Shown here: piece by piece, positions 1 through 38,168 of the stretch | Layout of the letters: every line of letters starts with the position of its first letter | Numbering within the stretch: the stretch's first letter is position 1 | NCBI GenBank assembly: GCA_025210555.1 | Contig: JAOARL010000038.1 | Location: 1 to 38,168, forward strand | Reading direction: 5' to 3' | DNA length: 38,168 nt | Origin: Clostridia bacterium | Lineage (GTDB): Bacteria > Bacillota > Clostridia > Lachnospirales > JAOARL01 | Notes under the pieces: model-generated | Seen by the model: only the letters and a program-made list of their open reading frames with translations | Database searches by the model: none | What the model was told of the DNA's origin: nothing | Position numbers and translations under genes: made by a program

Positions 1-2
1 AA

Positions 3-101
3 TTAATAAAAGAATATGTATGTTTTTACAATACGAAAAGATATCAAGAACAACTAAAAGAGCTAACACCTATTCAATATAGAATGTTAGCTCTTGCATA
101 G
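3..101 (+). CDS. IS3-family transposase, C-terminal fragment (truncated by window edge)
   Basis: An open frame enters from the left edge and ends at a TAG at 99-101. Its final residues include FYNTKRYQEQLKELTP followed by IQYRMLALA. This is the characteristic C-terminus of the DDE integrase-type transposase (orfB, rve domain) of IS3/IS150 elements, which normally ends in a motif like YN..R.Q..L.gltP..YR. The catalytic domain lies outside the window, so activity cannot be judged. Translation converges with metG on the other strand. Confidence 0.75.
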   Translation, partial: LIKEYVCFYNTKRYQEQLKELTPIQYRMLALA

Positions 102-111
102 TTTCTTTTTT
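58..111 (+). terminator. Hairpin at the end of the transposase gene
   Basis: A perfect 11-bp inverted repeat (AAGAGCTAACA at 58-68, TGTTAGCTCTT at 85-95) spans the last codons of the transposase. A T-rich run follows at 102-111. On the other strand the stem is followed by TTTTAGTTGTT, so it could also stop metG transcripts running into the element. Confidence 0.55.
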
Positions 112-148
112 AAAGAGTCCACTTTAAGGGTATTGACTCAAAAGCTTC

Positions 149-1780
149 TTATTTTTTTAAAGTATTTTCTTCAAAAGTTATAATATCTTTATCAATTCTT
201 TCAAATAATATATCAATCTTTTTTATTTTAATATTTTCTTTAACATTTAAATATTCCCAGTTGTGCTTGTCTATACTCAGAGAATATTGAATTTTACTTG
301 ATGAAAAAGGCAAAAATGGTTCAAGTAGTATTGATAAATTTTGGATAGCTTCTATACAAGTATATAAAGTCTTGTTGCATAAAGATATATCATCTTTGAT
401 TGTAATCCAAGGTTTTTCTTGATCAAAATATTTATTACACTCCCTAATGAAATTAAAAATTTGGTCAATAGCGATTTTGAAGTTACCATTTACAATGAGA
501 TTTTCTGTAGATAAATATAAGCTAGTTATTTTATTTTTAATTTCTGTATCAATATTTGATAATGGAATTTTACCATCATAAAACTTTTCTATAAAAACAA
601 AACTTCTGTTTACAAAATTACCATAAGCTCCTAGTAATTCACTATTATTGCTATTTATAAATTCTCTCCAGGAAAAATTAGTGTCTCTATTTTCCGGGCC
701 ATTGGTTGTAAAGAAATATCTTATAGAATCTGGGTTATAATTTTCAACTAGGTATGGAGCCCATATTGCCCAATTATTGCTAGTAGAAATTTTATTTCCT
801 TCAAGTGTAAGATATTCACTTGAAATTATTTTATCAGGCAAATGGAGATCATCACTATGTGCAATCAAAAGAGAGGGAAGTATAACACTATGAAAGGGTA
901 TATTATCCTTTCCATGAACATAATAATGAATTGCATTATCAGACCATAATAAATTCCAATCTATGTCATTTTCTTTAGCCCAATTATTACTTCCAGATAA
1001 GTATCCTAAAACAGCTTCAATCCAAACGTAAAACCTTTTATCTTCGTATCCATTAACTGGAATCTGAACTCCATTGTCAATATCTCTAGTTATGGCTCTG
1101 TCAATTAAACCTTCATTTAAATATCGATTAGTTAAAGATGATGCATTTTTTCTCCAGTTTTTAGATGTTATATTAACATAAGTATTAATTTTATCCTCAA
1201 GTGAAGATAGTGATAAGTAAATATGTTTTGTTTCTTTAAAAATTGGTATTGATTTACATGTAGAACATTCAATATTAATTAATTTAGAAGGCTCTAATAA
1301 AGTTCCACATGAGTCACATTGATCACCTCTAGCTTTCGCTTTACATTTTGGACAAATACCGTTTACAAACCTATCGGGTAAAAATTGATTACAGGTATTA
1401 CAAAATGCTTGTTTAGTAACTTTTTCATAAGTATATTCTCCAGGGTAAATATTTTTAAAAAAAGATTTGACAAATTCCTTGTGATATTGATAATAGGTTG
1501 CCCCATAGTTATCATAGGTAAAACCTAGAGAATTGAATACATTTTTGAATTCTAAATGATAATGTTCGGCAATTTCTCTTGGTGATTTATTTTCTTGTAG
1601 AGCTCTTAGTTTAATAGGAGTACCATGACAATCGCTACCAGAAACATAACAAACACTATCTCCTTTGAGACGGTGAAATCTTGCTAAAATGTCGCCAGGC
1701 AGCAATGAAGCTATATGTCCTATATGTAATGATCCATTAGCATATGGCCAAGCACCTCCAATTAGTATGTTTTTATTCAT
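149..1780 (-). CDS. metG: Methionine--tRNA ligase (MetRS)
   Basis: Charges tRNA-Met with methionine using ATP, in the cytosol. The class I signature HIGH is at residues 19-22 and the KMSKS equivalent is NKISTS near residue 320. Between them lie four Cys pairs (CNTC, CPKC, CDSC, CSTC), the double zinc-knuckle connective peptide of the MetRS form shared by E. coli-type and archaeal enzymes. At about 543 residues it lacks the C-terminal tRNA-binding/dimerisation domain found in many MetRS. I chose the ATG at 1780: AAAGGA lies nine bases upstream of it, whereas the in-frame ATG at 1789 abuts that site with no spacing. It is controlled by the T-box leader upstream. An IS end lies 8 bases past its stop codon. 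Identity is secure; which MetRS subtype it is remains inference. Confidence 0.95.
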   Translation of the reverse strand: MNKNILIGGAWPYANGSLHIGHIASLLPGDILARFHRLKGDSVCYVSGSDCHGTPIKLRALQENKSPREIAEHYHLEFKNVFNSLGFTYDNYGATYYQYHKEFVKSFFKNIYPGEYTYEKVTKQAFCNTCNQFLPDRFVNGICPKCKAKARGDQCDSCGTLLEPSKLINIECSTCKSIPIFKETKHIYLSLSSLEDKINTYVNITSKNWRKNASSLTNRYLNEGLIDRAITRDIDNGVQIPVNGYEDKRFYVWIEAVLGYLSGSNNWAKENDIDWNLLWSDNAIHYYVHGKDNIPFHSVILPSLLIAHSDDLHLPDKIISSEYLTLEGNKISTSNNWAIWAPYLVENYNPDSIRYFFTTNGPENRDTNFSWREFINSNNSELLGAYGNFVNRSFVFIEKFYDGKIPLSNIDTEIKNKITSLYLSTENLIVNGNFKIAIDQIFNFIRECNKYFDQEKPWITIKDDISLCNKTLYTCIEAIQNLSILLEPFLPFSSSKIQYSLSIDKHNWEYLNVKENIKIKKIDILFERIDKDIITFEENTLKK

Positions 1781-1789
1781 TTTAATCAT

Positions 1790-2096
1790 TCCTTTCTAAA
1801 TTTTGTAATAAAAAAACTTCCATCTTCAAGACTATGTCTTGAGGACGAAAGTTATATATTCGTGGTACCACCTCAGTTTATTAATACCTCACAGTATTAA
1901 CCTTATCAAGTACGGCTAAAGAGCTTATACTTTAGCACTATAATGGGTGCACCCATCGTAGCCTAATCTTAATAAAGACTCGGTACGCAGCTCCAAGATC
2001 ATTTTCAGTTACTATTACTTTGCCTATTTTCAGCTTACAAGGCTCTCTGTAAAAGATTTTTATAACTTACTCTTCTTTTCATAGCTTTTAAATATT
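1790..2096 (-). promoter_or_regulatory. T-box leader (Met-specific) of metG
   Basis: The roughly 300-base leader of metG has the marks of a T-box riboswitch, which senses uncharged tRNA. The T-box core reads GAGGTGGTACCACG on the - strand (1861-1874). Its variable base is U, which would pair with discriminator A73 of tRNA-Met. The specifier loop region GAAAATGATC carries ATG at 2002-2000, the Met codon. An AGAGAGCC stem-I loop motif lies upstream at about 2040-2050. A rho-independent terminator sits between the T-box core and the gene. Uncharged tRNA-Met should favour the antiterminator and raise metG expression. Confidence 0.88.
1809..1852 (-). terminator. T-box intrinsic terminator
   Basis: On the - strand an imperfect 17-position stem (1852-1836 with 1832-1816, three-base loop, including G-U pairs and one mismatch) is followed by seven U residues at 1815-1809. 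It lies between the T-box core and the metG start, as expected for the OFF state of the leader. Confidence 0.85.
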
Positions 2097-2102
2097 AAAC
2101 TG

Positions 2103-2131
2103 ATTATAAGATCAAACCTATTATTTGTCAA
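2103..2131 (-). promoter_or_regulatory. Sigma-A-type promoter of the metG T-box leader
   Basis: On the - strand TTGACA (2131-2126) is separated by exactly 17 bases from TATAAT (2108-2103), a perfect consensus. Predicted transcription start is near 2096. Confidence 0.88.
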
Positions 2132-2138
2132 ACAAATT

Positions 2139-2147
2139 TGTTATAAT
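2139..2147 (+). promoter_or_regulatory. Extended -10 promoter of the HAD gene
   Basis: TGTTATAAT is an extended -10 element (TGn-TATAAT) about 37 bases upstream of the HAD gene's start codon. No good -35 is visible. It lies almost back to back with the divergent metG promoter. Confidence 0.55.
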
Positions 2148-2183
2148 ATTTTAAAATTCAAAAAAAAGAAGAGGGATATAGGT

Positions 2184-2810
2184 TTGAAAAAGTCAGCGGT
2201 TATATGGGATTTGGATGGGACAATAATAGATTCTTTTTATGCAATTGTAGGTGGAATTTATAATGCGGCTAAAGAAAATAATATAGAGTATACTAAAGAA
2301 TATATATACGATTATGCAAAAGAATATTCATCAATATCGATGTTAGAAAAAATAGCTGCAGAAGCAGGAGTTACATTAGAATCAGTTAAAAAAACTTTTG
2401 ATTATCATTTTCATGGAGAAGACGATAAAATTGAACTTATTGGTGGTGCTAAAGAAATATTGGAGTTTGTTAGAGATAATAGCATGATAAATTTGTCTTA
2501 TACACATAGAAATGATACTTCTTATGACATACTAAAAAGAAATGGAATAGAAGACTATTTTACTGAAATTATAACTAGTGAAAGAGGATTTAAAAGAAAG
2601 CCTAATAGTGATGCAGTTAAGTATTTAATAGATAAATATGATTTAGATATTAATAATACTTTTTTTGTAGGTGATAGAAAGTCTGATGCAGCTTGCGGAA
2701 ACGGAGCGGGAATAAGAAGTATACTGCTTGGAGAGTATGAAGGGTGTTATTCAGATTATACAATTAAAGAATTAATAGAAGTCAAAAAGATAATTGTCAG
2801 AAAATTCTAG
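2184..2810 (+). CDS. HAD-superfamily hydrolase, phosphoglycolate phosphatase-like
   Basis: Predicted cytosolic Mg-dependent phosphatase of the HAD IA / Gph-PgmB-like group, 208 residues. Motif I is WDLDGTIIDS (residues 8-17) with the nucleophile and acid Asp pair. Motif II is the Ser/Thr in LSYTHRND. The motif III Lys is in FKRKPNSD. Motif IV is FVGDRKSDAACGNGAG. The helical cap lies between motifs I and II. Start is TTG at 2184, set by AAGAGGG eight bases upstream and by the usual position of motif I. It stands alone, divergent from metG. The substrate cannot be read from sequence. Confidence 0.85.
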   Translation: MKKSAVIWDLDGTIIDSFYAIVGGIYNAAKENNIEYTKEYIYDYAKEYSSISMLEKIAAEAGVTLESVKKTFDYHFHGEDDKIELIGGAKEILEFVRDNSMINLSYTHRNDTSYDILKRNGIEDYFTEIITSERGFKRKPNSDAVKYLIDKYDLDINNTFFVGDRKSDAACGNGAGIRSILLGEYEGCYSDYTIKELIEVKKIIVRKF

Positions 2811-2836
2811 ACAACGTTTGACAGACGTGATATAAT
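2808..2836 (+). promoter_or_regulatory. Promoter of the zinc-peptidase-like pair
   Basis: TAGACA (2808-2813), 17 bases, TATAAT (2831-2836). The -35 overlaps the stop codon of the HAD gene. Predicted start is about 2843. Confidence 0.7.
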
Positions 2837-2841
2837 AAATG

Positions 2842-2882
2842 AGTAATCGATTTTGAAATAGAAATTGGTTGCTTATTTTTTT
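2842..2882 (+). terminator. Hairpin plus T-run between HAD and peptidase-like genes
   Basis: AGTAATCGATTT (2842-2853) pairs over 12 positions, including G-U, with AAATTGGTTGCT (2862-2873), followed by TATTTTTTT. It terminates the HAD transcript. It also begins at the predicted start of the next promoter, so it could equally act as a 5' leader hairpin. Confidence 0.65.
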
Positions 2883-2905
2883 GGAAAAATTAAGGGGGGT
2901 GCTTT

Positions 2906-3952
2906 ATGTTTGATAAAATAGAATATATCGAAGAAATGGATAAAGATAAAGCACTAAGAGAAAAATATAATAGAATTTATAATATTGGATTATACAGACA
3001 TGATTTAGAAGAAGTAGACAAAAAAAAATCTCAGCTTCTTAAAGAAAAAGAAAAAATGGAAGAAGAAGCTAGAAATGAGTTTCAAGATGATAGAAAAAAT
3101 AAAGAAAAAAAATTTGAATTTAGAGCGAGTAAAAATGAAGTTAAAATGTATGAAGAGATAGTAAAAGCTTATTTATTAATAGATGAAGCTAAAAATCATG
3201 ATATAGATATTAGCGTTCCAATATCTATGATTATAGATAATTGTGAAAGATTTGATGGGTTTAGAGAGAATGAAAAAGAAATAGTTAAGAATTTTGTATT
3301 AGGATTTAACAAAGCTTACCCAAATAAACTTAGTATAGAAGAAGTATTAACTCGTGTAATGAATGCAAACGTAGAAATTTTTAGTGGTGAAGCAAGTTAT
3401 ATAGGAAGAGCAATTACAACTATTGAATCATTTGATTATTTGTCTAGAGAGATGTGGGAAGAAAAAAGAATACTAATAGATAAAAAAGAATATTATGGTG
3501 ATAGATTAGCAAGAATAATGTTTCATGAATTAACACATATAGTTATGGGTGATTATATACCAAAAGTAGATATGAATGTAACAGGGGCTATTAATTATAA
3601 TGATCCTAAGACTAAGATTATAAATGAAGGTATTACAGATAAAATGGCAGAAAATGCTTATATTCATTATTATGAAGAATTTGTATATGTAGAATTTTAT
3701 GACGTTGAAAGACACATAACAAGCTTATTAGGATTAGATAGAACTATTGATATTGAAGACTTAACAAACAATGATTATAAGTTATATGGAGATATTTCAC
3801 ATGAAATAAGGAAATATAAAAATAATGAAATATCAATAGCTGAGCTAGATACTGAATGTTTAGAAATAAAACAGGATAGAGATACATGTGTTTTAATAGA
3901 TGATTTAATAGATATGGATTATAATTATGAAGCACTACAATTAGTAAGTTAA
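2906..3952 (+). CDS. Zincin-like protein with HExxH motif, unrecognised family (copy 1)
   Basis: Unrecognised 348-residue protein. Residues 35-75 are highly charged and probably coiled coil. The C-terminal half carries FHELTHIVMG with HELTH at residues 207-211, the zinc-binding HExxH of zincin metallopeptidases. About 30 residues later comes NEGITDKMAE (Glu 241), which would supply the third zinc ligand as in gluzincins. No signal peptide or membrane segment is visible, so it is probably cytosolic or exported by an unknown route. AAGGGGGG lies six bases before the ATG. The next gene is a paralogue 26 bases downstream with the same motif order, and the two are probably co-transcribed. Peptidase activity is inference from motifs; the substrate is unknown. 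Confidence 0.7.
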   Translation: MFDKIEYIEEMDKDKALREKYNRIYNIGLYRHDLEEVDKKKSQLLKEKEKMEEEARNEFQDDRKNKEKKFEFRASKNEVKMYEEIVKAYLLIDEAKNHDIDISVPISMIIDNCERFDGFRENEKEIVKNFVLGFNKAYPNKLSIEEVLTRVMNANVEIFSGEASYIGRAITTIESFDYLSREMWEEKRILIDKKEYYGDRLARIMFHELTHIVMGDYIPKVDMNVTGAINYNDPKTKIINEGITDKMAENAYIHYYEEFVYVEFYDVERHITSLLGLDRTIDIEDLTNNDYKLYGDISHEIRKYKNNEISIAELDTECLEIKQDRDTCVLIDDLIDMDYNYEALQLVS

Positions 3953-3978
3953 TATAAATGACAATTAGGAGAAATGAC

Positions 3979-5010
3979 ATGATAAGTAATTTTAGTTATG
4001 AAGAAAATATAAAAATTGAAGATAGAGAAAGTAAACAGTATAAAGAATTAGAAGCTTTGGTAAAAGAGACACTTGGAAATAATGGAGAAGAATATGAAAT
4101 TTTAAATGCTATAAAAGAAAAGTATGGTGAAAATTTAAAAAGTAATGAGTTAAAAGCAATTACTTTAGAACATGAGAAGCTTTTAAAGAAAGATAAAAAG
4201 AGCCTTACTAGGCTTGAAAGAAAAAAAGAAATATTGGTAAGAGAACAATTTGCATATTCAATTAACGAATATTTGGTTGAAAATGCAATAAAAAAAGGTA
4301 ATGAATTGAGACTAGATAAGAAACTTATTATTGAAAATATTGTTTTAAATGCATATAGATATAATAAACTGGATGAAGACAGAAAAAATGATTTAATAGA
4401 ATATATAACAGAGTTTAATAATCAAAATCCTGACATGCTAGATTTGAGTACCGTTGTAACTAGGATAATGAATGTAGATTATAGAACAGGTCCGTGTAAA
4501 GATCTAGGAAATTTTCATGTAGTAACAATAACTGCTGGAATATTAGAAAAAATATCATGGGAAAAAGATAGGTATATAATAATAGATGAAGAGCAAGACT
4601 TAAAATATCATAGAAATATATTTAATCATGAAATGAATCATCAATTAATGAGTAATTATCAAACATTATATGAAAATGAAATTTGGATAGGGCTTGTTAA
4701 GTGTGATGAAAATCCAGAAAATGATAAATATACTTTAGTTAACGAAGGTGTGAATTCAGCACTTTCAAACAAAATAACTGATGCACAAGGATATACAGTT
4801 AAGGCTTGTTATGAAAAAGCTCAAAGAATAATTATAGATAGCAAATTTTTAGATAGAGTTAATATAAAAGATCTAGAAAAAAATGATGAAGAAGAAATTA
4901 AAGATTTAGACATGAGGATTAAAGTAAGTAGTCAAACAACAATTGATAATTCGCAAGATTTTTATAATAGTTTAGGGAATGTACTAAAATTTAATCAAGA
5001 ATTTGAATAA
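3979..5010 (+). CDS. Zincin-like protein with HExxH motif, unrecognised family (copy 2)
   Basis: Unrecognised 343-residue paralogue of the preceding protein. It shares a helical, charged N-terminal half, a TRIMN segment (TRVMN in copy 1), a WEKDRYIIID strand and the metal motif HEMNH at residues 217-221. NEGVNSALSN follows with Glu 256, about 35 residues after the last His. The region between the two motifs differs greatly from copy 1, suggesting diverged specificity. There is no signal peptide. I chose the ATG at 3979 because AGGAG lies seven bases upstream; the upstream in-frame ATG at 3958 lacks a site. A terminator follows immediately. A zinc-dependent peptidase is the simplest reading, but no target or partner is visible. 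Confidence 0.68.
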   Translation: MISNFSYEENIKIEDRESKQYKELEALVKETLGNNGEEYEILNAIKEKYGENLKSNELKAITLEHEKLLKKDKKSLTRLERKKEILVREQFAYSINEYLVENAIKKGNELRLDKKLIIENIVLNAYRYNKLDEDRKNDLIEYITEFNNQNPDMLDLSTVVTRIMNVDYRTGPCKDLGNFHVVTITAGILEKISWEKDRYIIIDEEQDLKYHRNIFNHEMNHQLMSNYQTLYENEIWIGLVKCDENPENDKYTLVNEGVNSALSNKITDAQGYTVKACYEKAQRIIIDSKFLDRVNIKDLEKNDEEEIKDLDMRIKVSSQTTIDNSQDFYNSLGNVLKFNQEFE

Positions 5011-5012
5011 GG

Positions 5013-5032
5013 ACACCTTAGGGTGTTTTTTT
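5013..5032 (+). terminator. Intrinsic terminator
   Basis: ACACC-TTAG-GGTGT stem (5013-5026) followed by a run of T, directly after the second zincin-like gene. Confidence 0.8.
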
Positions 5033-5108
5033 CTTACACTTTTTACACATTTATTACAAAAAGCTCACTCATAGTATTAATATACTCTATGTAAAAGGAG
5101 GGATAGCT

Positions 5109-6269
5109 ATGAGAAAAAAGTTAGTAATTACTTTAGTTATATTTATGGCGTTAGTAGGAATCTATAATGTTAACACTAAAGCATCTGAGAATAAAAAGAC
5201 AAATGAAACTAAAGAAATTGAAGAATACATAGTTGAAAGAAAAGATATACAAATATCAATAAGTGCAGATGGAAATTATAATATTCCAGTAAGAGAGTTT
5301 AAGTTTAAGTCAGGTGGAACAATTAGTAGTATAAATGTTTCAGAAGGAGAAATTGTTAAAGAAGGACAGATTCTTGCTAAGTTAGACAGCAGTGATTTAT
5401 ATACAGAACTTGAGAATGCAAAAATTTCACTTGAAGAAGTTAAGCTAAAAACAGAAAATATTGAAATAACAAAAATGAATAATGACTTTGAAATTAAAAA
5501 TTTAGAAAAGGATTATGCTGAAAAGTTAAGCGATTATGAAGATGCCTTAGAACTTGGAAAACTATATTCTGAAAAAGAAGTTTCAGATATGAAAATAGAA
5601 TTAGATAAATTAAAAGAAGAAATTAGTAATAAAAAAATAGAAAAAGAAAAGAATTTAGCATATGACATCAAATCAAATGAAGTAAGCATAAGAAAAGCAG
5701 AAAATGATATAAAAAATATTTATTCAGATATAGCAGATATGAATCTTAAAACAATGTTTTCAGGTGAAATATATGATGTTAATTATAAAAAAGGTGAGGA
5801 TATAAGCACTAGTGATGTAGTTATTACACTAGCTGAAGTTAATGAATCAAAAATACAATCAAAAGTTCCAGAGATTGATATTGAGAATATAGAAGTTGGT
5901 CAAAAGGTAGAATTAGAATTTGAGGCCTTCTTAGGTAAAACATACATAGGTTCAGTTAGTAATGTAAAGAAAAATCCAGAAGTAGATAATAATGGAATAG
6001 TAAATTATTATGTTGAAATAGAACTAGATAAAAAACATGATGAGATAAAAAATAATATGACAGCTAGCATAGAGTTTATTATAGCTGAAAAAGAAAAAGT
6101 AATTACTGTTCCAAATAAATCAGTTAGTATAGCTAACAAAAAACAATATGTATCAGTTATAACTGATACAGGAATAGAAGAAAGACAAATTGTTACAGGA
6201 TTAACAGATGGTAAATATGCAGAAGTAATAAAAGGGTTAGATATAAATGAGAAAGTAATCGTAAAGTAG
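5109..6269 (+). CDS. Efflux transporter periplasmic-adaptor-like subunit (MacA/HlyD family)
   Basis: Membrane-fusion/adaptor component of a MacAB-type ABC exporter, 386 residues. An N-terminal hydrophobic stretch (residues 4-20) serves as signal anchor. A split biotinyl-lipoyl domain (SINVSEGEIVKEGQILAKLD near 73-92) flanks a long alpha-helical coiled hairpin (about 100-205). Beta-barrel and membrane-proximal domains follow (VGQKVELEFEAFLGKTYIGS, then VPNKSVSIANKKQYV). AAAAGGAGG gives a strong site before the ATG. It is first in a five-gene operon with permease, lipoprotein, ATPase and TolC-like protein. A palindrome AGTAT-TAAT-ATACT at 5073-5086 lies in its promoter region and may bind a regulator. 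In Firmicutes the equivalent role is played by YknX-like proteins; the cargo is unknown. Confidence 0.85.
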   Translation: MRKKLVITLVIFMALVGIYNVNTKASENKKTNETKEIEEYIVERKDIQISISADGNYNIPVREFKFKSGGTISSINVSEGEIVKEGQILAKLDSSDLYTELENAKISLEEVKLKTENIEITKMNNDFEIKNLEKDYAEKLSDYEDALELGKLYSEKEVSDMKIELDKLKEEISNKKIEKEKNLAYDIKSNEVSIRKAENDIKNIYSDIADMNLKTMFSGEIYDVNYKKGEDISTSDVVITLAEVNESKIQSKVPEIDIENIEVGQKVELEFEAFLGKTYIGSVSNVKKNPEVDNNGIVNYYVEIELDKKHDEIKNNMTASIEFIIAEKEKVITVPNKSVSIANKKQYVSVITDTGIEERQIVTGLTDGKYAEVIKGLDINEKVIVK

Positions 6270-6279
6270 GTGGTAACTT

Positions 6280-7452
6280 GTGAAAATAGAAGAGTTAATT
6301 AAGGTTGTTTTTACAAATGTGCTTTCAAATAAATTCAGGGTCTTTTTAACTATGCTTGGAATAATAGTGGGATCTGCAACGCTTGTTGTAGTTCTTGGGA
6401 TAGGTAATGGATCTACTAAATCAGTTGAGGAGCAATTTTCAAATTTAAATGTAAATATGATAACTATTATGCAAGGAAGAGGAAGAGGATCAGCGAAGAT
6501 TGATGAAGAAGATATAGAATATATAAAAGATAAGACAGAGTACCTAAATGCAATTACAAGTTTAACAATGACAAATGTGACATCTGTATACAATGATTTA
6601 GAATTTTCAGGTTCAGCCTTTGGTATTAAAGAAGATTTCTTTGGAATAAACAATCTAGAGATAAAATACGGTAAAGAATTTGAAGAAGATGATAATGATA
6701 AAAGAAGAAAAAAGGTTATTATTGGATCTGAGGTTGCAAAAGAATTATTTGAAGATGAATATGCGATTGGGGAATATATAAAGATAAATAGCAAAAGGTA
6801 TGAAGTGATAGGCGTTCTTGAAGAATCAGGAATGATGCTTGTAAAAGGAAGTGCTGATGAATCAATATTTGTGCCTGAGCAAACATTAAAGTCATATGTA
6901 GGTGGTAAATTTAATTCTTCAAGTATAATGGCTTTTGCAAATAATCTTGATGAAGTAGAAGACTTAAAATTAGAACTAACAGATATATTAGATGTTAGGC
7001 TAGGAGAAGGAAAATATATGATGTTTGATGTAGGGAGTTCTCTAACTACCGCTAAAGAATCTGTTACGATGGTTTCAATGATGCTTGCATCAGTAGCTGT
7101 AATAGTCCTCATGGTAGGTGGAATTGGGATTATGAATGTATTATTTGTTTCAGTTAAGGAAAGAACAAAAGAAATAGGTATATTTAAAGCACTAGGAACT
7201 AAGAAGAAAGAAATACTATTAATATTTTTAATAGAATCGTTAATAATATCAGTTTTAGGAGCATTTGTAGGGATATTAATAACAATATTACTACTACCAA
7301 TAATAACCTCATTTGGGGTACTCGTTATACCTACAAGTAGTACGTATATATTGGCTATAATGTTTTCATTAGTAACAGGAGCAGTATTTGGTTTGTATCC
7401 AGCATATCAAGCTTCAAATTTAAAACCAATAGATGCATTAAGATATGAATAG
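6280..7452 (+). CDS. ABC transporter permease, MacB/FtsX type
   Basis: Membrane subunit of the exporter, 390 residues. TM1 (about 18-40, FLTMLGIIVGSATLVVVLGI) is followed by a large extracytoplasmic MacB-type domain (about 45-250). Three C-terminal helices then carry the FtsX signature (VSVKERTKEIGIFKALGTKK at about 290-310) and the ending ASNLKPIDALRYE, both hallmarks of this family. The nucleotide-binding domain is not fused, unlike E. coli MacB; it is a separate gene two positions downstream. Start is GTG at 6280, with AGGTGG overlapping the stop codon of the adaptor gene ten bases upstream. Confidence 0.88.
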   Translation: MKIEELIKVVFTNVLSNKFRVFLTMLGIIVGSATLVVVLGIGNGSTKSVEEQFSNLNVNMITIMQGRGRGSAKIDEEDIEYIKDKTEYLNAITSLTMTNVTSVYNDLEFSGSAFGIKEDFFGINNLEIKYGKEFEEDDNDKRRKKVIIGSEVAKELFEDEYAIGEYIKINSKRYEVIGVLEESGMMLVKGSADESIFVPEQTLKSYVGGKFNSSSIMAFANNLDEVEDLKLELTDILDVRLGEGKYMMFDVGSSLTTAKESVTMVSMMLASVAVIVLMVGGIGIMNVLFVSVKERTKEIGIFKALGTKKKEILLIFLIESLIISVLGAFVGILITILLLPIITSFGVLVIPTSSTYILAIMFSLVTGAVFGLYPAYQASNLKPIDALRYE

Positions 7453-7467
7453 AAAGAGGGGAACGTT

Positions 7468-8010
7468 TTGAAAAAAATAATATTATTACTAATGTTTTCT
7501 ATGGCATTAGTTGGCTGTGGAAGCGTAAGCAAGGAAGATATTGAAATTGAGAAAGTAGAAATAGAAAATAAAACTGAAAATGAAGTAAGAGAAAGACCAC
7601 TGCAGAAAGAGTTTTATAATGGACAAGTTGCTAAAGTTATTGGAAATATAGTAACTATTGATGTGTATGAAGCTCCAGAAAAAAAAGAATTAACTGAAGA
7701 GCAAAAAGAAAAAATGAAAACTCTTGTATCAAGAAATACAAACATGGGTAATAGCAAAGGTATGTTTAAAATGGGAGCTGGGATGAAAAGAGGAAATGAA
7801 TCGGAAGTTAAGTTAACAGGAGAGCAGCTAGATATAATAATACCAGTAGGACTTGAGATAAACAAAAGAGGTAGAGAAGGTAATACTTCAGTTGAATTAG
7901 ATGAAATAGCGAAAGGCATTAAATTAAGAATTGTTATAGACGAAGAACTTAGTGATGAAGAAAATAAATTTGCTGAGTCAGTTTACGTGATGGGAGCAGG
8001 AGGTGCTTAA
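7468..8010 (+). CDS. Small lipoprotein in the MacAB-type operon
   Basis: A 180-residue predicted lipoprotein: basic start, hydrophobic stretch and lipobox LVGC with Cys at residue 17. The mature part has a short beta-like segment (GQVAKVIGNIVTIDVYEAP), a basic Gly/Met-rich stretch (about 92-110) and a second beta-like part. No known domain is recognised. Similar small lipoproteins often accompany MacAB-like exporters in Clostridia, so an accessory or substrate-handling role at the outer face of the membrane is likely but unproven. Start is TTG at 7468 with AGAGGGG upstream. The stop lies one base before the ATPase start. Confidence 0.65.
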   Translation: MKKIILLLMFSMALVGCGSVSKEDIEIEKVEIENKTENEVRERPLQKEFYNGQVAKVIGNIVTIDVYEAPEKKELTEEQKEKMKTLVSRNTNMGNSKGMFKMGAGMKRGNESEVKLTGEQLDIIIPVGLEINKRGREGNTSVELDEIAKGIKLRIVIDEELSDEENKFAESVYVMGAGGA

Positions 8011-8011
8011 A

Positions 8012-8713
8012 ATGGAAACTGTTATAAGCCTAGAGAATATAAGAAAAGTATATAAGCTTGGCAGAAATAGTTTAGAAGTATTAAAAGGTATAGATATGAA
8101 GATAACAAAAGGTGAATTTGTTGCAATATTAGGACCATCAGGATCAGGAAAATCTACCGTAATGAATATATTAGGGTGCATAGATGAAAAAACAGAAGGA
8201 AGTTATAATCTAGCAGGGCAGGACATAGAAACTTTAAGTGATGATCAGTTAGCGAATATAAGAAATAATAAAATTGGATTTATATTCCAAAAGTTTAACC
8301 TAATATCTAAATACAATATGTTATATAACGTTCAGATGCCGCTTATAATAAGAGGAGAAACGAGTAAAGGAACTGAGGAAGTAGCTAAAGAGATGCTCGA
8401 TAAAGTAGGTTTACTAGATCGAATAGATCATAGACCAAATGAACTTTCAGGTGGTCAGCAGCAGAGGGTAGCTATAGCTAGAGCACTTATTACTAATCCA
8501 GAAATAATTTTAGCAGATGAACCTACAGGTAATCTGGATAGTAAATCAGGAGAAGAAGTAATGAAAATTTTGAATAGACTAAATAGTGAAGGTAAAACGA
8601 TAATTCTTATAACTCATGATGAAGAAACGGCTAAACATGCAAATAGAATAATATATATTAAAGATGGTCTAATAGAAAAGGAGGTAGTTAACAATGAAAT
8701 ATATTCTTACTAG
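8012..8713 (+). CDS. ABC transporter ATP-binding protein, MacB/LolD type
   Basis: ATPase subunit of the exporter, 233 residues. Walker A GPSGSGKST lies near residues 40-48, with a Q-loop in FIFQKFNL, signature LSGGQQQR, Walker B ILADEPTGNLD and H-loop ITHD. The LDSKSGEEVMKIL segment after Walker B is typical of the o228/MacB-LolD-FtsE group. I start it at the ATG at 8012 because AGGAGG (7998-8003) sits eight bases upstream; the in-frame GTG at 8003 lies inside that site. Its last 20 bases overlap the TolC-like gene, whose ribosome site is inside this gene, pointing to coupled translation. Confidence 0.92.
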   Translation: METVISLENIRKVYKLGRNSLEVLKGIDMKITKGEFVAILGPSGSGKSTVMNILGCIDEKTEGSYNLAGQDIETLSDDQLANIRNNKIGFIFQKFNLISKYNMLYNVQMPLIIRGETSKGTEEVAKEMLDKVGLLDRIDHRPNELSGGQQQRVAIARALITNPEIILADEPTGNLDSKSGEEVMKILNRLNSEGKTIILITHDEETAKHANRIIYIKDGLIEKEVVNNEIYSY

Positions 8714-9749
8714 TTTATCTATGTTTACACTTATGGGTTTAAGTATAAGTGCGGATAATACTATTTTGGAGAAGCTTTATGAAGATAGTGTAAACATAAA
8801 AATTTTAGAAAGTGAGTTGGATACACTTGAAGAAGATTTAGATGACTTAAGTTCTCAAAGAAGTCGTATAAAGAATAATAATGAAAGAGGAGCAGCTAAA
8901 AGTTATAGTGAATATTTAGTGAAAGCAAGATTTGAAGATAAAAAAGTAGAAAGAAAAATTGATGATAAGAAAGAAGACATTGCTACCACAAAAAAGAATA
9001 TTGAACATAATCTTTTTGAATACACAATTGCTGTAAAAGAAGAAGAAAAGGCATATTCAATTAAATTAGGTGAATATGAAAACTTATATTCTTTATTTAA
9101 GATAACTGAAAAAAAGTTTAAACAAGGAAGTATTTCAGAAATGGAATATAATGATGAGTATATAAAAATTAAAGAATTTGAAAACGAAGTTAAAAAGGCA
9201 GAAAGAACTTTGGAATATGAAGCATTAAACTATAAATTTTTTATGGGACTTGATTATGATAGTGAGGTAGAGTTAATAGATATAAATATAGAAATATTAG
9301 AGCCTAAAGAGCTAAATGAAATTTATGAGATGAAGATTTTAAAAGATGAAAATTTAAATAACCTCCAAAATGATTTAAATATAAATGTAGATGAAGAAAA
9401 GTATGTGAAAGCTTATTATGGAAAAAATGAAGCTAAACATATATCAATAATAAATACTATTGAAAAGCTAAAACTTCAAATTGATGAAAGAAAAAGAAGT
9501 TTGTATATAGAAAGTTATAATGACTTTATGGAATATAAAAATATGTATGAAGAATATTTATTGTTAAAGGAAAAATCAAATATTTTAGAAGAAAAGTATA
9601 GACTTAAAAAACTTCAATATGAAAAAGGTTTAGTCTCAGTATTTGAATTGATTGAGGAAGCTGAAAATTATATTAACGAACAAATAAGCTTTGAGTCTAA
9701 GAAAAACAACTTGTATCTTAAGATGAATAAGATTGAGAATAATATCTAA
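8694..9749 (+). CDS. TolC-family-like secreted coiled-coil protein
   Basis: A 351-residue protein with a signal peptide (residues 1-20, ending LSISA) and otherwise almost entirely charged helix. Two copies of the TolC/OEP repeat pattern are visible. The first is KKFKQGSISEMEYNDEYIKI leading to a LxYxFFMGLDYD-type turn (about 138-185). The second is KKLQYEKGLVSVFELIEEAE (about 303-322). TolC proteins form the outer-membrane duct of MacAB pumps. Here the points where barrel strands should interrupt each helical repeat are short and hydrophilic, so no barrel is apparent. AAAAGGAGG lies ten bases upstream of the ATG. A role extending the adaptor outside the membrane is inference. Confidence 0.7.
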   Translation: MKYILTSLSMFTLMGLSISADNTILEKLYEDSVNIKILESELDTLEEDLDDLSSQRSRIKNNNERGAAKSYSEYLVKARFEDKKVERKIDDKKEDIATTKKNIEHNLFEYTIAVKEEEKAYSIKLGEYENLYSLFKITEKKFKQGSISEMEYNDEYIKIKEFENEVKKAERTLEYEALNYKFFMGLDYDSEVELIDINIEILEPKELNEIYEMKILKDENLNNLQNDLNINVDEEKYVKAYYGKNEAKHISIINTIEKLKLQIDERKRSLYIESYNDFMEYKNMYEEYLLLKEKSNILEEKYRLKKLQYEKGLVSVFELIEEAENYINEQISFESKKNNLYLKMNKIENNI

Positions 9750-9830
9750 ATTTAAAAGAAAAAAATTAAAATGCTAGTATTTTCTTATTATATTAGTTAT
9801 AATCTAGGTATCATATGGAGGGGGATTAAT

Positions 9831-10391
9831 ATGGAGAAAAAATTAGTATCAGTAAATGAAGTGTTTACACCGTTTGTAGTATGGATGATAGTTTTAGGAA
9901 TTTTTCTAAGAAATGTACCAAATGTATTCTTAACAGGTATTATGGAGAATGTTAAGTTAGATAATGAAATACTATTAACTGTTATAAGCGTAATAGTAGG
10001 AGTAATTACAGTTTATGTTGTAGGGGTTTTTAGTTGCTGGATATCAACTAGGCAGGCTCTTAAAGGTGTTAGGATTGATGAAAATAATTTTAAAGAATTA
10101 ACAAAGAAAACAACTTACTTTTTTATGGTTATGATATTACTTTCAGGAATAGTAAACTTTATGACATTTAACCAAAAGGTAGAAAGCACATATGAAAAAA
10201 GCAAACTTAGAATTTCTTATAATATGATGCTTATGGATAAAGATGAAAGAGTGAGCTATGAACAAAAGGCTAAAAAAGAAATAGAAAATATTGTTATGAC
10301 TATGTCAATGTTAAGTTTTTTAGTTAGTGCAGCAGCATATTCAGCATTAATTCCGACAGAGAAAAAATTAATAAAAAAATATATGAACTAA
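9831..10391 (+). CDS. Multi-pass membrane protein, unknown function
   Basis: Unrecognised 186-residue membrane protein. Hydrophobic segments lie at about residues 12-32, 46-70, 95-112 and 160-178, the last two joined by a charged soluble loop. No known motif was found. The ATG at 9831 follows GGAGGGGG at six bases; an in-frame extension back to 9771 has no ribosome site and was not used. It lies 80 bases after the TolC-like gene with no terminator between, so it may be read as the last gene of the exporter operon. A TATAAT at 9798-9803 could give it its own promoter. A strong terminator follows. Confidence 0.7.
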   Translation: MEKKLVSVNEVFTPFVVWMIVLGIFLRNVPNVFLTGIMENVKLDNEILLTVISVIVGVITVYVVGVFSCWISTRQALKGVRIDENNFKELTKKTTYFFMVMILLSGIVNFMTFNQKVESTYEKSKLRISYNMMLMDKDERVSYEQKAKKEIENIVMTMSMLSFLVSAAAYSALIPTEKKLIKKYMN

Positions 10392-10417
10392 AGTGCATAG
10401 CAACTATGCACTTTTTT
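10391..10417 (+). terminator. Intrinsic terminator after the membrane protein
   Basis: Perfect stem AGTGCATAG-CAA-CTATGCACT (10392-10412) followed by six T. Confidence 0.92.
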
Positions 10418-10419
10418 GT

Positions 10420-10448
10420 TTGACATTTTATTTAAATTATAATATTAT
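10420..10448 (+). promoter_or_regulatory. Promoter of the TetR gene
   Basis: TTGACA (10420-10425), 17 bases, TATTAT (10443-10448). Predicted start is near 10455, immediately before the palindromic operator. Confidence 0.75.
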
Positions 10449-10458
10449 ACTTTTAGAG

Positions 10459-10468
10459 TGATTAGTCA
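10459..10468 (+). promoter_or_regulatory. Candidate TetR operator, copy 1
   Basis: TGATTAGTCA differs by one base from the perfect palindrome TGACTAGTCA found before the next gene. The flanks match too (TTAGAG before, AA-GGAGG region after). It covers the first transcribed bases of tetR, consistent with autorepression. Confidence 0.6.
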
Positions 10469-10481
10469 ATTGGAGGTACAC

Positions 10482-11045
10482 ATGAATAAAAGAGATATAA
10501 TTTTACAAACGTCACTAAAGCTGTTTAATGAATATGGATTTCATGGAACACCTACTTCTAAAATAGCTAAAGAGGCTGGAGTTTCAAATGGATCACTTTT
10601 TAATTATTTTCCAACTAAAGTAGAACTTATTAATACTTTGTATTTGGAAATAAAGACAGATTTATCAGCATATATTAAGAAAAATTATAACGAAGAGCTT
10701 GATTTCAAAGAAAAAATTAAGCAGGTATGGGTAGGCTTGGTACTGTGGGGAATAGAAAACCCAGATAAATTTAAGTTTAAAGAAAGCTTTTCACATTCTA
10801 CGTATATTGATGCAATGATGTTAGAAAAGATAGAAGAAACATTTAAATTTGCATATGAAGTGTTTTTAGAAGGATTCAATGAGAATTATTTTATTGATGC
10901 AGATAAAAGACTTATAAGTGAATGGATTTATAATTCTTCAAAAACGTGCATAAAATATGTGACGCAAAATGATTTAAAAGGACCAAATAAAGAAAAAGCT
11001 ATAGAAGACAGTTACAAAATATTAATAAATGGTATTTGCAAATAG
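10482..11045 (+). CDS. TetR/AcrR-family transcriptional regulator
   Basis: DNA-binding repressor, 187 residues. The N-terminal TetR helix-turn-helix (about residues 5-50) reads ILQTSLKLFNEYGFHGTPTS, then KIAKEAGVSNGSLFNYF. The C-terminal ligand-binding domain (about 60-187) is unassigned. The ATG at 10482 follows GGAGG; the in-frame upstream codons do not fit a TetR N-terminus. The same palindrome occurs in front of this gene and of the aldo/keto reductase downstream, so it probably controls both. The inducer is unknown. Confidence 0.9.
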   Translation: MNKRDIILQTSLKLFNEYGFHGTPTSKIAKEAGVSNGSLFNYFPTKVELINTLYLEIKTDLSAYIKKNYNEELDFKEKIKQVWVGLVLWGIENPDKFKFKESFSHSTYIDAMMLEKIEETFKFAYEVFLEGFNENYFIDADKRLISEWIYNSSKTCIKYVTQNDLKGPNKEKAIEDSYKILINGICK

Positions 11046-11063
11046 CCACGAAAGTGGTTATTT
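11040..11063 (+). terminator. Hairpin overlapping the tetR stop codon
   Basis: AAATAGCCAC-GAAA-GTGGTTATTT forms a 10-bp stem with a GNRA tetraloop, spanning the stop. Only a short TTT follows, so termination would be partial, allowing some read-through into the reductase gene. Confidence 0.5.
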
Positions 11064-11080
11064 AAAAAAACATATTAGAG

Positions 11081-11090
11081 TGACTAGTCA
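11081..11090 (+). promoter_or_regulatory. Candidate TetR operator, copy 2
   Basis: TGACTAGTCA, a perfect 10-base palindrome, lies just upstream of the ribosome binding site of the aldo/keto reductase. It is the near-identical partner of the copy in front of tetR. No clear -35/-10 precedes it, so it may act as a roadblock or within an unseen promoter. Confidence 0.6.
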
Positions 11091-11106
11091 AACGGAGGAG
11101 GATAAA

Positions 11107-12300
11107 ATGCAATATAGAGAATTAATTAAAGGTGAGGAAAAACTATCAGTATTAGGATATGGGTGCATGAGATTTCCACAAACTAATGGAAAAATCAATG
11201 AAGAAGAAACTGAAAAACAAATATTATATGCTATTAAAGAAGGAATAAATTACTTTGATACAGCATATCCATACCATGGTGGAAAGAGTGAAGTAGTACT
11301 TGGAAATATATTAGAAAAACATAATATGAGAGAAGATGTTTATATAGCTGATAAAATGCCGTCATATTTAGTCAGAACTGACAAGGATATAGAAAAGTTT
11401 TTTAATACTCAACTTGAGAGGCTTAAAACTAATTACATTGATTATTATTTGATGCATACACTTGATAGTTTAGCGGCTTGGGAGAGACTTAAAAAGTTTG
11501 GAATGATAGAGTATATTGAAAAATGGAAAAAAGAAGGAAAAATTAAACATATAGGATTCTCATTCCATGGAAGAATAGAAGAGTTCAAAAAGATAGTTGA
11601 TGATTATGACTGGGAATTTTGCCAGATACAATATAATTATCTAGATGAAAACTATCAAGCAGGAACAGAAGGTCTTGAATATGCATATGCTAAAGGACTA
11701 GGTGTAATAATAATGGAGCCTTTAAGAGGCGGGAGTTTATCTTCTAATGTTCCAGACAAGGTTAAGAAAAGATTCGAAAATTATAGTAAAGATAGAAGTC
11801 CAGCTGAGTGGGCGCTTAAGTGGTTATGGAATCAGGAAGAAGTAAGTGTTATTCTATCAGGAATGAATGTTTTAGATCATGTAAAAGAAAATATGAGAGT
11901 AGCATCAGAAACACATCCTAATTCTTTAAAAGAAGAGGAAATAGAGGTAATAGATGATGTGAAAGAAATTTATAAAGAACTTATGAAAGTTCCTTGTACA
12001 GGGTGTAATTATTGTATGCCTTGTCCATTTGGAGTAGACATTCCAGGCGCATTTAGTGCTTATAATGATAAATACTTCTTTGATGACAAAATGGCAGGAT
12101 TTAAATATGTTGGGTTTAGTAGTGGTATAACTGGTGGTAAGGAATCAGGGGCAAACTTATGTAAAGCTTGTGGTAAATGTGAAAAAGTATGTCCACAACA
12201 CATTAAAATAATAGAAGAACTTAAAAATGTAGACAAAGAATTAGATAGTAAATTAATGAGATTTGGAATAAAAGTATTTAAAAAAATAAAAAGGATCTAA
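11107..12300 (+). CDS. Aldo/keto reductase with C-terminal 4Fe-4S ferredoxin domain
   Basis: Predicted cytosolic oxidoreductase of the COG1453 type, 397 residues. The N-terminal AKR barrel shows LGYGCMRFPQ, NYFDTAYPYHGGKSE with the catalytic Asp and Tyr, KMPSYL with the Lys, and the active-site His in YYLMHTL. The C-terminus has CTGCNYCMPCPFGVDIP and CKACGKCEKVCPQHI, ligands for iron-sulfur clusters. This fusion is common in anaerobes; the substrate is unknown. I start at the ATG at 11107 after GGAGGAGG, which gives the usual AKR N-terminus, not at the open frame reaching back to 11029. It follows tetR and shares its operator. Confidence 0.9.
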   Translation: MQYRELIKGEEKLSVLGYGCMRFPQTNGKINEEETEKQILYAIKEGINYFDTAYPYHGGKSEVVLGNILEKHNMREDVYIADKMPSYLVRTDKDIEKFFNTQLERLKTNYIDYYLMHTLDSLAAWERLKKFGMIEYIEKWKKEGKIKHIGFSFHGRIEEFKKIVDDYDWEFCQIQYNYLDENYQAGTEGLEYAYAKGLGVIIMEPLRGGSLSSNVPDKVKKRFENYSKDRSPAEWALKWLWNQEEVSVILSGMNVLDHVKENMRVASETHPNSLKEEEIEVIDDVKEIYKELMKVPCTGCNYCMPCPFGVDIPGAFSAYNDKYFFDDKMAGFKYVGFSSGITGGKESGANLCKACGKCEKVCPQHIKIIEELKNVDKELDSKLMRFGIKVFKKIKRI

Positions 12301-12308
12301 GGGAAATG

Positions 12309-12336
12309 AGCACAAATTTGTGCTTGTTTTTATTTT
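12309..12336 (+). terminator. Intrinsic terminator after the reductase
   Basis: AGCACAA-AT-TTGTGCT perfect stem (12309-12324) followed by TGTTTTTATTTT. Confidence 0.85.
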
Positions 12337-12340
12337 GTTA

Positions 12341-12349
12341 TGTTATAAT
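12341..12349 (+). promoter_or_regulatory. Extended -10 promoter of the GNAT gene
   Basis: TGTTATAAT is an extended -10. It lies within an 18-base sequence (12335-12352) that recurs exactly before the gene at 17507. Confidence 0.6.
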
Positions 12350-12386
12350 TATCTAGTGCAAATTATTAGAAGTTAAGGAGAAAGTA

Positions 12387-12992
12387 ATGGAAAAGTTAAA
12401 TAATATATTAAAGCATAATGGAACTGTGAGATTAGAGACAGATAGATTAATTTTAAGAAAGTTTGAAATTAAAGACCTAGATGAGTTAAATATAATAGTG
12501 TCTGATAAAGAAGCAATGAAAAACACAGATTGGAATAGTAAATCGTTTGAAGATACTAAAACACAGCTAAATACAATAATATCTAATTATGACGATAAAT
12601 TAAAATATGTATGGGCTATTGAAGCGAAAGAAGATAATAAACTTATAGGTGTTATAGAATTAATTGATTTATATCATGAAAATATGAGTGGTGAATTTGA
12701 ATATTTCATAAGACGAGAGTCTTGGGGCAAGGGATATGTAACTGAGGCACTTAAGGAAGCTATAAGATATTTATTATTAGAAGTTAATATGCTGAGGCTA
12801 ACAGCATACTTTATAGATTCGAATATTGGTTCAAAAAGGGTTCTGGAAAAAGCAGGGATGAAATTAGAAAGTCACTCAAGAGCAGGGCTATATACAAATA
12901 ATGGATTTTCAGATGGTTATGGGTACGCAATAATAAGAGATGATTTAATAAAGGACGATCTTTATAAAGATATATATGTAGGAAGTGTATAA
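12387..12992 (+). CDS. GNAT-family N-acetyltransferase (RimJ/RimL type)
   Basis: Transfers an acetyl group from acetyl-CoA to an amino group; 201 residues. The start LETDRLILRKFEIKDLDEL is the classic RimJ/L opening. The acetyl-CoA loop is RRESWGKGYVTEAL, and IGSKRVLEKAGMKLE is the conserved C-terminal motif. The target could be a protein N-terminus or a small molecule and cannot be told from sequence. AAGGAG lies upstream of the ATG. The pentapeptide-repeat gene follows after one base, probably in the same operon. Confidence 0.9.
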   Translation: MEKLNNILKHNGTVRLETDRLILRKFEIKDLDELNIIVSDKEAMKNTDWNSKSFEDTKTQLNTIISNYDDKLKYVWAIEAKEDNKLIGVIELIDLYHENMSGEFEYFIRRESWGKGYVTEALKEAIRYLLLEVNMLRLTAYFIDSNIGSKRVLEKAGMKLESHSRAGLYTNNGFSDGYGYAIIRDDLIKDDLYKDIYVGSV

Positions 12993-12993
12993 G

Positions 12994-13641
12994 ATGATTA
13001 AAATAGAAAAACCAAGAATTTTAGAAAATATTAAGATGATAGAAGATATTAATAATGGCTTTGCAGATGAGTATGAGGATTATATAAAAGAAATAGAGAT
13101 GTCTAATTCCTTAGTAGAGAATTTAGAGTATGAGCAAATAGAAGTTAAAAAAAGCAGATTTAAATCAGTTGTATTTATAACTTCAGAACTTACTAAGTGT
13201 GATGTTGAAGATGTTATTTTTAAAGATTGTGATCTTTCAAACATTGATTTTACTTCTACTATCTTTAATAGAGTTAAGTTTGAAAATTGTAAATTAGTAG
13301 GAGCTGATTTTAAAGAAACAGTGCTTAAAGATGTAGAATTTGATAACTGTCAAATGAATTATAGCAATTTTAGATATGTGGTTTTTGATAAAGTAATAGT
13401 TAAAGACAGTATGCTTGAATTTGGTGAGTTCGGTGGAGCTAACTTTAAAAAAGTAGAGTTTGAGCAAACTAACTTATCAAATTCTCAGTTATCAGGTGTT
13501 AGTTTGAAGAATATAGACTTTTCAAATAGCATTATTGATAATATTGGAATAAATATTGAAGATGTAAGTGGAATGATAATAAGCCCTATTCAAGCAGTTT
13601 CTGTTTCAGAAGTATTTGGGATAAAAGTAAAAGATAATTAG
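12994..13641 (+). CDS. Pentapeptide-repeat protein
   Basis: A 215-residue protein whose residues from about 50 to 185 follow the A(D/N)LxX-type pentapeptide pattern (for example FKDCDLSNIDF, CKLVGADFKETVLKDVEF, ANFKKVEFEQTNLSNSQL). These repeats fold as a right-handed four-sided beta-helix. The size and the C-terminal GIxxSPxQA-like tail resemble Qnr/MfpA-like gyrase-protecting proteins, but this is not enough to claim quinolone resistance. I start at the ATG at 12994 with AGGAAG eight bases upstream; the in-frame GTG at 12985 overlaps that site. It is translated right after the acetyltransferase. Confidence 0.85.
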   Translation: MIKIEKPRILENIKMIEDINNGFADEYEDYIKEIEMSNSLVENLEYEQIEVKKSRFKSVVFITSELTKCDVEDVIFKDCDLSNIDFTSTIFNRVKFENCKLVGADFKETVLKDVEFDNCQMNYSNFRYVVFDKVIVKDSMLEFGEFGGANFKKVEFEQTNLSNSQLSGVSLKNIDFSNSIIDNIGINIEDVSGMIISPIQAVSVSEVFGIKVKDN

Positions 13642-13652
13642 GAGAGAAAATA

Positions 13653-13846
13653 ATGGCAATAGTTATTAGTATAATGTCAGCATTTGCTTTTGGCGCAAGT
13701 GACATATTAAAAAAAGCAGTTCAAAAGAAAATAATCTTAAAGAAAAATTAGTATATATAATTATGATATTAAGTGGTATGAGTATAATGTTCATGTGATA
13801 TTTTCTGAAAACTTTGACAATAACTAAATGTAAGAGTAAAATATGA
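13653..13846 (+). pseudogene. Remnant of an EamA/DMT-type transporter gene
   Basis: A ribosome site (GGAGAG) and ATG at 13653 begin a 32-codon frame, MAIVISIMSAFAFGASDILK and a short tail, ending at 13751. The start resembles the first helix of 10-TM drug/metabolite transporters. A hydrophobic frame continues in another phase from 13751 (IIMILSGMSIMFM, then YFLKTLTITK) with stops at 13796 and 13844. Both pieces together are far too short for a transporter (about 280-300 aa). The best reading is a gene largely deleted and frameshifted. A functional 32-aa membrane peptide is the alternative. Confidence 0.45.
13814..13842 (+). promoter_or_regulatory. Promoter of the 585-aa protein gene
   Basis: TTGACA (13814-13819), 17 bases, TAAAAT (13837-13842). 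The -10 lies inside the left arm of the terminator hairpin that follows the upstream genes. Confidence 0.7.
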
Positions 13847-13864
13847 TCTAAGGATCATATTTTT
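13838..13864 (+). terminator. Terminator overlapping the next promoter
   Basis: AAATATGATC-TAAG-GATCATATTT stem (13838-13863) followed by T residues. It ends the GNAT/pentapeptide unit just before the ribosome site of the next gene. Confidence 0.7.
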
Positions 13865-13879
13865 GTTGGGAGGATTTAT

Positions 13880-15637
13880 ATGTTTAAATTTAATGTTGAA
13901 TTTTTAAATACATATATAGATGAATTAGAATCAAATGAAAAAGAAAAAGAATTATTAGCCCTAGCTGGAAAATATTTTGAGGAAGATAGAGAAAAAATTG
14001 GATTTAATTATTTAAGTATATTGTTAAAGGAATTATCTAATGACCCAGTTAAACTAGATATTCTTTCAAAAATAGTGATAGAAATAATGGAAGAGAATAC
14101 AGGAAATGTAAGTCTAAGATGGATGAATATGTTGGTTGATAACACTAAAGCTTTACCTAAAGATGCAAGATTTGAAGTTATTGCAGAGTATTATAGAACA
14201 ATAGAAAGTAAAAAAACTCTAGTAAACAGATTAAAGCCTACAGAAGTAGAGGAATTATATTCAAGATTTTTTGAGGTAAAATATAGACATATGGAAGAGC
14301 AAGAAGAAGAAGAGTTTTTTTCTGCTTTAGATTATAAAAATAAAGCAAGAATATATAAACACTTAGAAACTAAATATAAAAAAAATAAAGAAAGATTAAG
14401 TGTGTTTAGAAATATAACAATGGATACAAATCAAACCGATGAATTGAGAAAAGCATATGCAATATTGAAAAAAGATATAACGCCAGAAGAAGAAATTGTT
14501 TTTATAAATAATTATTATGGTACAATTAATTCACTTATGTCAGGATTAAAAGAAATAATTGCACATAAAGGGTATATTCCTGAAGTGATTTTGGAAGTAG
14601 CTAAAAATAAATTGTTAGAGTCTGAAAGAGAAAAGAAAAGAAACAGAGATATAGATAAAGAAGTAATATCAAAATTTAATGATAAAATAATAAAATTGTA
14701 TATGAAACATGATAAAGAATATAGTGTAGAATGTCAGAAGTTAGTAGCTGAAAAAGACTTAATGGGATGTCTTACGGATAAAGAAAAAGAAGAAGACCCA
14801 GAGAAGAGAGAAGACTTAGTAAATGAGTTGTTAGAATCTGGTGAAACAAACAAGATTACTAAGGCTTATAGAATTTTGGTGAAATATGGAAATGTGGATA
14901 CGCAGAAAGAAATAGACATTATTAAAAGATTCAAGCACACTCCAACAGGTGTACTTACCTCAATTAGGTTAATAGCAAATAATCATGGTTTTATACCAAA
15001 AGAAGTTTTAGATGTAGCTGAATCAAGATATACTACTTGTGCTGGAAGGACTAAGAGTGTTAAAGTCTCAGAAAATGAATTATCATTTGAATTTTATAGA
15101 AGAGTAATTAAAATAAAAATGGATATTAAAAGCACAATAAAAAGAGAAGGATTAGAAACAAGATTAAGAAACCATTTTGGTGAAGATGAAAATATAAATA
15201 AAAGTTACTCAGTAGACGAGTTAAAGGAATTTATAGCAAATGATAAAACACTTGATATATGTGAAGTAGAAGAAGTTGCTAAAAGTAATGGACTTTGGAA
15301 AAAAAGAACTCCTCTAATAATAGAATCTTTTAAGGGAAAAAATGTAGGAGAATGCATGGCAAATATAAATTTTATGAATTATGCTAGCATTGATAAAGTA
15401 GCAGCAGAACGTAGGATTATGGAAGCATTACCGTCTGGGTATTTTACAGACATGGTTGATCATTTAAAAGTGTTTAAGGATAGAAAAAAATTAATTGCTA
15501 TGTATAGGGAAAAATGCACTCAAGAAATGCAGGATGAAATGAGAACGAACTTAGATAATACAGAAAATAAAAATATTGAAGAAGTAAAAGAAGATTTACC
15601 AAATATAAAACCAGAAGAACCTAGTATAGAAAAATAG
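13880..15637 (+). CDS. Unrecognised 585-aa soluble protein with an internal duplication
   Basis: No family recognised. It is a highly charged, mostly helical protein with no signal peptide or membrane segment. Residues about 186-245 and 323-385 are related: KAYAILKK matches KAYRILVK, and GYIPEVILEVAKNK matches GFIPKEVLDVAESR at the same spacing. Each repeat also has a TxxSLMSGLKEI / TGVLTSIRLI-like helix between. The unit is about 60 residues and suggests an alpha-solenoid-like scaffold. The C-terminal 30 residues are acidic and probably disordered. GGGAGG lies before the ATG. It is a single-gene unit with its own promoter and terminator. Confidence 0.7.
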   Translation: MFKFNVEFLNTYIDELESNEKEKELLALAGKYFEEDREKIGFNYLSILLKELSNDPVKLDILSKIVIEIMEENTGNVSLRWMNMLVDNTKALPKDARFEVIAEYYRTIESKKTLVNRLKPTEVEELYSRFFEVKYRHMEEQEEEEFFSALDYKNKARIYKHLETKYKKNKERLSVFRNITMDTNQTDELRKAYAILKKDITPEEEIVFINNYYGTINSLMSGLKEIIAHKGYIPEVILEVAKNKLLESEREKKRNRDIDKEVISKFNDKIIKLYMKHDKEYSVECQKLVAEKDLMGCLTDKEKEEDPEKREDLVNELLESGETNKITKAYRILVKYGNVDTQKEIDIIKRFKHTPTGVLTSIRLIANNHGFIPKEVLDVAESRYTTCAGRTKSVKVSENELSFEFYRRVIKIKMDIKSTIKREGLETRLRNHFGEDENINKSYSVDELKEFIANDKTLDICEVEEVAKSNGLWKKRTPLIIESFKGKNVGECMANINFMNYASIDKVAAERRIMEALPSGYFTDMVDHLKVFKDRKKLIAMYREKCTQEMQDEMRTNLDNTENKNIEEVKEDLPNIKPEEPSIEK

Positions 15638-15647
15638 GTTCTTTTTC
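15616..15647 (+). terminator. Terminator overlapping the stop codon
   Basis: AGAACCTA (15616-15623) pairs with TAGGTTCT (15635-15642), then TTTTCTT. The right arm contains the stop codon of the 585-aa gene. Confidence 0.8.
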
Positions 15648-15667
15648 TTATCAAAAATTTAATAATG

Positions 15668-15676
15668 TGATATGAT
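15668..15676 (+). promoter_or_regulatory. Promoter of chemoreceptor 1
   Basis: TGATATGAT is an extended -10. TTATCA (15648-15653) lies 17 bases upstream of the TATGAT as a weak -35. Confidence 0.5.
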
Positions 15677-15704
15677 TAATAAAACTAAATATAGGGGGAA
15701 AGAA

Positions 15705-17378
15705 ATGAATTTAAAAAATAAGATATTAAGTGTTATTTTTGGATTAATTTCAGTACTCATACTATTAATAGCTGGAATTTTGTACATAAATGTATCGAGA
15801 AGTACTGAAGATATGGTTGTAGAAAGACTTGGCGACCAAGTTAAAATTATGGAATCAACAATTAAAGAGTATAAGAGACTAGGTTATGGAGAAGAAGAAA
15901 TTATAGATATTTTAAAGCATAGTATATATGATGAAAAAGAGTATCCTAAAAATTTATTAATAAAGTTAGCTGGAAAAGGTTTTATTTTTATAATTGATAA
16001 AGATGGTAATAACATAGTTCATCCAGCTTTAGAAGGACAGAATTTAATAGAAAAAAGTAAAGGGTTTAAAAAGATATATGTAGAGAGAAATGGAATGGAT
16101 AAATATATTTCGCCTAAAAATGGAAAGTGGAAACTTACAGTGTTTTCAGATGATAACCCATTTGGGTGGGTAGTTTCATCTACGGCTTTTAGAGATGACA
16201 TTATTAAAGAAAATACCGTAGGTGTTTTAAAAAGTATAGCAGCAGTAGTAATACCAGGAATCATAGCTATTATGATTATAATGATTTTAATACTTAGAAA
16301 GGTTATGAATCCAATAGAAAACATAACTAATAAGTTAAAAGAAATTGCTAGCGGAGATGGGGACTTAACAAGTAAGATAGAAGTTGATTCTAAAGATGAA
16401 ATAGGACTTATGGCAGATAATTTCAATAAATTTGTTTCAACTATAAGACAAATGGTTGCTCAAATTTCTAAAGCAAGTTCGAATATTAAGATAGTATCTT
16501 CAGAACTTGAAGAAATTGTTACACAAGTAAAAGATTATGCAAATAAATTATCAAGCGTTACTTCTGATATAGCAGAAGGCGCAACAGAGCAGGCAAATGA
16601 AGTTATGGATACTTCAAATAATTTATCGGACTTAGGATTAGAAATAGAAAATATCAATGAAATATCTAATCAGATGAAGCAAAATTCAAATGAGATAATG
16701 ATTACAAATGATGAAAGTAAAGAAAGTATGAGGAATTTAAGTGAGAGTAATGATAATAATACTAAAGCAGCAAATAATATAAATGATGCAATAGGAACTC
16801 TTTATGAAAAGGCAGAGCGAATATCTCAGGTTGTAGAAGTTATAAATGGAATATCTAATAAAACTAACTTACTAGCACTTAATGCTTCAATAGAGGCAGC
16901 TAGGGCTGGAGAACATGGGAAAGGTTTCTCGGTAGTAGCAGATGAAGTTGCAAAGCTTGCAGAACAGTCTAGCGAATCAACTGTAGAAATATCAAACATA
17001 GTAGAAGAAATACAAAGCGAAGTAGAAAACACAAAAATTCTTATGAATGAGGTTTTAACACTAATTAATAGTCAATCAAATGCAGTTTCAAGATCGGAAG
17101 AAGACTTTGCAAAAATAACAGATTCTCTTGAATCAATGTTAAGCAGAATGGGAAATCTTAATACTAAGATTGAAACTGTTGAAAAGAAAAAAAGTTTAAT
17201 GCTTGAATCAATGACAAATGTTGCTAGTGTATCTGAAGAAACTGCAGCTTCTACTGAAGAAGTAGCAGCATTTGCAGATGAGTTTAGTCAAAGCGTTTCT
17301 AGTATATCTAAAAGTGCTCAGGAATTAAAAAGTTCTAGTAATAACCTTACAAATATGATAGAAAAATTCAAATATTAA
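15705..17378 (+). CDS. Methyl-accepting chemotaxis protein 1
   Basis: Transmembrane chemoreceptor, 557 residues, signalling to CheA/CheW. TM1 is at about 6-28, and a small extracellular sensor domain, probably a single Cache fold, at about 30-175. TM2 follows at about 178-198, then a HAMP domain ([17 protein letters not shown] onwards) and a long cytoplasmic helical hairpin. The tip carries the near-invariant [20 protein letters not shown] at about 388-407. The ATG at 15705 follows AGGGGGAAA; the in-frame upstream codons from 15672 lack a site. It stands alone between terminators. The ligand is unknown. Its presence implies a motile or otherwise Che-equipped cell. Confidence 0.93.
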
Positions 17379-17379
17379 A

Positions 17380-17406
17380 AAGCACATCATTAGATGTGTT
17401 TTTTTG
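17380..17406 (+). terminator. Intrinsic terminator after chemoreceptor 1
   Basis: CACATC-ATTA-GATGTG stem followed by seven or more T. Confidence 0.8.
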
Positions 17407-17463
17407 TTTAATGAATAAAAATAAAGAAAGTTCTGACAATTGCTTTTTATAATCTAATTGTTA

Positions 17464-17472
17464 TGTTATAAT
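17464..17472 (+). promoter_or_regulatory. Extended -10 promoter of the 402/801-aa gene pair
   Basis: TGTTATAAT lies inside the 18-base sequence 17458-17475 that is identical to 12335-12352. No convincing -35 is seen. Confidence 0.6.
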
Positions 17473-17506
17473 TATTATAATTTGATTAAATAAAAGAGGT
17501 GTTTAT

Positions 17507-18715
17507 ATGAGTATATTTGAAAACGTATATCCACTAGATTATAAGACTTATTCCCAAGGCGAGAAAGAGCAATTTAGTAGAGTGAGAAGCAAGCTTTTAG
17601 TTACAAATAATTTTGAAGCTGCTAGAGTAATAATTGAAAATATGACTAAGGACTATATTGATGTGTTAGATAACAAAATAAAGTATAGTGATGGTTTTCT
17701 AAACTTTTTTATATATGGTGGAGAGCTAGATATAAAAGAGTTTAGCTTAACAGAAGTTGAATTTTTAATTAAGGAATCAAAAGATTGTAAATTATATCCT
17801 GAAGACTTAAGTTCAAAATATGAGAAAATAAAACTCTTAAATGATAGGCAGTTAAGAGTTTATTTGGATGCTGATGTTAAAGGTAAGAATCACTTAATGA
17901 GAAATGTCGGAGTGTTAAGCATCTTTCCACCAGAAGCAATACAACTTGATATAAACTTAAGTGCTGCAAAAGTAAAACATGAAGTTAGAAGCAGCATTTT
18001 AAAAATGTATGATGGAAATATCTTGAGTGAAGATGAACAAAATACTATAGAATTTATTAAATCAGTAAATCTTGAAAAAGTAGACAATATAAAAAAGATA
18101 AATAGCATATCTTCAAGTATTAGTGAATATCCTGCTACTTTTTTAAATATAATTATGAGTAATAAGCTTAAGGAATATGAAAAATTAAAAAAGAAGATTG
18201 ATGAATATACACTAGAGCAATTAAAAGGAATTACACTAAACACAAATTCAGAAGTGGACACATATGATTTTATTGATAGGTTCGATGATCCTACAGGTAT
18301 TAGCTCAGCTAGAACAAAATTAATTTATGAATTAAGTAATAAATCTCAAATATATGATAGTTTTTTACTAGAACTTGATGAAGATTATGATGGAACTTTT
18401 GAGAGAATTGATTTTACAAATGATAATATTCGAAAGATGGTAACTGGTTCAGAGTTTGAAAAAAGGCTTGAAGAACTTGATCCTAAAAGTTTTGAAGTTT
18501 CTTTAATAGCTATTGAAAAAGGATATGGAGATTTTATGGATGCTTTTGTAGTTGGTAATATAGAAGCTTTTGATAAAATATATGGAAATGAAGATATAAA
18601 ACTTGAAAAGTTGGTTGATTATTCACATGAACACAGACTAAGTGGTATGCCGACTAACAATGCAAAATTATATTTAGATATGATGGAACTTACAATAGAT
18701 AGTTTAAATAGTTAA
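17507..18715 (+). CDS. Unrecognised 402-aa soluble protein
   Basis: No family or motif recognised. It is acidic, charged and mixed alpha/beta by appearance, with a helical middle (about 180-250, rich in K, E, I and L). It has no signal peptide and no membrane segments. Segments such as FDDPTGISSARTKLIYELS and LELDEDYDGTFERIDFTND look ordered and could anchor a family search. AAGAGGTG precedes the ATG. The next gene starts 33 bases downstream with no terminator between, so the two are almost certainly one operon and their products probably work together. Confidence 0.65.
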   Translation: MSIFENVYPLDYKTYSQGEKEQFSRVRSKLLVTNNFEAARVIIENMTKDYIDVLDNKIKYSDGFLNFFIYGGELDIKEFSLTEVEFLIKESKDCKLYPEDLSSKYEKIKLLNDRQLRVYLDADVKGKNHLMRNVGVLSIFPPEAIQLDINLSAAKVKHEVRSSILKMYDGNILSEDEQNTIEFIKSVNLEKVDNIKKINSISSSISEYPATFLNIIMSNKLKEYEKLKKKIDEYTLEQLKGITLNTNSEVDTYDFIDRFDDPTGISSARTKLIYELSNKSQIYDSFLLELDEDYDGTFERIDFTNDNIRKMVTGSEFEKRLEELDPKSFEVSLIAIEKGYGDFMDAFVVGNIEAFDKIYGNEDIKLEKLVDYSHEHRLSGMPTNNAKLYLDMMELTIDSLNS

Positions 18716-18748
18716 TAAAAGATAAAATGTGATGAATGGAGGTATGAA

Positions 18749-21154
18749 ATGATTAGAGATAGTATTAAAAGACAAATACATAGAATAAAAGGCGGAACAG
18801 AAAAAATTACAAAGGGAATTGAGTTTTATTATTATCCGCAAGATCAAGATGTTAATATAAAAGATAGAGTGAAATATATTAATACAAAAGATATTGAAAA
18901 GAGTCAAAATGCAGGGCTAATTGCTATAAAGAATGGAATAGTACTACACTTGGATTTTGATAGTGGATTTAATAGAAAGTATATGAATACAGACCTCTAT
19001 ATAAGCACTACAGATGAATATAACCCTAAAGAGTATAGATTAGTTGATATGCTGAGTGAACTTAATGAGTATATGAAAGATAATGAACACATTCTGCTAT
19101 ATTCTGGCTTGAAGTTTGTGGGAAAAAAGGAAAACACCAGAGTTACTATTGAAAATGCTGAAAGTGTTAATGAAGTAGATATGCTTTCTAATAAACTAGT
19201 TAAAAATTTGAATATAAGTAATGTAAGGGTAAGCGGTGGTGAATTTGAAGAAATCTCAAAGATGTTTCAAGGTATAAAATCAATAAAAAGTGATAACTGT
19301 TATATTGAAAAAGATAATCACTTAGCTTCTTTTAAAAAATTAAGTGGTTGTCATGTAAGTCATTCTACGTTAGAGGACATTGATTTTATAGATGGAGTAG
19401 ATGGAATAAAGATTGATAATCCGCTGACTGGGAAAAGTGAGAAAAATTATTTTTATTTAAATATAAGAGATACTGAGGTATTAAATTTTGCAAATAAAAA
19501 AATATCATATAATGGCAATCATATGAGTTTTAAGGAAACTAATATAGATTATGGCAATTTATTTTTCTATTTAGATGCACCTAACCTTAATAAATTAGAA
19601 GTTGAGAGAGAAACTTTAGATGAAGATTTTTTTAGATGGATTGGTGGATACAAAAAACTTGAAGAGATAGATATACCTTTTGTAGAAATTTTAACAGATA
19701 GATATTTTGACAATTTAAGAAACTTAAAGAATGTAAGAGATGTTAAATTTAAGGATGCTAGATTATATAAAAGGGCTATGAGTTTTTTTAATATAAAAGG
19801 AATACCAAGTTGGCTAAAGTCAGAAGCTGCTGCCGAAAGTTTCATGGCTGAAAAAACATGGTTATACAAAAATGAATTGTTAAAATTTTATAATAGAATA
19901 AAAATAAGTGATGAAAACTTACCTGTATGGGAGTACTTAACTAAAGATAAATCAGAAAGAAGGATGAAGGAAGTTTTAAGTAAAACAAACTTTGAAACTA
20001 CGATTGCTGATTTTAGAAAAAACTATAATAAAACACAAGTTGGGATACTAAGAAAAGATGAAAATTATTTAAAAGAACTTGGATTTATGTCTTTCGATGA
20101 TAATAATTTGAAAGATTTAAGTTATGTAAAAATGATGGATGAAAATGCTACTAATCCAGACTTATATACTTTTGCGCATAATGTTTTTTCTAAGAATAAT
20201 AAAAGTTCTTTTGTAAATCCAGCATTTGGTAATTTCCTAGCAAGAGGTATTAGCGGTGACACGCCAATATTTGGGCCAAATGGAACTAAAATAGGAACAA
20301 TTGTAGACAGAAGACCAAATATATATGAAGCTATTTCATATGTTGAAAAAATTGAAATGCCAGAATATGATGAAGGTCGCAAAATGGGAGAGTTTTATTC
20401 AAATGCACTTAATGCCGAAAATTTTGCTAAATATATAGATGCGTATATTAATAAAATTACAAATAATAAATTTATTAATCTTGAACTGGGAAGTGAAGAA
20501 TACATAAAAAAATTAGAAGAGTTAAAAGTGGAAAATCCAGAGCTTGATCTTGTATATAGTGATTACTTGGAAGTAGAAAGACAAAAGAAGGCAAGAGCTG
20601 AATACCGTAAAGAAAATGAAAGAGTATTGTCTATACATAGTAATGGTGTTTCATTAGAGGATGCATTATTGGGAGATTGTATATCAGAAGATGATGAAGT
20701 TAATAAGGCGCATGTGATTAAAGAATATGGATTCAAAAAAGAAGATGTAGATGCATATTTTAATCTTCATCTTTATGGGGTTCAAGCAGAAACAGTTATT
20801 AAGGCATATGAAGAGATGAAAATTTCTAGGATGCATGATGAGCTTGTGCAGCATGAAGAAAGCATTGATGAATTTACAGATGAAGATATAGAAGATATAA
20901 GAAAATCACTTCCAAAAGCTGACCAAGATACTTATAGAAGTTTTGATACAGCAATTTTTATAGATGTAATGCATAAGAAAATAACGGGAGAATATACAAG
21001 CGAAACAAGAAGAGGAATTAAGTATTTTGATGCTTATTATGAAGCTGATATAGCAAAAGAAAGAGTAAATAAAGGCACATATGAGCGTGATTGTTTAACA
21101 CCGGATACAGATAAAATAACTATTGAGATGGATTCACAAATTCCATTTTGCTAA
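18749..21154 (+). CDS. Unrecognised 801-aa soluble protein with LRR-like stretch
   Basis: No family recognised. There is no signal peptide or membrane helix. Residues of about 130-360 show irregular leucine/isoleucine spacing reminiscent of degenerate leucine-rich repeats or a beta-solenoid (for example LVKNLNISNVRVSGGEF, LNKLEVERETLDEDF, LEEIDIPFVEILTDRYF, LRNLKNVRDVKFKDA). The C-terminal third is charged and helical. It contains PIFGPNGTKIGTIVDRRP (about 510-527), possibly a beta hairpin. GGAGG lies six bases before the ATG. It is the second gene of an operon with the 402-aa protein. An effector or large scaffold role is possible but has no direct support. Confidence 0.65.
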   Translation: MIRDSIKRQIHRIKGGTEKITKGIEFYYYPQDQDVNIKDRVKYINTKDIEKSQNAGLIAIKNGIVLHLDFDSGFNRKYMNTDLYISTTDEYNPKEYRLVDMLSELNEYMKDNEHILLYSGLKFVGKKENTRVTIENAESVNEVDMLSNKLVKNLNISNVRVSGGEFEEISKMFQGIKSIKSDNCYIEKDNHLASFKKLSGCHVSHSTLEDIDFIDGVDGIKIDNPLTGKSEKNYFYLNIRDTEVLNFANKKISYNGNHMSFKETNIDYGNLFFYLDAPNLNKLEVERETLDEDFFRWIGGYKKLEEIDIPFVEILTDRYFDNLRNLKNVRDVKFKDARLYKRAMSFFNIKGIPSWLKSEAAAESFMAEKTWLYKNELLKFYNRIKISDENLPVWEYLTKDKSERRMKEVLSKTNFETTIADFRKNYNKTQVGILRKDENYLKELGFMSFDDNNLKDLSYVKMMDENATNPDLYTFAHNVFSKNNKSSFVNPAFGNFLARGISGDTPIFGPNGTKIGTIVDRRPNIYEAISYVEKIEMPEYDEGRKMGEFYSNALNAENFAKYIDAYINKITNNKFINLELGSEEYIKKLEELKVENPELDLVYSDYLEVERQKKARAEYRKENERVLSIHSNGVSLEDALLGDCISEDDEVNKAHVIKEYGFKKEDVDAYFNLHLYGVQAETVIKAYEEMKISRMHDELVQHEESIDEFTDEDIEDIRKSLPKADQDTYRSFDTAIFIDVMHKKITGEYTSETRRGIKYFDAYYEADIAKERVNKGTYERDCLTPDTDKITIEMDSQIPFC

Positions 21155-21181
21155 GAATAAAAATTATAAAGAATATAATAA

Positions 21182-21210
21182 TTGTTTTTATTAGCATATT
21201 TTTCTATAAT
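21182..21210 (+). promoter_or_regulatory. Promoter of the five-gene operon
   Basis: TTGTTT (21182-21187), 17 bases, TATAAT (21205-21210). The run of T around the -35 also follows a weak AT-only inverted repeat after the 801-aa gene, a possible poor terminator. Confidence 0.6.
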
Positions 21211-21240
21211 ATATATAGTTTGAATAAGGAGTGATTTTAT

Positions 21241-21684
21241 ATGTTTAAAAGTGTATTAGGAATAGTTTTAATTTTAGCAATATACATGCTTATAAAAAAT
21301 AATACATATCCAGAACTAGGTATTGTAGATAATAAATTAAGAGAATTAGATAACAAGCCTCATGGAGTGTCAAGTCAGACAGATCAAAAAGAGAAAAAGG
21401 TTGATGCATTAGAATATAGAGATAGTTTAGAAGAAAGTAAAAAGATTATACTTAGTATTTTGAAAGAAGATGATGCTGATATAATAGTTGATACAGACAA
21501 TTACATTAGAGCTGTTTATAAGACAAAATTAATGAGGTATAAAGATGATGTTGAATTTTACTTTGATGGTAATTTAGTGCAGTATAGATCAGAATCAAGA
21601 GTGGGGTACTCAGATGCAGGACTTAATTTAAAAAGATATAAAGATATTAAACGCAGATATCAAGGAAGTGATGGTCTTGAATAA
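21241..21684 (+). CDS. DUF1499 family protein, membrane-anchored
   Basis: A 147-residue protein with one N-terminal hydrophobic helix (about 3-18) and a DUF1499 domain. The family features seen are GVSSQTDQ (usually NCVSSQ), YIRAVYKTKLMRYKDDVEFY and VQYRSESRVGYSDAGLNLKR, which is close to the typical DUF1499 C-terminus. The function of DUF1499 is unknown; the domain would face outside or inside depending on helix orientation. TAAGGAG precedes the ATG. It is first in a tightly packed operon and overlaps the next gene by 14 bases. Confidence 0.85.
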   Translation: MFKSVLGIVLILAIYMLIKNNTYPELGIVDNKLRELDNKPHGVSSQTDQKEKKVDALEYRDSLEESKKIILSILKEDDADIIVDTDNYIRAVYKTKLMRYKDDVEFYFDGNLVQYRSESRVGYSDAGLNLKRYKDIKRRYQGSDGLE

Positions 21685-22312
21685 AACAATTAAGAAACAT
21701 ATGGAAAATGGAGTTATATTTGTTAATCCAGAGAGCATATACGTTGATGAAACAGTTATTATTGGGAAAGATACAACAATACTTCAAGGATGCATGATAA
21801 GAGGCAATACTATAATAGGTAAAAATTGTGAGATTGGTATGAACTCAGAAATAACAGATGCTATCATTGGAGATGATTCAACAATTAAGTTGTCTGTAGT
21901 TAGGAATAGTAAAGTTGGGAATAATACAAATGTAGGTCCATATTCACAGGTGAGAAAGGATTCTGTGATTGGTAATAATGTTTGGATAGGCAATTTTATA
22001 GAAGTTAAAGCATCAACAATAGGAAATAATAGTGAGTCTCTTCACCATGCTTATATAGGAGATGCTGAAATTGGTGAAAGAGTTAATATTGGATGTGGAA
22101 CTGTTTTTGTAAATTTTGATGGAAGAAATAGTCAAAAAACTATAGTAGAAGATGATGTATTTATAGGTTGCAATGTAAATTTAGTGGCTCCACTAATATT
22201 AAGAAAAAATTCATTTATTGCAGCAGGCTCTACAATTACAGAGAATGTAGAAAGCAAAAGTTTAGCAATAGCTAGAAGTAGACAAGTTAATAAAGTAGGC
22301 TGGGTAAAATGA
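21671..22312 (+). CDS. Left-handed beta-helix acetyltransferase, GlmU C-domain-like
   Basis: A 213-residue hexapeptide-repeat protein closely resembling the acetyltransferase half of GlmU, which acetylates glucosamine-1-phosphate in UDP-GlcNAc synthesis. The helix turns show I/V-G-x repeats. Residues equivalent to the GlmU active site are kept: Arg in VGPYSQVRKDS, Lys in IGNFIEVKAS and His in LHHAYIGDAEIG. The ending ARSRQVNKVGW matches GlmU's conserved tail. The N-terminal pyrophosphorylase domain is absent. The start is taken as the ATG at 21671 after AAGGAAG; a TTG at 21677 is possible. It overlaps both neighbours. It may act with a separate uridylyltransferase or on another amino-sugar. 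Confidence 0.82.
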   Translation: MVLNKTIKKHMENGVIFVNPESIYVDETVIIGKDTTILQGCMIRGNTIIGKNCEIGMNSEITDAIIGDDSTIKLSVVRNSKVGNNTNVGPYSQVRKDSVIGNNVWIGNFIEVKASTIGNNSESLHHAYIGDAEIGERVNIGCGTVFVNFDGRNSQKTIVEDDVFIGCNVNLVAPLILRKNSFIAAGSTITENVESKSLAIARSRQVNKVGWVK

Positions 22313-23034
22313 TAAATGGTTATGAAGAATTCAAACAAAATGATAATAATAAGTGGTCAAACATTGTATATCATAAAATGAATAGTAAAAATGATAAAGA
22401 AAAAGATACAATAGCTAATACTGGTTGCGGCCCAACAAGTTTAGCTATAATAATTTCAAAACTCATAAAAGAGGAAGAAATTATAAATAGTATCTATGAG
22501 GTTCTTATAGAAGATATCGAGAAATATAACGAAACTGTAGACTATGACTATAGAATAAACATATGTATACCAGAAAGTAAGATATTTACGCCTGATATAT
22601 TAGTTGCCATGGCAACGTTAACAAAAAGTAAAGAAGATGGAATCGGACAAGGGTCATATGATGAGGTTTTTAGGAATATAGTAGATAGATATTTTTATAA
22701 CTACTTAGAAGTTGTAGACATTGAAAAAGATAATGTAATTAATAGGCTTAAAGATGGGGATGGATTAATAGCTCATTCAAGTGCAGTTAATAGAGGTACA
22801 GATAAACAGGAGAGAAGTATGTTTGCTTCTAATGGACATTATATGACTATTGTAGGGACTGAAGAAATTAATGGAGAATTATATGTAGTAGTAAACGATC
22901 CATATGTTGAAATACCGAAAAATTCAAATATGATAGATAAAGATTACTTGGGCAATGGATTATTTAGGTATGTAGCTTTAATAGATCCTAAAGTAGGTAA
23001 TTGTGATAAATTTTGGGAGGTAAAAAGAAAATAA
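22309..23034 (+). CDS. C39-like cysteine peptidase family protein
   Basis: A 241-residue protein with the papain-like catalytic pattern of the peptidase C39_2 group. It has a Cys in NTGCGPTSLAIIIS (about 37-50), a His in ASNGHYMTIVG (about 172-182) and an Asp/Asn site in VVNDPYVE (about 192-199). There is no signal peptide, which is unusual since most C39_2 relatives act outside the cell. Its ATG overlaps the previous stop (ATGA), so translation is coupled. The stop of this gene overlaps the start of the phosphatase by one base. Peptidase, amidase or transglutaminase-like chemistry all remain possible. Confidence 0.72.
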   Translation: MINGYEEFKQNDNNKWSNIVYHKMNSKNDKEKDTIANTGCGPTSLAIIISKLIKEEEIINSIYEVLIEDIEKYNETVDYDYRINICIPESKIFTPDILVAMATLTKSKEDGIGQGSYDEVFRNIVDRYFYNYLEVVDIEKDNVINRLKDGDGLIAHSSAVNRGTDKQERSMFASNGHYMTIVGTEEINGELYVVVNDPYVEIPKNSNMIDKDYLGNGLFRYVALIDPKVGNCDKFWEVKRK

Positions 23035-23579
23035 TGAATATACATATATTAAGTAGAGACGAAGCAGAAAATTATGTGCCAGATGGGACAGCAGCAATTA
23101 TTTCAATAAGTTCATCAGAAGATAAAAAAGCAAATATAAATGAAAATTTATTTGAAGGTGTGTTACCTTTAGTATTCAATGAAGATACAAGTGTATCAGA
23201 TAACAGTTTTAATAGTGATATTGCTGGGGAAATAAACAATTTTCATGAAACTCATAAGGATGTAAGTGATCTTGTTGTGAATTGCGAAGCAGGTTTAAAT
23301 AGAAGTGCTGGAGTTGCATTAGGAATAGCATACAAACGTAGAGATAAAAACCTTGCAAGAAAGATACTTCTAGAAAAAAAACCTAATAGTTTAGTTTTTG
23401 CGCTATTAATTCATGGATTAGGTAAAGTTAAGGGTATTGACGAAATGTATGGCGCATACTTAAGAAAAACTAATGAGTATGGAGATATAAAAAGTGAGTA
23501 CTCAGTAGCAGAACTTATGGAAGCTAGATATGAAAATGCTGAAGAACTTGAAACATTATTTGATGAATTAGGAGCATAA
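23034..23579 (+). CDS. Dual-specificity/tyrosine phosphatase-like protein
   Basis: A 181-residue protein with the Cys-x5-Arg P-loop of protein tyrosine phosphatases: VVNCEAGLNRSAGVALGIAY (about 81-100), with Cys 84 and Arg 90. The residue before the Cys is Asn, where the classical motif has His. The general-acid loop is not obvious. Similar short proteins are known in phages and Firmicutes. The ATG at 23034 shares a base with the upstream TAA; GGGAGG lies 13 bases upstream, somewhat far. It is the fourth gene of the operon. Protein or small phosphoester substrates are both possible. Confidence 0.75.
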   Translation: MNIHILSRDEAENYVPDGTAAIISISSSEDKKANINENLFEGVLPLVFNEDTSVSDNSFNSDIAGEINNFHETHKDVSDLVVNCEAGLNRSAGVALGIAYKRRDKNLARKILLEKKPNSLVFALLIHGLGKVKGIDEMYGAYLRKTNEYGDIKSEYSVAELMEARYENAEELETLFDELGA

Positions 23580-23581
23580 AT

Positions 23582-24064
23582 ATGAATATATTAGTTGTTT
23601 CAGATACACATGATAATTTTGAAGCTTTATTAAAAGTGTATGAAAAACATAAAGACGAAATAAGGTTAGTTATACATTTAGGTGATGGACTTAGGGATTT
23701 ATATGCTTTAAATGCAAAAGAATATATTGGTGTTAGAGGGAATAATGACTATTCTAATGAAGAATTAGTTAGAGCCAAAGAAATAGGGGATGTGACTTTA
23801 GTATTAGAGCATATACCTAATAGAAGTTATTTGACTTTAGAAAACTATAAAGAAAAAAATATAATATATATGCATGGGCATGAGCACAAATTAAAATGTG
23901 ATGAATATGATAAGTTATTAGAAGTGTCACCAGGAGCATTAACTTTACCAAGAGATGGTAATTTACCTACATATATTTTGATGAATATTATAGATAGTGA
24001 AGTAAATATAGAGTTTTATAACATCAAGGGAGAAAACTTACGAAATTGTAAGAAAAAGTTTTAA
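23582..24064 (+). CDS. YfcE/MJ0936-type metallophosphoesterase
   Basis: A 160-residue calcineurin-like phosphodiesterase. Metal-binding motifs run in order: SDTHDN (residues 7-12), HLGDGLRDL, VRGNNDY, then LEHIP where relatives have THGH, and MHGHEHKL, followed by VSPGALTLPR (usually NPGS...PR). Most ligands are present, so activity is likely; the altered fourth motif keeps its His. The family hydrolyses phosphodiesters such as cyclic nucleotides or model substrates. The start lies two bases after the phosphatase stop, with GGAG inside that gene, so it closes the operon. Confidence 0.87.
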   Translation: MNILVVSDTHDNFEALLKVYEKHKDEIRLVIHLGDGLRDLYALNAKEYIGVRGNNDYSNEELVRAKEIGDVTLVLEHIPNRSYLTLENYKEKNIIYMHGHEHKLKCDEYDKLLEVSPGALTLPRDGNLPTYILMNIIDSEVNIEFYNIKGENLRNCKKKF

Positions 24065-24175
24065 TTAAAAACTTTACTTTGATAAGCATTTAATATAATT
24101 TTAGAAAGTGAGTTTTAGCATAACACATAAGGTTTTTTCAGAAAATTATAAACTGAATTACAATTCAAAAACACA

Positions 24176-24204
24176 TTGAAAACTAAAATCTCTTATGTTA
24201 AAAT
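24176..24204 (+). promoter_or_regulatory. Promoter of chemoreceptor 2
   Basis: TTGAAA (24176-24181), 17 bases, TAAAAT (24199-24204), with a TGT extension before the -10. The rest of the 174-base gap holds only an AT-rich inverted repeat near 24055-24078 that may weakly terminate the preceding operon. Confidence 0.7.
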
Positions 24205-24238
24205 TTAATTGCTGATGAAATATCAAAGGAGGGTTTAC

Positions 24239-26260
24239 ATGAAAGCAAAGATTAGAGATTTATCTATTAAGGTAAAACTGATTCTAATAGCTGCTTTAAT
24301 TTTCTTAGTTTCTTTAGGAACATTAACTAAAATATCTTTAGATACTTTAAGTGCTGAAGTAGTTAATCAATGGAAAATAGAAGGGGTTAAATATGCTAGA
24401 GAAATTTTAGCAGGTATGGAAACTAATACAGTTATTACTGAAAACAATGATAAATCTGCAGCTGAAAAGATATTAAACGCAGGAAGGTTACTAAGTCATT
24501 ATACTACTATGTCAAATGATACTCTTAGAACAGTAGCAAAAGAAAGTGACTTAACTGAAATTAATATTGTTTCAGAAGGAAAAATTAAGTATTCAAATAT
24601 GGATGCTAATATTGGATATGAATATCCAAAGGAACATGCATTACAAGATTTAATTAATGGGTATGAAGACGAAATGGTAGAGGCACCAAGAGAAAGTACT
24701 GTAGATGGTAAATTCTATAAGTATGGAGCCGTTAGACTTGATAATGGAAAAGTAATTCAAATTGGTATTGATGTTAATGATATCATGGTTAAGAATGAAA
24801 AATACACATTACAAGCTAAATGTTCAGATATTGGTAATGATGAGTCTATTGCGTATGCATTAGTTATAAGTAAAGATTTAGAAGCTATTGCACATAGTAA
24901 TACAGAGAGAGTTGGGATTACACTTGACGATGCTGGAAGTATAGCAGCAGCTCAAGATGAGAAAGAATATGCAGGGTATTTCTTCTATAAACCAACACAA
25001 TCAGATGTTCTTGATATCTTATTACCTATGTACCATAATGGTGAGCATGTAGGAGCATTTAATATTGGTTTAAAGGCAGACCAAGCTTACTTAAATTCAA
25101 TACTTTTTGGTTCTTTTATTAAATCTTTAATAGTTATGGTAGTAGCATTTGTAGTAGGAATAGGTTTCTTAGGATTCTTTATTTCTAGAGTTTTAGAGCC
25201 AATTAAGAAATTAACTAACATTTCTAAAAAGGTTGCTAAAGGAGACTTAACAGAAACTGCTAACATAGATTCAAAAGACGAAATAGGGGTACTTGCAACA
25301 AACTTTGATAGTATGATTGATCACCTAGCTTCATTAGTTAAAAATATAAAAGATGCTGTTAATGAAACATCAGTTTCAGCAGAGCAACTTGCAACATCTT
25401 CAAATGAGACAACTTCATCAGCAGAAGAAATCGCAAACACAATTGAAGAAATTGCAAATGGAGCATCTTCACAAGCACAAGATGCAGAGCACGGGGCTGC
25501 TTTAACATCTAAGCTTGCAACTGAAGTAGAGAACTTAGCTTCTCAAACAGGAGAAATGTTAAACTTAACAAATGAAGTTGATAAGAGTAATAAAGATGGT
25601 GTTAAAATTATTGGTTCTCTTAAAAATAAGACTACTCAAAATAGTGCTTCAATAGATAATATTGAAAGTGCAATTAACGAACTTAACGTTAAGACTAGTC
25701 ATATTGGAGATATTTTAACAACAATCACTCAAATTTCAGAACAAACTAATCTTTTAGCACTTAATGCTTCAATAGAAGCTGCAAGAGCAGGAGAGCATGG
25801 AAAAGGATTCGCAGTAGTTGCTGACGAAATTAGAAAACTTGCAGAAGGTTCTAATGCAGCAGCTGAAGAAATAAAAGGAATTGTATTACAAGTTCAAGAA
25901 GAATCTAATAATACAGTTAATATAATGCATGAAGTAAAAGAAATAACTACTGAGCAGGTTTCAGCAGTTGATAGTGCTTCAGAGTCATTTGAAAGTATTT
26001 CTAGTGCGATAAATGAAGTTACTGAAAAAATTGATACAATTTCTAAATTTGTAGATGCACTTAATAATGAAAAAGTTCAAATAGTATCTGCAATTGAAAA
26101 TATCTCAGCAGTATCTGAAGAGACAGCTGCAGCAAGTGAAGAGGTTTCAGCTACAGTTGAACAACAAACTTCATCAATTGAGGGAATTGCTAAATCAGCA
26201 ACAAACTTAAAAGATATTTCAAAGAAATTAAATGATCAAATTAATATATTTAAGATATAA
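24239..26260 (+). CDS. Methyl-accepting chemotaxis protein 2
   Basis: Transmembrane chemoreceptor, 673 residues. TM1 is at about 14-32. A large extracellular sensor (about 35-285), probably a double Cache domain, follows, with segments such as [12 protein letters not shown] and [22 protein letters not shown]2 is at about 290-315. A HAMP domain ([20 protein letters not shown]) and a signalling hairpin come next, with [20 protein letters not shown] at its tip near residue 505. The ATG at 24239 follows AAAGGAGGG. It is a single-gene unit with promoter and terminator. The sensor differs from chemoreceptor 1, so the ligands probably differ. Confidence 0.94.
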
Positions 26261-26265
26261 TAAAT

Positions 26266-26293
26266 AAAGTGCTGATTTATTTCAGCACTTTTA
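26266..26293 (+). terminator. Intrinsic terminator after chemoreceptor 2
   Basis: AAGTGCTGA-loop-TCAGCACTT stem (26267-26290) followed by T residues. Confidence 0.88.
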
Positions 26294-26320
26294 ACTTGTT
26301 TATAAGGAGGAAAAAGATTT

Positions 26321-26968
26321 ATGTGTTTTGATGAAATGATTTATGAGGAAGAAGAAAATAAAAATATAGAATTAAATGAAGTTCAAATAGAAGAAATAGA
26401 AAAAATGGCTTCAAGTACATTTGGTGTAATAAATAGGTTTCTTGGAGTAACTAAGGTGTTGGAAATAAAAATACCAGAAGTTAAGGAAGCTCTTAAATGG
26501 ACTAATCCAAGAGAATATAATAGAAGAATTCAAAAGAACATAGATGTTTTATCTTCTTATGACAGAAAGATACTTATTGAAAATGAAGATCAAGAAAAGG
26601 GAATAGAAGCTAAGTATGAATATGTTAATGAAATGGATGTTGCATTAAGACTAACTGGAGTATCAAAAGCATTTTTGCTTGGATATACAGATAACCCATT
26701 AGAGAATTTAACAGATGAATCTATTTTAGAAATTATTGAAAATGAAACTTTAAGAAGAAAGAAAGTTAAGGGATTAAGACAATTCTATGGTATATCTACA
26801 AAAGATGTTGCAGAACAAATTTTTCATGATGAGAGTAAAATTGACTTTAAAAACTACCAAAATTATGAAAAACATTTAGAAATGAGTGAAGCATTATATA
26901 ATAAATTTACTGAAAGAGTTCCAAAGCATACAGATTTAAAAACTGATATAAGTTTAGAAACTGCTTAA
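26321..26968 (+). CDS. Unrecognised 215-aa soluble protein
   Basis: No family recognised. It is a charged, mainly helical protein with an acidic N-terminus (EEEENKNIELNE) and no signal peptide or membrane segment. A segment near residues 145-165 (KVKGLRQFYGISTKDVAEQI) has the feel of a helix-turn-helix but does not fit a known DNA-binding family well. AGGAGG lies about ten bases before the ATG. It is bounded by terminators on both sides. The upstream gap is too short for an obvious promoter, so it may depend on read-through from the chemoreceptor gene. Confidence 0.65.
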   Translation: MCFDEMIYEEEENKNIELNEVQIEEIEKMASSTFGVINRFLGVTKVLEIKIPEVKEALKWTNPREYNRRIQKNIDVLSSYDRKILIENEDQEKGIEAKYEYVNEMDVALRLTGVSKAFLLGYTDNPLENLTDESILEIIENETLRRKKVKGLRQFYGISTKDVAEQIFHDESKIDFKNYQNYEKHLEMSEALYNKFTERVPKHTDLKTDISLETA

Positions 26969-26984
26969 TTATAGCAGTTTTTTA
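26958..26984 (+). terminator. Terminator overlapping the stop codon
   Basis: AAACTGCT (26958-26965) and AGCAGTTT (26973-26980) form the stem, followed by TTTTATTTT. The stop codon lies in the loop. Confidence 0.82.
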
Positions 26985-27030
26985 TTTTAAATAATTTAAA
27001 TTTAGTGTATAATTTTATGAGAGGTGAAAA

Positions 27031-27774
27031 ATGAAAAATTACAAATTAGAAATAAGCTACGATGGTAGTAAATATAGAGGATGGCAGAGACTTGGAAATA
27101 CGCCAGAAACTATTCAAGGGAAAATAGAGACGGTGCTTTCAAAGATGACAGGGGAAAAAGTTGAAATTATTGGTGCAAGTAGAACAGATGCAGGTGTTCA
27201 TGCAAAGATGCAAGTTGCAAATGTTAAATTAAATACTAATCATACTTCAGAAAGCATGTATATATACTTAAACGAGTACCTTCCTGAAGACATATGTGTA
27301 ACATTAGTTACGGAAGTAGACGATAGGTTTCATGCAAGATATAATGTGGTAAGCAAAATATATGAATATAAAGTTTTTAATTCTGTTCATGGAAACCCTT
27401 TTATTAGAAAGAGTACGTATAAATGCGAAAAAGAATTAAATATTGAAGATATGAAAGAAGCTGCTAGTTATTTATTAGGAGAACATGACTTTACTAGCTT
27501 CACAAATGTTAAATCAAAAAAGAAAAGTAACGTAAGGAACTTAATGAATATAACAATCGAAAAAGACGTTAATAACATGATAACTTTTGAATTTGAAGGA
27601 GATGGTTTTCTTCATAACATGATTAGAAAAATTATGTATGTTATACTTGAGGTAGGAAAAGGTAATGAAAGACCAATAGTTGCTAAGGAAATATTGGAAT
27701 CTAGAAATAGAGAAAATTCATTAGGAACAGCATTGGCTAAAGGATTATGCTTAAAGGAAATAAAGTACAACTAA
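27031..27774 (+). CDS. truA: tRNA pseudouridine(38-40) synthase TruA
   Basis: Isomerises uridines 38-40 in the anticodon arm of many tRNAs. The 247-residue length is standard. Key features are SYDGSKYRGWQR at the N-terminus, GASRTDAGVHA with the catalytic Asp, and ARYNVVSKIYEYKV, DFTSFTN and FEGDGFLHNMIRKI, which are typical of the second half. GAGAGGTG precedes the ATG, and a TATAAT at 27008-27013 may be its -10. It is followed 14 bases later by the phosphate transport pair, probably co-transcribed. Confidence 0.96.
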   Translation: MKNYKLEISYDGSKYRGWQRLGNTPETIQGKIETVLSKMTGEKVEIIGASRTDAGVHAKMQVANVKLNTNHTSESMYIYLNEYLPEDICVTLVTEVDDRFHARYNVVSKIYEYKVFNSVHGNPFIRKSTYKCEKELNIEDMKEAASYLLGEHDFTSFTNVKSKKKSNVRNLMNITIEKDVNNMITFEFEGDGFLHNMIRKIMYVILEVGKGNERPIVAKEILESRNRENSLGTALAKGLCLKEIKYN

Positions 27775-27788
27775 AAGGGGGAATTAAT

Positions 27789-28439
27789 ATGTTTTTTCAA
27801 AAAGGTAAACAAATAGATGAACTTATAAACACACATATGAACTCAGTAAAGGAGTGCAAATATACCTTTGAAGAGTTTATCAGTGAGGTTTTTAATGAAG
27901 GACCAGATGCAAGATTAGAAGCATTAGTTAAAAAAATTAGTAGATTAGAATCTGATGCAGATGAACATAGACACGAGTCTATAAAGAATCTTTTAAATGG
28001 ATCTCTTTTGCCAGATACTAGAAGAGAGATGCTAAAAATAGTAGATGGAATTGATAGAATTGCTAATGATATTGAGGAGATTTCAAAAGAAATATATTTA
28101 CAAAAAATGAAATTTCCTAAAGAGTTTCATGATCAAATTTTAGATGTTGAAAAGAAAGAACAAGAGCAATTAGAACTATTATGCAAGGTAATAGATAATT
28201 TACTACTTAATACAAATAAGTATGAAGATAATATTGATATGATTAAGGAAATAAGATCACTTGAAAGTGACATAGATGATATTGAATTTGCAATGATAAA
28301 AGAATTATATGATATGAAGTATGAGTTAGCTTATAAGAACCAAGTTAGAGTAGCTATATCTTCAATTGCAGATATATCAGATTTAATTGAGAATATATCA
28401 GATTTATTAGAAATAATAATATCAACTAGAAGGGTGTGA
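27789..28439 (+). CDS. DUF47 (PhoU-like) Pit accessory protein
   Basis: A 216-residue helical cytosolic protein of the DUF47 family, which is distantly related to PhoU and found beside Pit phosphate transporters. Typical segments are LVKKISRLESDADEHRHES, LPDTRREMLKIVDGIDRIAN, ESDIDDIEF and a final SDLIENISDLLE helix; acidic pairs could bind metal. It probably regulates or supports the transporter encoded five bases downstream. AAAGGGGG precedes the ATG at 27789. The open frame extends upstream into truA but without a ribosome site. Confidence 0.92.
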   Translation: MFFQKGKQIDELINTHMNSVKECKYTFEEFISEVFNEGPDARLEALVKKISRLESDADEHRHESIKNLLNGSLLPDTRREMLKIVDGIDRIANDIEEISKEIYLQKMKFPKEFHDQILDVEKKEQEQLELLCKVIDNLLLNTNKYEDNIDMIKEIRSLESDIDDIEFAMIKELYDMKYELAYKNQVRVAISSIADISDLIENISDLLEIIISTRRV

Positions 28440-28443
28440 TTTT

Positions 28444-29397
28444 GTGATACATCCATCGGTTTTATCAGGAGCATTTCTAGGATGGAACTTAGGTGCAAAT
28501 GATGCAGCAAACATATTTGGAACAGCAGTTTCAACAAAGGTTATAAAATATGCAACAGCAGTTACTTTAATTGCTATTTTTGTAATAATGGGAGCTTATT
28601 TCGAAGGTTATAGAGGAGTAGATAAATTAAGTGAATTTGCATATAGTGGAGGAGTTAATACTCCAATAATAGCATTTTTAGTCATGCTTGCAGCATCACT
28701 TACTGTATTTACTATGACATTTCTAAAACTGCCTGTATCAACATCACAAGCAGTTATAGGTGCTATAATGGGAGCAGGAGCTTTAACTGGTCAAACTGAT
28801 TTTTCAAAAGCTACTAAGTTTTTTAGTGCTTGGTTTATAACACCTCTAGGAGGATTAGTTATAAGTTTTATACTTTATAAAATTTTTAGTATTTATTTTG
28901 AAAATCGGGTTACTCATATAGCTCATTATGATAGGGTTATTAAAATTGGTTATTACATAGCTGGAATATTTTCAGCCTACTCATTAGGAGCTAATAATGT
29001 TGCTAATGTTACCTCAATATATGCGGGAGATCTTAATTTGCTTAATACGCAGCAAGCAGTATTAATAGGTGGAGTTACAATAGCATTAGGTGTAATAATG
29101 TATAGTAAAAGAGTAATGATGACAGTTGGTAGCGGATTAGTTGCATTATCACCTATATCAGGATTTATATCTGTACTTGCAGCAGGTATAACAGTATATA
29201 TTTATGCAATAATTGGTATACCAGTTTCAACTTCACAAGCGATAGTTGGAGCAATTGTCGGTATAGGACTTGTAAAAGGAGTTAATACTATAAGCTTTAA
29301 AACAGTTAGAAATATTATGTTTGCTTGGTTTGCAACACCAACGATAGCAGGTATAGTAAGTTTTGTATTTATAGTAATAAATAATAGAATAAATTAA
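28444..29397 (+). CDS. pit: Inorganic phosphate transporter, PiT family
   Basis: A low-affinity, ion-coupled phosphate importer in the cell membrane; 317 residues with about ten hydrophobic helices. The duplicated PiT signature is clear: GANDAANIFGTAVSTK near the start and GANNVANVTSIYAGDL in the second half. Each half also has PVSTSQAVIGAIMG / PVSTSQAIVGAIVG. Start is GTG at 28444, with GAAGGGTG upstream. It forms a pair with the DUF47 gene and ends at a terminator. Confidence 0.94.
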   Translation: MIHPSVLSGAFLGWNLGANDAANIFGTAVSTKVIKYATAVTLIAIFVIMGAYFEGYRGVDKLSEFAYSGGVNTPIIAFLVMLAASLTVFTMTFLKLPVSTSQAVIGAIMGAGALTGQTDFSKATKFFSAWFITPLGGLVISFILYKIFSIYFENRVTHIAHYDRVIKIGYYIAGIFSAYSLGANNVANVTSIYAGDLNLLNTQQAVLIGGVTIALGVIMYSKRVMMTVGSGLVALSPISGFISVLAAGITVYIYAIIGIPVSTSQAIVGAIVGIGLVKGVNTISFKTVRNIMFAWFATPTIAGIVSFVFIVINNRIN

Positions 29398-29415
29398 TAC
29401 AAAAACTAGAAGGGC

Positions 29416-29444
29416 GGGCATAATTATTGTCATGCTCTTTTTTT
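29416..29444 (+). terminator. Intrinsic terminator after pit
   Basis: GGGCAT (29416-29421) pairs with ATGCTC (29432-29437), followed by seven T. Confidence 0.72.
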
Positions 29445-29466
29445 ATAAAATTTTAGGAGGAAAGTT

Positions 29467-30996
29467 ATGAATTTTAAAGATGTTGTTAGTAATTTGGCTA
29501 CAGTTAATGACTTAAAGAGAATATCAAGTGCATATGTAACAGACTATAAAAATATAGAGAAAGAAGAGTTGAAAGCAGTCTTGCTTAAAACTGCCCCACA
29601 ATACTATTTTTTTGACAATATTGTTAATTCATTAAAGCAACTTAGTTTATCTGAAAATAGAAATGATAGAGTAATTTCTCAAATAATAATTAAGCACATG
29701 CTTTTGAATACAGATGATTTCAAGACACTGCAAAAAGAGCTTACAGATGAAGTTATTAATTATGAACAGATGATAGTTAATAAATCTAATGATTTTGAAA
29801 TTGATGAGAAAAAGTGTGAAGGACAAAACTTGTCTTTATATAAATATGTATTAGAAGCAGCTTGGGAGAGAAATGGTGATATTTCTCCAGATGAAAAAAA
29901 TCTTCTAGAAAAGATAAGAAAAAAACTAAATATAACAGAAGAAAACAATCATATATTAGAGGCTTCTATTGGAAAGTTTCCGTTAAATGAAAACAAATTG
30001 CATACAAGAGAGGATATTGAAAATGTACGTAGAAAATTACAAACTCTAGGAATATTATTTAGCATAAGAGATGAAGAAAAAAACACTTATGATATAATAC
30101 CAGTGGAAATCGTAGAAGTATTAAGAGAGTATTTCGAAATTGAAATGAAGGAACATGGGTACAGAGAATTAATTTCGAGTAAACATTTTAGAAACAAGAT
30201 ATATTTAGTTAACATATTAGAGAAGAGTAATATAAATGTTAGTAATTCTATGAAAATGGATGAATTAAAAGAACTATGTATAAATCATATAAAACCAAGT
30301 GTGTTATTAGGTGGATATACACCAAGAGATGGATTAGATACAAGTTTATTATCAAAATGGTGCTCAGAACTTCATTTAAATGTTTCTGGACAAAAAAGCG
30401 AGCTAATCAAAAGAATAATAGATTTTTATGATAATTTAAGAAGGGAAATAAAAGAAACTCAAGATGAAAGAGAAATTTGGTACAAGTTTTATGATGAATT
30501 AGCGTATAGAAATTTAAGTGAATTAAGAAAGCAAAATATAATAGTTAAGGATATAGAATGTGAGAAATACTTTGAAAGAGCTACGGATTATTTATTTGAA
30601 AATATGCTTATGCACAAACCTCTAATATTAAAAGGAACTGAGCATCCTGATGGTATGTTATCATATCAAGATAAGCTTTTTATGTGGGATAATAAATCTA
30701 AAGAAAAAGAGGTTCACTTATTAGATCATATAAAACAGTTTGACAGATATATAAAAAAATCTGACAAGAAAGTTTCTGTATTTCTTGTAATAGGCCCTGC
30801 ATTTACTAAAGAGTCTACAAATATAGCGATGCAATATATGCTTGAGAATGAAACTGTTATATGTATGATTACTGCTAGAGAGTTAAAGCTGTTGGCGCAA
30901 AAATGGAAAAAAAGCTCTAAATCAGGAACTAATCCATTTCCACTAGGATATTTTAAGCAACCAGGAGAGTTTAAATTAGATTTAGTAACAATTTAA
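29467..30996 (+). CDS. SAP-domain protein with PD-(D/E)XK nuclease-like C-terminus
   Basis: A 509-residue cytosolic protein. Residues about 125-175 (AAWERNGDISPDEKNLLEKI and on) look like a TerB/EF-hand-like helical domain. Residues about 284-322 form a SAP-type DNA-binding motif (SLLSKWCSELHLNVSGQKSE and LIKRIIDFY). The C-terminus has a restriction-endonuclease-like pattern: EHPDGM (Asp 395), then FMWDNKSK (Asp 408, Lys 410), and HIKQFDRYI, where a Gln motif is usual. This suggests a DNA-cutting enzyme, perhaps for repair or defence; no methylase or partner is adjacent. AGGAGG precedes the ATG. It is a single-gene unit closed by a terminator. The domain calls are by eye. Confidence 0.7.
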   Translation: MNFKDVVSNLATVNDLKRISSAYVTDYKNIEKEELKAVLLKTAPQYYFFDNIVNSLKQLSLSENRNDRVISQIIIKHMLLNTDDFKTLQKELTDEVINYEQMIVNKSNDFEIDEKKCEGQNLSLYKYVLEAAWERNGDISPDEKNLLEKIRKKLNITEENNHILEASIGKFPLNENKLHTREDIENVRRKLQTLGILFSIRDEEKNTYDIIPVEIVEVLREYFEIEMKEHGYRELISSKHFRNKIYLVNILEKSNINVSNSMKMDELKELCINHIKPSVLLGGYTPRDGLDTSLLSKWCSELHLNVSGQKSELIKRIIDFYDNLRREIKETQDEREIWYKFYDELAYRNLSELRKQNIIVKDIECEKYFERATDYLFENMLMHKPLILKGTEHPDGMLSYQDKLFMWDNKSKEKEVHLLDHIKQFDRYIKKSDKKVSVFLVIGPAFTKESTNIAMQYMLENETVICMITARELKLLAQKWKKSSKSGTNPFPLGYFKQPGEFKLDLVTI

Positions 30997-31003
30997 TAAA
31001 AAA

Positions 31004-31029
31004 GGCACAAAGTCTACTTGTGTCTTTTT
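31004..31029 (+). terminator. Intrinsic terminator after the SAP-domain gene
   Basis: GGCACAA (31004-31010) and TTGTGTC (31018-31024) form the stem, followed by TTTTT. Confidence 0.8.
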
Positions 31030-31031
31030 AC

Positions 31032-31060
31032 TTGAAAAAAAAGAGTTTTCATTGTACAAT
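31032..31060 (+). promoter_or_regulatory. Promoter of the ABC-F gene
   Basis: TTGAAA (31032-31037), 17 bases, TACAAT (31055-31060). Confidence 0.65.
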
Positions 31061-31097
31061 TAATTGATTTGTAATAAAGAGGAAGCGGTGAATATAA

Positions 31098-32690
31098 ATG
31101 ATAGCAGTTAATAATGTCGGATTAAGATTCGGTGAAAAAAAGTTATTTGAAGAAGTTAATATAAAATTTACACAGGGCAATTGTTATGGTGTAATTGGAG
31201 CAAATGGTGCTGGAAAATCAACATTTTTAAAAATATTATCAAGAGAAATCGAACCTAATACAGGTGAAGTAATGATAGATAAAAACATGAGAATGTCAGT
31301 ACTTAAGCAGGATCATTATGAGTATGATGAGTTTCAAGTTTTAGAAACAGTAATAATGGGAAATACTAAGTTATACTCAATTATGAAAGAAAAAGAAGCT
31401 ATATATATGAAAGAAGATTTTTCAGAAGCTGATGGAGAAAAAGCAGCTGAACTTGAAGCTGAATTTGGTGAAATTGGAGGATGGGAAGCTGATTCTGATG
31501 CAGCTATGATACTTCAAGGACTAGGATTCACAGAAGATGTATACTATAAAACTCTTAATGAGTTAAATGGTGATGAGAAAGTAAAAGTATTACTTGCTCA
31601 AGCATTATTTGGTAAGCCTGAAATTCTTATACTGGATGAGCCTACTAACCATTTAGATATAAAAGCAATAAATTGGTTAGAAGAGTTTCTTATAGAATTT
31701 GAAGGAACAGTAATAGTTGTATCGCATGATAGACATTTCTTAAATAAAGTTTGTACGCATATAGCAGATGTTGACTTTGGTAAGATTAAAGTTTGGGTAG
31801 GAAACTATGATTTCTGGTATGAATCAAGTCAATTAGCTCAAAGATTAATGAAAGACCAAAATAAGAAAAAAGAAGAAAAAGTTAAACAACTTCAAGAGTT
31901 CGTTGCAAGATTTAGTGCTAATGCTTCTAAATCAAAGCAAGCAACATCGAGAAAGAAGATGCTAGATAAGATAAGTATAGATGATATGCCTATTTCTTCA
32001 AGAAAATATCCATTTGTTGGATTTAGTCCTGAAAGAGAACTTGGAAAAGATGTATTAGAACTTAAGAGTGTGAATATAAGCCTAGATGGGGCAGAAGTAG
32101 TTAAGAATGCTTCATTTGCAATAGGAAAAGATGATAAGATTGCTATAGTAGGAAATGAGCAAGCTGTATCTGCTATGTTTAAAGCATTGGCTGGTGAGTT
32201 AGAACCTACGAGTGGAGAAATTAAGTGGGGAGTTACTGCTAAAACAACGTATTTCCCTAAAGATAATACTAGTTTCTTTGAAGGAAGCGAATTAAGCATA
32301 ATGGAGTGGCTAGCACAATTCTCAGAAGATCAACATGAATCTTACTTAAGAGGTTTCCTTGGAAGAATGTTATTCTCAAGTGAAGAACCTAAGAAGAAGG
32401 TTAGTGTTTTATCTGGAGGGGAAAAAGTTAGATGTATGTTATCTAAAATGATGCTTAGTAATGGTAATGTATTATTATTAGATCAACCTACAAACCATTT
32501 AGATCTTGAATCTATTACAGCAGTTAATAATGGATTAATTGATTTTAAGAGCAGTATAATATTTGCTTCTCATGATCATCAATTTATACAAACAATTGCA
32601 AATAGAATAATTGAAATTAAAGAAGATGGAACTATAGTAGATAGAAAATCTTCATATGATGAATATTTAGAGTTTAAAGGATTGAATTAA
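31098..32690 (+). CDS. ybiT: ABC-F family ATPase, YbiT-like
   Basis: A soluble twin-NBD protein, 530 residues. ABC-F proteins act on ribosomes, and the overall sequence fits the YbiT group. NBD1 has an intact Walker A (GANGAGKST, 34-42) and Walker B (ILDEPTNHLD, Glu 181), but its signature reads LNGDEK (156-161) instead of SGGE. NBD2 has lost its Walker A (GNEQAVSAM at 352-360, no Lys) and its Walker B catalytic Glu is Gln (LLLDQPTNHLD, Gln 463), while its signature LSGGEK (438-443) is intact. One composite ATP site is therefore complete and the other is dead. The linker (about 245-300) is charged helix. It is a single-gene unit with promoter and terminator. Confidence 0.88.
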   Translation: MIAVNNVGLRFGEKKLFEEVNIKFTQGNCYGVIGANGAGKSTFLKILSREIEPNTGEVMIDKNMRMSVLKQDHYEYDEFQVLETVIMGNTKLYSIMKEKEAIYMKEDFSEADGEKAAELEAEFGEIGGWEADSDAAMILQGLGFTEDVYYKTLNELNGDEKVKVLLAQALFGKPEILILDEPTNHLDIKAINWLEEFLIEFEGTVIVVSHDRHFLNKVCTHIADVDFGKIKVWVGNYDFWYESSQLAQRLMKDQNKKKEEKVKQLQEFVARFSANASKSKQATSRKKMLDKISIDDMPISSRKYPFVGFSPERELGKDVLELKSVNISLDGAEVVKNASFAIGKDDKIAIVGNEQAVSAMFKALAGELEPTSGEIKWGVTAKTTYFPKDNTSFFEGSELSIMEWLAQFSEDQHESYLRGFLGRMLFSSEEPKKKVSVLSGGEKVRCMLSKMMLSNGNVLLLDQPTNHLDLESITAVNNGLIDFKSSIIFASHDHQFIQTIANRIIEIKEDGTIVDRKSSYDEYLEFKGLN

Positions 32691-32718
32691 GTTGCTGTAG
32701 AAAGCAGCTTAATTTTTT
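32687..32718 (+). terminator. Terminator overlapping the ABC-F stop codon
   Basis: TTAAGTTGCT (32687-32696) pairs with AGCAGCTTAA (32703-32712), then TTTTTT. The left arm includes part of the stop codon. Confidence 0.85.
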
Positions 32719-32728
32719 GTTTAAAACA

Positions 32729-32737
32729 TGATATAAT
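32729..32737 (+). promoter_or_regulatory. Extended -10 promoter of the pseudo-HAD/cvfB operon
   Basis: TGATATAAT is an extended -10 about 30 bases before the start codon. No clear -35 is seen. Confidence 0.6.
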
Positions 32738-32766
32738 GTTTAATAGTGTAGAAATGAGGTGTTAAG

Positions 32767-33423
32767 ATGAATATAATAATGGGGTTGTTTGGTGTTTTTC
32801 TAGAAGGACCAGACTCATATGAAGACTTACTGAAAAAACAATATGGATATAAAAAAGAAAATATATTTAAGACAAAAGATTATTATGAACTTGTTAGAGG
32901 AATAATAACTTTTGATGAATATGCAAGCCGTATTGAAGAATATGGAATGACAGATATGTTAAAAGAAGAAATAAAACATAATATGCTTGAAAGATTTAGA
33001 GAAACTGATCATAGATTATTTGACTTAGTTTCTAAACTTAAAGTTAATAACAAAGTTATTTTATATCCTGAGACACCTGTAGAATGGATAGATCAAATTG
33101 AGACAAATACTAAAATTTTAGATTGTTTTGATCTTGTTATTCCAACATATTCGTTTGAAACTCCAAAGGCCTATCATAGAGCATATGATTTTGTGTTAGA
33201 TAGGCTAAATGTAAGACCTGAAGAATGTTTAGTTATAGATAATAAAAGAGTAGCTATTTCAAATTCAAAAAAAACTGGTATTCATAAAGCAATAGAATAT
33301 AGCCATTATGAAGACCTATTGTTTAAACTTGATGATTATAGTGAAGACTTAGGAGTAAGAATAGATAATAATAGTGAAGAAATTAATATTAATTTGGATG
33401 AAGGGAAGGGATTAAATGTATAA
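32767..33423 (+). CDS. HAD-like protein lacking catalytic aspartates (pseudo-HAD)
   Basis: A 218-residue protein whose layout matches HAD IA hydrolases. The N-terminal strand is IIMGLFGVFLEG, where active enzymes have a D-x-D-G motif; neither Asp is present. A helical cap follows. YPETPVEW stands at motif II, the motif III Lys is in FETPKAYHRAYD, and NVRPEECLVIDNKRVAISNS stands at motif IV with DN in place of DD. It is therefore probably not a phosphatase and may bind a phosphorylated ligand or partner. The acidic, Asn-rich C-terminal tail looks disordered. GAGGTG precedes the ATG. It overlaps cvfB by eight bases, so the two are translationally linked. Confidence 0.68.
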   Translation: MNIIMGLFGVFLEGPDSYEDLLKKQYGYKKENIFKTKDYYELVRGIITFDEYASRIEEYGMTDMLKEEIKHNMLERFRETDHRLFDLVSKLKVNNKVILYPETPVEWIDQIETNTKILDCFDLVIPTYSFETPKAYHRAYDFVLDRLNVRPEECLVIDNKRVAISNSKKTGIHKAIEYSHYEDLLFKLDDYSEDLGVRIDNNSEEININLDEGKGLNV

Positions 33424-34222
33424 ATTAGGAGATTATAACGAACTAGAAGTTATAAGTGTAGAAGAAGATGTAATAGTATTTGAAAATACAATTACTATGG
33501 ATAGAAAAGAAGTAAAAGATGAAATTGCTGAGGGAGATGTATTAGAGGTGTTTTTATATTCTAAATATAAAGCAACTCTAAAGGAACCTTTAATTAAGTT
33601 AGATGAAATTTCTTATTTAAAAGTAGTGTCTAAAACTGAAATTGGAGCTTTTTTAGATTGGGGTATGCCAAAAGATTTATTATTACCTTACAGTGAACAA
33701 AAAGGAAATGTTTTTGAAGAAAAGAAATACTTAGTAAGAATGTATATAGATAAAACAGGAAGGCTTTGTGCTAGTAGAAAAATATCAGATGTATTAGAAG
33801 ATGGAGCACCTTATAATGAAGGGGATGAAGTTTCAGGAATAGTCTTTTCAATTGCTGAGGATATAGGAGTTTTTGTTGCAGTTGATAATAAATATAAAGC
33901 GTTAATACCTCAAAGAGAAGTTTATAAAGAGTATGTTATAGGAGAACCAGTTAAAGCTTATGTTATGAGTGTAAAAGAAGATGGAAAACTAGATCTTAAA
34001 ACAAAAAAGGAAAAAATTGTGCAGATGGATGATGACAAAGAAGCTATACTGTATGAACTATATAAAAACAAAGGTTTCTTACCATATAATGATAAAAGTA
34101 GTCCAGATGATATTAAAGATAAGTTTAAGATGAGTAAAGCAGCCTTTAAAAGAGCTATTGGGGGGTTATTTAAAGAGCGTGAAATAGAAATAACACCAGA
34201 AGGTATTAAGGCAGTTAAATAA
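33416..34222 (+). CDS. cvfB: S1-like RNA-binding protein CvfB
   Basis: A 268-residue protein of the CvfB/YitL family: tandem S1-like OB folds and a C-terminal winged helix. Recognisable parts are the SKTEIGAFLDWGMPKDLLLP segment, YLVRMYIDKTGRLCASRKI, the second S1 unit (GDEVSGIVFSIAEDIGVFVA) and MSKAAFKRAIGGLFKEREIE with TPEGIKAV at the end. CvfB is known as a virulence-associated RNA-binding regulator in Staphylococcus. Here it lies in an operon with a pseudouridine synthase. AAGGGAAGGG precedes the ATG inside the upstream gene. Confidence 0.92.
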   Translation: MYKLGDYNELEVISVEEDVIVFENTITMDRKEVKDEIAEGDVLEVFLYSKYKATLKEPLIKLDEISYLKVVSKTEIGAFLDWGMPKDLLLPYSEQKGNVFEEKKYLVRMYIDKTGRLCASRKISDVLEDGAPYNEGDEVSGIVFSIAEDIGVFVAVDNKYKALIPQREVYKEYVIGEPVKAYVMSVKEDGKLDLKTKKEKIVQMDDDKEAILYELYKNKGFLPYNDKSSPDDIKDKFKMSKAAFKRAIGGLFKEREIEITPEGIKAVK

Positions 34223-34926
34223 TGAGAATAGATAAATATTTATCAAGCTTAGGATTAGCTACTAGGAGAGAAATAAAAGAATTAGCTAAAAAGGGTTATA
34301 TAAGCGTTAATAGTGTAGTAGTTAAAGATGCATCCATTCATATAGACGAAAACAGTGATGAAGTTTTTTTGAAAGGTGAAAAGGTAGAATATAAAGAGCA
34401 TATATTCGTGATGCTTAACAAACCGCAAGGATATATAACTGCCACAAAGGATAGTTATAATAAGGAAACAGTTATGGATTTACTGGACAAAAAATATAGT
34501 AAGTTATTTCCTATAGGAAGATTGGATAAAAACACTGAAGGCCTACTAATATTTACTAATAACGGCAAGTTTTCACATGAAGTTTTGTCGCCAAAAAAAC
34601 ATGTTAAGAAGACTTACTATGCACATATAGAGGGAATTGTTACAGAAGAAGATGTATTAGCTTTTAAGGATGGTCAAGAAATAGATGGTGGCTATAAATG
34701 TATGCCTGCTGATCTTAAAATAATTAAAAGCAATGAAATTTCAGAAATAGAAATTACTATAATGGAAGGTAAATATCATCAAATTAAGAGAATGTTTTTT
34801 GCAAGAGGGAAAAAAGTTATTTATCTACAAAGGATTTCAATGGGAAATTTAAATTTGGATGATAAATTAGCATTAGGAGAATATAGAGAATTAACTAGTG
34901 AAGAAGTTAAGAAAATTAAGGAGTGA
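34222..34926 (+). CDS. RsuA/RluB-family rRNA pseudouridine synthase
   Basis: A 234-residue enzyme converting a specific rRNA uridine to pseudouridine. The N-terminal S4 RNA-binding domain (MRIDKYLSSLGLATRREIKE, residues 1-20) is followed by the catalytic domain with MLNKPQGYITA, FPIGRLDKNTEGLLIFTNNG (catalytic Asp in RLD) and EGKYHQIKRMF. These features place it in the RsuA/RluB/E/F group; the exact rRNA site (16S or 23S) cannot be told. The ATG shares a base with the cvfB stop (TAATG). Confidence 0.92.
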   Translation: MRIDKYLSSLGLATRREIKELAKKGYISVNSVVVKDASIHIDENSDEVFLKGEKVEYKEHIFVMLNKPQGYITATKDSYNKETVMDLLDKKYSKLFPIGRLDKNTEGLLIFTNNGKFSHEVLSPKKHVKKTYYAHIEGIVTEEDVLAFKDGQEIDGGYKCMPADLKIIKSNEISEIEITIMEGKYHQIKRMFFARGKKVIYLQRISMGNLNLDDKLALGEYRELTSEEVKKIKE

Positions 34927-34931
34927 AAATA

Positions 34932-35492
34932 ATGAGTAGAGAAGTAGCAATAGGATTATTAGAAGAAAAAGTTACTACACCACACATAATAAAACACTCT
35001 TATGCTGTTGAGGCAGTAATGAGAGCATTAGCTAAAAGATTAGGTGAAAACGAAGATGAATGGGGATTGGCAGGTCTTTTACATGATCTTGATAATGACT
35101 TAGTAGATTGGCAAAGCGATATGAGCCTTCATGGACCTAAGACTATAGAAGTATTAAAAAATAGTAGTTTTGGTAATGAGGAAATGTATAATGCAATATT
35201 GGCTCATAATGCAGCAACAGGAAAAAGTAGAGATACAAAATTTGAAAAGGCCTTATATGCTGCTGATCCAATAACTGGATTTATAACAGCAATAGCACTT
35301 GTTTACCCAGATAAAAAATTAAGTAGTGTAAAAGTAAAATCAATTACAAAAAGAATGAAAGAAACAAGATTTGCAGCTGGAGCAAATAGAGAAGCAATGT
35401 GGTCTATTGAAGAACTAGGAATTGACTTTCCAGATTTTGCTGAACTATCACTAAATGCAATGAGAGAAATATCTGATAAATTAGGATTATAA
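34932..35492 (+). CDS. HD-domain protein (predicted phosphohydrolase)
   Basis: A 186-residue protein of the HDIG/HD superfamily. Metal motifs are HIIKHSYAVEAVM (first His), LLHDLDND (HD) and MSLHGPKTIEVL, then AILAHNAATGK and a last Asp in ALYAADPITGF. The family includes phosphohydrolases acting on nucleotides; the substrate is unknown. AAGGAGTG precedes the ATG at 34932, which I prefer to the in-frame GTG at 34923 that lies in that site. It is the last gene of the operon, ending at a bidirectional terminator. Confidence 0.88.
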   Translation: MSREVAIGLLEEKVTTPHIIKHSYAVEAVMRALAKRLGENEDEWGLAGLLHDLDNDLVDWQSDMSLHGPKTIEVLKNSSFGNEEMYNAILAHNAATGKSRDTKFEKALYAADPITGFITAIALVYPDKKLSSVKVKSITKRMKETRFAAGANREAMWSIEELGIDFPDFAELSLNAMREISDKLGL

Positions 35493-35517
35493 AAAGCACA
35501 TAAATGTGCTTTTTTTA
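35493..35517. terminator. Bidirectional terminator between converging units
   Basis: AGCACAT-AA-ATGTGCT (35495-35510) is followed by seven T on the + strand and preceded by five A, which gives a T run on the - strand. It serves both the HD gene and the membrane gene on the other strand. Confidence 0.88.
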
Positions 35518-35895
35518 GTTTCTTTTTATTAAATAATAGTATATGCCTACTTTTAAAAATGCAGTTAGCATTATTAAAAACATTCCAATATTAAAAATAG
35601 TAAGTGGCAATGTATAAATTTGACTAATGAAAGTCCCTACAAATATAGTTAGAAGTAAAAGTCTTAGAGTAATACTTTCAGCTTTATAAGCTATTGTTAA
35701 AGAGCGTTCATCTTCATAATAACTAGGGTTTTTAAACTCTTTATACATTTTTATGATTAATCCTATTACTACTAATGAGTATCCAAAAATCATGCCCATA
35801 ATATATGAATTTGACCTACCACCTAAAACTGAAATATAAATCATAAATGTTAAAACTAATAGTAAAAATAAACTTTTAATAAAAATTCTTTTCAT
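35515..35895 (-). CDS. Small membrane protein, DUF2178-like
   Basis: A 126-residue protein with four predicted membrane helices (about 6-24, 30-48, 75-92 and 98-120). The cytosolic loop carries YYEDERSLTIAYKAESITL, resembling the DERxxxIxxKA motif of DUF2178 proteins. Such proteins are typically encoded directly after a small XRE regulator, as here: the regulator stops two bases before this start. The function of the family is unknown. GGAGGAAT precedes the ATG on the - strand. Confidence 0.8.
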   Translation of the reverse strand: MKRIFIKSLFLLLVLTFMIYISVLGGRSNSYIMGMIFGYSLVVIGLIIKMYKEFKNPSYYEDERSLTIAYKAESITLRLLLLTIFVGTFISQIYTLPLTIFNIGMFLIMLTAFLKVGIYYYLIKRN

Positions 35896-35897
35896 AA

Positions 35898-36095
35898 TTA
35901 TTCCTCCTCATAAATAAAAATTTCTTCAATACTTTTGTTAAACACATTTGCAATCTTAAAAGCTAAATCTAAAGAAGGGTTGTATTTACCTTTTTCAATA
36001 GATATAATAGTTTGCCTTGAAACTTTCAAGACTTTAGAAAGGGCTTCTTGTGAAAAGTTTAATTCCTTTCTAAGATTGGTTAAATTATTCTTCAT
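35898..36095 (-). CDS. XRE-family transcriptional regulator (short)
   Basis: A 65-residue protein that is almost only a Cro/C1-type helix-turn-helix: LRKELNFSQEALSKVLKVSR, then QTIISIEKGKYNPSLDLAFK, with a short FNKSIEEIF ending. This compact type is common before membrane proteins of the DUF2178 kind and often represses its own operon. Candidate operators are the palindrome at 36172-36188 and the GTTAAGTTAAC-like repeat near 36116-36126. A strong site (AGGAGG) precedes the ATG. Confidence 0.92.
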   Translation of the reverse strand: MKNNLTNLRKELNFSQEALSKVLKVSRQTIISIEKGKYNPSLDLAFKIANVFNKSIEEIFIYEEE

Positions 36096-36136
36096 AATAA
36101 AAACCTCCTGTTTTGTTAAGTTAACTTTACATTGAT

Positions 36137-36165
36137 AGAATACTATTTTTATTCAAAAATGTCAA
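36137..36165 (-). promoter_or_regulatory. Promoter of the XRE operon
   Basis: On the - strand TTGACA (36165-36160), 17 bases, TATTCT (36142-36137). Confidence 0.78.
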
Positions 36166-36171
36166 GCTTGC

Positions 36172-36188
36172 TTTACAAAAATTGTAAA
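36172..36188. promoter_or_regulatory. Palindromic operator candidate between divergent promoters
   Basis: TTTACAA-AAA-TTGTAAA has two perfect 7-base arms. Its right arm contains the -35 of the + strand promoter, and it lies just upstream of the -35 of the XRE promoter. It is well placed for the XRE regulator to act on both. Confidence 0.55.
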
Positions 36189-36210
36189 AGTACTTGAATT
36201 ATAGTATAAT
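36182..36210 (+). promoter_or_regulatory. Promoter of the GDPD gene
   Basis: TTGTAA (36182-36187), 17 bases, TATAAT (36205-36210). Confidence 0.72.
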
Positions 36211-36233
36211 ATTTTTTCAAGGCGAGGGTGATT

Positions 36234-38015
36234 ATGAAATTTTTTAAAGTATTAAAAGAAGCTATAGAAAACACAAGAAATGCGTTATATACAAGCATAA
36301 AATATGAGCTATATTATAAGATGATATTAGCTATTATTTTTTTGCCATTAATAAATAAAACACTTAATAGTTATATTGCTTATAGAAGTAATATTGATGC
36401 ACTTAAAAATCTGGATATGTTTACAGAGTTTTTAACACTATCAGGTTTTGCATGTCTTACTTTTACTATGGTAGTTATGGGGATTGGTATATTTTTAGAA
36501 TTAGGTGGACTTATTATAATTTCTGCTTATGGTTATATGGGCAAAAAAATTAATTTTGAAACAGCATTTATAAATTCTTTTAAGAACTCAAAAAAAGTTC
36601 TTAGTTTTGCTGGTATTCAAATGATTTTTTATTTTATAGTTTTAGCACCATTTTTGGACTATTTTTTTAAAACTAGTTTTGTAAACAGATTACCAGTACC
36701 TGTTTTTGTTGAAGAATTTATATATTCTAATACACCATATTTATTAACCTTTATAATGCTTAATATAATAGGTTTATATTTCTTTATAAGATGGATATTT
36801 GTACTTCACTTCGCAATAATAGAAGATATTAAAATAAAAGATGCTCTTAAAAAAAGTTCAGAATTAGTAAAAGATAGATATAGAAGATTAGTCTTTTTAA
36901 TAGTTAACTTTAATGTTTTAAGTGCAATAATAGTTATTATATTATATTTAGCATACTTTATTATTGGTGCAATCCTTGTTAGTTTTGCTAAAGATAATCA
37001 AGCTTTAATTAATTTGATGTTTGCAACAGTTGATTTAACAAAAACGTTATTTGTAATATTACTTTCATTTATATATATAACTTTACAAGTTAACTTTATA
37101 ACTGTTATATATTTCAAGTTGATGAGTGAAAAGGAATACGAACAAAATGTTAATAGAATACAAATGATAAGAGATGTGAAAAATCCAGTAGAAGCTTTTA
37201 TATTGAACAATAAAAGAAAAGTTTTTCTGTTTATAATTCCTATTTTTATATCAGTAGCAATAATATTTAGTGATAATTTATATACTGATAACAATATTGA
37301 TAATGTTAAGGTAATATCACACAGAGCTCTTATAGAAGGATATAATAAAGAGAATAATTATGAGGGTATAAAAAGATTAGAAGAAAGCGGAATAGGTTAT
37401 GTTGAAATTGATGTAACAGTTAGCAAGGATAATCAATTTGTTCTCTATCATGATCCTACATTAAAGAGATTGGACAATAAAAATGTTCACATAAAAGATT
37501 TGGATTATGAATTTTTAAAGTCATTAGATATAACTTCCTTAGATGATGTTTTTAAGCAACATGATAAAGATTCAAATATAAAATATATATTAGACTTTAA
37601 GTTTGGAATAAAGCATATAGATAAGCTTATAAAAATGGTGGAAAAATATAATTTAAGTGAAAATGTTTTGTTTTGTACAAGCGATGAAAATATAATAAAC
37701 TATCTTGAAGATAAGAACCCAAATTACAAAACAGTAATGGTTCTATATTTCTATGCTGGAGAAATAAAAAATATAAATGCCGATATATTTTCAGTTGAAA
37801 AGACATATTTAACTGATAAGTTAATAAGAAATATACATGAAGTTGGTAAAAAAGTATATGTATGGACATTAAATGAAGATGATGAAATTTTCGATTTTGT
37901 AAATAGAAGGATAGATGGAATTATAACAGATTATCCTAAAACTACAATAACTGCATTAGATGAATTTGCTAAATTGGATAAAGTGGATAAATTATTTCAT
38001 AAAATTTTAGAATAA
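36234..38015 (+). CDS. Glycerophosphodiester phosphodiesterase with N-terminal membrane domain
   Basis: A 593-residue protein. Residues 1-350 hold seven or so hydrophobic helices resembling the GDPD membrane domain of Firmicutes (for example RWIFVLHFAIIEDIKIKDAL, with a KKSSELVKDRY segment). A GDPD barrel (about 355-580) follows: VISHRALIEG with catalytic His-Arg, GYVEIDVTVSKDNQFVLYHD with Glu, Asp and the second His, and ILDFKFG and DGIITDYP near the end. It hydrolyses glycerophosphodiesters, possibly lipid or teichoic-acid products, outside the membrane. Where relatives have HRG and ENT, this has HRA and ENN. The ATG at 36234 follows GAGGGTG closely; a GTG at 36228 is possible. Confidence 0.9.
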   Translation: MKFFKVLKEAIENTRNALYTSIKYELYYKMILAIIFLPLINKTLNSYIAYRSNIDALKNLDMFTEFLTLSGFACLTFTMVVMGIGIFLELGGLIIISAYGYMGKKINFETAFINSFKNSKKVLSFAGIQMIFYFIVLAPFLDYFFKTSFVNRLPVPVFVEEFIYSNTPYLLTFIMLNIIGLYFFIRWIFVLHFAIIEDIKIKDALKKSSELVKDRYRRLVFLIVNFNVLSAIIVIILYLAYFIIGAILVSFAKDNQALINLMFATVDLTKTLFVILLSFIYITLQVNFITVIYFKLMSEKEYEQNVNRIQMIRDVKNPVEAFILNNKRKVFLFIIPIFISVAIIFSDNLYTDNNIDNVKVISHRALIEGYNKENNYEGIKRLEESGIGYVEIDVTVSKDNQFVLYHDPTLKRLDNKNVHIKDLDYEFLKSLDITSLDDVFKQHDKDSNIKYILDFKFGIKHIDKLIKMVEKYNLSENVLFCTSDENIINYLEDKNPNYKTVMVLYFYAGEIKNINADIFSVEKTYLTDKLIRNIHEVGKKVYVWTLNEDDEIFDFVNRRIDGIITDYPKTTITALDEFAKLDKVDKLFHKILE

Positions 38016-38082
38016 GAGGCTAAGCCTGTTAGTGTAAAGAATTATTGGGATTTGATTTTTTAATATAATGAAGTACTATTTT

Positions 38083-38112
38083 AAAAAGATTGGCTTAGGT
38101 CAATCTTTTTTT
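38083..38112 (+). terminator. Intrinsic terminator after the GDPD gene
   Basis: AAAAAGATTG (38083-38092) pairs with CAATCTTTTT (38101-38110), followed by more T. Confidence 0.85.
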
Positions 38113-38123
38113 GTTAACTATAA

Positions 38124-38161
38124 GCAATCGAATATAGAGTGTTATATGTTATATTCATTGC
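38124..38161. repeat. Imperfect inverted repeat at the window edge
   Basis: GCAATCGAATATA (38124-38136) pairs with TATATTCATTGC (38150-38161) with one bulged base, a 12-bp stem and a 13-base loop. There is no T run, so it is not a normal terminator. It could be an operator or leader structure for a gene beyond the edge. No gene is seen between 38016 and 38168. Confidence 0.45.
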
Positions 38162-38168
38162 ACTGCAC

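Follow-up and report, generated by a model that had tools for sequence, protein, structure and literature searches.

A MacAB-type operon of a Clostridia bacterium encodes a TolC-like protein predicted to be all-helical and to lack the outer-membrane barrel

The window analysed is the whole 38,168-nucleotide stretch of contig JAOARL010000038.1 from a Clostridia bacterium of the Lachnospirales (assembly GCA_025210555.1, here genome G000). Five plus-strand genes at positions 5109–9749 form a tight MacAB-type operon in which neighbouring genes overlap or lie at most 15 bases apart. The first gene (5109–6269) encodes a MacA-like adaptor, or membrane fusion protein, of 386 residues that was matched by HlyD_D23 (50.6 bits) and HlyD_3 (51.3 bits) and was aligned with E. 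coli MacA at 21% identity by BLASTP (E 2e-19). The second (6280–7452) encodes a 390-residue MacB-type permease with MacB_PCD and FtsX matches and no ATPase domain, and the fourth (8003–8713) a 236-residue ABC ATPase of the MacB/LolD type (ABC_tran, 112.7 bits). Residues 255–646 of NCBIfam MacB matched the permease and residues 1–224 matched the ATPase (275.8 bits), so MacB is split in two here, whereas E. coli MacB is a single chain. Between these two genes lies a gene for a small lipoprotein-like protein of 180 residues with an N-terminal ALVGC (7468–8010). The last gene (8694–9749) encodes a barrel-less TolC-like protein of 351 residues, recognised by Pfam OEP, a family profile, an AlphaFold2 model, Foldseek and VIA-align comparisons and its glycine spacing. 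The operon contains the adaptor, MacB-type permease and ATPase of a MacAB-type pump, as do E. coli MacAB and Spr0693-0694-0695 of S. pneumoniae. A sequence-only reading of the window had recognised this operon with the correct coordinates, and the 180-residue gene is to be added to its gene list.

The 180-residue protein had no Pfam match, as was also the case for its relative at locus L042. Its predicted fold was a small β domain of low confidence (pLDDT 63), for which no PDB match was obtained at E ≤ 0.001 and only weak OB-fold-like matches were seen. The family occurs in MacAB-type operons of Clostridia, and was also observed in Oscillospiraceae (L087/L088) and in Clostridium ganghwense (L078). 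Downstream of the TolC-like gene are a 206-residue protein with no Pfam match over cut-off and then a TetR-type regulator, the latter weakly suggesting a drug or toxic peptide as the substrate. On the other side of the operon, the frames at 2906–3952 and 3958–5010 encode adjoining proteins in which HELTH and HEMNH motifs occur; neither has a Pfam match, and both may be zinc metalloproteases. A T-box leader lies on the minus strand at 1838–2091, and the frame downstream of it is one that we take to resemble methionyl-tRNA synthetase.

Relatives of the permease were found at 19 loci, from the Clostridiales MAGs GWE2_32_10, GWD2_32_19 and UBA12072, Clostridium ganghwense, Epulopiscium and Lachnospiraceae, with Patescibacteria and Bacteroidota also represented, and a Clostridia-type Firmicute is the likely host. 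The closest orthologous operons with the same five genes, the lipoprotein-like gene included, were found in other Clostridia, at L042/L079, L044/L080 and L077. Their order is adaptor, permease, OEP protein, lipoprotein-like protein and ATPase, whereas the window operon ends with the OEP gene. The identities of the window proteins to those of L042 and L044 were 45 and 45% for the permease, 30 and 32% for the adaptor, 31 and 33% for the lipoprotein-like protein and 23 and 21% for the OEP protein. At the C. ganghwense locus the other four genes are followed by two opposite-strand frames and then by two barrel-less OEP genes, and elsewhere in the order barrel-less OEP genes adjoin MacB-type or RND-type pumps. 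The divergence of the OEP protein, at 21–23% identity when the permease is conserved at 45%, would fit a TolC remnant that is decaying after its lineage lost the outer membrane. Such decay is very improbable, as the open frame overlaps the ATPase gene and has no internal stop, the gene is kept in the orthologous operon, and the spacing between the hairpin glycines described below is kept at 167 residues.

The hairpin motifs of the TolC-like protein are KFKQGSISEMEY (residues 141–152) and YEKGLVSVFELI (residues 309–320), with the hairpin tips at G145 and G312. Pfam OEP matched the protein in two stretches at 28.8 bits (cut-off 22), and this match was rejected as sole evidence, since the OEP cut-off is likewise exceeded by two adaptors encoded in G000. 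A profile, A2, was built from 27 other OEP proteins of the order with the window protein left out; it matched the TolC-like protein with 57 bits over positions 49–360, whereas the best score among 6000 shuffled copies (plain, heptad-preserving and local) was -2.6 bits. The same profile gave 67 bits for E. coli TolC and 51 bits for the OEP protein of Crocinitomix. The best of the 29 adaptors in the fetched loci scored 45 bits, which indicates that adaptors are real relatives of the hairpins. The TolC-like protein contains no lipoyl or barrel-sandwich domain, OEP is its sole Pfam match and its model has no strand, which separates it from the adaptors, and the two OEP helical repeats in one chain place it in the OEP/TolC superfamily. 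The protein is thus a real TolC relative and no chance coiled coil, and the two TolC helical repeats that had been noticed from the sequence were both recovered, as motifs, as two OEP stretches and in the full-length A2 match. The N-terminus is hydrophobic and the rest hydrophilic, and the putative signal peptide was judged from this hydrophobicity alone.

When the TolC-like sequence was used directly as the query, no relatives were found in the genome_contigs collection or in the 55 others of the 56 genomes searched, so a profile was needed. Pfam OEP matched 123 of the 196 genomes of the order, a count that includes adaptors. Within its own genome the A2 profile gave three matches, of which the window protein alone was full-length; the two partial matches are the adaptors of L001 and L002 and were rejected as further TolC-like proteins. 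The genome carries at least four adaptors (L001, L002 and L003 among the loci) but a single OEP protein of full length. Several pumps of this organism may therefore share one tube, by analogy with E. coli TolC, which serves several pumps.

The structure of the TolC-like protein was modelled with AlphaFold2 from six aligned sequences, giving a mean pLDDT of 79.7 and a pTM of 0.68. The model is composed of seven helices (residues 23–65, 68–143, 149–184, 207–217, 219–242, 247–310 and 316–349) and contains no strand. The sites occupied by the strand pairs of TolC correspond to turns at residues 66–67 and 243–246, where the charged fraction is 0.35 and 0.29, compared with 0.14 and 0.13 in TolC. When the model was searched with Foldseek, the first 44 PDB matches were all outer-membrane efflux channels (best E 8e-5). 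Superposition on TolC (PDB id. 1ek9) with VIA-align covered 318 residues with a Z score of 19.5 and an rmsd of 7.0 Å, the first unrelated entry having a Z score of 9.7. The sequence-only reading had described short hydrophilic sequence in place of the barrel strands and had called for a structure prediction of the protein alone; the turns, their charge and the absence of a four-stranded barrel from the model bear that description out.

The size of the missing region was estimated from the distance between the two hairpin glycines, which is 167 residues in the window protein and 164–177 in 27 of 27 A2 members; the Crocinitomix protein has 210 and E. coli TolC 218. Alignment of A2 with the sequence of the TolC crystal structure spans both hairpins and leaves one unmatched block of about 51 TolC residues, approximately mature residues 247 to 297, which we take to be strands S4 and S5 of the second barrel hairpin. 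The window protein shares with E. coli TolC the two helical hairpin repeats, the tip glycines and the equatorial region, whereas in TolC the tip glycines lie 51 residues further apart and there is a barrel in the outer membrane. An outer-membrane factor contributes four β strands per subunit to such a barrel; here the model has no strand, and about 51 residues are missing relative to TolC.

Genome G000 (1.56 Mb, 99.57% complete) was searched for genes of outer-membrane assembly. The searches gave no match to Omp85/BamA (control: 7 of 14 known genomes matched) or to LptD (control: 2 of 14), so that neither marker of the BAM-assembled outer membrane expected of an outer-membrane factor was detected. 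Together with the strandless model, these results support the all-helical reading and also the single-membrane reading that had been proposed from the T-box and other traits. Neither outcome that had been named as refuting the sequence-only reading, a normal barrel in the prediction or a set of outer-membrane genes in the genome, was observed. The OEP family is classically an outer-membrane one and carries that location in its name, which would be in keeping with an ordinary outer-membrane channel in a cryptic diderm; with no strands in the AlphaFold2 model and no BamA or LptD match in a genome of this completeness, that explanation is close to refuted.

Across the order, Omp85 was over cut-off in 0 of 196 genomes, with one weak match below cut-off. 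A sample of 299 genomes of the phylum gave Omp85 over cut-off in 75 and an A2 match in 216. Near-full-length A2 matches were examined in 145 cases, of which 32 came from 27 BamA-bearing genomes, and 30 of these 32 had no extra residues at the barrel site. The glycine spacing was 161–169 in all 30 of the best phylum loci, two of which are from BamA-bearing genomes (L134 in G469 and L136 in G196). These phylum sequences were picked for their high scores against a profile without a barrel, and canonical TolC proteins are accordingly under-represented among them. The 30 matches without barrel residues indicate that barrel-less tubes are not confined to cells lacking BamA, and on these alignments loss of the barrel appears not to be tied only to the absence of an outer membrane.

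Barrel-less TolC-like proteins of monoderms are not a new idea. In the portions of Stubenrauch et al. (2022, PLoS Biol, PMC8809574) that are available, TolC-like proteins are reported from monoderm Firmicutes in operons with pump parts, with 12 proteins from 5 families shown; in the Phyre2 model given there, the C. difficile protein shows an omission within its barrel domain, where the surface is hydrophilic, and the S-layer is proposed to house the protein. As far as those portions go, the window protein resembles these proteins in its duplicated OEP repeat, its pump operon, its hydrophilic omission at the barrel and the lack of BAM in its lineage, and it is a well-supported further example of a kind reported in 2022. 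One difference is that the C. difficile model is described as keeping a hydrophilic barrel region, while the AlphaFold2 model of the window protein is without any strand. The window operon also differs from the systems described there in being of MacAB type with an extra lipoprotein-like gene. Another reported protein of the family is Dred_3141 (PF02321) of Desulfotomaculum reducens, which according to the available text of PMC4137172 was detected in a Gram-positive surface proteome; it is likened to the window protein by family and not by sequence comparison. What is new here is the size and constancy of the deletion, the fusions to SLH and Cu_amine_oxidN1 domains, the near-universal co-occurrence with SLH in the order and the barrel-less forms in some BamA-bearing Firmicutes. 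In the open-licence PMC literature no paper was found on SLH-OEP fusions, nor on barrel-less OEP proteins in BamA-bearing Firmicutes.

The preferred interpretation, to which we assign a probability of about 0.6, is that the TolC-like protein acts as an exit duct, extending the tunnel of the adaptor across the cell wall. The five genes would then provide a single-membrane Firmicute with an ABC system of MacAB type for efflux or export. The TolC-like protein would be exported by its putative signal peptide and would trimerise like TolC into a helical tube in which the long helical hairpins are kept and both β hairpins of each subunit are replaced by short hydrophilic turns. This tube would join an adaptor hexamer end to end, resting on the hairpin tips of the adaptors, and the ATPase-permease pair would use ATP hydrolysis to move the substrate into the adaptor tunnel. 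From the membrane face the substrate would pass through the inner wall space and the peptidoglycan to the SLH/S-layer zone. The tube, its docking on the adaptor and the crossing of the wall are proposed because of homology and operon structure, and closure of the tube is left as a proposal because the model fits TolC loosely (rmsd about 7 Å).

The adaptor tip motif was considered as evidence for docking and was dropped. In the BLASTP alignment KL-YSEKEVS (window adaptor) stands opposite RL-AQTKAVS (MacA), the exact letters of the RLS motif in MacA being assumed here; the adaptors of the orthologues lack the plain MacA tip pattern and have an insertion at this site, and the multiple alignment is ambiguous. 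The modelled dimensions of S. pneumoniae MacAB are consistent with a duct. In the accessible part of the 2018 study of S. pneumoniae MacAB (PMC5768738), the apex of the modelled assembly lies 154 Å from the membrane, towards the peptidoglycan, a distance comparable with the inner wall space, so that adding another helical tube would bring the assembly into the wall. The S. pneumoniae pump is modelled there without a TolC-like part, unlike the window operon.

The window protein itself lacks a wall-binding domain, a lipobox and any anchor. With no anchor and no barrel, it might instead be a scaffold that spans the wall, or a regulator of the pump, binding the adaptor without forming a conduit, and helical hairpins could merely stabilise the adaptor ring. 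We consider this improbable, since the spacing typical of the tube family and the hairpin tips are kept in 27 of 27 aligned relatives and in 30 of 30 top phylum loci, the latter having been chosen by the same profile.

Anchoring domains were found on other members of the family. Among 13 long OEP proteins, picked by hand and scanned with Pfam, OEP was matched in 13, Cu_amine_oxidN1 in 6 and SLH in 1. The SLH domain is N-terminal in this natural SLH-OEP fusion (L052:4036–5730), which by its domain content is apparently a wall-anchored tube. An N-terminal Cu_amine_oxidN1, which we take to be a wall-associated domain, is carried by the OEP protein of L073 according to a domain match, and by those of L015, L017, L035 and others according to a reading of their sequences. 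The open-licence PMC literature offered nothing usable on Cu_amine_oxidN1 as a wall binder. In two further OEP proteins of about 700 residues (L053:3432–5510 and L054:4409–6571), the second repeat is interrupted by a long insert and the C-terminal tail is of unassigned fold. In what is available of PMC8809574 there is no mention of an SLH fusion such as that of L052.

The proposal of Stubenrauch et al. (2022), as given in the available portions of PMC8809574, is that the truncated outer end is housed in a proteinaceous S-layer that replaces the outer membrane. The proposal shares much with the preferred wall duct, the point of difference being what retains the outer end; for the window protein we think it unlikely, with the SLH data in its favour. 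There are 23 SLH matches in 11 open frames of G000, and the natural SLH-OEP fusion points in the same direction. At E ≤ 0.001 an A2 match was obtained in 125 of the 196 genomes of the order, with SLH present in 120 and absent in 5. At E ≤ 1e-10, a cut-off set after the fact, 112 of 113 genomes with the strong barrel-less match also carry SLH, a co-occurrence not corrected for phylogeny, and the remainder comprised 54 genomes with SLH only and 29 with neither. The co-occurrence is clade-driven, most SLH-negative genomes belonging to two families, so that the Fisher value for A2 and SLH does not describe independent events. Genome G027 has a strong A2 match but lacks any SLH match; its OEP protein (P0001) contains a long insert in the middle. 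SLH domains are moreover no proof of an S-layer: the genomes described in the available text of PMC8809574 carry S-layer genes, whereas G000 carries SLH matches.

If the window protein is an exit duct through the wall, the role of the adaptor in a cell with one membrane would be to hand the substrate to a further helical tube. A broader proposal, which we hold tentatively and consider somewhat more likely to be wrong than right, is that OEP proteins without a barrel form a class of their own, widespread and serving as exit ducts across the wall, in which the barrel was in some lineages traded for SLH or Cu_amine_oxidN1 domains, giving complete three-part pumps to single-membrane bacteria. The small tube proteins are expected to be soluble and should crystallise without detergent, and from the natural SLH fusions the position of the tube's outer end can be predicted. 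That Firmicutes with BamA and Firmicutes without it both have barrel-less forms is relevant to how the outer membrane came to be lost. If the forms in BamA-bearing Firmicutes are truly barrel-less, the barrel would be an optional module, and TolC may descend from a barrel-less tube, or the barrel may have been lost before, or apart from, the outer membrane.
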